Notes under the pieces: generated by a model
Told to the model about the DNA's origin: nothing
The model's database searches: none
Seen by the model: only the letters and a program-made list of their open reading frames with translations
Shown here: one piece after another, positions 1-64,000 of the stretch
How positions within the stretch are numbered: position 1 is the first letter of the stretch
Layout of the letters: every line of letters starts with the position of its first letter
Program-made: the position numbers and the translations under genes
Source: Variovorax sp. MHTC-1
GTDB lineage: Bacteria; Pseudomonadota; Gammaproteobacteria; Burkholderiales; Burkholderiaceae_C
Reading direction: 5' to 3'
NCBI RefSeq assembly: GCF_003984645.1
Contig: NZ_RWKI01000007.1
Coordinates: forward strand, 186,001-250,000
DNA: 64,000 nucleotides

Positions 1-1
1 C

Positions 2-454
2 AGTGCGGTCGCGGTGGGCGCCCACAGCTACAAGATCGACAGCCAGGCGCCGCTCGGCAGCGTCCGTGTCGAGGGCACGGTCAACAGCCGCGCGTTCACC
101 GCGCAGGTCGAGCGCGGCGCCGGCAAGAATCCGCTGGCGCTGCGCGTTGCGCACAACGGCACGCAGATCGAGGCGTTGGTGCTCTCGCCGCTCGGTTCGC
201 GCTTGTTGAAGCTCATGCCCTACAAGGCGCCGCCGGATCTCAGCAAGTACCTGATGTCGCCGATGCCGGGTCTCCTGGTCGAGGTCTCGGTGCAGCCGGG
301 CCAGCAGGTGCAGGCCGGCGAGAAGCTCGCGGTGATCGAAGCCATGAAGATGGAGAACGTGCTCTTCGCCACGCAGGACGGTGTGGTCGGCAGCATCTCG
401 GCGGCCAAGGGCGAATCGCTCGCGGTCGATCAGGTGATTCTGGAGTTTGCATGA
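2..454 (+). CDS. Biotin-dependent acyl-CoA carboxylase alpha subunit, C-terminal part (probably propionyl-CoA carboxylase)
   Basis: Partial gene entering from the left edge; only about 150 C-terminal residues are present. The last 70 form a biotinyl (BCCP) domain: a PMPGLL turn followed by EAMKMENVL, whose lysine codon at 347-349 is the biotin attachment site. The preceding segment is the linker region between carboxylase and BCCP domains found in single-chain alpha subunits of propionyl-, acetyl- or methylcrotonyl-CoA carboxylases. Such subunits carboxylate their own biotin with ATP and bicarbonate and pass the carboxyl group to a beta subunit. The propionyl-CoA assignment rests on the BCCP sequence style and on the epimerase-like gene two genes downstream. 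The stop codon overlaps the bioB start, so the two are probably co-translated. Confidence 0.85.
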
Positions 455-1482
455 TGGGTGCCAGCGATCTTTCGGCGGCGAAGTCCGTCATGCTTCATCG
501 GCCGGCCGCCAGGCCGACGGTGCGCGGCCCGTGGCCGGTCGAGGCCGTGCAGGCCTTGCTCGACAAGCCCTTCAACGACCTTCTGTTCGAGGCGCAGACC
601 GTGCATCGTGCGAACTTCCCCGAGGGCGACATCGAGCTGGCGACGCTGCTGTCGGTCAAGACCGGCGGCTGTCCCGAGAACTGCGGCTATTGCCCGCAAT
701 CGGCCGAGTTCGACACCGGCGTGAAGGCGCAGAAGCTGATGGAGGTCGACGAGGTCGTGCGCGCCGCGCAGGCCGCCAAGGACGCCGGCGCCACGCGCTT
801 TTGCATGGGCGCGGCCTGGCGCGCGCCCAAGGACCGAGACGTCGAGAAGGTGGCGGTGCTGGTGGAAGCAGTCAAGGGCCTGGGCCTGCAGACCTGCGCC
901 ACGCTGGGCATGCTCGAGCCGCAGCATGCGAAGCAGCTCAAGGCCGCGGGTCTGGACTACTACAACCACAACCTCGACACGGCGCCCGAGTACTACGGTG
1001 ACATCGTCGACACGCGCACCTACCAGGACCGGCTCGACACGCTGGGCCATGTGCGCGCCGCCGGTATCAGCGTGTGCTGCGGGGGCATCGTCGGCATGGG
1101 CGAGACGGCGGTGCACCGTGCGGGGCTGATCGCGCAGCTGGCCAACCTCGACCCCTACCCCGAGTCGGTGCCGATCAACAGCCTGGTGCGCGTGCCTGGC
1201 ACGCCGCTGGCCGATGCGGACCCGATCGATCCGTTGGATTTCGTGCGCATGATCGCCGCGGCCCGCATCACGATGCCCAAGGCCCGCGTGCGGCTGTCGG
1301 CCGGCCGGCAGCAACTGGGCGAGGCCGTGCAGGCGCTGTGCTTCCTGGCCGGCGCCAACTCGATCTTCTATGGCGACAAGCTGCTGGTGACCGGCAACCC
1401 GGACGTGGAAGCCGACGTGCAGCTGCTGCGCAAGCTGGGGCTCGAGGCGCGGCGGACCAGCGAACAAGGAGCATGTGCATGA
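451..1482 (+). CDS. bioB: Biotin synthase BioB
   Basis: Radical-SAM enzyme inserting sulfur into dethiobiotin, the last step of biotin synthesis. The protein has 343 residues, normal for BioB. The SAM-binding 4Fe-4S motif is Cys74-x3-Cys78-x2-Cys81 ([13 protein letters not shown]), followed by YYNHNLDT and the [10 protein letters not shown] segment, both hallmarks of BioB; later motifs such as VRVPGTPL and the RLSAGR arginine stretch are also present. The start ATG overlaps the TGA of the preceding biotin-containing carboxylase subunit (ATGA), coupling cofactor synthesis to an enzyme that uses it. No other bio genes (bioA, bioD, bioF) are in the window. The iron-sulfur clusters it needs would come from the isc operon about 6 kb downstream. 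Confidence 0.97.
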
Positions 1483-1946
1483 ACCGTCCTTTCAAGGTGC
1501 TCGGCATCCAGCAGATCGCGATCGGCGGACCCGACAAGACACGCCTGCAAAAGCTCTGGGTCGAAATGCTCGGCCTCGAAGTGACCGGCACCTTCAAGAG
1601 CGAGCGCGAGAACGTCGACGAGGACATCTGCGCCATCGGCAGCGGCCCCTTCAAGATCGAGGTCGATCTGATGCAGCCGCTCGATCCCGAGAAGAAGCCG
1701 GCCGTCCATGCCACGCCGCTGAACCACGTGGGCCTGTGGATCGACGATCTTCCGGCCGCCGTCGGATGGCTCGGTGCCCAGGGCGTGCGCTTCGCGCCGG
1801 GCGGCATCCGCAAGGGCGCCGCCGGTTTCGACATCTGCTTTCTGCATCCCAAGGGCAACGAGGAGTTCCCGATCGCAGGCGAAGGCGTACTGATCGAACT
1901 CGTGCAGGCGCCGCCGGAAGTGGTAGAGGCTTTTTCGGCCCTCTGA
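1479..1946 (+). CDS. VOC-superfamily protein, methylmalonyl-CoA-epimerase-like
   Basis: About 155 residues with two glyoxalase/VOC half-repeats. The second half carries [10 protein letters not shown] and ends HPKGNEEF...[10 protein letters not shown], closely resembling methylmalonyl-CoA epimerase, where this His and Glu bind the metal. In the first repeat the usual metal-binding His (D/N-H-V-A) is replaced by Gln (IQQIAI), so catalysis as a standard epimerase is not certain. Two in-frame ATGs exist at 1473 and 1479; AAGGAG at 1467-1472 is well spaced only for 1479, so that start is chosen. It overlaps the bioB stop. Following a carboxylase of propionyl-CoA type, the likely role is epimerising (S)- to (R)-methylmalonyl-CoA. 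A lactoylglutathione-lyase-like or other VOC function is possible. Confidence 0.75.
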
Positions 1947-1984
1947 CCCACGAACGCCGAGGCAGGGCAGCAGGGTGTAGTGGA

Positions 1985-2605
1985 TCAGGTTTTCTTGCCG
2001 TCGGCGCGCGTTGCGGCCGTCGCGCGCGCGCGTGCCAGGGCGGCTTCGATCACGGCACGCTTGCGGTCCGGCGCCGCTTCGGGCGCTTTGGCGACCCTGG
2101 GTTCGTCACGCTTCTCGCGCCGCTTGCCGTGCGCCTCATAGCGCTTGCGTGCCTGATCGGCCTGCGCCTGCGACCAGGCTTGCCAGCCGCTCTTGCCAGG
2201 CGTCGCCACTTCAAGCGATATGCAATCGACCGGGCAGACCGGAATGCAGAGTTCGCAGCCTGTGCAATGCGCTTCGATCACGGTGTGCATGCGCTTGTGG
2301 ATGCCGAGGATCGCATCGGTCGGGCAGGCATCGAGGCACAGCGTGCAGCCGATGCACCAGGCTTCGTCGATCACGGCCAGGGCGCGGGGGCCCTCGCTGC
2401 CGAACTGCGGGTCGATCGGCCGCACCGGCTGGGCGGTGAGTTGCGACAGGCGCGCCACGCCTTCAGCGCCGCCCGGCGGGCATTGGTGGATGCCGGCACC
2501 GCCGTCTGCGATGGCTTGTGCGTACCCCGCGCAATCGGGATAGCCGCAGCGCGTGCACTGCGTCTGGGGCAGTGCGTCGAGGATGCGTGCGGCCAGCGCG
2601 TTCAC
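1985..2605 (-). CDS. RnfB/RsxB-like 8Fe ferredoxin
   Basis: 206 residues. The N-terminal domain has the 4Fe-4S pattern CTRCGYPDC...C of RnfB proteins; it is followed by two bacterial ferredoxin motifs, CIGCTLCLDACPTDAI and CTGCELCIPVCPVDCI, each with CxxCxxCxxxCP spacing. The C-terminal 70 residues are charged and Arg/Ala-rich. The usual N-terminal membrane helix of RnfB is missing, and no other rnf genes are adjacent; Burkholderiales commonly carry such a stand-alone gene, annotated as electron transport complex subunit RsxB. It presumably acts as a soluble electron carrier. The start is a GTG, 13 bases after the phaZ stop, so both genes are probably one transcript. Confidence 0.85.
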   Translation of the reverse strand: MNALAARILDALPQTQCTRCGYPDCAGYAQAIADGGAGIHQCPPGGAEGVARLSQLTAQPVRPIDPQFGSEGPRALAVIDEAWCIGCTLCLDACPTDAILGIHKRMHTVIEAHCTGCELCIPVCPVDCISLEVATPGKSGWQAWSQAQADQARKRYEAHGKRREKRDEPRVAKAPEAAPDRKRAVIEAALARARATAATRADGKKT

Positions 2606-2618
2606 GGCCCCGCGGTCG

Positions 2619-4007
2619 TCAACGCGCAGCGCCGCGCGTCCGCCGCGCCGGTGCGGACTTGCGCGCCACGGTAGGGCGCTTGGCCGCCGCAGCGGCCTTG
2701 ACCGTGTCTTCGGCCGTCACGATGGAGCGACCGACGCGCTTTTGCGGCTTGTCGTGCGCGGCGATGAAGGCCTTCACCTCGGGGTAGACCCGTTCGCGCC
2801 AGCGGCGGCCGCTGAAGATGCCGTAGTGGCCGGCGTCCTTGACTTCGTAGTGCTGCTGGTGATCCGGCGTGATGCCGGTGCACAAGTCGTGCGCGGCGCG
2901 GGTCTGGCCGGAGCCCGAGATGTCGTCCAGTTCGCCTTCGATGGTCAGGAGGCCGGTCGAATGGATGTCCTGCGGTCGTACGCGCTCGAGCACGCCTTCG
3001 GGGTTCTTCACTTCCCAGGTGCCGTTGACGAGCTCGAACTTCTGGAACACGGTCCGGATGGTGTCGAGGTAGTAGTCCGCATCCATGTCGAGCACGGCGT
3101 TGTACTCGTCGTAGAACTTGCGGTGCGCTTCGGCGCTCGCGTCGTCGCCTTTGATCAGGTCCTTGAAATAGTCGTAGTGGCTGGTTGCATGGCGATCCGG
3201 ATTCATCGCGACGAAGCCGGTGTGCTGCAGAAAGCCAGGGTACACGCGGCGGCCGACGCCCGGAAAGCCCTGCGGCACCCGATAGATCACGTTGTTCTCG
3301 AACCACTCGTAGCTCTTGTTCATCGCCAGGTTGTTGACGGCGGTGGGCGACTTGCGGGCATCGATGGGGCCGCCCATCATGGTCAGCGACAGCGGAACCT
3401 TTTCGCCGCGGCTGGCCATCAGCGACACCGCGGCCAGTACCGGCACCGTGGGCTGGCAGACGCTGATCACGTGGCAGTGGCCGTACTCGGCCTCCAGGTG
3501 CCGGATGAACTCCTGGACGTAGTTGATGTAGTCGTCGAGGTGGAATTCGCCTTCGGACAGCGGGACAAGGCGGGCGTTGACCCAGTCGGTGATGTAGACC
3601 TTGTGGTCCTGCAGCAAGGTGCGCACGGTGTCGCGCAAGAGCGTTGCGTAGTGCCCAGACAACGGCGCCACGATCAGCACCACGGGCTGGCTCTTGAGCG
3701 TCTGCAGGGTGTGCGGCTCGTCGGTGAAGCGCTTAAAGCGCCGCAGCTGGCAGAACGGCTTCTCGATCTCGATGACTTCCTGGATCACCACATCGTCGCC
3801 GTCGACCTTCACGGTCTTGATGTCGAACTCGGGCTTCTCGTAGTCCTTGCCCAAGCGGTAGAGGAGGTCGTAGCCGGCAGCCATGCGCTGCGAAAGCGGC
3901 GTCTGGCCGAAGACGGCGCCTTGGCCGTAGAGCTTGGAGGCAGCCTGCGCGAAGTCGGCGAACGGCTCCATCAGGGAGCGTTGTGCTTCGTAGAGTTGGT
4001 ACAGCAT
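2619..4007 (-). CDS. phaZ: Intracellular poly(3-hydroxybutyrate) depolymerase PhaZ
   Basis: 462 residues of the PhaZ1-type intracellular PHB depolymerase family, which mobilises storage granules inside the cell. The nucleophile is a cysteine rather than a serine: Cys184 in SVCQPT corresponds to the catalytic Cys183 of the Ralstonia eutropha PhaZ1 enzyme. The histidine partner lies in DAGHYGIFSG near the C terminus, and an acidic partner is expected in the GELDDISG segment. The chain begins MLYQLYEAQRS, typical of the family. The last 30 residues are rich in Lys, Arg and Ala and may help binding to the granule or DNA-associated material (inference). No extracellular signal peptide is seen. Upstream gene 4104-5300 is on the same strand but about 95 bases away. 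Confidence 0.95.
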   Translation of the reverse strand: MLYQLYEAQRSLMEPFADFAQAASKLYGQGAVFGQTPLSQRMAAGYDLLYRLGKDYEKPEFDIKTVKVDGDDVVIQEVIEIEKPFCQLRRFKRFTDEPHTLQTLKSQPVVLIVAPLSGHYATLLRDTVRTLLQDHKVYITDWVNARLVPLSEGEFHLDDYINYVQEFIRHLEAEYGHCHVISVCQPTVPVLAAVSLMASRGEKVPLSLTMMGGPIDARKSPTAVNNLAMNKSYEWFENNVIYRVPQGFPGVGRRVYPGFLQHTGFVAMNPDRHATSHYDYFKDLIKGDDASAEAHRKFYDEYNAVLDMDADYYLDTIRTVFQKFELVNGTWEVKNPEGVLERVRPQDIHSTGLLTIEGELDDISGSGQTRAAHDLCTGITPDHQQHYEVKDAGHYGIFSGRRWRERVYPEVKAFIAAHDKPQKRVGRSIVTAEDTVKAAAAAKRPTVARKSAPARRTRGAAR

Positions 4008-4103
4008 GAGGTCTGCGTGTTAGGAGATGTTGCGATGCAATATATCAGCGGCGCAGACCAAAAGTGCTAGGCACAAACACCCAATTGGTCTGGCCAATTC
4101 GTA

Positions 4104-5300
4104 TCAGATGACCTTGGCGATACTCTGGCAGACGTAGTCGATGTTCTTGCTGTTGAGCGCGGCCACGCACATGCGGCCGGTGTCGGTGCCGTAGACGCCG
4201 AACTCTTCGCGCAGGCGCACCATCTGGTCCTTGCTGAGGCCCGAATAGCTGAACATGCCGATCTGGGCGGTGATGAAGCTCATGTCTTGCTTGACGCCGG
4301 CAGCCTTGAGGCCGTCGACCAGCTTCTGGCGCATCGCCTTGATGCGCACGCGCATCTCGCCGAGCTCCTTTTCCCACAGCGCACGCAGCTCCGGCGTGCC
4401 GAGCACAGTCGCGACCACGGCGCCGCCGTGCGTCGGCGGGTTGCTGTAGTTGGTGCGGATCGCGATCTTGAGCTGGCTCAGCACGCGCGCGGCCTCTTCC
4501 TTGCTCTCGCACAGCACCGAGAGAGCGCCGACGCGTTCGCCATAGAGGCTGAAGCTCTTGGAGAAGGAGGTCGAGACGAAGAAATCCAGGCCGGCAGCGA
4601 CGAACTTGCCGATGGCAGCGCCGTCTTCCTGGATGCCGTAGCCGAAGCCCTGGTAGGCCATGTCGAGGAAGGCCACAAGCTTCCTCGACTTGACGGCCTC
4701 GACCACCCGGTCCCACTGGGCCGGCGTGATGTCGTAGCCGGTCGGGTTGTGGCAGCAGGCGTGCAATACGACGATGGTGCCGGCCGGCGCGGCGTTCAGC
4801 GCGCTCAGCATGCCGTCGAAGTCGATGCCGCGCTTGGCGGCGTCGTAGTAGGGATAGCTTTCGACCGGGAAGCCGGCGTTGGTGAACAGCGCGCGGTGGT
4901 TTTCCCAGCTCGGGTCGCTGATCAGCACCTTGGCATTGGGGTTGAGCTTCTTGAGGAAGTCGGCGCCGACCTTGAGGCCACCGGTTCCGCCCAGGCCCTG
5001 AATGGTCGCGACGCGGCCGGAATTCACCGGCTCGCTGTCGGCGCCGAACACCAGGCCCTTCACTGCGTTGTCGTACGCCGCGATGCCGTCGATCGGCAGG
5101 TAGCCACGCGCCGTGGGTGTCTTGGTCATGCTTTGTTCGACCGCCTGCACGCACTGCAGCAGGGGCAGCTTGCCGTTGTCGTCGTAGTAGACGCCGACGC
5201 CGAGATTGACCTTGTTGGGATTGCTGTCGGCGGCGAATTGCTCGTTGAGGCCCAGGATCGGGTCGCGCGGCGCCATCTCGACGGCGGTGAACATTGACAT
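4104..5300 (-). CDS. Aspartate/aromatic aminotransferase (class I, PLP)
   Basis: 398 residues beginning MSMFTAVEMAPRDPILGLNE, the characteristic N terminus of the AspC/TyrB family. It transfers the amino group between aspartate or aromatic amino acids and 2-oxoglutarate. The PLP lysine is in STSFSKSFSLYGERVG, the substrate carboxylate arginine in the C-terminal region, and the LLHACCHNPTG-like segment (VLHACCHNPTGYD) is conserved. The start at 5300 is preferred over an upstream ATG because AAAGGA sits 6-7 bases before it. It is divergent from uvrB; about 110 bases separate the two starts and must hold both promoters. Aspartate versus aromatic preference cannot be told from sequence. Confidence 0.93.
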   Translation of the reverse strand: MSMFTAVEMAPRDPILGLNEQFAADSNPNKVNLGVGVYYDDNGKLPLLQCVQAVEQSMTKTPTARGYLPIDGIAAYDNAVKGLVFGADSEPVNSGRVATIQGLGGTGGLKVGADFLKKLNPNAKVLISDPSWENHRALFTNAGFPVESYPYYDAAKRGIDFDGMLSALNAAPAGTIVVLHACCHNPTGYDITPAQWDRVVEAVKSRKLVAFLDMAYQGFGYGIQEDGAAIGKFVAAGLDFFVSTSFSKSFSLYGERVGALSVLCESKEEAARVLSQLKIAIRTNYSNPPTHGGAVVATVLGTPELRALWEKELGEMRVRIKAMRQKLVDGLKAAGVKQDMSFITAQIGMFSYSGLSKDQMVRLREEFGVYGTDTGRMCVAALNSKNIDYVCQSIAKVI

Positions 5301-5409
5301 GGAAAGTCCTTTGGGGGGTGATCGATGCACGGAACGCCGGATCAGCGTTTAAGCTTTCCGGTTGCCTTGAATTTTACCGGCCGCGCCGCCAACTCCCAGG
5401 GTCCACGCC

Positions 5410-7542
5410 ATGCCAGAAGCCACCGAAGTCATTCCCGAGCCGCAACACGCCGACCCCGTCGGTCCTGCGAAGCAGGGCGAATTCATCAAGTTCCCCGGTT
5501 CGCCCTTCGAGCTTTACCAGCCTTATCCGCCTGCGGGCGACCAGCCGGACGCGATTGCCGGCCTGGTCGAGGGCGTGCAGGACGGCGAGGTGTTCCAGAC
5601 CCTGCTCGGCGTCACCGGCTCGGGCAAGACCTTCACCATGGCCAACGTGATCGCCCGGCTGGGCCGGCCGGCCATCGTGTTCGCCCCCAACAAGACGCTG
5701 GCGGCGCAGCTCTACAGCGAGTTCCGCGAATTCTTCCCGAAGAACGCGGTCGAGTACTTCGTGAGCTACTACGACTACTACCAGCCTGAGGCCTATGTGC
5801 CGCAGCGCGATCTGTTCATTGAGAAGGACAGCTCGATCAACGAGCACATCGAGCAGATGCGGCTGTCGGCCACCAAGAGCGTGCTGGAGCGGCGCGACAC
5901 CGTGATCGTGGCCACGGTGAGCGCGATCTACGGCATCGGCACGCCCGAGGATTACACGCAGATGCGCTTCATCATGCGCACCGGCGATAAGATCGGCCAG
6001 CGCGACGTGATCGGACGGCTGATCCGCATGCAGTACACGCGCAACGAGCAGGATTTTTCACGCGGCTCCTTCCGCGTGCGCGGCGACACCATCGACGTAT
6101 TCCCGGCCGAGCACAGCGAGCTGGCGATTCGCATCGAGCTCTTCGACGACGAGATCGAGACGCTGCAGCTTTTCGACCCGCTCACGGGGCGCATCCGGCA
6201 GAAGATCCCCCGCTTCACGGTGTATCCGTCGAGCCACTACGTGACGCCGCGCGACAAGGTGCTGAGCGCGGTCGAGACCATCAAGCTCGAGCTCGACGCG
6301 CGGCTCAAGGAATTCGTGAGCCAGGGCAAGCTGGTCGAGGCGCAGCGGCTCGAGCAGCGCACGCGCTTCGATCTTGAAATGCTGGCCGAGATCGGCCATT
6401 GCAAGGGCATCGAGAACTACACGCGGCACCTTTCCGGCGCCGCGCCGGGCGAGCCGCCCGCGACGCTGACCGACTATCTGCCGAAGGACGCGCTGATGTT
6501 CCTCGACGAGAGCCACCAGATGATCGGCCAGCTGGGCGGCATGTACAACGGCGATCGTGCGCGCAAGACGACGCTGGTCGAGTACGGCTTCCGGCTGCCT
6601 TCGGCGCTCGATAACCGGCCGCTCAAGTTCGACGAGTTCGAAACCCGCATGCGACAGTGCATCTTCGTCTCCGCCACGCCGGCGCAGTACGAGAAGGACA
6701 ATGCCGGCAACGTGGTCGAGCAACTGGTGCGGCCGACCGGACTGATCGACCCCGAGGTCGAAGTCCGACCCGCCACTCACCAGGTGGACGATGTGCTGCA
6801 GGAAATCCGCCTGCGCGTCGACAAGAACGAGCGCGTGCTGATCACGACGCTGACCAAGCGCATGGCCGAGCAGTTGACCGACTACTTGGGCGACAACGGC
6901 GTCAAGGTGCGCTACCTGCACAGCGACATCGACACGGTGGAGCGCGTCGAGATCCTGCGCGATCTGCGTCTCGGGACCTTCGACGTGTTGGTCGGCATCA
7001 ACCTGCTGCGCGAGGGCCTCGATATTCCCGAGGTGTCGTTGGTGGCGATCCTCGATGCCGACAAGGAAGGCTTTCTGCGTGCCGAGCGTTCGCTGATCCA
7101 GACCATCGGCCGGGCGGCGCGCAATCTGAACGGCAAGGCCATCCTCTATGCCGACCGCATGACCGACTCGATGGTCAAAGCCATCGGCGAGACCGAGCGG
7201 CGGCGCGCGCGGCAGATCGCCCACAATGAAGCCCACGGCATCACGCCGCGCAGCATCGTGAAACAGGTGCGCGACCTGATCGACGGCGTCTACAGCGAAA
7301 AATCGACCAAGGAAGCCGCCAAGCGCGATCTCGAGCGCGCGAAGGTCGAGGACATGTCCGAAAAGGACGTAGCGCGCGAGATCAAGCGGCTGGAAAAGCT
7401 CATGCTGGAACATGCGCGCAACCTCGAGTTCGAGAAAGCCGCCCGGGTGCGCGACCAGCTGGCGTTGCTGCGCGAGCAGGCTTTCGGGGCACCCGGCAAG
7501 GACAACATCGCCATACCGGCCGCGGACGACGCGGGCGCTTAA
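5410..7542 (+). CDS. uvrB: Excinuclease ABC subunit B
   Basis: 710 residues. UvrB is the damage-verification helicase-like subunit of nucleotide excision repair. Visible motifs: Walker A GVTGSGKT, the beta-hairpin region [12 protein letters not shown] that clamps the DNA strand, DEAH-type box DESHQM, helicase motif V/VI region [15 protein letters not shown] and QTIGRAARN, and a C-terminal UVR motif (about residues 655-690) that binds UvrC. The N terminus has about 30 extra residues before the conserved [14 protein letters not shown] compared with E. coli, and the ribosome binding site before 5410 is weak, so an internal start is possible. A single-gene unit: it is followed by the isc promoter region. 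Confidence 0.97.
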
Positions 7543-7595
7543 CGCTGTCCGAGCTTTCAATCGGGTTTACCCGAGCAAGCCGGAGGGCCTTCTGC

Positions 7596-7620
7596 TATAC
7601 TTGAGCGAAATACTCAAGAA
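7596..7620 (+). promoter_or_regulatory. Candidate IscR operator / isc promoter region
   Basis: An inverted repeat CTTGAG-N7-CTCAAG lies at 7600-7618, 140 bases before iscR. It resembles type-1 IscR sites (a TTGAC...TACTCAG-like core) found before isc operons. A TATACT hexamer at 7596-7601 overlaps it. The rest of the 7543-7760 gap holds no convincing gene. The operator call is inference from position and symmetry. Confidence 0.45.
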
Positions 7621-7760
7621 AACGAACTTCGCGATGAAGAACCGGCTCCTACCGACTGGATCACCAGCGGAAAGTGGGTCGGGAAGGGCGGAGACGGCGT
7701 CACCGAAGCCCACGACAGCCGCGGTGTCATTTCAACGGTAAGCACTCAAAGGAGCTTGCG

Positions 7761-8297
7761 ATGCGTCTCACTACCAAAGGCCGTTTTGCGGTCACAGCCA
7801 TGATCGATCTGGCACTGCGCCAGAACACCGGTCCCGTCACGCTGGCCGCGATCAGCCAGCGGCAGCAAATCTCCCTTTCCTACCTTGAACAGCTGTTCGG
7901 CAAGCTGCGCCGCCATGAGTTGGTCGAATCGACTCGTGGCCCGGGCGGCGGCTACTCGCTCGGCCGCAAGGCAGCGGACATCACCGTGGCCGACATCATT
8001 GTTTCTGTCGACGAACCCATCGATGCCACGCAGTGCGGCGGCAAGGAAAACTGCCTGGGTGAGGCCGGTCGTTGCATGACGCATGAGCTGTGGGCCTCGC
8101 TGAACCAGCGCATGGTCGAGTTCCTCGATTCCGTCACCCTGCAGAAGCTGGTGGACGACCAACTCGCCAAGGGCGTGCAGATCGAGAACAAGCCGGCGGT
8201 CAAGCGCGCGATTTCGAGCCAGCCGGTGGTCAAGCCGATCCGGGTCAACGCCCCGAATTCGGTGTTCGCACTCGGCAACGCCTTCGCCAAGTCGTGA
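7761..8297 (+). CDS. iscR: Fe-S cluster regulator IscR (Rrf2 family)
   Basis: 178 residues starting MRLTTKGRFAVTAMIDLAL, as in IscR. An N-terminal winged helix-turn-helix is followed by the cluster-binding loop with Cys92, Cys98 and Cys105 and the downstream CMTH histidine that serves as fourth ligand in E. coli IscR. With a 2Fe-2S cluster IscR represses its own operon; the apo form activates other genes. The spacing C-x5-C-x6-C has one residue more than E. coli (C-x5-C-x5-C). A strong AAAGGAG precedes the start at 7761; the longer in-frame extension upstream is rejected. The tail after residue 135 (about 45 residues, basic) exceeds the E. coli protein. It is the first gene of the isc operon. 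Confidence 0.96.
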   Translation: MRLTTKGRFAVTAMIDLALRQNTGPVTLAAISQRQQISLSYLEQLFGKLRRHELVESTRGPGGGYSLGRKAADITVADIIVSVDEPIDATQCGGKENCLGEAGRCMTHELWASLNQRMVEFLDSVTLQKLVDDQLAKGVQIENKPAVKRAISSQPVVKPIRVNAPNSVFALGNAFAKS

Positions 8298-8375
8298 TCC
8301 GGGGCGCCTCACGGCGCCCGCTCGATCCGCTTTGACCCCGTTTCGACAAGATAAACCCGCCAGCCTGAGCCAGCT

Positions 8376-9596
8376 ATGGACGTCACTCCCCATTTCCCGA
8401 TCTATCTCGACTACGGCGCGACGACGCCAGTCGATCCGCGCGTCGTCGACGCGATGATTCCCTGGTTGCGCGAGCATTTCGGCAACCCGGCGTCGCGCAG
8501 TCATGCCTGGGGTTGGGAAGCGGAAGAAGCCGTCGAGAAGGCGCGTGCCGACGTGGCGGACCTGATCGGCGCCGACCCGCGCGAAATCGTCTGGACTTCG
8601 GGCGCCACCGAGTCGAACAACCTCGCGCTCAAGGGCGCGGCGCACTTCTACAAGGGCAAGGGCAAGCACCTGATCACGGTCAAGACCGAGCACAAGGCCG
8701 TGCTCGACACCATGCGCGAACTCGAGCGCCAGGGCTTCGACGTGAGCTACCTGGACGTTCAGGAGAATGGCCTGCTCGATCTCGAGGTCTTCAAGGCCGC
8801 GATTCGTCCCGACACCATCCTCGCGAGCGTGATGTTCGTGAACAACGAAATCGGCGTGATCCAGGACGTGGTGACGCTCGGCAACATCTGCCGCGAAAAG
8901 GGCGTGATCTTCCACGTCGACGCGGCGCAGGCCACCGGCAAGGTCGAAATCGACGTCAAGAACCTGCCGATCGACCTCATGAGCCTGGCTTCGCACAAGA
9001 CCTACGGCCCCAAGGGCATCGGCGCGCTGTACGTGCGCCGCAAGCCGCGCGTGCGGCTGGAAGCCCAGATGCACGGCGGCGGTCATGAGCGCGGCATGCG
9101 CTCGGGCACTTTGCCCACCCACCAGATCGTCGGCATGGGCGAGGCTTTCCGCCTCGCCAAGCTCGAGATGAAGGAAGACATTGCCAAGGCGCGTGCCTTG
9201 CAGCAGCGTCTGCTCAACGGCCTGAAGGACGTCGAGCAGGTCTTCATCAACGGCGACCTCGAACACCGCGTGCCGCACAACCTCAACATGAGCTTCAACT
9301 ATGTCGAGGGCGAGTCGCTGATCATGGGCATCAAGGGCCTGGCGGTGTCGAGCGGCTCGGCCTGCACGTCGGCCAGCCTGGAGCCCAGCTATGTGCTGCG
9401 CGCGCTCGGCCGCAGCGACGAGCTTGCGCACAGCAGCCTGCGCATGACGATCGGCCGTTTCACGACCGCTGAAGAAATCGACTACGCGATCTCGACCATC
9501 AAGCACAACGTCGCCAAGCTCCGCGAGCTGAGCCCCCTGTGGGAGATGTTCCAAGACGGCATCGACATCAGCACGATCCAGTGGTCGGCGCATTAA
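8376..9596 (+). CDS. iscS: Cysteine desulfurase IscS
   Basis: 406 residues. A PLP enzyme that removes sulfur from cysteine and hands it as persulfide to IscU and to tRNA-thiolation pathways. The PLP-binding lysine is Lys208 in [12 protein letters not shown]; the catalytic cysteine is Cys330 in [14 protein letters not shown]. The N terminus [17 protein letters not shown] is family-typical. It lies 78 bases after iscR and 20 bases before iscU. Confidence 0.98.
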
Positions 9597-9616
9597 CCAA
9601 GATTGAGAGGTACACC

Positions 9617-10030
9617 ATGGCATATTCATCCAAGGTCATTGACCACTATGAAAACCCCCGCAACGTCGGTTCCTTCGAGAAGGGCGACGACTCGGTGGGC
9701 ACGGGCATGGTCGGCGCACCGGCGTGCGGCGACGTCATGAAGCTGCAGATCAAGGTCAACCCCGAAACCGGCGTGATCGAAGATGCACGCTTCAAGACCT
9801 ACGGTTGCGGCTCGGCGATCGCGTCCTCTTCCCTCGTGACCGAATGGGTCAAGGGCAAGACGCTCGACGAAGCGGCCGCGCTGAAGAACGCGCAGATCGC
9901 CGAAGAACTGGCGCTGCCGCCGGTCAAGATCCATTGCTCGATCCTCGCGGAAGACGCGATCAAGGCGGCCGTCAGCGACTACAAGGCTAAGCACGGCGTT
10001 GCCGTGGCAAGCACGGAAGCCGTTCACTGA
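9617..10030 (+). CDS. iscU: Fe-S cluster scaffold IscU
   Basis: 137 residues beginning [20 protein letters not shown]. The three cluster-ligand cysteines are visible in [18 protein letters not shown] and IHCSILAED, with the conserved Asp after the first Cys. The LPPVK motif recognised by the chaperone HscA is present just before the third cysteine, consistent with hscA in the same operon. A GAGAGG-type ribosome binding site precedes the start. IscU assembles the 2Fe-2S cluster with sulfur from IscS. Confidence 0.98.
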
Positions 10031-10031
10031 C

Positions 10032-10355
10032 ATGGCTGTGACCCTGACCGAAGCTGCTGCGCGCCACGTCACCCGCTACCTCGGGAAGCGAGGCAAGGGC
10101 GTGGGCGTGCGGCTGGGTGTCAAGACCACGGGTTGCTCGGGCCTAGCCTACAAGCTCGAGTACGTGGATGAACTGGCGCCCGAAGACGTGGTGTTCGAAG
10201 ACCATGGCGTGAAAGTGCTGGTCGACCCCAAGAGCCTGGCCTACATCGACGGCACGCAGCTGGATTTCGTGCGGGAGGGCCTCAACGAGGGCTTCAAGTT
10301 CAACAACCCGAACGAACGCGACCGCTGCGGCTGCGGCGAAAGCTTCCGTATCTGA
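10032..10355 (+). CDS. iscA: Fe-S carrier IscA
   Basis: 107 residues of the A-type carrier family. The three conserved cysteines are in TTGCSGLAY and in the C-terminal CGCGESF. It starts one base after the iscU stop, so translation is probably coupled. Longer in-frame sequence upstream overlaps iscU and is not used. IscA delivers iron or clusters to 4Fe-4S enzymes. A strong hairpin follows its stop codon. Confidence 0.97.
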
Positions 10356-10378
10356 TTGCCGATCGGCTTCGCCTCCGA

Positions 10379-10409
10379 GCCGCCAGCATGTCATGTGCTG
10401 GCGGCTTTT
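10379..10409 (+). terminator. Rho-independent terminator-like hairpin after iscA
   Basis: A perfect 10-bp stem (GCCGCCAGCA at 10379-10388 paired with TGCTGGCGGC at 10396-10405), a 7-base loop, then TTTTC. It lies 24 bases after the iscA stop and 94 bases before hscB, inside the isc operon, so it probably lowers expression of hscBA-fdx relative to iscRSUA. Confidence 0.75.
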
Positions 10410-10420
10410 CAATGAGCAAA

Positions 10421-10502
10421 TGCCCCCACGTTCGGCACTACGTGCCCTCTCTGCCCCCGGGGGGGCGCAGGCCGTCCTAGGGGCGGCCCGGCGGACTGCC
10501 TG
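10421..10502 (+). repeat. Dispersed GC-rich REP-like element, copy A
   Basis: Begins TGCCCCCACG, contains a C-run/G-run hairpin (TGCCCCCGGGGGGGCGCAGG) and ends CGGCGGACTGCCTG directly against the hscB ATG at 10503. Related copies are at 11031-11114, 18560-18636 (reverse), 46609-46730 and 48217-48337. Confidence 0.75.
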
Positions 10503-11021
10503 ATGAATCTGAACGACACCGACTTCGAACTTTTTGCCGTGCCTGCCCGCTTTACGCAGGACCGTGCCGCGCTGGACGCGCGCTGGAAGGAATTGCAGCG
10601 CGAGGCGCACCCCGATCGCTTCGCGGCCCAGGGCGCTGCGGCCCAGCGTGTCGCGATGCAGTGGTCGGTGCGCATCAACGAGGCCTATCAGCGGCTCAAG
10701 GACCCGATCAAGCGGGCGAGCTATTTGTGCGCGCTGAACGGCTCCCCCATCGATGCCGAGAACAATACGGCGATGCCTTCGGATTTCCTCCATCAGCAGA
10801 TGGAATGGCGCGAGGAGCTCGATGACGCGCGCGACGCCGCCGCGCTCGACAAGCTACGCGCAGAGGTCGAGGCTGGCCGCGCGCGTGCGCTTTCGTCACT
10901 CGAGTGGCTGATCGACGAGAAGGGCGATTACCCCGGCGCTGCACGACAGGTGAGAGCCCTCATGTTCATAGAGCGCTTTGCCGAAGATATCGAAGCCAAG
11001 TCCGAGCAGTGGGGACAATAG
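10503..11021 (+). CDS. hscB: Co-chaperone HscB
   Basis: 172 residues. An N-terminal J domain (about residues 1-75) with the HPDRF motif at the normal position, followed by a C-terminal three-helix domain that binds IscU. HscB presents IscU to the ATPase HscA for cluster transfer. The ATG directly follows a REP-like repeat, and there is no strong Shine-Dalgarno upstream (only GGCGGA), suggesting modest translation. Confidence 0.95.
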   Translation: MNLNDTDFELFAVPARFTQDRAALDARWKELQREAHPDRFAAQGAAAQRVAMQWSVRINEAYQRLKDPIKRASYLCALNGSPIDAENNTAMPSDFLHQQMEWREELDDARDAAALDKLRAEVEAGRARALSSLEWLIDEKGDYPGAARQVRALMFIERFAEDIEAKSEQWGQ

Positions 11022-11030
11022 CGGGATGAC

Positions 11031-11114
11031 TTGCCCCCACGCTCATCACTTCGTGTATTCGCTGCCCCCGGAGGGGGCGCAGGCCCCCCTTGGGGCCGCC
11101 CGGCGGGAGGCCTG
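11031..11114 (+). repeat. Dispersed GC-rich REP-like element, copy B
   Basis: Starts TTGCCCCCACGCTCATCACT, 10 bases after the hscB stop, has a CCCCCGGAGGGGG hairpin core and ends GGGAGGCCTG directly before the hscA ATG at 11115. The GGGAGG at the end of this copy serves as the hscA ribosome binding site. Confidence 0.8.
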
Positions 11115-12971
<1,857 letters not shown>

Positions 12972-12979
12972 AACTCCCA

Positions 12980-13318
12980 ATGCCCACGATCAAGATCCTT
13001 CCCCATTCCGAATACTGCCCGCAAGGCGCGGAGATCAGCGTGCCGGCCGGCACCTCGATCTGCGAGGCGCTGCTGGAGAACCACATCAATATCGAGCACG
13101 CCTGCGAAATGAGCTGCGCCTGCACCACTTGTCACGTCGTGGTGCGCAAGGGGCTCGAATCGCTGAACGAGGCAGAGGAGGGGGAGGAAGATCTGCTCGA
13201 CCGCGCCTGGGGACTGGAGCCGCAGTCCCGGCTGAGCTGCCAGGCGATACTTGCGCAAACCGACCTGACGGTCGAGATCCCCAAATATTCGATCAACCAC
13301 GCCAAGGAAAACCACTGA
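12980..13318 (+). CDS. fdx: Isc-type 2Fe-2S ferredoxin
   Basis: 112 residues. Adrenodoxin-type ferredoxin with four cluster cysteines: CEMSCACTTC plus a later LSCQA. It supplies electrons for cluster assembly on IscU. It lies 8 bases after hscA and is the last isc gene; iscX, which follows fdx in enterobacteria, is absent. Its TGA overlaps the dnaQ ATG by one base. Confidence 0.97.
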   Translation: MPTIKILPHSEYCPQGAEISVPAGTSICEALLENHINIEHACEMSCACTTCHVVVRKGLESLNEAEEGEEDLLDRAWGLEPQSRLSCQAILAQTDLTVEIPKYSINHAKENH

Positions 13319-14037
13319 TGTCGCGCCAGATTGTCCTGGACACCGAAACCACGGGACTTTCGGCAGAGAACGGCGACCGGGTCATCGAACTGGGCTGCGT
13401 CGAGCTGTTCAATCGCAAGCTCACCGGCAACGACCTGCACATCTATTTCAATCCGGAGCGCGAGAGCCACGAAGACGCGCTCAAGGTACACGGGCTGACG
13501 ACCGATTTCCTGCGCGACAAGCCGAAGTTCGCCATGTTGGCGAACGACATCGTCGAGTACCTGCGCGACGCCGAGCTGATCATCCACAACGCGGCCTTCG
13601 ACGTCGGTTTCCTCAACAAGGAATTCGAGCTTGCCGGCCTGCCGCCGCTGCGCAGCTTCGTCGGCGAGGTCACCGATACGCTGGCGATGGCGAAGGCGGT
13701 CTATCCCGGCAAGCGCAATTCGCTGGACGCGCTGTGCGACCGTTTCGGCGTCGACCGATCGAACCGGACCTTCCACGGCGCCAAGCTGGATGCGCAGTTG
13801 TTGGCGGACGTCTACATCAACCTGACGCGCGGCCAGGATGCGCTTCTGATCGACATCGCGTCGAACGAGCCGACGACGGGCGCGGTGGTGCTGATCGACC
13901 TGCGCAGCTTCGAGCTGCCGGTGCTGATGGCGACGGAGCACGAACTTTCCGCGCACGAAGAACTGCTGGCGCAGCTCGACAAAGCCAGCAGGGGCCAAAC
14001 GCTTTTCCGGCAAATCGACGAAAGCGCTGTGGCATAA
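13318..14037 (+). CDS. dnaQ: DNA polymerase III epsilon subunit (3'-5' proofreading exonuclease)
   Basis: 239 residues, typical DnaQ length. DEDDh exonuclease motifs: DTETTG (Exo I), HNAAFDVGFLN (Exo II) and HGAKLDAQLLADVY (Exo III) with catalytic His and Asp. The C-terminal 60 residues are the linker and tail that bind the polymerase alpha subunit. The start overlaps the fdx stop (TGATG), so this replication gene is tied translationally to the isc operon. An upstream extension of the frame covers fdx and is not real. Confidence 0.95.
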   Translation: MSRQIVLDTETTGLSAENGDRVIELGCVELFNRKLTGNDLHIYFNPERESHEDALKVHGLTTDFLRDKPKFAMLANDIVEYLRDAELIIHNAAFDVGFLNKEFELAGLPPLRSFVGEVTDTLAMAKAVYPGKRNSLDALCDRFGVDRSNRTFHGAKLDAQLLADVYINLTRGQDALLIDIASNEPTTGAVVLIDLRSFELPVLMATEHELSAHEELLAQLDKASRGQTLFRQIDESAVA

Positions 14038-14123
14038 TTGCGGGCTTCGCGCCACACGGCACGAAAATCCATCCGACGCACCGCGCGTCGGACATCATTT
14101 GATTCGACGCCGACGGCGTCGAG

Positions 14124-14198
14124 GGGCGGTTAGCTCAGGGGTAGAGCACAGCATTCACACTGCTGGGGTCGGAGGTTCGAAGCCTCCACCGCCCACCA
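14124..14198 (+). tRNA. tRNA-Val (anticodon CAC)
   Basis: 75 bases including the encoded CCA. Acceptor stem GGGCGGT pairs with ACCGCCC; D arm GCTC...GAGC; anticodon stem CAGCA/TGCTG with loop TTCACAC giving anticodon CAC (valine GTG codons); T arm GGAGG-TTCGAAG-CCTCC. GTG is a very frequent valine codon in this GC-rich DNA. Confidence 0.97.
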
Positions 14199-14199
14199 A

Positions 14200-14300
14200 T
14201 TTCCTTCCTCGTCTGTTCGTGTCGGCTGGTGCCGACGCGAACTGCGGCTGTGCGCTGGTTGTCGCGCGCCGCAAAGCGCGTAGACACGAGGGAAAGGAGA
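14200..14300 (+). other. Structured RNA segment between tRNA-Val and small ORF
   Basis: Contains a 12-bp hairpin (14215-14226 with 14231-14242, one G-U pair, TGGT loop), a further GC-rich hairpin near 14243-14275, and outer complementarity CCTCGT (14207-14212) with ACGAGG (14286-14291), extendable between TTCC-rich and GGAA-rich flanks. The outer stem could cover the ribosome binding site at 14292-14298. It may also be the tRNA 3' processing or termination region. Confidence 0.45.
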
Positions 14301-14307
14301 AGCGACC

Positions 14308-14454
14308 ATGGCCACGAGTCCCGATCTTCCGACGCCCATCACCCCCGATCCGCCCGACGTGCCGGAGCTTCCGGTCGAGCCGGACCAGGGTCCTGTGACG
14401 CCGCCGGGCAATCCTTCCGATCCCGAAAACCCGTTCACCGTAGAGCCGGAATGA
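14308..14454 (+). CDS. Small proline-rich acidic protein, 48 residues, unknown
   Basis: An ATG preceded by a strong AAAGGAG with good spacing opens a 48-residue frame ending at 14454. The product begins MATSPDLPTPITPDPPD; about a third of the residues are proline and there are many Asp/Glu and no Cys, Trp or hydrophobic helix, so it is likely disordered and soluble. I recognise no family. The ribosome binding site and lack of other coding options between the tRNA and the next gene support it. It may be co-transcribed with the oxidoreductase that starts 34 bases later. Confidence 0.6.
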   Translation: MATSPDLPTPITPDPPDVPELPVEPDQGPVTPPGNPSDPENPFTVEPE

Positions 14455-14488
14455 GCCACGCGGACGTGCGCCCGCTTAAGCTCGCCGA

Positions 14489-15586
14489 ATGGATGAATTC
14501 GATTGCGCCGTCATCGGCGCCGGTGTCGTGGGCTTGGCCGTCGCCCGAGCGCTTGCGCAAAAAGGCCGCGAGGTCATCGTGCTCGAGGCTGAAGGGGCCA
14601 TCGGCACCGGCACCAGTTCCCGCAACAGCGAGGTGATCCACGCGGGCATCTATTACCCGGAGGGTTCGCTGAAGGCGCGGCTGTGTGTCGAAGGCAAGCA
14701 ACTGCTCTACGACTACGCGACCAAGCGCGGCCTGCCGCATCGTCGCTGCGGCAAGCTGATCGTGGCCACGGCGCCGGCGCAGGTCGCTCAGCTGGAGGCG
14801 ATTGCCGCCAAGGCGCGGGCCAATGGCGTCGACGATCTCGTGCTTCTTTCGCGCGAGGAGGCGCGCGCGATGGAGCCGAATCTCGAATGCCTTGCCGCCC
14901 TGCATTCGCCGAGCACAGGCATCGTCGACAGCCATGCACTGATGCTGAGCCTGCAGGGCGATCTCGAGGATGCGGGCGGCGTCGTGGCCCTCAAGTCGGC
15001 GGTCGTGCGCGCAGAGTGCGCGGACGATGCGATCGTCCTGCTGGCCCAGGACGGCACTGCCTTGCATTGCAACAGCGTCGTGAACGCGGCCGGCCTGGCC
15101 GCGCCCGCGCTTGCACGGCGCTTCGAAGGCTTGCCCGCGAGCGCGGTGCCGTCCGCCCATTTCGCCAAGGGCAGCTACTTCACGCTGGCGGGCCGCGCGC
15201 CATTCAGTCACCTGATCTACCCGGTGCCTGAAGCGGCAGGCCTTGGCGTGCACCTGACGCTCGATCTGGGCGGCCAGGCCAAGTTCGGTCCCGATGTCCA
15301 GTGGGTCGACTCGCCCGACGACCTGGTCGTCGATCCGAAGCGCGGCGACGGCTTCTATGCCGAGGTGCGCAAGTATTGGCCGGCGCTGTCCGACGGCGCG
15401 CTCATCCCTGGCTATGCGGGCATCCGGCCGAAGATCTCCGGTCCGGGCGAGCCTGCGCGCGATTTTTTGGTCGAAGGCCCCGCCACCCATGGCGTCCCGG
15501 GGTTGGTCAATCTGTTCGGCATCGAGTCGCCGGGACTCACCAGCAGCCTGGCGATCGGCCGGCATGTGGCCGCATTGCTGCCGTAG
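14489..15586 (+). CDS. FAD-dependent oxidoreductase (DAO family, L-2-hydroxyglutarate-oxidase-like)
   Basis: 365 residues. The N-terminal FAD-binding Rossmann motif [16 protein letters not shown] is followed by the acidic residue VLEAEG and the [25 protein letters not shown] segment, which is characteristic of LhgO/L-2-hydroxyglutarate dehydrogenase-like members of the D-amino-acid-oxidase superfamily. The C terminus carries [12 protein letters not shown] and [14 protein letters not shown], again LhgO-like. The likely reaction is flavin-dependent oxidation of a 2-hydroxy acid feeding electrons to the respiratory chain, but the substrate is not defined by sequence. No signal peptide or membrane helix is visible. 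Confidence 0.85.
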
Positions 15587-15679
15587 ACCCGCGAGGCCAT
15601 GTACCATGGAACGCCACGCCGCTTGCCGGCGTGAATCCGCCGGCGCGGTGCCGGTGCAATCCTCGGAGGGAAGATTTCA

Positions 15680-15988
15680 ATGACTGCATCCTCAAATCTC
15701 GAAGCGGCGGCCAACGCCGTGGCCGAAGACATTGCCAGCGACGTTCGCGGCGTGCTCGCTAGCAAGGATCTCGACACCTTGCCCCACATCAAGGCCTTGC
15801 GCCAGCGCATCGACAGCAAGCTGGCCATCGCCCGCGAGCTCGCGGCGGAGAAGAGCAAGCTTGCCGCCAAGAAGGCGCGTGAAGCGGCCAACACCGCGAA
15901 TGCCTACGCCCATGACGAGCCGTGGCAAATCGCCGGTGCAGCCTTGGCGGTGGGCGTGCTGGTGGGTTTGCTGCTTGGTCGCCGCTGA
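15680..15988 (+). CDS. DUF883 family membrane protein (YqjD/ElaB-like)
   Basis: 102 residues. Helical, charged N-terminal 75 residues (alanine- and lysine-rich, coiled-coil-like) and one C-terminal transmembrane helix WQIAGAALAVGVLVGLLLGRR ending in arginines. This is the YqjD/ElaB/YgaM architecture; in E. coli these tail-anchored inner-membrane proteins bind ribosomes in stationary phase. A GGAGGGA ribosome binding site lies before the start. The next gene is YqjE-like, reproducing the yqjD-yqjE order of enterobacteria. Confidence 0.9.
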   Translation: MTASSNLEAAANAVAEDIASDVRGVLASKDLDTLPHIKALRQRIDSKLAIARELAAEKSKLAAKKAREAANTANAYAHDEPWQIAGAALAVGVLVGLLLGRR

Positions 15989-16033
15989 ACTTCGCCGATT
16001 CGGCCCGAACGAGGGCGGCCCCGGGGGCTTCGC

Positions 16034-16723
16034 ATGAAGCTCCTGTCCCTGTTCGGGCTGGAATCCCGCCTTCGCCGGCTGCGCATCGCAGCCGGCGAAG
16101 GTGCCCTGGCTGCCGAAGACCGTGTGCAGTTGCTGCGGCTGGCATGGGAAGAGGAAAAGCAGCGCCTGCAGCTGATGCTGGTCCTGGTGATCGCGGTGAT
16201 CGGGCTCACGACGGTGGCCGTCGCCTTGCTGTCGGTGGCTGTGGTCGTGCATTTCTGGGAGACGCCTACCCGCGTTGCAGCCGCCTGGACGGTGGCCGCG
16301 GTGTGGATAGGGCTCTGGCTGGTTGCGGCCGCGGCGTTGATGCGCACCTTGCGCAAGACCTCGGAGGCCTTCGACCCGGCACGCGGCGAGTTCGAGCGCG
16401 ACTGGGAATGGGTTCAAGGCCGCTTCGGGCTCGGCGACGAGGGCGAGGCGCCACCGCGTGAACCCAGGCCCCGGACCCGTGAGGAACTGCTCCAGCGCAT
16501 CGCGCGCCAGCGCGAGCGCATCGCGACGCTGCAAGGCGCATCGTCGGAAAAGGCCGATGCACCCCCTATGGACGAGTCCCCCAGCGCTGCAGCGCTGCGG
16601 ATCGCGCGCGAGCATCCGGTGGCGACCGGTGTCGTGACGGCCGCTGTCGTGGCGGTGCTCGGCCCGCGCCGCGTGCTGCGCTGGGCGGCTGTGGTCGTCC
16701 CGGTGCTGTGGCGGATGCGTTGA
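16034..16723 (+). CDS. YqjE-like (PF07332) membrane protein with C-terminal YqjK-like extension
   Basis: 229 residues. The first 120 residues have two transmembrane helices (about residues 48-72 and 80-103) in the pattern of the YqjE/phage-holin-3-like superfamily. The part after residue 150 (RTREELLQRIARQRERIATL then AREHPVATGVVTAAVVAV) resembles YqjK-type proteins, so this looks like a fusion of YqjE and YqjK functions (inference). It follows the YqjD-like gene by 45 bases. Despite the holin-like family name nothing phage-related is nearby. The exact function is unknown; an inner-membrane stress role is likely. Confidence 0.75.
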   Translation: MKLLSLFGLESRLRRLRIAAGEGALAAEDRVQLLRLAWEEEKQRLQLMLVLVIAVIGLTTVAVALLSVAVVVHFWETPTRVAAAWTVAAVWIGLWLVAAAALMRTLRKTSEAFDPARGEFERDWEWVQGRFGLGDEGEAPPREPRPRTREELLQRIARQRERIATLQGASSEKADAPPMDESPSAAALRIAREHPVATGVVTAAVVAVLGPRRVLRWAAVVVPVLWRMR

Positions 16724-16736
16724 TCCGGATTGCGGC

Positions 16737-17804
16737 TCAGGCGCTGCGCTTGCGCAGCGCCTGGGCGGCCTGGCGTACAAGCGCCGGACCACGATAGATG
16801 AGGCCGGTGTAGATCTGCACGAGATCAGCGCCGGCGGCGATCTTCGCCTCGGCATCCGCTGCGCTCAGAATCCCGCCGACGCCGATGATCGGAAAATCAC
16901 TGCCTAACGCCGATCGCAGCTGACGGATCACGCGGTTGCTCGCTTCCCTGACCGGCGCACCCGAGAGGCCGCCAGCTTCGTTCGCATGCGGCAGGCCCGC
17001 CACCGCGTCGCGCGCCAGCGTGGTGTTGGTGGCGACGACGCCGTCCATGCCGTGGCGGCGCAGCGTGGCCGCGATCACCCGAACCTGGGCCTCGTCGAGA
17101 TCCGGTGCGATCTTCACGAACAGCGGAACCCGCTTGCCATGCCGTGCGGCGAGTGCAGCGCGCTTGTCCGCCACCGCGCCGAGCAGCGCATCGAGCGCCT
17201 CGTCGCTCTGAAGCGAACGCAGATTGGCGGTGTTGGGGCTGGAGATGTTGATGGTCACGTAGTCGGCATGCGGGTAGACGCCGTCCAGGCACACCAGGTA
17301 GTCGTCGACCGCCCGCTCGATCGGCGTCGCGGCGTTCTTGCCGATATTGAGCCCCAGCAGCATCGGCCTCTTCGAATCGTCCCGGCGAAAGCGCGCGCGC
17401 TGAACGTTGGCCAGGAAAGCGTCGAGCCCTTCGTTGTTGAAGCCGAGCCGGTTGATCAGCGCGTCGCGCTGCGGCAGGCGGAACATGCGCGGCTTCGGAT
17501 TTCCGGGCTGCGCCTTCGGCGTGACCGTGCCCACCTCGACGAAGCCGAAGCCCATGGCGGCAAAGGCGTCGATACAGCGCGCGTTCTTGTCGAGTCCGGC
17601 AGCGAGCCCGACCCGGTTCGGGAACGAAAGGCCGGCCAGCGTGCGCCGGTCCTCGATGCGGGGTGCCGCGTAGACGCAGGCCAGCGGCGTGTTCTGCGTG
17701 CGCGCCAGCGCGTCGAGCGTCAGCTCATGGGCGTGCTCGGGATCGAAGCCGAAAAGGAAAGGTCGGGCAAGACCGTAAAGAGAGGAGGGGAGCAGCAGGG
17801 ACAT
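16737..17804 (-). CDS. pyrD: Dihydroorotate dehydrogenase (quinone), class 2
   Basis: 355 residues. The N-terminal amphipathic helices ([21 protein letters not shown]) that bind membrane and quinone identify the class 2 enzyme. FMN and substrate motifs: [53 protein letters not shown] with the catalytic serine region, FVKIAPDL, and GVGGI...[14 protein letters not shown]. It oxidises dihydroorotate to orotate in pyrimidine synthesis, passing electrons to ubiquinone. The start at 17804 gives [12 protein letters not shown]; upstream in-frame sequence overlaps divergent rpiA and is rejected. Its 3' end overlaps a strong GC hairpin. Confidence 0.97.
16738..16763. terminator. Perfect 11-bp GC hairpin at the convergent yqjE-like/pyrD junction
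   Basis: CAGGCGCTGCG at 16738-16748 pairs perfectly with CGCAGCGCCTG at 16753-16763 around a CTTG loop. It starts 14 bases after the plus-strand gene's stop and overlaps the last codons of pyrD. There is no T-run, so intrinsic termination is uncertain; transcript 3'-end stabilisation is an alternative. Confidence 0.4.
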
Positions 17805-17844
17805 CGGATAATTCTGGACTTCGTAGCCCCAAGGATTCTCTCCG

Positions 17845-18546
17845 ATGACTTCCCCCGCTCCCGCATCGGCCCTGACCCAGGACGAACTCAAGGCGCAGGT
17901 CGGCCGCGCAGCCCTCGCCCACGTGGTGAAAGGCGAGATCGTCGGCGTCGGCACCGGCTCGACGGTGAACAAGTTCATCGACGCGCTGGCGACGATCAAG
18001 GGCGACATCCGCGGCGCGGTATCCAGCTCGGTGGCGTCCACCGAACGCCTCCATGCGCTCGGCATCCCGGTGTTCGACAGCAACGAGGTCGAGGAACTGG
18101 CCGTCTACATCGACGGCGCCGACGAGATCGACGGCCGCGGCTACATGATCAAGGGCGGCGGCGCCGCGCTCACGCGCGAAAAGATCGTTGCCGCCCAGTC
18201 CAGGCGCTTCGTCTGCATTGCGGATTCATCCAAGCGCGTGAATACGCTCGGCGGATTCCCGCTGCCGGTCGAGGTGATCCCGATGGCGGCACAGCGCGTG
18301 GTACGGCAGTTCGCGCGGCTCGGCGGCATGGCCCAGGTGCGCGAGAAGGACGGCGTGGCGCTGGTCACCGACAACGGCCAGCACATCATCGATGTGACGG
18401 GCCTCCGGATCACCGACCCCCTCGGCTTCGAGAGCGAGGTGAATCAATGGCCCGGCGTGGTCACCGTGGGGGTGTTCGCCCACCAGCGGGCCAACGTGTG
18501 CCTGCTGGGCACGCCGTCCGGCGTGCAGACGCTTCGCTTCGACTGA
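17845..18546 (+). CDS. rpiA: Ribose-5-phosphate isomerase A
   Basis: 233 residues. Motifs [13 protein letters not shown], the YIDGADEID catalytic acid motif, and [14 protein letters not shown] are the RpiA signature. It interconverts ribose 5-phosphate and ribulose 5-phosphate in the pentose phosphate pathway. Divergent from pyrD, with 40 bases between starts, so nucleotide-precursor genes share a regulatory gap. Confidence 0.97.
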
Positions 18547-18559
18547 GCGGGCGGTCAGG

Positions 18560-18636
18560 CCGGCACCGGGCGCCCCAAAGCGGCCTGCGGCCCCCTCGGG
18601 GGGCAGCGAGTACGCGAAGCGACGGAGCGTGGGGGC
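18560..18636 (-). repeat. Dispersed GC-rich REP-like element, copy C
   Basis: On the minus strand it reads GCCCCCACGCTCCGTCGCTT... CTGCCCCCCGAGGGGGC..., matching copies A and B. It fills the gap between convergent rpiA and the glutaredoxin-like gene and may act in transcript 3'-end formation. Confidence 0.75.
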
Positions 18637-18643
18637 TATTGAT

Positions 18644-19273
18644 TCAGAACTTGATGCCGGCCGGATTGCTCGGCGTCGGGCCGGTCGCGGCGGCGGGCGG
18701 CGGCGGGTTCGACGGTGCAGGCGCAGCGCGCTGGGGCTGTTGGGCAGCGGGCGCCGGCTGCACGGCCACAAGGGGCTGCGCCGGAGGATTGCGGTAGCTG
18801 GCCGGCAACTGGCCGCTCTTGGGATAGCCGGCCGCATCGAGGTACTGCGACCATTCGGCGTCCGAGAAGCCCTTGAGTTGCTGCGATCCGATGGTCAGCA
18901 GCGGCAGCGAGGCTTGGCCGCTCAAGCGCTGCAGCGCCTCCACGTCCTCGTTGCTCTTGACCGTCCGTTCGTCGAAGGGGATTCCGCGCGTCACCAGCAG
19001 CGAACGGCCCGCGCCGCAGGGCCCGCACTCGTCGCTGGTGTAGAGCGTGACCGGGTAGCGCTGCGCAACCTGCCGCAGCTCGTAGGGCAGGCCGGCGCCG
19101 GCGCTCGCCACGCTGCCGCCGCGCGGCGCCGCGGGTTGCGCATTGGCGGCAGGCGGCTGGTCCGAGAAGGTGACCTTGCCATTCTTGTCGACATGGCGGT
19201 AGACCGGCTGCGCCAGGGCGGCGCCGGCGGCAAGCAGCAGGGCGAGGCCTGAAAGATGTGTCTTGAGCTTCAT
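18644..19273 (-). CDS. Exported DUF4124 / glutaredoxin-like protein
   Basis: 209 residues. A signal peptide (MKLKTHLSGLALLLAAGAALAQ) is followed by a DUF4124 segment (VYRHVDKNGKVTFSDQPP, residues about 23-42), then a glutaredoxin-like domain (VTLYTSDECGPCGAGRSLL..., residues about 74-150) with a CGPC active-site motif and the SLPLLTIG cis-proline region, and a proline/alanine-rich tail. A thiol-redox or thiol-sensing role in the periplasm is suggested. The physiological partner is unknown. It is followed by repeat copy C, convergent with rpiA. Confidence 0.8.
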   Translation of the reverse strand: MKLKTHLSGLALLLAAGAALAQPVYRHVDKNGKVTFSDQPPAANAQPAAPRGGSVASAGAGLPYELRQVAQRYPVTLYTSDECGPCGAGRSLLVTRGIPFDERTVKSNEDVEALQRLSGQASLPLLTIGSQQLKGFSDAEWSQYLDAAGYPKSGQLPASYRNPPAQPLVAVQPAPAAQQPQRAAPAPSNPPPPAAATGPTPSNPAGIKF

Positions 19274-19331
19274 CGATGACTTTCGTGATCCGATGGAGCG
19301 GAGTATCTCAGGCCGCGCGGGCCGCGCCGCA

Positions 19332-21389
19332 TCAGGCCGGCTGCGCCTCGGTCATTCCCTGGTGGCGCAACAGCGCGTCGAGCTGCGGCTCGCGGCCCCG
19401 GAAGGCCTTGAAGGACTCCATCGCGCTGCGGCTGCCGCCGGCTTCGAGGATGGCCTGGCGGTACTTGCGGCCGGTCTCGATGCTCGGCTCGCCATTGGCG
19501 CCGGCGGTTTCCTCGAAGGCCGCGTAGGCGTCGGCACTCAGCACCTCGGCCCACTTGTAGCTGTAGTAGCCGGCCGCGTAACCGCCCGAGAAAATGTGGC
19601 TGAAGGTATTGGGCGTGCGGCTGAAGGGCGGCGAAGGCATCACCGCGACCTCGTCGCGCACCTTGCCGAGCAGCGCCATCACGTCGCCCGGCTGGGCATT
19701 GGCGGCGTCGTACTCGGTATGCAGCAGCATGTCGAACAGCGAGAACTCGATCTGGCGCAGCGTCTGCAGCCCGCTCTGGAAGTTCTTGGCCGCGGTCATC
19801 TTGTCGAACAGCGCGCGCGGCAGCGGCTCGCCGGTGTCGACGTGCGAGGTCATGTGCGCGAGCACATCCCACTCCCAGCAGAAGTTCTCCATGAACTGGC
19901 TCGGCAGTTCGACCGCATCCCATTCGACCCCGCTGATGCCCGAGACGTCACGCTCGTCGACCTGCGTGAGCATGTGATGCAGGCCGTGGCCGAATTCGTG
20001 GAACAGTGTCGTCACGTCGTCATGCGTGAGAAGCGGCGGCTTGCCGTCGACGCCTTCGGCGAAGTTGCAGACCAACTGCGCGACCGGGGTCTGCAGCGTG
20101 CCGGTGTCCGGCCTGCGCCAGCGGGCGCGCACATCGTCCATCCAGGCGCCGCCGCGCTTGGCGGCACGGGCGGCAGGGTCCAGATAGAACTGACCGACCT
20201 TCTGCCCCGCGCGTTCGATGCGGTAGAACTCGACGCTCGGATGCCACACCGGGGCGCTGTCGCGACGGATCGAGACTTCGAACAGCGTTTCGACGATCTT
20301 GAACAGGCCGGCCATGACCTTCGGCGCGGTGAAGTACTGCTTGACCTCCTGCTCGCTGAAGGCGTAGCGCGCTTCCTTGAGCTTCTCGCCGATGTAGCTC
20401 CAGTCCCACGGCTGCGGGTCGACGATGCCGAGCTGCTGGGCCGCGAATACGCGCAAGTCCGCCAGATCGCGCTCGCCGTACGGCTTGGCCTTGGCCGCGA
20501 GGTCGCGCAGAAACTTGACGACCTGTCCGGCCGACTCCGCCATCTTGGGCACGATAGAAAGCTCGCCGAAGTTGGGATAGCCCAGGAGCTTCGCCTCTTC
20601 CTGCCGCAGTGCGAGGATCTCGCGGATCAGCTCGGTATTGTCGAAGGCCGGGTCGCCGAATTCGCTGGCGCGCGTGACGTAGGCGCGATAAAGCTTCTCG
20701 CGCAGCGCGCTGCTCCTGGCGAACTGCATAACCGGCAGGTAGGAGGGCATCTTCAGCGTGAGCTTGTAGGCCTCCTTGCCCTCGGCTTCGGCCGCCGCGC
20801 GCGCCGCGCTGACGACATCTTCCGGCAGGCCCTCGAGCTCGCCGAGCGGGGCGTAGTACGCGAACGCATCGGTCGCGTCGAGCGCGTTCTCGCTGAACTT
20901 CTGGCTCAGCTCGGCCTGGCGCTCCTGGATTTCAGCAAAGCGTTTCTTCGCGTCGCCTTGCAGTTCGGCGCCGCCGAGCACGAAGTTGCGCACGGCGTAG
21001 AGGTGCGCCTGGCGCTGCTCTGGATTCAGCGTTGCCGGATCGATTGCCTTGTACTTGGCGTAGAGGCGCTCGTCGGAGCCCAGGCGCGTCCAGAAGGCGG
21101 TGACGCGCGGCATCGCTTCGTTGTAGGCGGCGCGCAGTTCCGGCGTGTCGGCGACCGCGTTGAGATGGCCCACGGCGCCCCAGGCGCGGCTGAAACGTTC
21201 CGAGGCGACGTCGAGTACCTTGGCGATCGCGCTCCAGTCGGCCGGGAACTCGGGCGTGGTCACCGTTTGCAGCGCGGCCTCAGCGTCGGCGAGCAGCACA
21301 TCGACGGCGGGCGCGACATGCTCCGGCCTGATCCGGTCGAACAGCGGGAGGTCGTTGAAGTCGAGGAGGGGGTTGTCGTTCATGGCCAT
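19332..21389 (-). CDS. prlC: Oligopeptidase A (M3 zinc metallopeptidase)
   Basis: 685 residues, the length of OpdA/PrlC. The zinc-binding motif HEFGH (TTLFHEFGHGLHHML) and the second ligand region SGVEWDAVELPSQFMENFCWE are present, as is the N-terminal NPLLDFNDLPLFDRIRPEHV. A cytoplasmic enzyme that degrades small peptides, including cleaved signal peptides. Start at 21389; a second in-frame ATG lies two codons later. The folD stop lies 5 bases upstream, so folD and prlC are co-transcribed. Confidence 0.96.
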   Translation of the reverse strand: MAMNDNPLLDFNDLPLFDRIRPEHVAPAVDVLLADAEAALQTVTTPEFPADWSAIAKVLDVASERFSRAWGAVGHLNAVADTPELRAAYNEAMPRVTAFWTRLGSDERLYAKYKAIDPATLNPEQRQAHLYAVRNFVLGGAELQGDAKKRFAEIQERQAELSQKFSENALDATDAFAYYAPLGELEGLPEDVVSAARAAAEAEGKEAYKLTLKMPSYLPVMQFARSSALREKLYRAYVTRASEFGDPAFDNTELIREILALRQEEAKLLGYPNFGELSIVPKMAESAGQVVKFLRDLAAKAKPYGERDLADLRVFAAQQLGIVDPQPWDWSYIGEKLKEARYAFSEQEVKQYFTAPKVMAGLFKIVETLFEVSIRRDSAPVWHPSVEFYRIERAGQKVGQFYLDPAARAAKRGGAWMDDVRARWRRPDTGTLQTPVAQLVCNFAEGVDGKPPLLTHDDVTTLFHEFGHGLHHMLTQVDERDVSGISGVEWDAVELPSQFMENFCWEWDVLAHMTSHVDTGEPLPRALFDKMTAAKNFQSGLQTLRQIEFSLFDMLLHTEYDAANAQPGDVMALLGKVRDEVAVMPSPPFSRTPNTFSHIFSGGYAAGYYSYKWAEVLSADAYAAFEETAGANGEPSIETGRKYRQAILEAGGSRSAMESFKAFRGREPQLDALLRHQGMTEAQPA

Positions 21390-21394
21390 GGTGA

Positions 21395-22246
21395 TCAGTT
21401 GGCGGCGCGCTCGGCCGCTTCAAGGGTGTTGGCGAGCAGCATGGCGCGGGTCATCGGGCCCACACCACCGGGTACGGGAGTGATCCAGCCGGCCACTTCT
21501 TTCACGCTTTCAAAGTCCACGTCGCCTGCGAGCTTGCCGTCGTCCCGGCGGTTCATGCCGACGTCGATGACCACGGCACCCCGTTTCACCATGTCCGCCG
21601 TCAGGATGTTGCGCTTGCCGACCGCGGCGACGACCACATCGGCCTGGCGCGTGAGGGCTGCGAGATCCTGCGTCGCGCTGTGGCAGATGGTGACGGTGGC
21701 GTTCTTCGCCAGCAGCATCATGGCCATCGGCTTGCCGACGATGTTGCTGCGGCCGATCACCACTGCGTGCCTGCCGCGCAGTTCATAGCCGATCGATTCG
21801 AGCATCTTCATGCATCCGTGGGGCGTGCACGGCCAGAAACCCGGCTGACCCACCATCAGCGCACCCGCGCTTGCGACGTGGAATCCGTCCACGTCCTTGG
21901 CGGGCGAAATGGCCTCGATGACCCGGTGGCTGTCCATGTGCCGCGGCAGCGGCAGCTGAACCAAGATGCCATGCACCTTGGGATCGTCGTTGAGCGCGCG
22001 GATGCGCGCCAGCAGCTCTGCCTCGGTCATCGAAGCGGGGTAGCGTTCGAGGTTCGCCGCGAGGCCGGTTTCGCTGCTGTCGTTGACCTTGTGCTTGACG
22101 TAGACCTGGCTCGCGGGATCGTCGCCGACCAGGACGATGGCGAGCGTGGGCTCTATGCCGCGCGCTTTCAGTGCCGCGATGTGGCCTGACACGTCGCCGC
22201 GGATTTTTCGGGAGAGGGCGTTGCCGTCGATCAATTGGGCTGTCAT
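21395..22246 (-). CDS. folD: Methylenetetrahydrofolate dehydrogenase/cyclohydrolase FolD
   Basis: 283 residues. Motifs [19 protein letters not shown] with the catalytic lysine, [24 protein letters not shown], the NADP-binding [18 protein letters not shown] and [18 protein letters not shown] are all FolD signatures. Bifunctional folate one-carbon enzyme converting 5,10-methylene- to 10-formyl-THF. Start at [12 protein letters not shown] (22246); upstream frame overlaps the response regulator and is rejected. A terminator lies in the gap from the upstream two-component system. Confidence 0.97.
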
Positions 22247-22266
22247 CGGATTTGGATTTTCCAAGT

Positions 22267-22322
22267 AAAAACGCCCGCTTGCGCAGGCGTCGAAGATCGG
22301 TATGGCTATCGGGACGATAGCC
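22267..22322 (-). terminator. Tandem hairpins terminating the two-component operon
   Basis: On the minus strand, immediately after the response-regulator stop, a perfect 8-bp hairpin (22304-22311 with 22315-22322, 3-base loop) is followed by a second stem ACGCCTG-CGCAAG-CGGGCGT running into TTTTTA (22267-22290). The second has the form of a Rho-independent terminator and separates the two-component genes from folD. Confidence 0.7.
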
Positions 22323-22323
22323 G

Positions 22324-22956
22324 CTAGGCTGCCTTGCCGGGCGCCGCCTGTCCCAAGGCGATCTTGAGCAGGTCGGCCACGGTGTTCGCGTTGAGCTTTT
22401 CCATGATGTTGGCGCGATGCGCTTCCACCGTCTTGATGCTGATGCCGAGGTCGTCGGCGATCTGCTTGTTGAGCCGGCCGGCGACGATGCGCTCGAGCAC
22501 CTGCGCCTCGCGGCCGGTCAGCTTGGACAGCAGCGCATCGCGGCTGGCCGACTGCTGGTGCTGCGCGAAGGCGCCGCGTGCGTGTTCGAGCATGCGTTCG
22601 ACCAGCGCCACCAGCGCCTCGTCGTTGAAGGGCTTCTGGATGAAATCCATCGCGCCCTTCTTCATGCTGTCGACCGCCATCGGCACGTCGCCGTGGCCCG
22701 TGATGACGACGATCGGCAGCGGCGAACGGCGCTCGATCAGGCGGTCTTGAAGTTCGATGCCCGACATGCCGCCCATGCGGATGTCGACGATCAGGCAGGC
22801 AACCTCGCGCGGGTCGTAGCGGGACAAGAAGGACTCGGCCGAATCGAAGCAGCGAACGCGGTAGTCCTTGCCTTCGAGCAGCCATTGCAACGAATCGCGG
22901 ACCGCTTCGTCGTCATCGACGACATAGACCGTGCCCTTCTTGGGAATCAAACTCAT
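22324..22956 (-). CDS. FixJ-family response regulator
   Basis: 210 residues. The receiver domain (1-120) has acidic pocket [12 protein letters not shown], phospho-acceptor Asp in [20 protein letters not shown] and the switch lysine in FIQKPF. The C-terminal LuxR/GerE HTH (about 140-200) reads [43 protein letters not shown]. The NarL/FixJ architecture indicates a phosphorylation-activated transcription factor. The start overlaps the kinase stop by four bases (ATGA), so kinase and regulator are co-translated. Confidence 0.93.
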
Positions 22957-25496
22957 GCGGGTACCTTCGCCTCGTTGCTTGCTACGGAATCAATAGCGTC
23001 CAACACCGGAATCCAGAAGGAAAAACGGCATCCGACCACGTCCGGGCCATTGTAGATGTTCTCTGCCTTCATCCGGCCGCGATGCGACTCGACGATGGTG
23101 CGGCAGAGGTTGAGCCCGATGCCCATGCCTTCTGGCTTGGTGGAGAAGAAGGCTTCGTAGAGCCGATCCATCACCTCCGGCGCGAGGCCCATGCCGGTGT
23201 CCTGCACCGAGAATTCGACCGCGTTCTGGCCGTCGATGACCTTGGGCAGCACGCGCAGTTCGACGCTGCGGCGCGCCAGCGGCCGGTCGGCCAGGTCGAT
23301 CGATTCGGCCGCGTTCTTCAGCAGGTTGACCATCACCTGCTCGATCAGGATCGGGTCGACCCGCACCACCGGAAGCCGCGCTGCCACGTAGTGGTTGAGG
23401 CGCACGTTGCGGCGCCGCAGCTCGATGCCGGCGAGCTCGACTGCTTCGCTCACCATGGTCGAGACCTCGGCCGGCGTCCGGTTCGGCTCGCTGCGCTTCA
23501 CGAACGAGCGGATGCGCTGGATGATCTGGCCCGCGCGCTGCGCCTGCTTGGAGGTCTTGTCGAGCGCCGCGAGCAGCGCTTCGGAATCGATCTGCTGCCC
23601 GCGGATGCGCGACATCATGCCGTTGCAGTAGTTGGTGATGGCGGTCAGCGGCTGGTTGAGTTCGTGCGCGACGCTGGACGCCATCTCGCCCATGGTGATC
23701 AGCCGGCTGGCGGCCTGCGCGCGGTCGGCCTGCGCAGCCGACAGGTCTTCGGCATCGCGCCGCGGCGTGATGTCGGTGGCGATCACGAGTTGCGCCAGCC
23801 GCCCGTCGACCCAGGTCAGGTAGCGCGAACGCACCTCGAGCCACTTGCCGAGCTCGGGCACGAAGATCTCGTTGTTGGCCGGCTGCGCGGCGGTCAGCTG
23901 GTCGATCGGCAGGCCGGCGAAGGGGTCGACGTCGTCGAGCGCGTCGTCGTGCGCATGCGAGGCCGGCACGCCGGCCTGCGCCACCATGCCCAGGTGCCCG
24001 ACGGTGTCGGAGCCGAACCAGAGCCGGTACAGCTTGTTGGCGAACAGCAGTTCCTCGCTGCCGAGGGGCGCCACCGACACCGAGGCGTCCAGCGCCTCGA
24101 GCACCGTGGTGAAGCGCTCGTAGGACGCCGACAGTTGCTCGCGGATGCGGGTGGGCTCGGTGATGTCGGTCATCGAGGTCATCCAGCCGGTCTGGTGGCC
24201 GCGCGCATCGATCAATGGCGACACGTAGAGACGGGCGTTGAACACGCTGCCGTTCTTGCGCTTGACGCGCACCTGGAAGCCGCCGGGCAGCGCGCGGCCG
24301 TGCAGCTCTTCCTCGAGACGCTCGTTCATGATCTCGCGGTCGGATTCCAGCCAGTAGGGGAAGGGCGGGGTCTGGCCCACGAGCTCGCTCTCGTCCCAGC
24401 CCGTCATCGCGCAGAAGGCCGCGTTGACGTAGGTGATGCGGCCCTCGAGGTCGAGCACGCGCATGCCGGTCAGCATGGAGTTCTCCATCGCGCGCCGGAA
24501 GTTGGTTTCGGCCACGAGGGCCTGCTGGGCCTGGAGGCGCCGGCGCGTGTGGCGCCAGGTGCCGATCAGCATCCAGCTCGTGAGCACGCTGAGCGCGCCT
24601 ACCAGCCAGAACAGGCCATTGCCGACCACGCCTTGCGAAGTGCGGTAGGCCTGCGCGCGCAGCACCAGCGCGTTGCCCACCGGCGAAACCGGGACTTCGT
24701 ATTCGTTGGTCTGTTCGGACCAGGGCAGAAGGCGGGTTTCGGCCTCGCGCGGGCTCGCGACCGTGTTGCCGGCGATCAGGCCGCCCTTGGCATCCAGCAG
24801 CGACACCGCGTAGCGCGCCGACACCTCGGAGGGCATGCCGTAGCGCAGCAGCCCGTCGATCGAGAACTCGCCCAGCACCATGCCCGCGAACAGGCCCTGG
24901 TCGAAGAAGGGAATGTGCAACTGAAGCATGGACGGCGGATCGCTGCCGGCCACCGGTTGCGAGAACACCGGCTGGCGCAGCTCGCGCGCCAGTGCGTAGT
25001 TGCTCTCGATGTCGCCCGGCCGCAGGACGTCGCCTACCGCATGCTGCTGCGCCGGATGGACGCTGGGCGCCGCGTAGCCTGCCTTGAAACGGCGCCGGTC
25101 GTCGATCCAGCTGATCGCCTGCAGCTCGGGAAACTGGCTGACCAGCGATTCTGCGCGGCTCGCGAACTCGGTGGCATCGATCTCGCGGTTGGAGGCATCG
25201 CGCGCCAGGCGCATCAGTTGCTCCTGCCGCTCCAGAAGCCGAAGGCGCACGCGCTGCTGCGCGTACTCCACATCGCGCCTGACCGACTCCTGCTCGCGCT
25301 CCAACTCTTCCGCGCGCAGGTACCAGAAGGCCGCGACGATGGCTGCAAGAAAGAGCAGCACCGCCGCCAGCGGCGCCAGCATCGCGACCGCATCCTGCAG
25401 CACCGGCGTCTGCCGGCGCCACCAGCGCCGCCACCAGGACAGCGGCGACGCATTGACAGCGCTGCGCGCGACCGCGATCGGAGAGGAAAAGGGCAT
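22953..25496 (-). CDS. Membrane PAS-domain sensor histidine kinase
   Basis: 847 residues. TM1 about 33-58, a periplasmic sensing region of about 230 residues, TM2 about 287-308, then PAS1 (NAAFCAMTGWDESELVGQ...), PAS2, the dimerisation/phosphoacceptor domain with His611 in SSVAHELNQPLTAITNYCNG, and an HATPase domain with NLLKNAAES, DTGMGLAPE and GMGIGLNLC. The H-box resembles the FixL/DctB class, matching its FixJ-type partner. The periplasmic part between two helices resembles double-Cache-type sensors in length; the ligand is unknown. It is divergent from the pyruvate dehydrogenase operon, suggesting control of, or by, pyruvate metabolism (inference). Confidence 0.9.
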   Translation of the reverse strand: MPFSSPIAVARSAVNASPLSWWRRWWRRQTPVLQDAVAMLAPLAAVLLFLAAIVAAFWYLRAEELEREQESVRRDVEYAQQRVRLRLLERQEQLMRLARDASNREIDATEFASRAESLVSQFPELQAISWIDDRRRFKAGYAAPSVHPAQQHAVGDVLRPGDIESNYALARELRQPVFSQPVAGSDPPSMLQLHIPFFDQGLFAGMVLGEFSIDGLLRYGMPSEVSARYAVSLLDAKGGLIAGNTVASPREAETRLLPWSEQTNEYEVPVSPVGNALVLRAQAYRTSQGVVGNGLFWLVGALSVLTSWMLIGTWRHTRRRLQAQQALVAETNFRRAMENSMLTGMRVLDLEGRITYVNAAFCAMTGWDESELVGQTPPFPYWLESDREIMNERLEEELHGRALPGGFQVRVKRKNGSVFNARLYVSPLIDARGHQTGWMTSMTDITEPTRIREQLSASYERFTTVLEALDASVSVAPLGSEELLFANKLYRLWFGSDTVGHLGMVAQAGVPASHAHDDALDDVDPFAGLPIDQLTAAQPANNEIFVPELGKWLEVRSRYLTWVDGRLAQLVIATDITPRRDAEDLSAAQADRAQAASRLITMGEMASSVAHELNQPLTAITNYCNGMMSRIRGQQIDSEALLAALDKTSKQAQRAGQIIQRIRSFVKRSEPNRTPAEVSTMVSEAVELAGIELRRRNVRLNHYVAARLPVVRVDPILIEQVMVNLLKNAAESIDLADRPLARRSVELRVLPKVIDGQNAVEFSVQDTGMGLAPEVMDRLYEAFFSTKPEGMGIGLNLCRTIVESHRGRMKAENIYNGPDVVGCRFSFWIPVLDAIDSVASNEAKVPA

Positions 25497-25587
25497 CGCG
25501 CGAGTTTAGGGGAAGGGCCTGCCGCGGGAGCGGCAGGCGTGCAGTGCCATGGCTGCGAACGAGGCCGTGTGCTTCATTTCTCCATTG

Positions 25588-25608
25588 ATGAAATTCAATG
25601 AATTTCAT
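25588..25608. promoter_or_regulatory. Perfect palindrome in the kinase-aceE divergent gap
   Basis: ATGAAATTC at 25588-25596, spacer AAT, and its exact complement GAATTTCAT at 25600-25608. A further GAAATTC half-site occurs at 25634-25640. The 25497-25722 gap is AT-rich compared with its surroundings and contains no gene. The symmetry and location fit an operator for aceE and/or the kinase gene. Confidence 0.55.
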
Positions 25609-25722
25609 AATAAGAAAACGTTGCGCACTATTTGAAATTCGGATATTTCTGTGAGAAACTCCCGCGCGCTGCCGGATACGGCACTAAATTACCCAGCCAC
25701 ACCCTTCAAAAAGGAGACAAGC

Positions 25723-28449
25723 ATGTCGGCAATTCCCGAGAACCGGTTCGGTTCGGCCGCGAACGACACGGACGCCCAAGAAACCCGCGAGTGGATGGAC
25801 GCCCTGTCCGCTGTCATCCAAAGCGAAGGGCCCGATCGCGCGCACTTTCTGCTCGAGCAACTGCTCGAACACGCACGCCAGAACAGCATCGACAAGCCGT
25901 TCTCGGCCAATACCGCCTACGTCAACACCATCGAGACGGACCAGGAGGAGCGCTGCACCGGCAATCTGGAGATCGAAGAGCGCCTGCGCGCCTACATGCG
26001 CTGGAACGCGATGGCGATGGTCGTGAAGGCCAACCGCCACCATCCTCCTGAAGGGGGTGACCTGGGCGGCCACATCGGCTCCTTCGCCTCGCTGGCCAAC
26101 ATGTTCGGCGCCGGCTTCAACCACTTCTGGCATGCGGAGAGCGAGAACCACGGCGGCGACTGCCTCTACATCCAGGGGCACGTCTCGCCCGGCATCTATG
26201 CCCGCGCCTATCTCGAAGGCCGCCTGAGCGAAGAGCAGTTGCTCAACTTCCGCCAGGAGGTCGACGGCAAGGGCCTGTCGAGCTATCCGCATCCGAAACT
26301 GATGCCCGAGTTCTGGCAGTTCCCGACCGTCTCGATGGGCCTGGGCCCGCTGATGGCGATCTACCAGGCGCGCTTCCTCAAGTATCTGCATGCCCGCGGC
26401 ATCGCCAACACCGAGAACCGCAAGGTCTGGGTGTTCTGCGGCGACGGCGAAATGGACGAGGTCGAATCGCTGGGCGCCATCAGCCTGGCGGCGCGCGAGC
26501 GGCTCGACAATTTGATCTTCGTCATCAACTGCAACCTGCAGCGCCTGGACGGTCCGGTGCGCGGCAACGGCAAGATCATCCAGGAGCTCGAAGGCGAATT
26601 CCGCGGCTCGGGCTGGAACGTGATCAAGCTGATCTGGGGCAGCAGTTGGGACCCGCTGCTCGCGCGCGACAAGGACGGCGTGCTGCGCAAGATCATGATG
26701 GAGACGAACGACGGCGACTACCAGTCGTTCAAGGCCAACGACGGCGCCTACGTTCGCAAGCACTTCTTCGGTCGCGATCCGCGCGCGCTGGAGATGGTCG
26801 CCAAGATGACCGACGACGAGATCTGGAACCTGCGCCGCGGCGGCCATGACTCGCAGAAGGTGTATGCGGCCTTCGCCGCGGCGGTCAAGCACACGGGCCA
26901 GCCTACGGTGCTGCTGGTCAAGACCGTCAAGGGCTTCGGCATGGGCAAGGTCGGCGAGGGCAGGAACACGGTGCACCAGACCAAGAAGCTCGGCGACGAG
27001 GACATCAAGGCCTTCCGCGATCGCTTCAACATCCCGATCCCCGACAGCCAGATCGCCGACCTGCCGTTCTACAAGCCGGCAGACGACACGCCGGAGATGA
27101 AGTACCTGCACGAGCGCCGCAAGGCACTCGGCGGCTACCTTCCCGCTCGCCGCACCAAGGCCGATGAGAGCTTCACCGTGCCGACGCTGGACACCTTCAA
27201 GGCCGTGATGGAGCCTACGGCCGAGGGCCGCGAGATCTCGACCACGCAGGCCTACGTGCGCTTCCTTACGCAGCTGCTGCGCGACAAGGCGCTGGGCCCG
27301 CGCGTGGTGCCGATCCTGGTCGACGAAGCGCGCACCTTCGGCATGGAAGGCCTGTTCCGCCAGATCGGCATCTACAACCCCGATGGCCAGCAGTACACCC
27401 CGGTCGACAAGGACCAGGTCATGTACTACAAGGAGGACAAGAGCGGCCAGATCCTGCAGGAAGGCATCAACGAGGCCGGCGGCATGTCGAGCTGGATCGC
27501 CGCAGCCACCTCGTACAGCACCAACAACCGCATCATGGTGCCGTTCTACGTCTACTACTCGATGTTCGGCTTCCAGCGCATCGGCGACCTGGCCTGGGCA
27601 GCGGGCGACATGCAGGCGCGCGGCTTCCTGCTGGGCGGCACCTCGGGGCGCACCACGCTCAACGGCGAGGGCTTGCAGCACGAAGACGGTCACAGCCACA
27701 TCCTCGCGAACACCATCCCGAACTGCGTGAGCTACGACCCGACCTTCGCGCACGAGGTCGGCGTGATCCTGCACCACGGCCTGAAGCGCATGGTGGAGAA
27801 GCAGGACAACGTCTACTACTACCTGACGCTCTTGAACGAGAACTACCCGATGCCCGGCCTGCAGCCCGGCACGGAAGAGCAAATCATCAAGGGCATGTAC
27901 CTCTGCAAGCAGGCCCCGGTGGTCAAGGCTGCGAAGGGCAAGGAGGCGCCGACGGTGCAACTGCTGGGCAGCGGCACGATCCTGCGCGAGAGCATCGCGG
28001 CGCAGGAACTGCTCGAGAAGGACTGGGGCGTCAGTGCCTCCGTGTGGAGCTGCCCGAGCTTCAACGAGCTCACGCGCGACGGCCAGGAGGTCGACCGCTG
28101 GAACCTGCTGCATCCGACCGACGAGCCACGCCTGTGCTTCGTCGCCGAGCAGCTTTCGGCGAGCACCGGCCCGGTCGTGGCGTCGACGGACTACATGAAG
28201 GCCTACGCCGAGCAGATCCGGCCTTTCATTCCGAAGGGCCGCACCTACAGGGTGCTGGGTACCGACGGCTTCGGGCGCAGCGACTTCCGCAACAAGCTGC
28301 GCGAGCACTTCGAAGTCAACCGCCACTACATCGTGGTGGCGGCGCTCAAGGCGCTGGCCGACGAGGGCACGGTGCCGGCGGCCAAGGCGGCCGAGGCGAT
28401 CAAGAAGTACGGCATCAACGCTGAAAAGATCAACCCGCTCTACGCGTAA
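25723..28449 (+). CDS. aceE: Pyruvate dehydrogenase E1 component, homodimeric type
   Basis: 908 residues, the size of single-chain AceE. The thiamine diphosphate motif begins at [17 protein letters not shown] and ends [19 protein letters not shown]; other AceE signatures are [39 protein letters not shown] and [13 protein letters not shown]. It decarboxylates pyruvate and reductively acetylates the lipoyl groups of E2. AAGGAG lies well placed before the ATG at 25723; an upstream ATG at 25651 is rejected. First gene of aceE-aceF-BPH-lpd. Confidence 0.98.
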
Positions 28450-28495
28450 ACAACAACCAACAATCAACTGCGCCTCTAGGGCGGGAGACACTTTT

Positions 28496-30148
28496 ATGGC
28501 AACAGTGGAAGTCAAGGTGCCGGACATCGGCGATTTCGATGAAGTCGCAGTGATCGAAGTGCTGGTGAAGGTGGGCGATTCGGTAGCCGCCGAGCAGTCG
28601 CTCATCACGGTGGAGTCGGACAAGGCTTCGATGGAAATTCCATCGAGCCAGGCCGGCGTCGTGAAGGAACTCAAGGTCCAGGTCGGCAGCAAGGTCAAGG
28701 AAGGCTCGGTCGTGCTGGTGCTCGAAGGCGAGGGCGCAGCTGCGGCACCTGCTGCATCCACGCCTCCTCCGGCCGCGGCGCCGGCGCCTGCAGCGTCTGC
28801 ACCGGCGCCGGCTGCGGCTGCGCCGGCTGCGGCCACGGGCCCGATCGAGGTCAAGGTGCCGGACATCGGCGACTTCAAGGACGTCGCCGTGATAGAGGTG
28901 CTGGTGAAGCCCGGCGACACCGTCAAGGAAGAGCAATCGCTGATCACGGTCGAGTCGGACAAGGCGTCGATGGAGATTCCATCTTCTGCAGCCGGCGTGC
29001 TCAAGGAACTCAAGGTCAAGGTCGGCGACACCGTCAACATCGGCGACCTGATCGCGATCGTCGAAGGTTCGGGCGGAGGCGCTGCCGCTGCTTCGGCGCA
29101 GGCTGCTGCGGCGCCCGCATCCGCGAGCGCATCGGCACCTGCGCCCGCCGCCCCGGCACCATCCGCTGCGCCGGCCGCCGCGCCGCCCGCGCACGATCCG
29201 ACGGTCGCCCCCAGCGGCAAGCTGCCGCATGCATCGCCCTCGGTACGCAAGTTCGCGCGCGAGCTCGGCGTGCCGCTCGAAGAGGTCAAGGGCAGCGGCC
29301 CCAAGGGCCGCGTCACGCAGGAAGACATCCAGAACTTCACCCGCGCGGTGATGAGCGGCGCGGCCGGCACCAAGGCCGCGGCGGTCAAGGCGCCCGCGGG
29401 CGGCGGCGGCGAAGCCCTCGGCCTGCTGCCGTGGCCCAAGGTCGACTTCACCAAGTTCGGCACCGTCGAGCGCAAGGACCTGTCGCGCATCAAGAAGATC
29501 AGCGGCGCCAACCTGCACCGCAACTGGGTGATGATTCCGCACGTCACCAACAACGACGAAGCCGACATCACCGAGCTCGAAGCCTTCCGCGTTTCGACCA
29601 ACAAGGAGAACGAGAAGTCCGGCGTCAAGGTGACGATGCTGGCTTTCGTGATCAAGGCGGTGGTCTCGGCGCTGAAGAAATACCCCGAGTTCAACACCAG
29701 CCTGGACGGCGACACGCTCGTCTACAAGCAGTACTACAACATCGGCTTCGCGGCCGATACGCCCAACGGGCTCGTGGTGCCGGTGCTCAAGGATGCCGAC
29801 AAGAAGGGCGTGCTCCAGATCAGCCAGGAGATGGGCGAGCTCGCGAAGAAGGCGCGCGACGGCAAGCTCGGCTCGGCCGACATGCAGGGCGGCTGCTTCT
29901 CGATCAGCTCGCTCGGCGGCATCGGCGGAACGCACTTCACGCCGATCATCAACGCGCCCGAAGTCGCGATCCTCGGCCTGTCCAAGAGTGCGACCAAGCC
30001 GGTGTGGGACGGCAAGGCCTTCCAGCCGCGCCTGATCCTGCCCTTGTCGCTGTCCTACGACCATCGCGTCATCGATGGCGCCTCGGCCGCGCGATTCAAT
30101 GCGTACCTGGGCCAGGTCCTCGCCGACTTCCGCCGCGTTCTCCTATGA
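28496..30148 (+). CDS. aceF: Pyruvate dehydrogenase E2 (dihydrolipoamide acetyltransferase), two lipoyl domains
   Basis: 550 residues. Two lipoyl domains (about 1-75 and 118-190) with lipoylated Lys43 and Lys156, each in [10 protein letters not shown]. Ala/Pro-rich linkers join them to a peripheral-subunit-binding domain ([34 protein letters not shown] split across about 243-285) and a C-terminal acetyltransferase domain ending with the catalytic [15 protein letters not shown]. The E. coli enzyme has three lipoyl domains; here the third sits on E3. The stop overlaps the next ATG (ATGA). Confidence 0.98.
28604..28641 (+). repeat. 38-base exact repeat shared by aceF and lpd lipoyl domains
   Basis: The bases around the lipoyl-lysine codon of aceF domain 1 are identical to 30840-30877 in lpd. 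The surrounding lipoyl-domain DNA is also highly similar, indicating recent duplication or gene conversion between the two genes. Confidence 0.85.
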
Positions 30149-30735
30149 CGACCGTCGTGGCCGTCCGTAAAGGCGGCCAAGTGGTGATGGCGGCCGATGC
30201 GCTGGTGACCTTCGGGGATACGCGCCTGTCCTTCAATGCCGAGGCGAACCAGAAGCTCTTCAAGGTCGCCGATGCTGAGGGCGAGAGCGTCTTCGCCGTT
30301 GCCGGCGCGGCTGCGCACTTCCTCGTGCTGCAGCAGGCGCTGGCGGCCCAGCCGGCGGATGCGCTGCGCTTCGGCAGCAAGGACCAGATCTTCCGCACCT
30401 TCACGCTGCTGCATCCGGTGCTGAAGGAGTCCTTCTTTCTGCAGACCAAGGAAGACGAGCACGATCCCTACGAATCGAGCCAGTTCACGATGCTGCTTGC
30501 CAACCCGAGCGGCATCTACGGGATCTACAGCTACCGCGAGGTCTTCGAGTTCAAGCAGTTCTGGAGCATCGGCTCGGGACGCAGCTTTGCGCTCGGCGCC
30601 ATGCACGCGGCCTACGACAAGGCACGCTCGGCGCGCGAGATTGCGGAAGCCGGCGTCGCCGCGGCCTGCGAATTCGATCGCAATTCGGCAGCCCCCATCG
30701 ACGTTCTCACACTCAAACTGAAGGTGTCCAAATGA
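30145..30735 (+). CDS. Proteasome-like Ntn hydrolase, betaproteobacterial proteasome homologue (BPH) type
   Basis: 196 residues. The N terminus [18 protein letters not shown] would expose a catalytic Thr1 after Met removal and places Asp17 as in HslV and proteasome beta subunits; a lysine in NQKLFKV (Lys36) probably matches Lys33 with a short insertion. The later [11 protein letters not shown] and [26 protein letters not shown] segments follow the HslV fold order. It differs from HslV in the region after Asp17, and no HslU-type ATPase is nearby; the size and lineage fit BPH, a self-compartmentalising family described from betaproteobacteria. Its start overlaps the aceF stop and its stop overlaps the lpd start, each by ATGA, so it is translated as part of the pyruvate dehydrogenase operon. 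Natural substrate unknown. Confidence 0.8.
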
Positions 30736-32567
30736 GCGAACAGCAAATCAAGGTGCCGGACATCGGCGATTTCGACGAAGTCGCGGTGATCGAGGTGCTG
30801 GTGAAAGTGGGCGACACGGTGAAGGCCGAGCAGTCGCTGATCACGGTGGAGTCGGACAAGGCTTCGATGGAAATTCCTTCCTCGCATGCCGGCGTCGTGA
30901 AGGCGCTGGCCGTGAAGGTCGGCGACAAGGTGAGCGAAGGCTCGGTGGTGCTGACGCTGGATGTGGCGGAAGGCGCCGCGGCGCCGGCACCTGCGGCAGC
31001 AGCACCGGCAGCACCGGCAGCGCCGGCCGCGGCACCCGCCGCCGCGGCGCCGAAGCAGGCGCCGGCGCCCGCGCAAGCGCCGGCCGTGGCGTCGAGCTAC
31101 ACCGGGTCGGTCGACCTCGAATGCGATCTGCTGGTGCTGGGCGCCGGCCCCGGCGGCTATTCGGCCGCCTTCCGCGCGGCCGACCTCGGTCTGAAGGTGG
31201 TGCTGGTCGAGCGCTATGCGACGCTGGGCGGGGTCTGTCTCAACGTCGGCTGCATTCCTTCGAAGGCCTTGCTGCACGTGGCCGCGGTGATCGACGAGGT
31301 CAGGCATTTCGCCGACCTCGGCGTGAGCTACGACGAACCCAAGGTCGACCGCGCCAAGCTGCTCGGCCGCAAGAACAAAGTGGTGGGGAAGCTCACCGGC
31401 GGCCTCTCCGCGATGGCGAAGATGCGCAAGGTAACGACGGTGCGCGGCATCGGCGAATTCGTCGACCCATACCACGTCAAGGTGCAGGAAACCACGGGCG
31501 ACGGCAAGGCCACCACCGACAAGGCGCAGACGGTCAAGTTCCGCCACTGCGTCATCGCTGCCGGCTCGCAGGCCGTGCACCTGCCCTTCATGCCCAAGGA
31601 CCCGCGGGTGGTGGATTCGACCGGCGCGCTGGAGCTCGGCGTCGATCCCAAGCGCATGCTGATCCTGGGCGGCGGCATCATCGGCCTCGAGATGGGCTCG
31701 GTCTACTCCACGCTGGGTGCCCGGCTCGACGTGGTCGAGATGCTCGACGGCCTGATGCAGGGCGCCGACCGCGACCTGGTCAAGGTCTGGCAGAAGCTCA
31801 ATGCGCCGCGCTTCGACAACATCATGCTGAAGACCAAGACGGTCGGTGCCGAGGCCACCAAGGACGGCATCCGCGTCAGCTTCGAAGGCGAGCAGGCGCC
31901 GAAGGAACCGCAGCTCTACGACCTGGTGCTGCAGGCCGTGGGCCGCAGCCCCAACGGCAAGAAGATCGGCGCCGAGAAGGCCGGCGTGAACGTCAGCGAT
32001 CGCGGCTTCATTCCGGTCGACATCCAGATGCGCACCAACGTGCCGCACATCTTCGCGGTCGGCGACATCGTCGGCCAGCCGATGCTGGAGCACAAGGCGG
32101 TGCACGAGGCGCACGTGGCGGCCGAGGTGATCGCCGGCGAGCAGAAGGGCGACAAGGAACTGGCGAGCGCGGCCTTCAACGCCCGCGTGATCCCCAGCGT
32201 GGCCTACACCGACCCCGAGATCGCCTGGGTCGGGCTCACCGAAGACCAGGCCAAGGCCGAGGGCGTGAAGATCGAGAAGGGCCTGTTCCCTTGGACCGCT
32301 TCGGGACGCGCGATCGCCAACGGCCGGGACGAGGGTTTCACCAAGCTGCTGTTCGATGCCGAATCGCACCGCATCGTCGGCGGCGGCATCGTGGGCACGC
32401 ACGCTGGCGACATGATCGGAGAGATCGCCCTGGCGATCGAGATGGGCGCCGATGCGATCGACATCGGCAAGACGATCCACCCGCACCCGACGCTCGGCGA
32501 GAGCATCGGTCTGGCGGCGGAGGCGGCGCACGGCCACTGCACGGATCTGCCGCCAGTCAAACGCTGA
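30732..32567 (+). CDS. lpdA: Dihydrolipoamide dehydrogenase (E3) with N-terminal lipoyl domain, pyruvate dehydrogenase type
   Basis: 611 residues, about 130 more than a standard E3. Residues 1-80 form a lipoyl domain with Lys43 in [10 protein letters not shown], then an Ala/Pro linker, then the flavoprotein from about 130: FAD motif [21 protein letters not shown], redox disulfide [19 protein letters not shown] motif [15 protein letters not shown], second FAD motif FAVGDIV, and the active-site HPHPTLGE histidine. It reoxidises dihydrolipoyl groups of AceF. Lipoyl-E3 fusions are known in betaproteobacteria and Neisseria. A second stand-alone E3 lies with sucAB at 46786. Confidence 0.97.
30840..30877 (+). 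repeat. 38-base exact repeat, lpd copy
   Basis: Identical to 28604-28641 in aceF; covers the lipoyl-lysine region of the E3-borne lipoyl domain. Confidence 0.85.
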
Positions 32568-32576
32568 AGACATCCG

Positions 32577-32616
32577 CCCAAAAAGAAACCCGCCGGCCGG
32601 CGGGTTTCTTTTTGGG
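32577..32616. terminator. Bidirectional Rho-independent terminator
   Basis: A 20+20-base perfect inverted repeat with centre GCCGGC at 32594-32599; the arms contain AAAAAGAAACCCGCCGG and its complement, giving a T-run on either strand. It sits between convergent lpd (plus) and the NlpC/P60 gene (minus) and ends both transcripts. Confidence 0.95.
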
Positions 32617-32628
32617 TGAGCGCTCGAC

Positions 32629-33183
32629 TCAGTCGCCGGTGTTGGCGTTGATCTCGCCCTGCGCCGCCTGCACGCGGCGGGCACCGCTGAAGCGGCGCTG
32701 CCAGTAGCTTCCGCTCATGTCTTCGACACGGACCTGCGCGCCGGGCTTGGGAGAATGGATGAACTTGCCTTCGCCGACGTAGATGCCCACATGGCTGAAT
32801 GCGCGGCGCATGGTGTTGAAGAACACGAGGTCGCCGGGCTTGAGTTCGCTGCGATCGATTTTCTGGGTGGCGGCGGCCTGTTCTTCGGCGCGGCGCGGCA
32901 GCAGGTATCCGACCGTCTGGTTGTACATCGCGCGCACGAAGCCGCTGCAGTCGAAGCCGGTTTCCGCCGTGTTGCCGCCGCGCCGGTAGGGCACGCCCAG
33001 GAAACCGATGGCGGTAACGACCAGATCGGATGTTCGGTCGACGACGGTCTGGCGAACCTGCTGGAGCTGATTGACCAGCCCCTTGTCGGCAAGCAGGGAG
33101 TCCAGTTCTTCAGTGCGGTCTTGTTGCGGTGCGGCATGAGCGGCGAATGCAATCAAGAGGCAGACAGGTAGGAGAAATCGCAT
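32629..33183 (-). CDS. Exported NlpC/P60 peptidoglycan hydrolase
   Basis: 184 residues from the start at 33183: signal peptide MRFLLPVCLLIAFAAHA, a short helical region, then an NlpC/P60 domain with catalytic Cys in GFDCSGFVRAMYNQ, His in FSHVGIYVGEGKFIHSP and a further polar residue. Such enzymes cleave stem-peptide bonds, usually D-Glu-gamma-meso-DAP. An in-frame ATG at 33225 would add MKLTSLFVIHILRA; neither start has a good ribosome binding site, so the choice is uncertain. Single-gene unit ending at a bidirectional terminator. Confidence 0.9.
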   Translation of the reverse strand: MRFLLPVCLLIAFAAHAAPQQDRTEELDSLLADKGLVNQLQQVRQTVVDRTSDLVVTAIGFLGVPYRRGGNTAETGFDCSGFVRAMYNQTVGYLLPRRAEEQAAATQKIDRSELKPGDLVFFNTMRRAFSHVGIYVGEGKFIHSPKPGAQVRVEDMSGSYWQRRFSGARRVQAAQGEINANTGD

Positions 33184-33229
33184 GGCGCGTAGGATATGGA
33201 TGACAAATAGTGATGTCAATTTCATGCGG

Positions 33230-33400
33230 TTTCGGGATTCTGCACGCAACCCGTTGTTGCGGCTACACTTTTTACATACGCTGATTTTATGAAATGTAAA
33301 GCTCTCCGTTATCAGCCATAAGTTGTTCCCTGATGTAAAGCAAAAGGTTTTAGTTATGGGCGATACTTTTTTGCCTGATGCGCTTTCACTCATTTCGAAG
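33230..33400. promoter_or_regulatory. AT-rich divergent intergenic region with TTTACAT/ATGTAAA half-sites
   Basis: Distinctly AT-rich gap between the NlpC/P60 gene and the PQQ dehydrogenase gene. TTTACAT at 33271-33277 and ATGTAAA at 33294-33300 form an inverted pair 16 bases apart, with another ATGTAAA at 33333-33339. Likely holds both promoters; the binding protein is unknown. The open frame crossing it on the minus strand is not convincing coding. Confidence 0.4.
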
Positions 33401-33408
33401 GATCCGGC

Positions 33409-34542
33409 ATGAATTCATCGAAAGTATTCAAGATGACGTGGTTTCGGATTGCGTTGGCGGCGGGTCTGGCGACCGCCGCAATGGGTCTCGCGATGGCGGC
33501 GCCGCGGCCGGAAGTGGTCGCGTCGGGCCTTGAAAATCCCTGGGGCGTGGGCTTTCTCCCAGACGGGCGCTTCCTGGTGACCGAGAAGTCCGGCCGCATT
33601 CGCGTCGTCGGCGCAGACGGCAAGCTCGGCGCACCGCTCGCCGGCCTGCCCGCCATCGCCAGCGGCGGCCAGGGCGGGCTGTTGGATGTGCTGGTCGATT
33701 CCGCCTTCGCCAGGAACCGTACCTTCTATTTCTGCTACTCCGAACCCGAAGCGGGCGGCTCGGCCAACGGCACGGCTCTGGCGCGCGCACAACTGTCGTC
33801 GGACGGCAGCCGCCTCGAAGGCCTGAAGGTGATCTTCAGCCAGCGTCCCAAGGTCGCCAGCCGCAACCATTTCGGCTGCCGCATCGTCGAGGCGAAGGAC
33901 GGCAGTCTGTTCCTCACGCTGGGCGACCGCTTCAGCCGCAAGGAAGACGCGCAGAAGCTCGACAACCACGTGGGCAAGCTCCTGCGCATCGCCAAGGACG
34001 GCAGCGCGCCCGCGGACAATCCCTTCGTCGGCCGGGCCGGTGCGCTGCCCGAGATCTGGAGCTACGGCCATCGCAACGGCCAGGGCGCCGCACTGGCACC
34101 CGACGGGAAGCTCTGGATGCACGAGCACGGCCCGCAGGGCGGCGACGAGATCAACATCCCCGAGGCCGGCCGCAACTACGGCTGGCCGGTAATTACCTAC
34201 GGCGAGAACTACGGCGGCGGCAAGGTTGGCGACGGCATCACGCGCAAGGAGGGGATGGAGCAGCCGCTGCACTACTGGGCCCCTTCGATCGCTCCTTCGG
34301 GCATGGCCTTCTTGACCAGCGACCGCTACGGCGCGGGCTGGAAGGGCAATCTCTTCGTGGGGTCGCTCAAGTTCGGCTACCTCGACCGCATCGAGCTCAA
34401 GGGCGGCAAGGTCGTCGCCGAACACAAGATGCTGGAAGAAGGCAGGGCGCGCATCCGCGATGTGAAGCAAGGCCCGGACGGGCTGCTCTACATCCTGACG
34501 GACGAATCCGACGGCAAGCTGCTGCGCTTGCGGCCGAACTGA
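33409..34542 (+). CDS. Soluble PQQ-dependent aldose sugar dehydrogenase
   Basis: 377 residues. A signal peptide (to about residue 27, ending AMAAP) precedes a six-bladed beta-propeller of the GSDH/YliI type: ENPWGVGFLPDGRFLVTEKSGRI, GGQGGLLDV, RNHFGCRI, WSYGHRNGQGAAL, HEHGPQGGDEINIPEAGRNYGWP and GPDGLLYILTDE. Conserved histidines in NHFG and the HEHGPQGGDE motif are those binding PQQ in this family. It oxidises aldose sugars in the periplasm with calcium-PQQ. An AAGGA ribosome binding site precedes the ATG. Confidence 0.93.
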   Translation: MNSSKVFKMTWFRIALAAGLATAAMGLAMAAPRPEVVASGLENPWGVGFLPDGRFLVTEKSGRIRVVGADGKLGAPLAGLPAIASGGQGGLLDVLVDSAFARNRTFYFCYSEPEAGGSANGTALARAQLSSDGSRLEGLKVIFSQRPKVASRNHFGCRIVEAKDGSLFLTLGDRFSRKEDAQKLDNHVGKLLRIAKDGSAPADNPFVGRAGALPEIWSYGHRNGQGAALAPDGKLWMHEHGPQGGDEINIPEAGRNYGWPVITYGENYGGGKVGDGITRKEGMEQPLHYWAPSIAPSGMAFLTSDRYGAGWKGNLFVGSLKFGYLDRIELKGGKVVAEHKMLEEGRARIRDVKQGPDGLLYILTDESDGKLLRLRPN

Positions 34543-34612
34543 GCGGGGCGACCAGGCCATCGGTTCGGTGGTACGGTCTAGCCCCTCGCTTTTCGTGAAA
34601 GACGTTCGCTCC

Positions 34613-35212
34613 ATGCTGCTCGATGCATCGCAATCCCAACTGGTCCTGGTCGACTACCAGGCGCGCCTGATGCCGGCGATCTTCGAAGGGGAGGCCGTGG
34701 TCGAGAACGCGGTGCGGCTCGGCCGGATGGCCCGCGTGCTCGACGTGCCGGTCTGGGGCACCGAGGAGAACCCGTCGAAGCTCGGCGAGAACCTGGCCGA
34801 CATCCGCGCCCTGTGCCAGCGCACGCTGGCCAAGATGCATTTCAGCGCGGCGGAAGAGGGGCTGGGCGAATGGCTGCGCGCGCCTGCCAAGGCGCCGCAG
34901 GGCAATGCGCGCAGCCTGCCCAAGCACCTGCAGAAGCCGGCCGCCGCCGAAGAACGAAACACCATCGTGATCGCGGGCTGCGAAGCCCATGTGTGCCTGC
35001 TGCAGACCGCCCTCGATTTGCTCGAGGACGAGTTCGAAGTCTGGGTGGTGACCGATGCCTGCAGTTCGCGCACGGAGCGCAATCGTGATGCCGCCTTCGA
35101 CCGCCTGGCCGGCGCCGGCGCGGAACTCGTGACCACGGAAATGGTCGGCTTCGAGTGGCTGCGAACGGCCGAGCATCCGCGTTTCGATGACGTGTTGGCG
35201 CTGATTCGCTAG
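34613..35212 (+). CDS. Isochorismatase-like cysteine hydrolase
   Basis: 199 residues from 34613 (MLLDASQSQLVLVDYQ); the frame extends upstream to 34568 but the conserved fold starts here. The triad pattern of the isochorismatase-like hydrolases is visible: Asp in VLVDYQARLMP, Lys in LAKMHFSA and the nucleophilic Cys in CEAHVCLLQTALDL, followed by VVTDACSSR. Members hydrolyse amides or vinyl ethers of small molecules; the substrate is unknown. It follows the PQQ dehydrogenase gene at 70 bases and is convergent with the LysR gene 13 bases away. Confidence 0.9.
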   Translation: MLLDASQSQLVLVDYQARLMPAIFEGEAVVENAVRLGRMARVLDVPVWGTEENPSKLGENLADIRALCQRTLAKMHFSAAEEGLGEWLRAPAKAPQGNARSLPKHLQKPAAAEERNTIVIAGCEAHVCLLQTALDLLEDEFEVWVVTDACSSRTERNRDAAFDRLAGAGAELVTTEMVGFEWLRTAEHPRFDDVLALIR

Positions 35213-35225
35213 AGGACTCGGGACC

Positions 35226-36155
35226 TCAGGCCGCGAAGCCGGCCGCAAACGCCTCCCGCAGATACGCGACGAAGGCCTCCACCGCGCGCGGCACATGGGC
35301 GGAGTAGGGGCGGATCGCATACAGGCGCTCGCCGAAGGCCCCGACCGGCCGCCATTGCGGCAACACCTCCACCAGCTTGCTTGCCTGCAGGCCGGATTGC
35401 GCGCTGAAGTCCGGCAGGAGCGCGATGCCGAGGCCGGTCGCCGCCGCATCGCGCAGCGCCTCGCTGTTGTTGGCGGCGAACGGGCCGTTGACCGGCACCG
35501 TTGCCTGTTCGCCATCGGCGTCGCGCACGAAGCTCCAGGCCGGTGTGTCCTGCGTCCGCGGGTAGTGCAGGCAGTCGTGCTTCGCCAAATCCTGCGGCGA
35601 TTCCGGTGTGCCGCGGCGGCGCAGGTAGGCGCGGCTGGCGACCAGCACCGAGCGGGTGGGCGCCAGCATCCACGCCACATGCGTCTCCGGCGGCGCGGCG
35701 GTGTGGCGCACGGCGAGGTCGAAGCCCTCCATCGCGAGCGAACGCAGGCGATCCGACATGTCCAGCTCCAGGCGGACTTCAGGGTAGGCGCGCAGGAAGT
35801 CTGCGAGGCGCGGCACCAACTGCTGGCGCGCGAAGGCCACCGGTGCCGTCACCCGCAGCAGGCCGCGTGGCGCGCTGGCCAGGTCGCGCACGCCGGCGAA
35901 GCTGTGCGCGATCCGCTCGAAGGGCGTGCGCATGTCGTCGACCAGGCGCTGGCCCGCCTCGGTGAGGCGCACGCTGCGCGTGGTGCGGCGCACCAGCGGC
36001 ACGCCGGCAGCGCGCTCCAGCTCGGCGATGCGCTGGCTCATGGCCGCCTTGCTCACGCCCAGCCTGGCGGCCGCGGCCGTGTAGCTGCCCTGCTGCTCCA
36101 GGACGGTCAGCCAGTGCAGGTGGGTCCAGAGCAGTTCCACTTTTTTGTCGTCCAT
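35226..36155 (-). CDS. LysR-family transcriptional regulator
   Basis: 309 residues. The N-terminal winged HTH (WLTVLEQQGSYTAAAARLGVSKAAMSQRIAELERAAGVPLVRRTTRSVRLTEAG, split over residues 15-68) is followed by a periplasmic-binding-protein-like effector domain. This resembles the AaeR/DmlR-type subgroup. Start at MDDKKVELLW (36155). It is divergently placed to mmsA, the classical arrangement for a LysR regulator and its target. Confidence 0.93.
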   Translation of the reverse strand: MDDKKVELLWTHLHWLTVLEQQGSYTAAAARLGVSKAAMSQRIAELERAAGVPLVRRTTRSVRLTEAGQRLVDDMRTPFERIAHSFAGVRDLASAPRGLLRVTAPVAFARQQLVPRLADFLRAYPEVRLELDMSDRLRSLAMEGFDLAVRHTAAPPETHVAWMLAPTRSVLVASRAYLRRRGTPESPQDLAKHDCLHYPRTQDTPAWSFVRDADGEQATVPVNGPFAANNSEALRDAAATGLGIALLPDFSAQSGLQASKLVEVLPQWRPVGAFGERLYAIRPYSAHVPRAVEAFVAYLREAFAAGFAA

Positions 36156-36161
36156 CGCTCT

Positions 36162-36183
36162 ATTGTTCACTATGGCAAACAAT
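36162..36183. promoter_or_regulatory. Candidate LysR operator between regulator and mmsA
   Basis: Inverted repeat ATTGTT-N10-AACAAT containing a T-N11-A pattern, just upstream of the LysR start and 79 bases before mmsA. Position and symmetry fit a LysR-type binding site controlling both genes. Confidence 0.45.
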
Positions 36184-36261
36184 CAATTCAGCGCCAGCGC
36201 CTAGGCAAGGGCGGCGCGGCTTTCTAGACTGGCCGCCTTTCCCTTCATTACCAGCCCGGCC

Positions 36262-37788
36262 ATGACCACCAAGATCTCCGTTCCCACCCCGATCGCGCAC
36301 TACATCGCGGGCTGCCGTGCGGGCGGCGCCTCGCCGCGCACCCAGGACGTCTTCAACCCCGCGACCGGCACCGTGACCGGCAATGTCGCGTTGGCCAGCC
36401 GCGCCGACGTCGATGCGGCGGTGGCCGCCGCCCAGGCCGCCTTTCCGGCCTGGGCCGACACGCCGCCGATTCGCCGCGCGCGCGTGATGTTCAAGTTTCT
36501 CGAGCTGCTCAATCGCCATCGCGACGAGCTGGCGCACCTGATCACGGCCGAGCACGGCAAGGTCTTTACCGATGCGCAGGGCGAGGTCACGCGCGGCATC
36601 GACATCGTCGAGTTCGCCTGCGGCATTCCGCAGCTGCTCAAGGGCGACTACACCGACCAGGTCTCGACCGGCATCGACAACTGGACGCTGCGCCAGCCCT
36701 TGGGCGTGGTGGCCGGCATCACGCCCTTCAACTTCCCGGTGATGGTGCCGATGTGGATGTTCCCGGTCGCGATCGCGGCCGGCAACACCTTCGTGCTCAA
36801 GCCCAGCCCGACCGACCCCAGCCCCTCGCTGCGCATGGCCGAGCTGCTGAAGGAAGCCGGCCTGCCCGACGGCGTGTTCAACGTCGTGCAGGGCGACAAG
36901 GAGGCGGTCGACGCGCTGATCGAGCATCCCGATGTCAAGGCGATCAGCTTTGTCGGCTCGACGCCGATCGCCAACTACATCTACGAGACCGGCGCGCGCC
37001 ACGGCAAGCGCGTGCAGGCGCTGGGCGGCGCGAAGAACCACATGGTGGTGATGCCCGACGCCGACGTCGAACAGACGGTGGACGCGCTGATCGGTGCGGG
37101 CTACGGTTCGGCCGGCGAGCGCTGCATGGCGATCAGCGTCGCGGTGCTGGTGGGCGATGCGGCCGACAAGATCATGCCGAAGCTGATCGAGCGCGCGAAG
37201 ACGCTCAAGGTGCTCGACGGCGAGAACCTCGCGGCCGAGATGGGCCCGATCGTCACGCGCGCGGCGCACGAGCGCATCACCGGCTACATCGTGCAGGGCG
37301 AGAAGGAAGGCGCGAAGCTGCTGGTCGACGGCCGGCAGTTCGACGCAACGCAGGCAGGCGAGGGCTGCGCTGACGGCTTCTGGATGGGCGGCACGCTGTT
37401 CGACCACGTCACGCCCGAGATGCGCATCTACAAGGAAGAGATCTTCGGCCCGGTGCTTTCCTGCGTGCGCGTGCACGACCTCAAGGAAGCGGTGGATCTG
37501 ATCAACACCCACGAGTTCGGCAACGGCGTGGCCTGCTTCACGCGCGACGGCAACGTGGCGCGCGAGTTCTCGCGCCGCGTCCAGGTCGGCATGGTGGGCA
37601 TCAACGTGCCGATCCCGGTGCCGATGGCCTGGCACGGCTTCGGCGGCTGGAAGAAGAGCCTGTTCGGCGACATGCACGCCTATGGCGAGGAGGGCGTGCG
37701 CTTCTATACCAAACAGAAGTCGATCATGCAGCGCTGGCCCGAGAGCACGCCCAAGGGCGCCGAGTTCGTGATGCCGACAGCGAAGTAG
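36262..37788 (+). CDS. mmsA: Methylmalonate-semialdehyde dehydrogenase (CoA-acylating)
   Basis: 508 residues of the aldehyde dehydrogenase superfamily. MmsA-specific features: [59 protein letters not shown], and the catalytic Cys in [16 protein letters not shown]. The C terminus ends [10 protein letters not shown]. It converts (S)-methylmalonate semialdehyde to propionyl-CoA (valine, thymine and myo-inositol degradation), supplying the propionyl-CoA pathway represented by the carboxylase at the left edge and prpE at 40326. No other valine-degradation genes (mmsB) lie beside it. Confidence 0.95.
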
Positions 37789-37794
37789 GCAGCG

Positions 37795-38934
37795 TCAAAG
37801 CCGTCGCCGCGACTTCACCGCCGCGGCAAGTTCCTGCAACACCGGCACGGTCTGCGAAAAACCGATGCACGCATCGGTGATCGATACCCCGTGCCTGAGC
37901 GCTACGCCTGGCACCAGGTCTTGCCGGCCTTCCTCCAGGTGGCTTTCGATCATCACGCCGGCGATGCGTCGCTCGCCGGCGGCGATCTGCCCGGCCACGT
38001 CGTGCGCGACCTCGATCTGACGCTGGTACTGCTTGCTGCTGTTGCCGTGGGAGACGTCGATCATGACCTGCTCGCGCAGGCCCAGCGCGCGCAGCGCCTC
38101 GCAGGTGGCGGCCACCTCCGCGGCGGCGTGGTTGGGCGTCTTGCCGCCGCGCAGGATGACGTGGCAATCGTCGTTGCCGCGGGTTTCGAAAATCGCGGCC
38201 ATGCCCATCTTCGTCATGCCCATGAAGGCATGCGGCGCCCGCGCCGCGAGGATCGCGTCGGCCGCAACCTTGATGCTGCCGTCGGTGCCGTTCTTGAAGC
38301 CCACGGGGCAGCTCAGTCCCGAGGCCAGCTGCCGGTGGCTCTGGCTCTCCGTCGTTCGCGCACCGATGGCGCCCCAGGCAATCAGGTCGGCGATGAACTG
38401 CGGGCTCAGCAGGTCGAGGAACTCAGTGCCGGCCGGAAGGCCCATCGTCGTCAGCTCAAGCAGCAGGCGCCGCGCCCGCTCGAGTCCTTCGTTGATCGCG
38501 AAACTGCCGTCGAGGTGTGGGTCGTTGATGTATCCTTTCCAGCCCACCGTGGTGCGCGGCTTCTCGAAGTAGGTGCGCATCACGATCAGGAGGTCGTCCT
38601 GCAGCTCGTCGGCCACAGCCTTCAGCCGGTGGCCGTATTCGAGCGCCTGGTCATGGTCGTGGATCGAGCAGGGCCCCACGACCACGACGAGCCGGTCGCT
38701 GCGCCCGTGCAGCACATCGGCGATCGCTGCGCGGCTGGCTTCCACCAGCGCGAGCGTGTCGTCGCGCACCGGCACGCGTTCCTGCAGCAGCGCAGGCGTC
38801 ATCAGCGGGCGGACGGCGCCGATGCGCACGTCGTCGATGCGGGTGGTGTCGATCGTGCTGTCGCGGGAGCCGATCTCGGCGTCGTGGAGGGGGTCGTCAA
38901 GTCGGGTCATGTGTTCGATCGCGGCGCGGTTCAT
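37795..38934 (-). CDS. aroG: 3-deoxy-7-phosphoheptulonate (DAHP) synthase, class I
   Basis: About 379 residues from 38934, or 371 from the ATG at 38910; neither has a clear ribosome binding site. Class I (AroF/G/H) motifs: VVVGPCSIHD, MRTYFEKPRTTVGWKGYINDP, GLPAGTEFLD, GARTTESQSHRQLASGLS, FKNGTDGS, and the HGNSSKQ phosphate-binding segment with metal ligands Cys, His, Glu and Asp. First step of aromatic amino acid synthesis from PEP and erythrose 4-phosphate. Which amino acid inhibits it cannot be read from sequence, so aroG is the family-level name. It converges on mmsA (6-base gap). Confidence 0.92.
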   Translation of the reverse strand: MNRAAIEHMTRLDDPLHDAEIGSRDSTIDTTRIDDVRIGAVRPLMTPALLQERVPVRDDTLALVEASRAAIADVLHGRSDRLVVVVGPCSIHDHDQALEYGHRLKAVADELQDDLLIVMRTYFEKPRTTVGWKGYINDPHLDGSFAINEGLERARRLLLELTTMGLPAGTEFLDLLSPQFIADLIAWGAIGARTTESQSHRQLASGLSCPVGFKNGTDGSIKVAADAILAARAPHAFMGMTKMGMAAIFETRGNDDCHVILRGGKTPNHAAAEVAATCEALRALGLREQVMIDVSHGNSSKQYQRQIEVAHDVAGQIAAGERRIAGVMIESHLEEGRQDLVPGVALRHGVSITDACIGFSQTVPVLQELAAAVKSRRRL

Positions 38935-39022
38935 GCGTGGGGACCACCGGATTGTCCGCCGATAATCGCCCGGTCCGCGCCGCCGAACCGAGCGCTCTTT
39001 CACTTCCCCCTGGAGTCATCCC

Positions 39023-40054
39023 ATGTCCGCTGTCATTCCCGCAACCTTGATCGCCGGGGACGGCATCGGCCCCGAGATCGTCGATGCGACGCTCGCGGCC
39101 CTCGACGCGCTGCAAGCGCCTTTCGAATGGGACCGCCAGGTGGCAGGCCTCGGGGGCGTGCAGCAGGCCGGCGATCCGCTGCCGGCGGCCACGCTGGACA
39201 GCATCCGCCGTACGCGTCTCGCGTTGAAGGGGCCGCTCGAAACGCCGTCGGGCGGCGGCTACCGCTCCTCGAACGTTCGCCTGCGCGAGGAGTTCCAGCT
39301 CTACGCCAACCTGCGTCCCGCGCGCACCATCATTCCCGGCGGCCGCTTCGACAACATCGACCTGACGGTCGTGCGCGAAAACCTCGAAGGCTTGTACATC
39401 GGCCACGAGCACTACGTGCCGATCGACGGCGACCCGCATGCGGTCGCGATGGCCACCGGCATCAACACGCGCCAGGGCAGCCGCCGCCTGCTCGAATATG
39501 CCTTCGAGACCGCCGTCGCGACAGGCCGCAAGAAGGTCACGATCGTGCACAAGGCCAACATCATGAAGGCGCTGACCGGCATCTTCCTGGAAACCGGCCT
39601 CGACCTGTACGAGCGCAAGTACAAGGGCAAGTTCGAACTCGACACGGTCATCATCGACGCCTGTGCGATGAAGCTGGTGCTCAATCCGTGGCAGTTCGAC
39701 ATGCTGGTCACGACCAACCTCTTCGGCGACATCCTGTCCGACCTGGTGGCCGGACTCGTCGGTGGCCTGGGCATGGCGCCTGGCGCCAACATCGGCGCCG
39801 ACGCGGCCATCTTCGAAGCGGTGCACGGTTCTGCGCCCGACATTGCCGGCAAGGGCATCGCGAATCCCACGGCGCTGCTGCTGGCCGCCGCATTGATGCT
39901 CGACCATTGCAAGCTGCCGGAACTGGCGACGCGCTTGCGCAAGGCCATCGACCAGACGCTCAACATCGACAAGGTGCGCACGGGCGACCTGGGCGGCAGC
40001 GCCGGCACCGCCGCTTTCACCAAGGCGCTGGTGAGCCGGATCGCCGGCGGCTGA
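39023..40054 (+). CDS. Isocitrate/isopropylmalate dehydrogenase family protein, NAD-isocitrate-dehydrogenase-like
   Basis: 343 residues. Beta-decarboxylating dehydrogenase motifs: IAGDGIGPEIVDA, substrate loop SSNVRLREEFQLYANLRPAR, ENLEGLYIGHEH, the catalytic lysine in IVHKANIMK, NLFGDILSDLVAGLVGGLGMAPGAN and EAVHGSAPDIAGKGIANP. The SSNVRLR loop resembles NAD-dependent isocitrate dehydrogenases rather than LeuB or tartrate dehydrogenase. Size fits the short NAD-IDH type. Divergent from the DAHP synthase gene, starting about 90 bases from it. Confidence 0.85.
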   Translation: MSAVIPATLIAGDGIGPEIVDATLAALDALQAPFEWDRQVAGLGGVQQAGDPLPAATLDSIRRTRLALKGPLETPSGGGYRSSNVRLREEFQLYANLRPARTIIPGGRFDNIDLTVVRENLEGLYIGHEHYVPIDGDPHAVAMATGINTRQGSRRLLEYAFETAVATGRKKVTIVHKANIMKALTGIFLETGLDLYERKYKGKFELDTVIIDACAMKLVLNPWQFDMLVTTNLFGDILSDLVAGLVGGLGMAPGANIGADAAIFEAVHGSAPDIAGKGIANPTALLLAAALMLDHCKLPELATRLRKAIDQTLNIDKVRTGDLGGSAGTAAFTKALVSRIAGG

Positions 40055-40059
40055 GGAAG

Positions 40060-40270
40060 GGGGCGGCCGCCGCTCGTAGGAAGGCAATTGCTTCACGCCG
40101 CGACGAACTTCTTCGATCAGGGCGAGCAGCTCCCTTCGCGCGACGATCGAAATGCGATCGTCGAACAGAGACTCAACGGCGCGCGCGTGGCACAGATGTT
40201 CCTCGATCGTCTGGCCGCTTATGCCGACATGCGCTGCAGTGTCGATTTGCCGCCGGAACGACCTCGGGAT
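40060..40270 (-). pseudogene. Possible DUF1488-like remnant in the gap before prpE
   Basis: The 271-base gap holds no confident gene. On the minus strand one frame reads SFRRQIDTAAHVGISGQTIE and then EHLCHARAVESLFDDRISIV, similar in pattern to DUF1488 proteins (an IS..LE.HF core followed by F..R..I...A). There is no good start, and the frame stays open into the neighbouring dehydrogenase gene instead of stopping. A decayed gene or chance resemblance are both possible. Confidence 0.2.
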
Positions 40271-40325
40271 AGTTAAGAATTCGGTCTCAAGGACAAGCCG
40301 TAAGGCCCCGAACTGGAGACAAGCC

Positions 40326-42236
40326 ATGAGCCGCTACGCAGACTTCTATCGCCGGTCCATCGAAGCGCCCGAAGCCTTCTGGGCCGAACAGGCCCAGCTC
40401 ATCGACTGGCAAACGCCGCCGCAGCAGATTCTCGATGCCGGCAACCCGCCCTTCGTGCGCTGGTTCGCAGGCGGCACGACCAACCTCTGCCATAACGCGG
40501 TCGATCGCCACCTGGCCGCGCGCGGCGATCAGCCCGCCCTGATCGCCATCTCCACCGAAACCGGCACCGAAAGGAGCTACAGCTTCAAGGAGTTGCACGC
40601 CGAAGTGCAGCGCGTGGCTGCGAGCCTGATGGAGCTCGGGGTCGGCAAGGGCGACCGCGTACTGATCTACATGCCGATGATCCCAGAGGCCGCCTTCGCG
40701 ATGCTGGCCTGCGCTCGCCTGGGCGCGATCCACTGCGTGGTGTTCGGCGGCTTCGCCAGCGGCTCGCTGGCTTCGCGCATCGACGATGCGACGCCGAAGG
40801 TCGTGGTGAGCGCCGATGCCGGGTCGCGCGGCGGCAAGGTGCTCGCGTACAAGCCGCTGCTCGACGAGGCGATCCGGCAGTCCTCGCACAAGCCCGAGGC
40901 GGTGCTGCTGGCCGATCGCGGCCTGGCGCCGATGGCCCTGACCGAAGGGCGCGACCATCTGATGGCCGCGCTGGTCCAGAAGCACCGCGATGCGCACGTG
41001 CCCTGCACCTGGCTGGACGCGACCGACATCAGCTACACCATCTACACCAGCGGCACCACCGGCCGGCCCAAGGGCGTGCAGCGCGACACCGGCGGCTATG
41101 CCGTGGCCCTGGCCGCCAGCATGAAGCACATCTTCGACGGCCGGGCCGGCGAAACCTATTTCTCGACCAGCGACATCGGCTGGGTGGTGGGCCACAGCTA
41201 CATCGTCTACGGCCCCCTGATCGCGGGCATGGCCACCCTCATGTACGAGGGGCTGCCCACGCAGGGCATGGACCGGCAGCCCGACGGCGGCATCTGGTGG
41301 CGGCTGGTGGAGAAATACAAGGTGACCGTGATGTTCAGCGCGCCGACCGCGGTGCGCGTGCTCAAGAAGCAGGACGCGGCGCTGTTGAAGAAGTACGACC
41401 TCTCCAGCCTGCGCGCGTTGTTCCTGGCCGGCGAGCCGCTCGACGAGCCCACGGCACGCTGGATCAGCGAGGGCCTGGGCGTGCCGATCATCGACAACTA
41501 CTGGCAGACCGAATCGGGCTGGCCCATCCTCACGGTGGCCAACGGCGTCGAGCAGACGCGAAGCAAGTTCGGCAGCCCAGGCGTTCCGATGTATGGCTAC
41601 AAGGTGAAGATCCTCCACGAATCGACCGGCGAGGAATTGAGCGGCGCCAACGAGAAGGGCGTGGTGGTGATCGAAGGCCCGACGCCGCCGGGCTTTATGC
41701 AGACCGTGTGGAAGGACGACGAGCGCTTCGTCGACACCTACTGGAAGACCGTGCCGGGCAAGCTGGTGTATTCGACCTTCGACTGGGGCATCCGCGACGA
41801 GGACGGCTACTTCTACATCCTCGGCCGCACCGACGACGTGATCAACGTCGCCGGCCATCGGCTCGGCACGCGCGAGATCGAGGAAGCGATCTCGGGCCAT
41901 GCGAAGGTTGCCGAGGTCGCGGTCGTCGGCGTCGCCGATGCGCTGAAGGGGCAGGTGGCGATGGCCTTCGTCGTGCCGAAGGACGCCGCCGCCGCGAGCG
42001 ACGAGAAGACAGCCCTCCTGCTCGAAGGGGAAATCATGAAGCAAGTGGCCGACCAGCTCGGCGCACTGGCGCGGCCCGCGCGTGTGCGCTTCGTCAGCGC
42101 GCTGCCCAAGACGCGAAGCGGCAAGCTCCTGCGCCGCGCGATCCAGGCGGTGTGCGAAGAGCGCGATCCGGGCGACCTGACCACGATAGAAGACCCCGGC
42201 GCCCTCCAGCAGATCAGGCAGTCGCTCTCCGCTTGA
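40326..42236 (+). CDS. prpE: Propionyl-CoA synthetase
   Basis: 636 residues of the acetyl-CoA synthetase-like adenylating family. The N-terminal PFVRWFAGGTTNLCHNAVDRH and FGGFASGSLASRIDDATPKV segments mark PrpE rather than Acs. AMP-binding motif YTSGTTGRPKGVQRDTGGY, NYWQTESGWP, GRTDDVINVAGHR and the C-terminal catalytic lysine in PKTRSGKLLRR (a typical acetylation site) are present. It activates propionate to propionyl-CoA. The start at 40326 follows GGAGACAAGCC. Upstream in-frame sequence is non-coding. Confidence 0.93.
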   Translation: MSRYADFYRRSIEAPEAFWAEQAQLIDWQTPPQQILDAGNPPFVRWFAGGTTNLCHNAVDRHLAARGDQPALIAISTETGTERSYSFKELHAEVQRVAASLMELGVGKGDRVLIYMPMIPEAAFAMLACARLGAIHCVVFGGFASGSLASRIDDATPKVVVSADAGSRGGKVLAYKPLLDEAIRQSSHKPEAVLLADRGLAPMALTEGRDHLMAALVQKHRDAHVPCTWLDATDISYTIYTSGTTGRPKGVQRDTGGYAVALAASMKHIFDGRAGETYFSTSDIGWVVGHSYIVYGPLIAGMATLMYEGLPTQGMDRQPDGGIWWRLVEKYKVTVMFSAPTAVRVLKKQDAALLKKYDLSSLRALFLAGEPLDEPTARWISEGLGVPIIDNYWQTESGWPILTVANGVEQTRSKFGSPGVPMYGYKVKILHESTGEELSGANEKGVVVIEGPTPPGFMQTVWKDDERFVDTYWKTVPGKLVYSTFDWGIRDEDGYFYILGRTDDVINVAGHRLGTREIEEAISGHAKVAEVAVVGVADALKGQVAMAFVVPKDAAAASDEKTALLLEGEIMKQVADQLGALARPARVRFVSALPKTRSGKLLRRAIQAVCEERDPGDLTTIEDPGALQQIRQSLSA

Positions 42237-42402
42237 GGCTTGCGAAGGCGCTTTCCGCCGTCACATGGCTGCCATGGCACAATGCCAGGGTACTCAGGCC
42301 CTTCCCCAGCCACAGTCGCATCCGCCAACCGGTTCAGCCGTGTCGCGGAAGGTTTCTTAAACCAGCTAGTGCTTCCTCAAGGGAAGCGAAGGTCAGCGGA
42401 AT

Positions 42403-45288
42403 ATGAGCGATTCATCGTCGACGCCCGGGGCGTCCGTCTATCACGCCTACCAAGGCAACACCTACCTCTTCGGCGGCAATGCGCCCTATGTCGAGGAGAT
42501 GTACGAAAACTACCTCAGCAATCCCGGCAGCGTGCCCGACAACTGGCGCTCGTACTTCGATGCGCTGCAGCACGTGCCCGCCACCGACGGCAGCACCACC
42601 CGTGACGTGCCGCACCAGCCGGTCATCAATGCCTTCGCCGAGCGCGCCAAGCAGGGCACCACGCGAGTGGTGCAGGCCAGCGGCGCGGATTCCGAGCTGG
42701 GCCGCCAGCGCACCGCCGTCCAGCAGCTGATCGCGGCCTACCGCAACGTCGGCGCCCGCTGGGCCGACCTCGATCCGCTGAAGCGCACGGAGCGCCCGTC
42801 GATTCCTGAGCTCGAGCCCTCGTTCTACGGTTTCACCGATGCCGATCTCGAAACGGTGTTCAACACGAGCAACACCTTCTTCGGCAAGGACACGATGTCC
42901 CTGCGCGACCTGCTCAACGCGCTGCGCGAGACCTACTGCGGCACGATGGGTGTCGAGTACATGTACACCACCGACCAGAACCACAAGCGCTGGTGGCAGC
43001 AGAAGCTCGAAAGCGCGCGGACCAACCCGAAGCTCAGCACCGAGCAGAAGAAGCGCGTCCTCGAACGCCTGACGGCGGCCGAAGGCCTGGAGCGCTTCCT
43101 CCACACCAAGTACGTCGGTCAGAAGCGCTTCTCGCTCGAAGGTGGAGAGAGCTTCATCGTCTCGATGGACGAGCTGATCAGCCAGGCCGGCATCAAGGGC
43201 GTGCAGGAGATCGTCATCGGCATGGCCCACCGCGGCCGCCTCAACGTGCTGGTCAACTCGCTCGGCAAGATGCCGGCCGACCTGTTCGCCGAGTTCGACC
43301 ACACGGCGCCCGAAGACCTGCCGAGCGGCGACGTCAAGTACCACCAGGGCTTCAGCTCCGACGTTTCGACGCCCGGCGGTCCGGTGCACCTGAGCCTGGC
43401 CTTCAACCCCTCGCACCTCGAGATCGTGAATCCGGTGGTCGAAGGCTCCGTGCGCGCGCGCATGGACCGCCGCGCCGACCCGCTCGGCAAGCAGGTGCTG
43501 CCGGTGATCGTGCACGGCGACGCCGCTTTCTCGGGCCAGGGCGTCGTGATGGAAACGCTGGCACTGGCCGAAACGCGCGGCTACTCCACCGGCGGCACGG
43601 TCCATATCGTGATCAACAACCAGATCGGCTTCACCACCAGCGACCCGCGCGACAGCCGCTCGACGCTGTACTGCACAGACATCGTCAAGATGATCGAGGC
43701 GCCGGTGCTGCACGTGAACGGCGACGACCCCGAAGCAGTGGTGCTCGCGACCCAGCTCGCCCTCGAGTTCCGCATGGAGTTCCAGAAGGACGTGGTGGTC
43801 GACATCATCTGTTTCCGCAAGCTCGGCCACAACGAGCAGGACACGCCCTCGCTGACCCAGCCGCTGATGTACAAGAAGATCGCGGCGCACCCGGGCACGC
43901 GCAAGCTCTATGCCGAGAGACTCGCCGCCCAGGGCCTGGGCGACACGCTGGGCGACGACATGGTGAAGGCGCAGCGCGCGGCCTTCGACGCCGGCAAGAA
44001 CACCACGAATCCGGTGCTGACCAACTTCAAGAGCAAGTACGCCGTCGACTGGAGCCCCTTCCTCAACAAGAAGTGGACCGACGCCGGCGACACCGCCATC
44101 CCCACCGCGGAATGGAAGCGCCTCGCCGAGCGCATCACCAAGGCGCCGGAAAACTTCACCGTGCATCCGCTGGTCAAGAAGGTGCTCGACGACCGTGCGG
44201 CCATGGGCCGCGGCGACGTCAACGTCGACTGGGGCATGGGCGAGCACATGGCTTTCGCTTCGCTGGTGGCAAGCGGCTATCCGGTGCGCCTCTCGGGCGA
44301 GGACAGCGGCCGCGGCACCTTCACGCACCGCCACGCCGTGCTGCACGACCAGAACCGCGAGAAGTTCGACGAGGGCACCTACGTGCCGCTTTCGAACGTG
44401 GCCGACAACCAGGCGCCCTTCGTCGTCATCGACTCGATCCTGTCGGAAGAAGCGGTGCTCGCCTTCGAATACGGCTACGCGTCGAACGATCCGAACACGC
44501 TGGTGATCTGGGAAGCGCAGTTCGGCGACTTCGTCAACGGCGCGCAGGTCGTGATCGACCAGTTCATCGCCTCGGGCGAAGTGAAGTGGGGCCGCGTCAA
44601 CGGCATCACGCTGATGCTGCCGCATGGCTACGAAGGGCAGGGCCCCGAGCACAGCTCGGCGCGCCTCGAGCGCTTCATGCAGCTGGCGGCCGACACCAAC
44701 ATGCAGGTGGTGCAGCCCACCACCGCGAGCCAGATCTTCCACGTGCTGCGCCGCCAGATGGTGCGCAACCTGCGCAAGCCGCTGATCATCATGACGCCCA
44801 AGTCGCTGCTGCGGAACAAGGACGCGACCTCGCCGCTGTCCGAGTTCACCAAGGGCAGCTTCCAGACCGTCATTCCCGACAACAAGGACTTGAAGGCCGA
44901 GAAGGTCAAGCGCCTCATCGCCTGCTCCGGCAAGGTCTACTACGACCTGGCGAAGAAGCGCGAGGAAAAGGGCGCCGACGACGTGGCGATCATCCGCGTC
45001 GAGCAGCTCTACCCGTTCCCGCACAAGGCCTTCGCCACCGAACTCAGGAAGTACCCGAACCTCGCGGACGTGGTGTGGTGCCAGGACGAGCCGCAGAACC
45101 AGGGGGCCTGGTTCTTCGTGCAGCACTACATCCACGAGAACATGCTGGAAGGCCAGAAGCTCGGCTACTCGGGCCGCGCCGCCTCGGCGTCGCCCGCGGT
45201 CGGCTATTCGCACCTGCACCAGGAACAGCAGAAGGCGCTGGTCGACGGCGCCTTCGCCAAGCTCAAAGGCTTCGTGCTGACCAAGTAA
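42403..45288 (+). CDS. sucA: 2-oxoglutarate dehydrogenase E1 component
   Basis: 961 residues. Typical SucA N terminus (YLFGGNAPYVEEMYENYLSNPGSVPDNWRSYFD split over residues 20-52) that binds E2, followed by RFSLEGGES, GMAHRGRLNVLVN, SHLEIVNPVVEGS, the ThDP-binding GDAAFSGQGVV...NNQIGFTT, and C-terminal LPHGYEGQGPEHSSARLERF. It decarboxylates 2-oxoglutarate in the TCA cycle. A 166-base gap upstream should contain the promoter. First gene of sucA-sucB-lpd. Confidence 0.98.
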   Translation: MSDSSSTPGASVYHAYQGNTYLFGGNAPYVEEMYENYLSNPGSVPDNWRSYFDALQHVPATDGSTTRDVPHQPVINAFAERAKQGTTRVVQASGADSELGRQRTAVQQLIAAYRNVGARWADLDPLKRTERPSIPELEPSFYGFTDADLETVFNTSNTFFGKDTMSLRDLLNALRETYCGTMGVEYMYTTDQNHKRWWQQKLESARTNPKLSTEQKKRVLERLTAAEGLERFLHTKYVGQKRFSLEGGESFIVSMDELISQAGIKGVQEIVIGMAHRGRLNVLVNSLGKMPADLFAEFDHTAPEDLPSGDVKYHQGFSSDVSTPGGPVHLSLAFNPSHLEIVNPVVEGSVRARMDRRADPLGKQVLPVIVHGDAAFSGQGVVMETLALAETRGYSTGGTVHIVINNQIGFTTSDPRDSRSTLYCTDIVKMIEAPVLHVNGDDPEAVVLATQLALEFRMEFQKDVVVDIICFRKLGHNEQDTPSLTQPLMYKKIAAHPGTRKLYAERLAAQGLGDTLGDDMVKAQRAAFDAGKNTTNPVLTNFKSKYAVDWSPFLNKKWTDAGDTAIPTAEWKRLAERITKAPENFTVHPLVKKVLDDRAAMGRGDVNVDWGMGEHMAFASLVASGYPVRLSGEDSGRGTFTHRHAVLHDQNREKFDEGTYVPLSNVADNQAPFVVIDSILSEEAVLAFEYGYASNDPNTLVIWEAQFGDFVNGAQVVIDQFIASGEVKWGRVNGITLMLPHGYEGQGPEHSSARLERFMQLAADTNMQVVQPTTASQIFHVLRRQMVRNLRKPLIIMTPKSLLRNKDATSPLSEFTKGSFQTVIPDNKDLKAEKVKRLIACSGKVYYDLAKKREEKGADDVAIIRVEQLYPFPHKAFATELRKYPNLADVVWCQDEPQNQGAWFFVQHYIHENMLEGQKLGYSGRAASASPAVGYSHLHQEQQKALVDGAFAKLKGFVLTK

Positions 45289-45339
45289 GAAGAACCACAT
45301 CCACACCTACGAAGAAACACGAAGCGGAGCACATCAGTA

Positions 45340-46608
45340 ATGTCTATCGTTGAAGTCAAAGTCCCCCAGTTGTCCGAATCCGTGGCCGAGGCCACGATGC
45401 TGCAGTGGAAGAAGAAAGCCGGCGAAGCCGTCGCGATCGATGAGATCCTGATCGAGATCGAGACCGACAAGGTCGTGCTGGAAGTACCGGCTCCGGCCGC
45501 CGGCGTGCTGGCCGAGATCGTGGCGGGCGACGGTGCCACCGTCACCGCCGACCAGCTGATCGCGAAGATCGACACCGAGGGCAAGGGTGCGGCAGCCGCG
45601 CCCGCCGCCGCTCCGGCGGCAGCGCCTGCTGCCGCGGCGGCGCCGGCCGCAGCAGCCGCACCGTCCGGCGGCTCGAAGTCCGATGTCGCCATGCCCGCGG
45701 CAGCCAAGCTCTTGGCCGACAACAAGCTCACGACGGGCGACGTTGCCGGCACCGGCAAGGACGGACGCGTCACCAAGGGCGACGTGCTCGGTGCAGTCGC
45801 CTCCGGTGCCACGGCCAAGGTCGCTGCGCCGGCCGCCATCCCCACGGGCGCGCCCAAGACAGCGCTGCCGCAGGTCGCTGCGCCCGCCCGCGCGCCGGAC
45901 CTCGGCGAGCGCCCGGAAGAACGCGTGCCGATGAGCCGCCTGCGCGCCCGCATTGCCGAGCGCCTGCTGCAATCGCAATCGACCAACGCCATCCTGACCA
46001 CCTTCAACGAGGTCAACATGGCGCCGGTGATGGAAATGCGCAAGCGCTACCAGGAGAAGTTCGAGAAGGAGCACGGCGTCAAGATCGGCTTCATGAGCTT
46101 CTTCGTGAAGGCCGCAGTGCATGCGCTCAAGAAGTACCCGGTGATCAATGCCTCGGTGGATGGCAACGACATCGTCTACCACGGCTACTTCGACATCGGC
46201 ATCGCCGTCGGTTCGCCGCGCGGCCTGGTGGTGCCCATCCTGCGCAATGCCGATCAGATGAGCTTTGCCGACATCGAGAAGAAGATCGCCGAGTATGGCC
46301 AGAAGGCCAAGGACGGCAAGCTGGGCATCGAGGAGATGACCGGAGGCACCTTCTCCATCTCCAACGGCGGCGTGTTCGGTTCGATGCTGTCGACGCCGAT
46401 CATCAATCCGCCGCAGTCCGCCATCCTCGGCGTGCATGCGACCAAGGACCGCGCCGTGGTCGAGAACGGTCAGGTTGTCGTCCGCCCGATGAACTACCTC
46501 GCGATGTCCTATGACCACCGCATCATCGACGGCCGCGAAGCTGTGCTGGGCCTGGTTGCCATGAAGGAGGCGCTGGAAGATCCTGCCCGCCTGCTGTTCG
46601 ATATTTGA
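45340..46608 (+). CDS. sucB: 2-oxoglutarate dehydrogenase E2 (dihydrolipoamide succinyltransferase)
   Basis: 422 residues. One lipoyl domain (1-77) with Lys44 in [12 protein letters not shown], an Ala/Pro linker, a peripheral-subunit-binding domain ([20 protein letters not shown]), and a succinyltransferase domain ending with [16 protein letters not shown]. The ETDKV lipoyl signature and single lipoyl domain distinguish it from the pyruvate E2 at 28496. It starts 51 bases after sucA; a REP-like element begins directly after its stop codon. Confidence 0.98.
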
Positions 46609-46730
46609 CCCACCCCCGTTGCTTGCTCACTTCGTGTAGCCGCCTCCCCCCTCCAGGGGGCGACCCCAGCGGCCCGGCAAAGCCGGCTCCGCGGGGTCTT
46701 CCGAACGGGCTTCGCTGCGCTTGCCGCGGA
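46609..46730 (+). repeat. Dispersed GC-rich REP-like element, copy D
   Basis: Begins directly after the sucB TGA with CCCACCCCCGTTGCTTGCTC, contains CCTCCCCCCTCCAGGGGG and an extended GC-rich 3' half (CCCAGCGGCCCGGCAAAGCC and beyond). Highly similar (by eye nearly 90%) to copy E. The remaining bases to 46785 hold the lpd ribosome binding region. Confidence 0.85.
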
Positions 46731-46785
46731 TGCCACGACCCGTGCGAGGCGACGAACACGAACAACAACATCTGAAAGTACCCCA

Positions 46786-48216
46786 ATGTCCAACAAGCAA
46801 TTCGACGTCATCGTCATCGGTGGCGGCCCCGGCGGCTACGTTGCGGCCATCCGCGCGGCGCAACTCGGTTTCAACGTCGCCTGCGTCGACGAGTGGAAGA
46901 ACGCCAAGGGCGGCCCGGCCCTGGGCGGCACCTGCACCAACATCGGCTGCATTCCCTCGAAGGCGCTGCTGCAGTCGTCCGAGAACTACGACCATGCCGG
47001 CCATCACTTTGCCGACCACGGCATCAAGGTCGAGGGCTTGAGCCTCGACCTTGCCAAGATGCTCGCGCGCAAGGACGCGGTCGTGAAGCAGAACAATGAC
47101 GGCATCGTCTACCTGTTCAAGAAGAACAAGGTCACGTTCTTCCACGGCCGCGGCTCGTTCGTGAAGGCCGCGGAAGCGGGTTACGAGATCAAGGTCGCGG
47201 GCACCGCCGAGGAGAGCATCAGCGGCAAGCACATCATCCTGGCAACCGGCTCCAATCCGCGCCCCTTGCCGGGTGCCGATTTCGACGAGGAGAACATCCT
47301 CTCGAACGACGGCGCGCTGCGCATCGCTGGCGTGCCGAAGAAGCTGGGCCTGATCGGCTCCGGCGTGATCGGCCTCGAGATGGGCTCGGTCTGGCGCCGC
47401 CTGGGCGCCGAGGTCACGGTACTCGAAGCGCTGCCGACTTTCCTCGGCGCGGTCGACGAGCAGATCGCCAAGGAAGCGCACAAGGCATTCACCAAGCAGG
47501 GCCTGAAGATCGAGCTCGGCGTCAAGGTGGGCGAGGTCAAGTCGGGCAAGAAGGGCGTCAGCGTCGCCTGGACCAACGCCAAGGGCGAGGCGCAGACGCT
47601 CGAGGTCGACAAGCTCATCGTCTCGATCGGCCGCGTGCCCAACACCATCGGCCTCAATGCCGAGGCGGTTGGCCTCAAGCTCGACGAGCGCGGTTCCATC
47701 ATGGTCGACGACGAGTGCAAGACCAGCCTGCCGAACGTGTGGGCCATCGGCGACGTGGTGCGCGGCCCGATGCTCGCGCACAAGGCCGAGGAAGAGGGCG
47801 TGGCGGTGGCCGAGCGCATCGCGGGCCAGCACGGGCACGTGAACTTCAACACCATCCCGTGGGTGATCTACACCTCGCCAGAGATCGCGTGGGTCGGCCA
47901 GACCGAGCAGCAGCTCAAGGCCGAAGGCCGCGCCTACAAGGCCGGCACCTTTCCCTTCATGGCCAACGGGCGTGCCCGTGCGCTCGGCGACACGACCGGC
48001 CTGGTCAAGTTCATCGCCGATGCGACGACCGACGAGATCCTCGGCGTGCACATGGTCGGACCCATGGTGAGCGAGCTGATCTCCGAGGCGGTGGTGGCGA
48101 TGGAATTCAAGGCCAGCGCCGAGGACATCGCGCGCATCTGCCATGCGCATCCATCGCTGTCCGAAGCGACCAAGGAAGCGGCCCTCGCAGTCGACAAGCG
48201 CACGCTGAATTTTTGA
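46786..48216 (+). CDS. lpd: Dihydrolipoamide dehydrogenase (E3), 2-oxoglutarate dehydrogenase type
   Basis: 476 residues, standard E3 length without a lipoyl domain. FAD motif [21 protein letters not shown], redox disulfide [19 protein letters not shown] motif [25 protein letters not shown] and HAHPSLSE are present. It serves the sucAB complex and perhaps glycine cleavage or other complexes. REP-like elements flank it on both sides, starting right after the preceding and its own stop codon. Confidence 0.97.
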
Positions 48217-48337
48217 CCACCCCCGTTGCTTGCTCACTGCGTGTAGCCGCCTCCCCCCTCAAGGGGGCAACTCCAGCGGCCCGGCAAAGCCGGTCCCGCG
48301 GTGTTTCCCGAACGGGCCTCGCTCCGCTCGCCGCGAG
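48217..48337 (+). repeat. Dispersed GC-rich REP-like element, copy E
   Basis: Begins directly after the lpd TGA with CCACCCCCGTTGCTTGCTCA and follows copy D base for base with about a dozen differences and small indels. It fills most of the lpd-zapE gap. Confidence 0.85.
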
Positions 48338-48369
48338 GCAAGCGGGTCACCTTCACTTGTTGCATCGAT

Positions 48370-49467
48370 ATGTCCGTCAAGGCCGCTTACGAGGCTGAGC
48401 TGAGCGCCCGTGGTTTTCAGAGCGACCCCGCGCAGCTGCGCGCCGTCGAGGCGCTCGACCGCTGCGCCGGCGAGTGGGCCGATTACAAGGCGCAGCGCTC
48501 CAACGCATTCAAGAAGCTGATCAACCGGCTGGAGATTCCGCGCGGCGTCTACATGTTTGGCGGCGTCGGGCGCGGCAAGAGCTTCCTGATGGACTGCTTC
48601 TACAACGCGGTGCCGCTCAGGCGCAAGACGCGGCTGCACTTCCACGAGTTCATGCGCGAGGTGCACCGCGAGCTGGCCGATCTGCAAGGCACGGTCAACC
48701 CGCTCGACGAACTCGGGCGCCGGATCGCCAGGCGCTACAAGCTCATCTGCTTCGACGAATTCCATGTCGCCGACATCACCGATGCCATGATCCTGCATCG
48801 GCTCTTGACCGCGCTGTTCGAGAATGGGGTGGGCTTCGTCACGACCTCGAACTTCATGCCCGACGATCTCTATCCCGGCGGGCTGCACCGCGACCGCATC
48901 CTGCCTGCGATCGCGCTCCTCAACGAGCGGCTCGAGGTGATCAGCGTCGACAACGGCACCGACTACCGCCGCCGGACGCTGGAGCAGGTGCGCCTCTATC
49001 TCACGCCCAACGGCGCGGCGGCCGACAAGGAGATGCGCCACGCCTTCGAACGCCTCGCCGAAAGCGCGGAAGAAAACCCCGTGCTGCACATCGAGTCGCG
49101 CGAGATCCATGCGCGCCGCAAGGCCGGCGGCGTGGTTTGGTTCGACTTCAAGACCCTGTGCGGCGGTCCGCGTTCGCAGAACGACTACCTGGAGATCGCG
49201 ACCCAGTTCCACACCGTGCTCCTGTCCGACGTACCGCACATGCCGGTGCGCATGGCGTCCGAAGCACGTCGTTTCACATGGCTGGTCGACGTGTTCTACG
49301 ATCGGCGCGTGAAGCTCATCATGTCGGCGGAGGTCCCGCCGGAGGCGTTGTACACCGAGGGTCCGCTGGCCCACGAATTTCCACGCACCGTGTCCAGACT
49401 CAACGAAATGCAGTCGACCGAATTCCTCGCGCTCGAGCGCCGCGTCGTCGACACCCGCCTCACATGA
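48370..49467 (+). CDS. zapE: Cell division ATPase ZapE (AFG1-like)
   Basis: 365 residues. AAA-type ATPase of the AFG1/ZapE family: Walker A GGVGRGKSFLMD, FHEFMREVH, Walker B KLICFDEFHVADITDA, and the sensor region TTSNFMPDDLYPGGLHRDRILP. ZapE acts on the FtsZ ring in E. coli, and mitochondrial AFG1 has a quality-control role. The start at 48370 gives MSVKAAYEAELSARGF; upstream in-frame sequence lies within a repeat. Its stop overlaps the next gene's ATG. Confidence 0.95.
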   Translation: MSVKAAYEAELSARGFQSDPAQLRAVEALDRCAGEWADYKAQRSNAFKKLINRLEIPRGVYMFGGVGRGKSFLMDCFYNAVPLRRKTRLHFHEFMREVHRELADLQGTVNPLDELGRRIARRYKLICFDEFHVADITDAMILHRLLTALFENGVGFVTTSNFMPDDLYPGGLHRDRILPAIALLNERLEVISVDNGTDYRRRTLEQVRLYLTPNGAAADKEMRHAFERLAESAEENPVLHIESREIHARRKAGGVVWFDFKTLCGGPRSQNDYLEIATQFHTVLLSDVPHMPVRMASEARRFTWLVDVFYDRRVKLIMSAEVPPEALYTEGPLAHEFPRTVSRLNEMQSTEFLALERRVVDTRLT

Positions 49468-50114
49468 AGAACACCATCCTCGCGCTCTCGATGGCCTTGA
49501 CCGCGCTGCCGTTGTGGGCGCAATCCACCGCCACGACCGGCAACATCGACTTCGATGCGGAGCGCGCACGCCTGTCGCAGGAGCGCAAGGTGGTCGACGA
49601 GCGCTTCCAGGCAGAGCAGAAGGCCTGCTACCAGAAATTTGCGGTCGAGGGCTGCCTGGAAGACAGCCGCCGGCGCAGGCGTGCCGCCACCGACGACATC
49701 AAGCGGCAGGAAGCCGCCATCAACGACATCGAACGCAAGCGCCGCGGGGCGGACGCGCTCGATCGGCTGGAGGAGAAGAAAGCCAGCCCGCGGCCGCAGG
49801 ACACGCCCTCGCAGCGCGAGCAGTCGATGAAGAACCAGGAGGGGCGCGAGCAGCGCGCGGCCGATCATGCCGAGACGCGCGCCCGCATGGCTTCCGACGC
49901 CGCCTTGCGCAAACGCGAGTTCGAAGACAAGCAGCGCGCGCATGCCGAAGACCAGGCCAAGGCCGCTGCCAGGCGCGCCGAAGCGCCGGCCGAGCGCGAA
50001 GCCTACGAGCGCAAGCAGCAGAGGGCAGCGGAGCATCGCGCCGATCGCGAGCGCCGCAATGCCGAGAAGACGAAGGACAAGACCCGCTCGGCGCCCTTGC
50101 CGACGCCGCCTTGA
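49464..50114 (+). CDS. Exported charged coiled-coil protein, unknown
   Basis: 216 residues. A signal peptide MKNTILALSMALTALPLWAQ is followed by a segment with two cysteines (KACYQKFAVEGCLEDSRRRR, about residues 52-71) and then a long, very charged Ala/Arg/Glu/Lys-rich helix, likely coiled coil, ending in a basic tail. No recognised family or catalytic motif. The paired cysteines could form a disulfide in the periplasm. Start overlaps zapE stop by four bases (ATGA), so it is translationally coupled to zapE and may have an envelope-division role (inference). Confidence 0.75.
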   Translation: MKNTILALSMALTALPLWAQSTATTGNIDFDAERARLSQERKVVDERFQAEQKACYQKFAVEGCLEDSRRRRRAATDDIKRQEAAINDIERKRRGADALDRLEEKKASPRPQDTPSQREQSMKNQEGREQRAADHAETRARMASDAALRKREFEDKQRAHAEDQAKAAARRAEAPAEREAYERKQQRAAEHRADRERRNAEKTKDKTRSAPLPTPP

Positions 50115-50136
50115 GCGCGTAGCGGTCGACTCCGCC

Positions 50137-50952
50137 TCAGTCCGCGGCGTCCGCAGCCACCGGAAGCGCCTCGAGCTTCAGCACGACCAGCGAAATATTG
50201 TCCCCGGTGCCCCGGGCGCGGCGCCGCGCTTCCGAGACCAGCAGTTCGGCGGCTACGCGCGGCGATTGTTCGTGCAGCACCCGGCCCATCTCCTCCGGCG
50301 TGAAGTAGTGCCATAGCCCGTCGCTGCAGGCCATCAGCAGGTCGTCGGGTTCCAGCTTGGGGACCAGGTGGATGTCGACCGGCGGCGGCGTGGACTTCAT
50401 GCCGAGGCAGCCGAGCAGGATGTTCCCTTGCGGGTGGATGTTGGCTTCCGCCTCGGTGATCTCGCCGCGGTCCACCAGCGCCTGCACGTAGGAGTGGTCC
50501 TTGGTGCGCTTGATCAGCCGGCCGTTGCGGAAATGGTAGATGCGCGAATCGCCCGCATGGATCCAGGCGCAGTCGCCTCCGGGATTCATGAGGAACGCCG
50601 CCAGCGTGCTGTGCGGCTCCTCCTCGCTGGAGATCGCGGTGAGCTTGATCACCGTGTTGGCGTCTTCCAGCAGCTGCCGCAGTATGGCCACGGCCTCGTC
50701 GCGACCCGGCTTGTAGCGCGAGAACAACTGGCGTGCCGTCATCAGCACCTGGTCCGAGGCCTTGCGCCCACCGCTGCGTCCACCCATGCCGTCGGCGACG
50801 ACGCCGAGCACGCAACCCGGCGTGCGTGGGTGGTTCATGATCAGAACCTGGTCCTGCTGGTAGGGGCGGTCCCCCTTGTGAAGACCGGTGGCCGCCGCGA
50901 GTCGAAAGCCTGGGGTCGTGGGCGCGGAGGCGACGGTGGCTCGGTCTTTCAT
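50137..50952 (-). CDS. PP2C-type serine/threonine protein phosphatase
   Basis: 271 residues. PPM/PP2C motifs with metal-binding aspartates: VVADGMGGRSGG, WIHAGDSRIYHFRNG, LLMACSDGLWHYF and ARGTGDNISLVVL. The N-terminal KGDRPYQQDQ replaces the common R..NED motif. Cytoplasmic, no membrane segment. Such Stp-like phosphatases reverse serine/threonine kinase signalling, often of type VI secretion or FHA systems, but no kinase is adjacent. Divergent from the DUF465/helicase pair. Confidence 0.92.
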   Translation of the reverse strand: MKDRATVASAPTTPGFRLAAATGLHKGDRPYQQDQVLIMNHPRTPGCVLGVVADGMGGRSGGRKASDQVLMTARQLFSRYKPGRDEAVAILRQLLEDANTVIKLTAISSEEEPHSTLAAFLMNPGGDCAWIHAGDSRIYHFRNGRLIKRTKDHSYVQALVDRGEITEAEANIHPQGNILLGCLGMKSTPPPVDIHLVPKLEPDDLLMACSDGLWHYFTPEEMGRVLHEQSPRVAAELLVSEARRRARGTGDNISLVVLKLEALPVAADAAD

Positions 50953-51041
50953 GTGGTCGTGTGGTGGAAACGAAGACGTATTATCGAGTCAACCCTGCGC
51001 GAAGCCCGAATCGCCGCTGCATCGTCTTCGCACCGCCCCCG

Positions 51042-51245
51042 TTGGACTCCAATCTTCACTCCTTTTCCCGCCAGCTGATCGAACTGCGCATCGAGCACGC
51101 CGACCTGGACGCCACCATCGACCGGCTCGTCGAGGCCGTTCCGCGGGACGAATTGCTGCTGCGGCGTTTGAAGAAAAGGCGGCTCGCCCTGCGCGACCAG
51201 ATCGTCCGCCTCGAGCGCATGCTCGATCCGCAAGAGCCCGCCTGA
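51042..51245 (+). CDS. DUF465 (YdcH-like) small protein
   Basis: 67 residues if started at the TTG at 51042 (M/LDSNLHSFSRQLIEL). The body, with RIEHADLDATIDRL and DELLLRRLKKRRLALRDQI followed by VRLERML, matches the YdcH/DUF465 helical hairpin family. The frame is open back to a GTG at 50961, but the extra 27 residues look non-coding and a TATTAT promoter-like hexamer lies in that stretch (50976-50981). No ribosome binding site clearly decides the start. Function unknown. Its stop overlaps the helicase ATG by one base. Confidence 0.75.
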   Translation: MDSNLHSFSRQLIELRIEHADLDATIDRLVEAVPRDELLLRRLKKRRLALRDQIVRLERMLDPQEPA

Positions 51246-53245
51246 TGTCGCTCGATCAACTGGTGCGCGACGCCTTCGCGCAGGACGGGGTGCTGTCGCA
51301 CGCGGCCGAACAGTTCCGCGAGCGCGAGGGCCAGACCCAGATGGCGTTGGCCGTCGCCCGAACTATCGACCAGGGCGGCGTGCTCGTGGTCGAGGCCGGC
51401 ACCGGCGTCGGCAAGACCTTCTCCTACCTGGTGCCGGCGCTGCTGAGCGGCGAGCGCGTGCTGTTGTCGACCGCCACCAAGACACTGCAGGACCAGCTTT
51501 TCGGGCGCGACCTGCCGCGGCTGGTCGAGGCGCTGGGTCTGCCGATGCGCACCGCGCTGCTCAAGGGGCGTGCGAGCTACCTGTGCCTGCATCGCCTCGA
51601 CCTGGCGCGCCATGATCCCTCCCTGCCCGAGCGCGGCAGCGTTCGCACGCTGGCCAAGATCGAGCAGTGGTCGAAGGCCACCCGCACCGGCGACCTGGCC
51701 GAGCTGCCGGGCCTGGACGAGCGCTCGCCGCTGATCCCGCTGGTGACCTCCACGCGCGAGAACTGCCTGGGCGCGCAGTGCCCGCAGTTCAAGCCCTGCC
51801 ACGTCAACCTGGCGCGCCGCGAGGCGATGGCGGCCGACGTAGTGGTCATCAACCATCACCTGTTCTTCGCCGACCTGGCGGTGCGCGAATCGGGCATGGC
51901 CGAGCTGTTGCCCACCGTGCGCGTGGTCGTCTTCGACGAGGCGCACCAGCTCAACGAGACCGGCGTGCAGTTCCTCGGCGCGCAGCTCGGCAGCGGGCAG
52001 GCGCTGGATTTCGCGCGCGACATGCTGGCCGCGGGCCTGCAGCAGGCGCGCGGGCTGGCCGACTGGCAGCAGCTGGTGGGCGCGGTCGAACGCGGCGCGC
52101 GCGAACTGCGGCTCGCGGTCGGCAAGCAATGGCCCGGCGCCAAGCTGCGCTGGGCAAGCGCTTCACCCGAAGGAGTCCCGGTCGACGAATGGCAAGCCGC
52201 GCTCGACGCCCTGCAGCAGGCTTTCGAGCACGCAGCGCAGGCACTCGACACGATGAGCGAACTCTCGCCCGATTTCGTGCGCCTGCACGAGCGTGCGGAG
52301 CAGCTCGCGGAACGCGCGACCCGGTTTGCGCGGGCCTGCCCTGCGGAATCGGTGCGCTGGGTGGATGTGGGCACGCAGCTGCGGCTGGTGGAGTCGCCGC
52401 TCGACATCGCCGAGGCGGTGCGCACGCGCGTGCTCAAGGCCGACGCGAGCGACCCGCGGGAGCAGGGGCGCGCCTGGGTGTTCACCTCGGCCACGCTCGG
52501 CGACGACCCGAAACTGCGCTGGTTCACCGAACCCTGCGGGCTCGACGACGCCGAGGTGCTGCGCGTCCAGAGTCCCTTCGACTACGCGCTCCAGGCTGCG
52601 CTCTACGTGCCGCGCGCATTTCCCAAGCCCAACGATCCGGCGCACAGCGCCCAGGTGGCGCAGCTCGCGGCCCGCGGCGCGGGCGTGCTGGGCGGACGCA
52701 CGCTGGTGCTCACCACCACGCTGCGTGCGCTGCGCACCATCGGCGATGCCATCAGGCAGCAGTTCGAGCGGCTGGATGCCGGGCGCCGGCTGGAGGTGCT
52801 GGTGCAGGGGGAACTGCCCAAGCGCGTGCTGATGGACCGCTTCCGCGAGGGTGCAGCCGACGGGCGCGCCGGCTGCGTGCTGGTGGCCTCGGCCTCGTTC
52901 TGGGAAGGATTCGACGCACCTGGCGATGCGCTGCAGCTGGTCGTGATCGACAAGCTGCCTTTTCCGCCGCCGAACGATCCGCTCGTCGAAGCGCGTTCGC
53001 AGCGCCTCGAATCGCAAGGCCGCAGCGCCTTCGGCGACTACTCGCTGCCGGAAGCGGCCGTGGCCCTGAAGCAGGGCGCGGGGCGCCTGATCCGCCGCGA
53101 GACCGACAAGGGCATCCTGGTGATCTGCGACACGCGGCTGGTCTCGATGGGCTACGGGCGGCGGCTGCTGGCGGCCTTGCCGCCGATGCGCAGGCTGGAC
53201 AGCGAAGACGCGTTCGACGCCGCGCTGCTGGAACTCGCGGGCTGA
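51245..53245 (+). CDS. ATP-dependent DNA helicase, DinG/YoaA (XPD-like) family
   Basis: 666 residues. Helicase motifs: Walker A VVEAGTGVGKTFSYLVPAL, STATKTLQDQL, DEAH box VVVFDEAHQL, TSATLGD, VLVASASFWEGFDAPG and QGAGRLIRRETDKG. Four cysteines for a 4Fe-4S cluster: Cys114 (YLCLHR) and ENCLGAQCPQFKPC. The length and N terminus fit YoaA rather than DinG. A 5'-3' DNA helicase in repair; in E. coli YoaA partners with HolC. ATG overlaps the DUF465 stop. Confidence 0.95.
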   Translation: MSLDQLVRDAFAQDGVLSHAAEQFREREGQTQMALAVARTIDQGGVLVVEAGTGVGKTFSYLVPALLSGERVLLSTATKTLQDQLFGRDLPRLVEALGLPMRTALLKGRASYLCLHRLDLARHDPSLPERGSVRTLAKIEQWSKATRTGDLAELPGLDERSPLIPLVTSTRENCLGAQCPQFKPCHVNLARREAMAADVVVINHHLFFADLAVRESGMAELLPTVRVVVFDEAHQLNETGVQFLGAQLGSGQALDFARDMLAAGLQQARGLADWQQLVGAVERGARELRLAVGKQWPGAKLRWASASPEGVPVDEWQAALDALQQAFEHAAQALDTMSELSPDFVRLHERAEQLAERATRFARACPAESVRWVDVGTQLRLVESPLDIAEAVRTRVLKADASDPREQGRAWVFTSATLGDDPKLRWFTEPCGLDDAEVLRVQSPFDYALQAALYVPRAFPKPNDPAHSAQVAQLAARGAGVLGGRTLVLTTTLRALRTIGDAIRQQFERLDAGRRLEVLVQGELPKRVLMDRFREGAADGRAGCVLVASASFWEGFDAPGDALQLVVIDKLPFPPPNDPLVEARSQRLESQGRSAFGDYSLPEAAVALKQGAGRLIRRETDKGILVICDTRLVSMGYGRRLLAALPPMRRLDSEDAFDAALLELAG

Positions 53246-53249
53246 AAAC

Positions 53250-53275
53250 AACAAAGGCCCTTTCGGGCCTTTGTT
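53250..53275. terminator. Bidirectional terminator hairpin
   Basis: Perfect 11-bp stem AACAAAGGCCC / GGGCCTTTGTT around a TTTC loop, 4 bases after the helicase stop and 7 before the end of bamD on the other strand. T-rich 3' arms suit termination of both convergent genes. Confidence 0.85.
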
Positions 53276-53282
53276 CGAGTGC

Positions 53283-54092
53283 TTACCATAGCTTCCACCA
53301 GGGGTCGTCCTTCGCCCTGAAGCCGCGCGTCAGATATTCGCTTTTCGGGTAGTTGCTGGTCAGGACGCGCTTGGCGTCATCGCGCAGGTCGGTCAGGCCG
53401 AGCGCGTCGTAGGACTGGACCATGATGTAGAGCGCCTCTTCGAGCGCCGGCACCTCGCGGTAGTCGGCCAAGGCCAGCTGCGCGCGGTTGATGGCCGCCA
53501 GGTAGGCGCCGCGCGTGTAGTAGTAGCGCGCCACGTGCACTTCGTACTGGGCCAGCGAGTTGACGATGTAGTTCATGCGCAGGCGCGCATCGGGCGTGTA
53601 GCGCGATTCCGGGAAGCGGGTGATCAGTTCCTTGAACGCCTCGAAGGACTCCTTGGCCGCTTTCTGGTCGCGCTCGGACAGGTCTTGCCGCGTCATCCAC
53701 GCGAACATGCCGAGGTCGTCGTTGAAGTTGATCACGCCCTTGAGGTAGATCGCATAGTCGAGCGCGGGGCTGGCCGGGTGCAGCTTCATGAAGCGATCGA
53801 GAGTCGCAATGGCGGCGGGCTTTTCGCCGGCCTTGTACTGCGCATAGGCCTTGTCCAACTGCGCCTGCTGCGCGAGCGGCGTGCCGGCGGCGCGGCCTTC
53901 GAGCTTCTCGAACAGGGGCACGGCCTTGTCGTAGGCGCCCGAGCTGGATTCTTCCTTGGCTTCGGAGTAAATGCGGTTGGGGCTCCAGTTCGCGGTCCGA
54001 TCGACGGTGGTCGACGAGCAGCCGGCCACGAGCCAAGCGGCCGCGCAAAGGGCCAGCCAGCCGGGGACAACCGATAATTTGGCGCGAAACAT
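53283..54092 (-). CDS. bamD: Outer membrane assembly lipoprotein BamD
   Basis: 269 residues. Lipoprotein signal with lipobox LVAGC (start MFRAKLSVVPGWLALCAAAW), then tetratricopeptide repeats: IYSEAKEESSSGAYDKAVPLFEKLE, YKAGEKPAAIATLDRFMKLHP, AYYLKG-like YAIYLKGVINF and FKELITRFPESRYTPDARLRM. BamD binds BamA in the outer membrane beta-barrel insertion machine. The GLFAW-type MFAWMTRQDLSERDQ segment is family-typical. Start at 54092; an upstream extension has no support. Divergent from rluD by only 14 bases. Confidence 0.96.
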   Translation of the reverse strand: MFRAKLSVVPGWLALCAAAWLVAGCSSTTVDRTANWSPNRIYSEAKEESSSGAYDKAVPLFEKLEGRAAGTPLAQQAQLDKAYAQYKAGEKPAAIATLDRFMKLHPASPALDYAIYLKGVINFNDDLGMFAWMTRQDLSERDQKAAKESFEAFKELITRFPESRYTPDARLRMNYIVNSLAQYEVHVARYYYTRGAYLAAINRAQLALADYREVPALEEALYIMVQSYDALGLTDLRDDAKRVLTSNYPKSEYLTRGFRAKDDPWWKLW

Positions 54093-54106
54093 CACATAAG
54101 GCTTTC

Positions 54107-55132
54107 GTGAAACAGGTGCCGTCAATTATATCGGCCGACCCCTCGGACGAATTCGTGGGCGCGGTCGAGCACGACGAGGGCGCGGAGCTGTCCGAGCCGA
54201 GCGAGATCCGCAATTTTCTGATCGGCCAGGACGAGCACGGGCAGCGGCTCGACCGCGCGCTGGCCGCGCTGGTGCCCGAGTTCTCGCGCAGCTATCTGCA
54301 GCAGCTGATCGAAGCCGGCATGGTGGCGATCCAGGGCCGGGTGCTCACCAAGGTTTCGACCGCGGTGCATGCGGGCGCCGCCGGGCGCATCGAGCTGCGG
54401 CCCACGCCGCAGAGCCAGGCCTTCCGGCCCGAACCGATGCCGATCACCGTGCTGCACGAGGACGAGCATTTGCGCGTCATCGACAAGCCGGCCGGCCTCG
54501 TGGTTCATCCGGCGCCCGGCAACTGGAGCGGCACGCTGCTCAACGGCCTCTTGGCCCTGGACCCGCGGGCCGCGCTGCTGCCGCGGGCCGGCATCGTGCA
54601 CCGGCTCGACCGAGACACCAGTGGCCTGATGGTGGTCGCACGCAGCCGCGCCGCAATGGATGCGCTGGTGGCGCTGATTGCGGCACGCGAGGTCACGCGC
54701 CAATACCTCGCGCTTGCGCATCGCAGCTGGCAGGGCGCCGCTGCGCGCCACGTGGATGCCGCGATCGGGCGCGATCCGCGCAACCGGCTGCGCATGGCGG
54801 TGGTCGACCTGCACCGGCATTCGGGCAAGCCCGCCCGGACGCTGATCGAAGCGCTGGACAGCAACGAGCAGGGCTGCGCGGTGCGCTGCACGCTGGAGAC
54901 CGGGCGCACGCACCAGATCCGCGTGCACATGGCTTCGATCGGCCATCCGCTGGTCGGTGACACGCTCTACGGCGGTGCCGCGGCGGGCGGCCTTGCGCGG
55001 CAGGCGCTGCATGCCTTCAGGCTCGCGTTCGTGCATCCGGTCACGCACGAGCCGATGGAGTTTCGTGCGCCGCCCCCACCCGATCTGGTGCAGGCGTTGC
55101 AGGCCTGGGGCCTGGATTACAATCGCGCCTGA
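54107..55132 (+). CDS. rluD: 23S rRNA pseudouridine synthase RluD
   Basis: 341 residues. An S4 RNA-binding domain ([29 protein letters not shown], starting near residue 43) is followed by the RluA-type catalytic domain with [12 protein letters not shown] and the catalytic Asp in [17 protein letters not shown], then [28 protein letters not shown]. It makes pseudouridines at 1911/1915/1917 of 23S rRNA. GTG start at 54107 with AAGG before it; a second GTG at 54155 would give a more usual N terminus and free the bamD promoter, so the start is uncertain. Divergent bamD-rluD order is widely conserved. Confidence 0.93.
54125..54130 (-). promoter_or_regulatory. Candidate bamD -10 box
   Basis: Exact TATAAT on the minus strand, 33 bases upstream of the bamD start, in otherwise GC-rich DNA; no convincing -35 box. 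It lies inside the 5' coding region of rluD as annotated. Confidence 0.45.
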
Positions 55133-55260
55133 CGGCCCCGAGGGCCGCGCCGGCCACCCGATGCCGGCCTTGCTGCAAAGCGCCTGCGGGCCGGCAGCGT
55201 CTCTTCATCCTTCTGAAATCAAGCGTCCTTCGTGGCGCCTTTTCCCGGATACCGCGAACC

Positions 55261-56025
55261 ATGAATACGGCGGATGCCAAGCGCATTCTCGAAACCGCCT
55301 TGATCTGTTCGACGCAGCCCTTGCCGGTGCGCGAACTGCGCGTGCTGTTCGACGACGAACTGGGCGCCGACACGATCAAGTCGCTGTTGCTCGAATTGCA
55401 GGAAGACTGGTCGCAGCGCGGCCTGGAGCTCGTGAGCGTCGCCACCGGATGGCGCTTCCAGAGCCGCCCCGAACTGCGCGATCACCTCGATCGCCTGCAT
55501 CCGGAGAAGCCGCCGCGCTACACGCGTGCCGCGCTCGAGACGCTGGCGATCATTGCCTACCGCCAGCCGGTCACGCGCGGCGACATGGAGGACATCCGCG
55601 GGGTCACCATCAACTCGCTGATCCTGAAGCAGCTCGAAGACCGCAACTGGGTCGAGGTGATCGGCCATCGCGAGACGGTCGGCCGGCCGGCGCTCTATGC
55701 GACCACGCGCCAGTTTCTCGACGACCTGGGCCTGGCGTCGCTGGACCAGTTGCCGGTCATCGAATCGCCGGCGCAGCAGGGTGCCTTGATCGACGCGCTC
55801 GCGCAGGCCGCCGGCGACCAGCCGGCCCTGCCGATCGACGAGTCCTCCGTCGAGACGGCAGGGGCCGAAAGCGGGGGTGAAACCGAGCCGATCGCCGAAA
55901 CCTTGGCCGAGCCAGAGCCAGAGCCAGAGCCAGAGCCCGAATTCCAATCCTCGTCCCCCATCGAGCCCGATGCCGCGCCCGATGAGGTCGACACCACCGT
56001 CGTCTCCTCCGGAACCCGACCATGA
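55261..56025 (+). CDS. scpB: Chromosome segregation protein ScpB
   Basis: 254 residues. Two winged-helix domains (about 1-160) with [50 protein letters not shown] and [17 protein letters not shown], the ScpB signature; ScpB joins ScpA and SMC in condensin. The C-terminal 85 residues are an acidic Glu/Pro tail not seen in short ScpBs, containing an EPEPEPEPE run encoded by a hexanucleotide repeat. No scpA is adjacent. Stop overlaps the next gene's ATG by four bases. Confidence 0.95.
55909..55937 (+). repeat. GAGCCA hexanucleotide tandem repeat in scpB
   Basis: Nearly five copies of GAGCCA encoding Glu-Pro repeats. Unit loss or gain keeps frame and would change the acidic tail length only. Confidence 0.9.
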
Positions 56026-57653
56026 GCCCATCCGAACCCGATGACGCAGCGACGCTGCCGGCCGAACCTGTTTCCGAAGATCAAGCGGCGGCGTCCGCCG
56101 CGCCGCCCGCGGAGTCGGTGACCGAGCCGAGTCCCGAAGGCGCAAGCGAGGCGCCTCGCAAGCGGCGGCCGCGCCGGCGCAAGCCCGCGGGCCAGGCCCC
56201 CGTCGAGGCGGCGGCGGAAGAGGCCGAATACACCCCGCCGGTGGCCGCCGAAGCGCAGGACGCGGCCGAGGACGACCTGGACGACGACGAAGAGCCGGAC
56301 GAGGAAGAGGACGACCTCGACCGGGCCCGCCGCGCCGCCGAGCGCGAGCAGCGCAATGCGCCGCCGACCGAGCCGATCCGTTTTGCCGACGTCATCTCGG
56401 GCCAGTTCGACGCCGACGAGGAAAGCCCCGAGGTCCCGCCGCTCAAGCGCGTGCTGCTGCCGGAAGCCGATTCGCCCAAGCTGCACAAGGTACTGGCCCA
56501 GGCCGGCCTCGGCTCGCGGCTTGAGATGGAGCAGCTCATCCTGCAGGGCCGCATCTCCGTCAACAATGAGCCGGCCCACATCGGCCAGCGCATCCAGTTC
56601 GGCGACCAGGTCAAGATCAACGGCAAGCCGATCCGCTACCGCATCGCGCCCCCGCCGGCGCGCGTGATCGCCTATCACAAGCCGGTCGGCGAAGTCGTCA
56701 CGCACGACGACCCGCAGAACCGGCCGACCGTGTTCCGCAAGCTGCCGCGCCTGCAGCAGGGCAAGTGGCAGTCGGTCGGGCGCCTCGACCTGAATACCGA
56801 AGGCCTGCTGCTTTTCACCAGCTCGGGCGAGCTGGCCAACCAGCTCATGCACCCGCGGTTCGGGCTCGAGCGCGAGTACGCGGTGCGTGTGTTGGGCGCC
56901 CTCAGCAGCGAGGAGAAGCAGCGCCTGCTCGAAGGCGTGCGGCTCGACGACGGCATGGCGCACTTCGGCACCATCGAAGAGGGCGGCGGCGAAGGCTCGA
57001 ACTGCTGGTACCGCGTCACCATCTCCGAAGGCCGCAACCGCGAGGTGCGCCGCCTGTTCGAATCGGTCGGCCACGCGGTCAGCCGCCTGATCCGCATTCG
57101 CTACGGTGCGATGGTGCTGCCGCGCGGCCTCAAGCGCGGCGCCTGGATGGAGCTCGACGAGCGCGACATCCGCGCGTTGTTCCAGGCGGCCGGCGGTGCC
57201 GGCGAACGGCCGGGACGCACCGGTGGCGGCCCGAAGGGCCCGGGCCAGGAGGCCAGCGGCGGCCGCAACAACCGCAACCGCAAGCGCCGCGGCAACCGCA
57301 ACGGCGGCGGTGCGCAGGCCGAAGGCCGCGAGCCGCCGATCCCGAATCCGCTGAGCAGCGGTCCGGCGCTGCGGGGGGACCGGAACCGGGGGGGCGGCAA
57401 TGGCGGTCCTCCGCCTCAGCAGGGCCGCCGCAACCGCCGCGACGACCGACAGGGTGGCAACCGCGGCGAAGATCGTCCACCGAGCGGCGCCAACCAGCCC
57501 GACCCGATGAAGACCTCGCTCGGCTACATCGGTGCCGACAGCTTCTCGCGCCAGCGCAAGGAACAGCGTTCCGGCCCGCGGCGCGGCGGCCCGCCCGGCG
57601 GTGGCGGGGGCAATTTCGGCGGGCAGGGCGGCGGGCGCCGCCGCGGCCGCTGA
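56022..57653 (+). CDS. rluB: 23S rRNA pseudouridine synthase RluB-like, with acidic N- and RG-rich C-terminal extensions
   Basis: 543 residues, twice the RluB core. Residues about 1-145 are acidic and disordered ([15 protein letters not shown]). The core has an S4 domain ([20 protein letters not shown]...) and a RsuA/RluB catalytic domain with the nucleophile in [27 protein letters not shown] and [26 protein letters not shown]. The last 150 residues are Arg/Gly/Asn-rich, probably RNA-binding. It modifies U2605 of 23S rRNA in E. coli. scpB-rluB is a conserved pair; ATG overlaps the scpB stop. Confidence 0.93.
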
Positions 57654-57713
57654 AATCGCGCATCAGCCGCGGTCTTTCATCGGCCCGTCACGGGTGGTGT
57701 CGGGCGCGCCGGT

Positions 57714-57764
57714 TAAAATCAGAGGCTTTGTCAAGGCAGCGCAGCCGAAGCGCTGCGGCTTGAC
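57714..57764 (+). promoter_or_regulatory. ndk upstream region: -10-like box and long hairpin
   Basis: TAAAAT at 57714-57719, then a hairpin GTCAAG-GCAGCGC (57730-57742) / GCGCTGC-GG-CTTGAC (57750-57764) with a 7-base AGCCGAA loop and a 2-base bulge. It would lie in the 5' leader of ndk, 40 bases before its ATG; no T-run follows, so it is not a standard terminator for rluB. Confidence 0.45.
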
Positions 57765-57803
57765 GGAACTCATCGAAATTCAAGCTCTCAGGAAATCACT
57801 TCA

Positions 57804-58223
57804 ATGGCCATCGAACGCACCCTCTCCATCATCAAGCCCGACGCCGTGGCGAAGAACGTCATCGGCAAGATCGTCTCCCGCTTCGAGGCTGCGGGCCTCA
57901 AGATCGTGGCCGCCAAGCTGGTGCATCTGTCGCGCGCCGACGCCGAGCAGTTCTACGCCGTGCACAAGGAGCGCCCCTTCTTCAAGGACCTGGTCGAGTT
58001 CATGATCTCCGGCCCGGTGTTCGTGCAGGCGCTGGAGGGCGAGGACGCCATCACCAAGAACCGCGACCTGATGGGCGCGACCGATCCCAAGAAGGCGGCC
58101 CCGGGCACCATCCGCGCCGACTTCGCCGACAGCATCGACGCCAATGCCGTGCACGGCTCCGACGCCGTCGACACCGCGAAGGTCGAAATCGCCTTCTTCT
58201 TCCCCGAGCTCAAGGCACGCTGA
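57804..58223 (+). CDS. ndk: Nucleoside diphosphate kinase
   Basis: 139 residues. [15 protein letters not shown] start, substrate residues in [18 protein letters not shown], and the catalytic histidine in [20 protein letters not shown]. It balances nucleoside triphosphate pools by a phosphohistidine intermediate. First gene of the ndk-rlmN-pilF-rodZ-ispG-hisS string; ndk-rlmN-pilF is a widely conserved order. Confidence 0.98.
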
Positions 58224-58242
58224 GGCGGAGCCTTCCCACGCA

Positions 58243-59391
58243 ATGACCACGGCCAACCTGCTCGACTTCGATCTCGAGGGGCTGGCTGCGTTCTGCGAAA
58301 GGCTCGGCGAGAAGCGCTTCCGCGCCACCCAGCTGTTCCGCTGGATCCACCAGCGCGGGGCGAGCGACTTCGCGCACATGACCGACCTCGCCAAGTCGCT
58401 GCGCGAGAAGCTCGCAGGCAGCGCACGCGTCGAGGCGCTGCCGATGATCACGCAGCACGAGTCGGCCGACGGCACCATCAAGTGGCTGTTCGACGTCGGC
58501 GACGGCAACGCGGTCGAGGCGGTGTTCATTCCCGAGGACGACCGCGGCACGCTGTGCGTCTCTTCGCAGGCCGGCTGCGCCGTCGGCTGCCGCTTCTGCT
58601 CGACCGGGCACCAGGGCTTCAGCCGCAACCTGACGACGGGCGAGATCGTCGCCCAGCTGTGGTTCGCCGAGCACTTCCTGCGCAAGCACCTCAAGCGCGA
58701 CGAGCGTGTGATCTCCAACGTCGTAATGATGGGCATGGGCGAGCCGCTGCAGAACTATGCGGCGCTGGTGCCGGCCCTGCGCACGATGCTCGACGACAAC
58801 GCCTATGGCCTGTCGCGCCGCCGGGTGACGGTGTCGACCTCCGGCGTGGTGCCGATGATCGATCGCCTGGGCGCCGATTGCCCGGTGGCGCTCGCGGTGT
58901 CGCTGCATGCGCCCAACGACGCGCTGCGCGACGACCTGGTGCCGCTCAACCGCAAATATCCCATTGCCGAACTGCTCCAGGCCTGCCAGCGCTACCTCGC
59001 GCACGCGCCGCGCGACTTCATCACCTTCGAGTACTGCATGCTCGACGGTGTGAACGACCAGCCCGAGCACGCGCGCCAACTGGTCGATCTGGTGCGCTCG
59101 CAGGGCATCTCCTGCAAGTTCAACCTGATTCCTTTCAATCCTTTCCCGGCGTCCGGCCTGCTGCGTTCGCCGCAGCCGCGGGTGCTGGCCTTCGCCAAGG
59201 TCCTGAGCGAGGCCGGCATCGTGACCACTGTGCGCAAGACGCGCGGCGACGATATCGATGCGGCCTGCGGCCAGCTGGCGGGCGACGTGAAAGACCGGAC
59301 CCATGCGGCCGAGCGCATGGCGCAGCGGCGCACTGTCGTGCTGCACCCGGCCCGCAAGCAGGCCGCCACAACCACTGCCCAGGAGCCATGA
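58243..59391 (+). CDS. rlmN: 23S rRNA/tRNA adenine-C2 methyltransferase RlmN
   Basis: 382 residues. Radical-SAM cluster motif [11 protein letters not shown], preceded by the N-terminal HhH-like region [16 protein letters not shown], followed by [49 protein letters not shown] and the C-terminal [17 protein letters not shown] containing the methyl-carrying cysteine. It methylates A2503 of 23S rRNA and A37 of some tRNAs. Start at 58243; upstream extension overlaps ndk. Confidence 0.98.
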
Positions 59392-59395
59392 ACCG

Positions 59396-60229
59396 ATGAG
59401 CCAGGCCTTTCCGATCGTGCACCAGCGAGTGATGCAAGCGCTCTTCGGCTTTGCGGCCGTGTTCCTGCTCGCCGGCTGCGCCACCAGGGACCCTTCCGCG
59501 CCGGGCACGGGCAGCAGCAACGCCGCCCCCATCATCACGGCCTCGGACGAAACCAACGCCCGCAAGCGCGCCCGGCTGCGCGTCGAACTGGCCATCGGCT
59601 ACTTCGAGCAGGGGCAGACCACCGTGGCGCTGGACGAGATCAAGCAGGCCGTGGCCAACGATCCGACCTTTGCCGATGCCTACAACCTGCGCGGCCTGGT
59701 CTACATGCGTCTCGACGACGCGGCCCAGGCCGAAGACAGCTTCCGCCGCGCGATCGCGCTCAACCCGCGCGAGCCGAACACCTTGCACAACTACGGATGG
59801 CTGTTGTGCCAGCAGAACCGGTTCGGCGACGCGCAGCAGCAGTTCTCGGCTGCGCTGGCCATCCCTACCTACGGCGACCGTGCCAAGACGCTGATGACGC
59901 AGGGCGTGTGCCAGCTGCGGGCCGGACAACGCGCCGAGGCGGAGCGCAGCCTGACGCAGGCCTACGAGCTCGATGCCGGCAATCCGGTGGTCGGCTTCAA
60001 CCTGGCCTCGCTGCTGGCGCAGCGCGAGGACTGGTCGCGTGCGCAGTTCTATATTCGCCGCGTCAATAACGGTCCGTCGGCCAATGCCGAGACGCTCTGG
60101 CTCGGCATCAAGATCGAACGCCGGCTCAACAACCGTGAAGCGATCGCGCAGCTCGCAGGCCAGTTGCAGCGACGCTTCCCCCAGTCGCGGGAGGCAATGG
60201 CGTACGAGCGCGGGAATTTCAATGATTGA
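59396..60229 (+). CDS. pilF: Type IV pilus biogenesis lipoprotein PilF/PilW
   Basis: 277 residues. Lipoprotein signal with lipobox FLLAGC, then tetratricopeptide repeats from about residue 50: RVELAIGYFEQGQTTVALDEI, PTFADAYNLRGLVYMRLDDAAQAEDSF and LNPREPNTLHNYGWLLCQQNRFGDAQQQF. PilF helps assemble the PilQ secretin in the outer membrane. Position between rlmN and a RodZ-like gene is the conserved location. The 3' end overlaps the next gene by 8 bases. Confidence 0.93.
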   Translation: MSQAFPIVHQRVMQALFGFAAVFLLAGCATRDPSAPGTGSSNAAPIITASDETNARKRARLRVELAIGYFEQGQTTVALDEIKQAVANDPTFADAYNLRGLVYMRLDDAAQAEDSFRRAIALNPREPNTLHNYGWLLCQQNRFGDAQQQFSAALAIPTYGDRAKTLMTQGVCQLRAGQRAEAERSLTQAYELDAGNPVVGFNLASLLAQREDWSRAQFYIRRVNNGPSANAETLWLGIKIERRLNNREAIAQLAGQLQRRFPQSREAMAYERGNFND

Positions 60230-61163
60230 GAAGGCGAGCGAGTTCGGAGCCTCGGCCGCGGTGCCGCTGGTGACCGGCGACAGCACCTTCATGACGGCCG
60301 GCGACATGCTGCGCGAGGCGCGCGAGGCCCACGGCCTGCACATCGACATGGTGGCGGCTGCGCTCAAGGTATCGACGCAGAAGCTGGCCGCTCTGGAGGC
60401 CGACGACATCGACGCCTTGCCCGATCCGGTGTTCGCGCGTGCGCTGGCCGCGAGCGTGTGCCGGGCGCTGCGCATCGATCCTGCACCCGTGCTGGCCAAG
60501 CTGCCCGGCGCTCAGCCGGCTGGCCTGGCGGAGGCCGACCGCACCATCAGCAAGAGCCTGCGCTCGGCCGTGCCGCGCTCGGGTGGCGTCGGCGGTTCGA
60601 ACGGGCAACCGTCGCGCGCGCTGCTGATCGTGGTCCTCATGCTGCTGATCGGCGCGGCGGTGCTGTTCTGGCTGCCGCAGTCGGTCTTCGATCGGATCGG
60701 CGAGTCGATCTCGCGCCTGACGGCCGCAAGCAGCAGCGCCGACGCGTCGGCGGAGCCGCCGGCTGCTGCCGCGCCGAGCGCGAGCGGGATGGTCGTCGAG
60801 TCGGTCCCGCCGGCGGCACCGGTCGCCGCTGCGACGGCGCCCGTCGCGCCCCCTCCCTCGGCAGCGATCCCGCCGGTCCCGGCGACGCCGGCTGCGGCCA
60901 CGGCGCCCGCGGCTCCCGGAGCCAATTTGATCGTCTTCGTCGCGCGCGAGGATTCGTGGGTCACGGTGAACGAAGCGAACGGCAAGTCCTTGCTGCGGCG
61001 TACGGTGCAGGCCGGCGAGACTGTCGGCTTGACGGGCGCGCCGCCGCTGTCGGTGGTCGTGGGCCGTGCTTCGGGCATCGACGTGCAGGTGCGCGGCAAG
61101 CCGTTCGACCTGGCGCCTCTGACACGCTCGGGCGGCGTGGCGCGTTTCGAGGTCAAGCCATGA
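60222..61163 (+). CDS. rodZ: RodZ-like HTH membrane protein (DUF4115)
   Basis: 313 residues. An N-terminal cytoplasmic HTH of the RodZ type ([34 protein letters not shown], residues 30-63), a single transmembrane helix ([20 protein letters not shown], about 128-147), a long Ala/Pro-rich periplasmic linker and a C-terminal DUF4115 beta domain ([21 protein letters not shown]...). RodZ tethers MreB to the membrane for rod shape. The location before ispG matches enterobacterial rodZ-ispG-hisS. Confidence 0.88.
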
Positions 61164-62452
61164 GCGACGACACATCGAGCCCCCTGAACTGCCTGCCGAT
61201 CGAATCCGCCGCGCCGCGGCCGCGCCGTTCGCGGCAGGCCAGCGTGGTCTGGGGCCCGCGCACCGTCACGGTGGGCGGCGATGCGCCGGTGCGCGTGCAG
61301 TCGATGACCAATACCGACACCGTCGACGCGATCGGCACCGCGATCCAGGTCAAGGAACTGGCGCTGGCCGGCTCGGAGATGGTGCGCATCACCGTCAACA
61401 CGCCCGAAGCCGCGGCACAGGTGCCCTACATCCGCGAACAGCTCGACCGCATGGGTGTCGACGTGCCGCTGATCGGCGACTTCCACTACAACGGCCACCG
61501 CCTGCTCACCGACTACCCGGCCTGCGCCGAGGCGCTCAGCAAGTACCGCATCAACCCCGGCAACGTCGGCAAGGGCGACAAGCACGACCGCCAGTTCGGG
61601 CAGATGATCGATGCGGCCATGCGCTGGAACAAGCCGGTGCGCATCGGCGTCAACTGGGGCAGCCTCGACCAGGAACTGCTGTCCGGCCTGATGGACATCA
61701 ACAGCCGGCGCCCCGAGCCGTGGGATGCGAAGCAGGTGATGTACGAGGCGCTGGTGAGCTCGGCCATCGATTCCGCGAAGCTCGCCGAGTCGATGGGCAT
61801 GAACGGAAGCCAGATCATCCTGAGCTGCAAGGTCAGCGGTGTGCAGGACCTGGTCTCGGTCTACCGCGAACTTGCGAAGCGCTGCGACTACGCGCTGCAC
61901 CTGGGCCTGACCGAAGCCGGCATGGGCACCAAGGGCACGGTGGCTTCGGCCACGGCGCTGTCGATCCTGCTGCAGGAAGGCATCGGCGACACGATCCGCG
62001 TGTCGCTCACGCCGCAGCCCGGCGAATCGCGCACGCAGGAAGTGCTGATCGCCAACGAGATCCTGCAAGCCCTCGGCCTTCGTGTCTTCGTGCCCAGCGT
62101 CACAGCCTGCCCGGGCTGCGGCCGCACGACCAGCACCACCTTCCAGGAACTCGCCAAGGAGATCGACGACTACCTGCGCATGCAGATGCCGGTCTGGCGC
62201 ACCAAGTACCCGGGCGTCGAGACGATGAAGGTGGCCGTGATGGGCTGCATCGTCAACGGCCCGGGCGAGAGCAAGCACGCCGACATCGGCATCAGCCTGC
62301 CGGGCACCGGCGAGGCGCCGGCGGCGCCGGTTTTCATCGACGGCGAGAAGGCGCTCACGCTGCGCGGCGAGAACATCGCCGCCGAGTTCCATCAACTGGT
62401 CGAGAACTACATCGAGAAGCGTTTCGGCGGCCACGCCGCCGAAGTCGCTTGA
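61160..62452 (+). CDS. ispG: 4-hydroxy-3-methylbut-2-enyl diphosphate synthase IspG
   Basis: 430 residues. [11 protein letters not shown] at the N-terminal TIM barrel, [29 protein letters not shown], and the 4Fe-4S ligands in ACPGCGRT plus the later [10 protein letters not shown] cysteine. Penultimate step of the MEP isoprenoid pathway. Two or more insertions relative to E. coli IspG (372 residues), e.g. around residues 185-215 ([17 protein letters not shown]), follow the longer type found in betaproteobacteria. Start overlaps the rodZ stop (ATGA). Confidence 0.97.
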
Positions 62453-62464
62453 ACCCCAAGAACA

Positions 62465-63775
62465 ATGGCTGACAAACTGAATGCCGTCAAAGGCATGAAC
62501 GACACATTGCCGCCGGAATCGGCGCGCTGGGAGTGGCTCGAGGCCACCGTGCGCGAGCTGATGGCGCGCTATGCCTACCGCAACGTCCGCACGCCGATCC
62601 TCGAGCACACGGCGTTGTTCGTGCGCGGCATCGGCGAAGTGACCGACATCGTCGAGAAGGAGATGTATTCCTTCCACGACCGTTCGGACAAGTACGGCGA
62701 CAACGACCACCTGACGCTGCGCCCCGAGAACACCGCCGGCATCGTGCGCGCCGCGATCGAGCACAACATGCTCTACGACGGCGGCAAGCGCCTGTGGGCC
62801 ATCGGCCCGATGTTCCGGCGCGAGAAGCCGCAGCGCGGGCGCTTCCGCCAGTTCCATCAGATCGACGTCGAGGCGCTGGGCTTCGCCGGGCCGGATGTCG
62901 ATGCCGAGCTGATCCTGCTGGCCAGCGGCCTGTGGAAGGCCATCGGCCTGACCGACGTGCGCCTGGAAATCAACAGCCTGGGCCAGCCGGCCGAGCGGGC
63001 GCAGCACCGTGCCCAGCTCATCGCGCACTTCGACACGCACGCCGACCAGCTCGACGAGGATGCCAGGCGCCGCCTGCACAGCAATCCGCTGCGCATCCTC
63101 GACACCAAGAATCCGGCGATGAAGGCGGTGGTGGAATCGGCGCCGAAGCTGATCGACTTTCTCGGGCCTAAGTCGTTGGCGCACTTCGAGGGGCTGAAGG
63201 CCATCCTCGACGCGAACGACATCGCCTACACCATCAACCCGCGCCTGGTGCGCGGCCTCGACTACTACAACCTCAGCGTCTTCGAGTTCGTGACCGATCG
63301 GCTCGGCTCGCAGGGCACGGTGTGCGCCGGCGGGCGCTACGACGGCCTGTTCGAACAGCTCGGCGGCAAGCCCGCGCCGGCGGTGGGCTGGGCCATCGGC
63401 GTGGAGCGTGTGCTCGAGTTGCTGAAGGAGCAGGGGACCGCGGTTCCCGTGTCGACCCCCGATGCCTTTGCGGTGGTGCCGGATGCGGCGGCGATGCCGG
63501 TCGCGCTGCGCACGCTGCAGCAGCTGCGCGACGCCGGCGTGCGCGTGCAGATGCATGCGGCCACGGCCGACGGCCTCGGCAGCTTCAAGTCGCAGTTCAA
63601 GAAGGCCGACAGCAGCGGTGCCACCTATGCGCTGATCTTCGGCGCCGACGAACTCGCGCGCGGCGAGGTCACGGTCAAGGCGCTGCGCGACGGCAGCGGG
63701 GCGCAGACCGCCCGTCCGCTGGCCGAGCTGCCCGCCTGGGCCGCCACCCTACAATCCCCGGCTCCCAACAACTGA
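62465..63775 (+). CDS. hisS: Histidyl-tRNA synthetase
   Basis: 436 residues. Class II motifs: motif 1 around [22 protein letters not shown], motif 2 [24 protein letters not shown], histidine-specific [17 protein letters not shown] and the CAGGRYDGL segment, motif 3 [10 protein letters not shown], then a C-terminal anticodon-binding domain. Charges tRNA-His. Twelve bases after ispG. Confidence 0.98.
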
Positions 63776-63781
63776 CAGCGC

Positions 63782-64000
63782 ATGGCAACCCATCTCGACC
63801 TCGAAGAACAGGAACAGCTCGACCAGCTCAGGCATTTCTGGAACACCTACGGCACGCTGATCACCTGGCTCGTGCTGCTGGTGGCCGGCGCCTTCATGGC
63901 GTGGAACGGCTGGCAGTATTTCCAGCGCGACAAGGCGGCGCGCGCCTCGGTGCTCTACGACGAGATCGAACGCAGCGCGCAGGCGGGCGACGTGGCCCGC
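63782..64000 (+). CDS. yfgM: YfgM-family membrane protein (N-terminal part)
   Basis: 73 residues visible; the gene runs off the right edge. MATHLDLEEQEQLDQLRHFWNTYG is followed by one transmembrane helix (LITWLVLLVAGAFMAWNGW) and QYFQRDKAARASVLYDEIE, the YfgM N terminus. In E. coli YfgM is an inner-membrane anchored periplasmic TPR protein linked to PpiD and SecYEG. Its position after hisS (and normally before bamB) supports the call. Confidence 0.92.
   Translation, partial: MATHLDLEEQEQLDQLRHFWNTYGTLITWLVLLVAGAFMAWNGWQYFQRDKAARASVLYDEIERSAQAGDVAR

Follow-up and report, generated by a model that had tools for sequence, protein, structure and literature searches.

The window, i.e. the whole stretch of 64,000 nucleotides from the soil bacterium Variovorax sp. 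MHTC-1 analyzed here, contains a two-component pair that faces the pyruvate dehydrogenase genes across an intergenic region with several overlapping elements. Table 1 collects these features, together with the gene of the regulator that we propose below as the candidate binder.

Table 1. Features of the aceE locus and candidate regulator gene (window positions, except for the last row, which gives the locus in the same genome)
Feature	Position	Strand	Remarks
FixJ-type response regulator, BphQ/AccR-like by position	22324..22956	-	receiver PF00072 1.9e-28; LuxR-type HTH PF00196 4e-19
PAS histidine kinase with putative periplasmic region, BphP/AccS-like by position	22953..25496	-	PAS, HisKA, HATPase_c
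9-3-9 palindrome of the earlier note, ATGAAATTC-AAT-GAATTTCAT	25588..25608	.	overlap with the conserved site limited to its right part
Operator site 1, ATTTCATAATAAGAAAA	25602..25618	+	putative; family consensus ATTTCATAATATGAAAT, 8-1-8
Possible leftward promoter TTCAAA, 18 bp, TATTAT	25607..25636	-	over the operator; consensus scan only
Operator site 2, TGCGCACTATTTGAAAT	25622..25638	+	putative; 20 bp from site 1, overlaps the aceE -35
Predicted aceE promoter TTGAAA, 17 bp, GAAACT after TGTGN (family consensus)	25632..25660	+	
aceE, pyruvate dehydrogenase E1	25723..28449	+	TIGR00759 1429.5 bits (cut-off 859.9)
aceF, E2	28496..30148	+	TIGR01348; two lipoyl stretches (PF00364)
lpdA, E3	30732..32567	+	TIGR01350; N-terminal lipoyl domain (PF00364)
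IclR-family gene, candidate binder	G000:C1:91008-91793	-	HTH_IclR PF09339 1e-12; IclR_C PF01614 4.1e-41

Domains and coordinates bear out the FixJ-type regulator and PAS kinase facing aceE that an earlier note on this DNA had described. The large periplasmic part that it gave the kinase also has a putative counterpart, as about 230 residues separate two hydrophobic windows (residues 30-63 and 294-313). The kinase histidine was placed at residue 611. Compared with the NCBIfam equivalogs, the regulator scored 237.7 bits for FixJ (cut-off 255) and the kinase 189.8 bits for FixL (cut-off 850). Regarding its distribution, the kinase had a match in 116 of 120 same-family genomes. We analyzed 109 of them, giving 110 loci (G063 has two); those with partial or edge kinase matches (G009, G043, G045, G057, G065, G102 and G104) were not fetched. 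In all 104 loci that showed both genes (six of the 110 did not), on which the same-family counts below are based, the pair is divergent from aceE. This arrangement itself is already published: according to the available sections of PMC6456745, AccSR/BphPQ-like pairs are associated with ace genes in betaproteobacteria, and in AccS/AccR of Azoarcus and BphP/BphQ of Acidovorax KKS102 the kinase gene lies directly upstream of the regulator gene near aceEF-lpd, as here. AccS and BphP resemble our kinase in being membrane kinases with a periplasmic part and PAS; the targets given for both systems in those sections are aromatic-degradation promoters, with no control of aceE described. The AccS cysteines C694, C697 and C863 correspond to H+13, H+16 and H+182, while the present kinase, counted along its own sequence, has a cysteine at H+13, a methionine at H+16 and other cysteines at H+187 and H+212.

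The perfect 9-3-9 palindrome that the same note had pointed out between the kinase and aceE is indeed there, and no other place in the 5.88-Mb genome matches its 21-mer with 2 mismatches or fewer (the closest has 3). Yet the bare palindrome is unexceptional, because perfect inverted repeats are over-represented across the window. It has 4 perfect 9-bp inverted repeats spaced by 3 bp, where 10 simulated first-order Markov sequences average 0.5, and 35 when the spacer may be 0-10 bp long, where they average 9.5. Its expected conservation failed as well: of the 104 same-family loci, this one alone has it exactly, one other has it with 2 mismatches and the remaining 102 with at least 4, so the 21-mer was rejected as the conserved unit (1 of 103 other loci within 2 mismatches). 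Instead, a conserved 17-bp site begins 14 bp to the right of the palindrome start, and the right arm of the palindrome is one half of this site 1. The idea of an operator candidate between the genes survives as a conserved operator-like element, of which the 9-3-9 palindrome is not the unit. Likewise, the further GAAATTC half-site recurs at 25634-25640, but as the second operator copy plus the -35. The significance of the site is the conservation of the overlapping 38-bp element, rather than the palindrome as drawn.

With the 17-mer, 94 of the 104 same-family loci beat the best of 104 shuffled controls, and the tandem 38-mer raised this to 100 loci above the shuffled maximum. The aceE promoter region forms an ungapped block that also beat the best shuffled control, in 99 of the 104 loci. 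At the order level, 130 genomes have aceE and 70 of these were analyzed (30 returned and 40 fetched), including 4 in which no aceE start could be used. Twelve of the order-level loci scored with the 38-mer matrix had also formed part of its seed. A search of 95 regions for a second conserved element, from the kinase start to the operator, gave best motifs that all fell in a single block next to the kinase start, although weak elements in this gap could be missed with the one width and 60 random seeds used. Comparing plasmid records with the intergenic DNA returned two matches only, both chance-like. One could argue that the conserved block consists mainly of overlapping divergent promoters, rightward for aceE and leftward for the kinase, and not of an operator. 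The leftward promoter match does overlap both sites, with 1 match in the scan against a shuffle mean of 0.1. However, symmetric arms beyond the promoter hexamers are also conserved, a separate conserved block adjoins the kinase start and the motif recurs at aceA and iclR (see below), which makes this explanation very improbable.

Comparison across families separated the operator from its neighbors, contrary to the earlier assignment of the site to the two-component regulator. In four genera of one family (f7; G250, G125, G173 and G216), the 17-mer upstream of aceE scored 23.5-26.2 (training-set shuffled maximum 10.7), using a matrix trained only on same-family aceE loci, and the tandem site is similar to that of our family. 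In none of these genomes did the 1.5 kb upstream of aceE contain a kinase match, no regulator match at an E-value of 1e-25 was found in G125 and G216, and the immediate neighbor on the other side of the intergenic region from aceE is a folD-like gene in G216 and G173. G170 (f4) keeps a relative of the regulator (54%) elsewhere in its genome, but its operator is absent. A model in which the phosphorylated FixJ-type regulator binds the palindrome or the tandem site, so that aceE control would answer the membrane kinase, fits the general knowledge that FixJ-like regulators bind near -35 regions. It also agrees with the divergence of the pair from aceE in 104 loci and with the ace-gene association in betaproteobacteria described in the sections of PMC6456745 mentioned above. 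Against it stand the f7 genomes and G170, the adjacency of the sole above-shuffle block between kinase start and operator to the kinase start, and the recurrence of the motif at both aceA and iclR in G125, G173 and G250. We regard this model as quite improbable, and rejected the two-component regulator as sole owner on the f7 genomes and G170. By position the pair is a BphPQ/AccSR relative; its link to the operator is not supported.

The aceE-trained matrix detected the motif upstream of the candidate iclR gene at 26 of 30 loci, one of which (G125) had given the lead. Among 80 named iclR loci, mostly Comamonadaceae, 4 were unusable and 68 of the other 76 had the motif. Besides, all 20 analyzed IclR-positive genomes carried the motif upstream of the isocitrate lyase gene aceA, each with p ≤0.03, as did 3 genomes labelled IclR-positive by family only (G085, G099 and G105). 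Further sites often lie about 21-22, 41 and 63 bp away. For aceA there were 35 matches, of which the 30 returned loci were used; the aceA sites of 3 of the 20 genomes (G248, G251 and G125) had been seen before the matrix test. Of 58 motif places read earlier, two, both in the window's own genome, had no match to the search pattern. No aceA match was found in IclR-positive G213 and G216, and neither of the two analyzed genomes without an IclR match had the aceA site. In the window's own genome, the motif is present at aceE, aceA and iclR, the latter two sites being degenerate (scores of 14.4-16.6). A search of this genome with the 17-mer at 3 mismatches (aceE and one other place) had first suggested a one-gene regulon, which we rejected: the aceA and iclR sites were overlooked because they are weaker, and the matrix was needed.

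The IclR protein is single-copy, with one match per genome at 1e-40. Of 30 tested genomes from five families (f1, f4, f7, f9 and f17), 29 carry it at 68% identity or more, with 68-83% in the 28 besides the query's own; the exception, G170, also lacks the operator. Among 37 genomes, the operator (score >20) was present in 15 of the 17 whose IclR protein is at least 65% identical versus 1 of the 20 others (Fisher 2e-7), and in 10 of 12 with an adjacent kinase versus 6 of 25 without (p = 1e-3), although these values overstate independence because the genomes are related. The association was counted by hand and omits the window's genome, 11 other same-family genomes and G185. According to these counts, the operator tracks the IclR protein better than the two-component genes, with a few misfits. 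In G251 and G127, which have the protein (71% and 69%), the aceE operator is weak or absent (8.1 and 17.2) and there is no iclR site, which is also missing in G216 and G245. G141, G218, G128 and G176 have a distant IclR protein (55-58%) and an aceA site (weak in G128: 11.6, p 0.02), with none at aceE, and G144 (55%) has neither. Finally, G238 carries the aceE motif (28.2) without an IclR match. This last genome would suit another transcription factor as owner of the motif, one that controls aceE, aceA and iclR and has the IclR protein among its targets, and ownership here is read from co-occurrence and position only. We find such a factor rather unlikely, as IclR proteins usually autoregulate, G170 lacks both protein and motif, and the aceA site is missing in both analyzed genomes without an IclR match.

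We therefore consider it likely that a single-copy IclR-family regulator, whose gene lies elsewhere in the genome, uses the conserved element upstream of aceE as its tandem operator, with the same motif at aceE, aceA and iclR. Dual control is a possible, if somewhat unlikely, alternative, in which families that keep the pair would add the two-component regulator, acting at the tandem site used by IclR or at a cryptic one. The long-term linkage of the pair with aceE and a redox link suggested in the discussion of PMC6456745, within the available sections, speak for it. What speaks against it is that no further conserved element turned up in the gap from kinase start to operator, and that the tandem site is similar in f7 genomes without the pair.

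To contextualize the candidate, we compared it with known systems. It shares its family and, putatively, a glyoxylate-bypass target with E. coli IclR, the aceBAK repressor, and scored below the NCBIfam cut-offs for IclR (101.3 bits, cut-off 380), BhcR (152.8/350), KdgR (139.5/275) and the PcaR type (137/284.75). To our knowledge, control of pyruvate dehydrogenase lies outside the role of E. coli IclR. The PdhR operator is of the ATTGGT type, with no resemblance to the aceE motif. PdhR, a GntR-family protein unlike the IclR-family candidate, controls aceEF-lpd in Enterobacteriales, Vibrionales and other lineages (PMC5343134, available part). RccR of Pseudomonas, an RpiR-family KDPG sensor, targets aceE, aceA and its own gene and has two aceE sites (PMC5489143 and PMC10810197, available parts). 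Its half-site is TGTAGT/ACTACA and its aceE sites are 68 bp apart, whereas here the half-site differs and the spacing is 20 bp; despite the same targets, RccR was rejected as the binder, the candidate being an IclR and not an RpiR/SIS protein. Operators of BvgA have helically phased dimer sites above the -35, as here, but BvgA-like heptads were rejected: the half-sites are alike, but those of BvgA have a 22-bp spacing and opposite polarity (TAAGAAA-TTTCCTA; PMC7250471, available part). Our literature search found no paper naming a dedicated aceE regulator in Burkholderiales.

Our best reading is that an uncharacterized IclR-type regulator would co-regulate aceE, aceA and itself. The sequences show that the operator is conserved, that three genes share its motif and that it co-occurs with the IclR protein; we infer both binder and sign. 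One IclR dimer would sit on each of the two sites, which lie roughly on the same DNA face, being 20 bp apart, and are placed upstream of and over the aceE -35. Given the same motif at iclR and aceA, the protein would play off pyruvate dehydrogenase and the glyoxylate shunt against each other, and its signal would probably be a small 2-oxo acid, for instance pyruvate or glyoxylate. As for the sign, the poor -10 and the position of the sites at and above the -35 make us lean slightly towards activation of aceE.

These results correct a natural mistake, that of ascribing an operator to the two-component system next to it. On balance, we slightly favor a broader picture in which, in several Burkholderiales families, an unnamed, single-copy IclR-type protein would switch between pyruvate dehydrogenase and the glyoxylate shunt, one 2-oxo-acid sensor filling the roles that PdhR, IclR and RccR have elsewhere. 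This protein may have controlled aceA first and acquired aceE afterwards, as the relatives of 55-58% identity have the aceA site in 4 of 5 analyzed genomes and the aceE site in 0 of 5. If true, this aceE-aceA regulator would explain how carbon is routed between acetyl-CoA formation and the glyoxylate shunt in Variovorax, Acidovorax and their relatives.

The window carries a FixJ-type regulator and a PAS histidine kinase divergent from aceE, as an earlier note had described, in a genome of 5.88 Mb. The kinase was matched in 116 of 120 genomes of the window's own family, and in all 105 same-family genomes with at least 90% completeness and at most 5% contamination. Both genes were visible in 104 of the 110 loci fetched, and were divergent in every one of the 104. 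The gene arrangement is common and already known; passages on it in the AccS paper (mBio 2019, PMC6456745) give no demonstration of aceE control. A second kinase-regulator pair resembling this one (33-39% and 46% identity) is found in the same genome (G000:C39:295506-298245), and one same-family genome, G063, has two kinase-aceE loci (L029 and L049). Between aceF and lpdA, at 30145-30735 (+), lies a gene for a 196-residue proteasome-like protein (PF00227), whose start overlaps the end of aceF.

Features of the aceE locus (window positions)
Feature	Position	Strand	Remark
FixJ-type regulator gene	22324-22956	minus	
PAS histidine kinase gene	22953-25496	minus	
Operator site 1, putative	25602-25618		conserved 17-bp inverted repeat
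Operator site 2, putative	25622-25638		related copy, 20 bp from site 1
Promoter block TTGAAA-17 bp-GAAACT	25632-25660		conserved in relatives
aceE	25723-28449		divergent from the pair; followed by aceF, then lpdA

The perfect 9-3-9 palindrome that had been proposed as the two-component operator is present at 25588-25608 and has no second match genome-wide with two or fewer mismatches; the window holds four perfect 9-3-9 inverted repeats versus 0.5 expected from a first-order simulation. As a conserved unit, the palindrome did not hold up: across 104 loci, the 21-mer is found with no mismatch only in the window, with two in one other locus and with at least four in the remaining 102. Its right arm forms the left half of conserved site 1; its left arm shows no conservation. 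The second locus of G063 is the only other one whose sequence comes close to this palindrome.

What the 25 displayed intergenic regions have in common is the repeat of site 1, ATTTCATAATATGAAAT, and the end of its second copy lies over the TTGAAA of the promoter block. Scores exceeded the best shuffled control in 94 of the 104 same-family loci for the 17-mer matrix (site 1), in 99 for the promoter block and in 100 for the tandem 38-mer (both sites). From the kinase start to the operator, the sole block found is at the kinase start, and the sequence thus offers no argument for a separate two-component operator. This -10-like conserved block, lying at most a few bases from the aligned start of the kinase (window ~25496-25515; same place in relatives), suggests a leaderless kinase transcript. 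The gap also holds a GC-rich inverted repeat on the kinase side, GCCTGCCGC-GGGA-GCGGCAGGC (25517-25538), and a TACTAAATTAC-like sequence (~25685-25700) that, in many displayed relatives, recurs 3' of the aceE -10 with varying spacing.

In an order-wide survey of aceE upstream regions (66 usable of 70 loci), the operator was strong in families f1, f4 (3 of 4), f7, f17, part of f9, and in genome G238 of f38. The f7 genomes G250, G125, G173 and G216 have an operator as strong as that of the window's family and no kinase match within 1.5 kb, an outcome unchanged with a 17-mer for which only the window's family served as training set. In G216 and G173, the immediate neighbour of aceE on the other side of the intergenic region is a gene taken as folD-like from its sequence; in the window, folD (PF02882) is placed beyond the pair. 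Searching for the regulator at 1e-25 gave no match in G125 or G216, and matches of only 38-46% in G250 and G173, about as distant as the window's own-genome paralog; with the HTH part as sole query, one match (34%) appeared in G216. Conversely, G170 has a 54% regulator relative ~100 kb from aceE and lacks the operator. Sole ownership of the site by the two-component regulator is contradicted by these genomes, and on this comparative evidence the binder would not be the neighbouring regulator alone.

Allowing one mismatch, the motif was matched in 34 of 40 genomes, with 98 matches versus 6 for the reversed motif used as control (both strands, palindromes counted twice). Among the 58 motif neighbourhoods read, one in G125 has an IclR-family gene whose likely start follows the site by ~31 bp. 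The encoded protein, searched in 50 genomes, gave one match per genome, at 68-83% identity, in 28 genomes besides G125 (with G125: f1 14, f4 3, f7 4, f9 4, f17 4). More distant relatives (47-58%) were found in 11 other genomes, and no match in 10, including G170 of f4. The IclR protein of the window's genome shares 99% identity with a Variovorax paradoxus protein across 262 residues, which makes Variovorax the probable genus, and it falls below the NCBIfam cut-offs of IclR, BhcR, KdgR and PcaR-type regulators. A matrix whose training set was same-family aceE alone detected a site upstream of the iclR gene in 26 of 30 loci (missing in G216, G251, G127 and G245); among named loci, most of them from Comamonadaceae, 68 of the 76 usable ones have it. 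In the window's genome, where iclR, aceA and aceE all have sites, that of iclR is ATTTCACCAAGTAAAAT, with 26 bp between it and the start codon.

The isocitrate lyase gene aceA, recognised by sequence (L248 was checked as PF00463), adjoins a motif site in ten genomes. A search of 40 genomes matched it in 35, and the analysis covered the 30 loci that were retrieved. Sites at aceA were significant in all 20 genomes with a demonstrated IclR protein, often three in phase, and in 3 genomes labelled IclR-positive by family only; the aceA search gave no match in IclR-positive G213 and G216. G220 and G214, with no IclR match, have no aceA site. Among genomes with 55-58% IclR relatives, G141, G218, G176 and, weakly, G128 have an aceA site, with none at their aceE, and G144 has no aceA site. 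By eye, the motif also lies upstream of icd-, pyruvate kinase-, rpsL- (two genomes) and boxC-like genes (loci L263, L274, L230, L259 and L229), which might also belong to the regulon in individual genomes.

In 37 genomes counted by hand, taking a 38-mer score above 20 as an operator, aceE had one in 15 of 17 with an IclR protein of at least 65% versus 1 of the 20 others (Fisher 2e-7). For an adjacent kinase the figures were 10 of 12 with it versus 6 of 25 lacking it (1e-3). Both values are inflated by the relatedness of the genomes; the 38-mer had been seeded on 12 of these loci. Against IclR as the binder, G251 and G127 have the protein and a weak or absent aceE operator, and G238 (L163) has a good motif pair at aceE with no IclR match and no adjacent kinase.

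Solved structures among relatives of the IclR protein include the acetate operon repressor, whose ligands are glyoxylate and pyruvate. Among the openly accessible papers searched, judged by titles and abstract openings, we found no description of an aceE regulator of this kind. In PMC5489143 and PMC10810197, RccR of Pseudomonas is described as targeting both aceE and aceA, as proposed here, but it differs from the IclR candidate in protein family and site. In our proposal, IclR-type dimers would bind at aceE to a pair of phased sites, located at the -35 and above it, with either activation or repression as the outcome, and to further sites above aceA; the regulator would control its own gene and may respond to a small 2-oxo acid.
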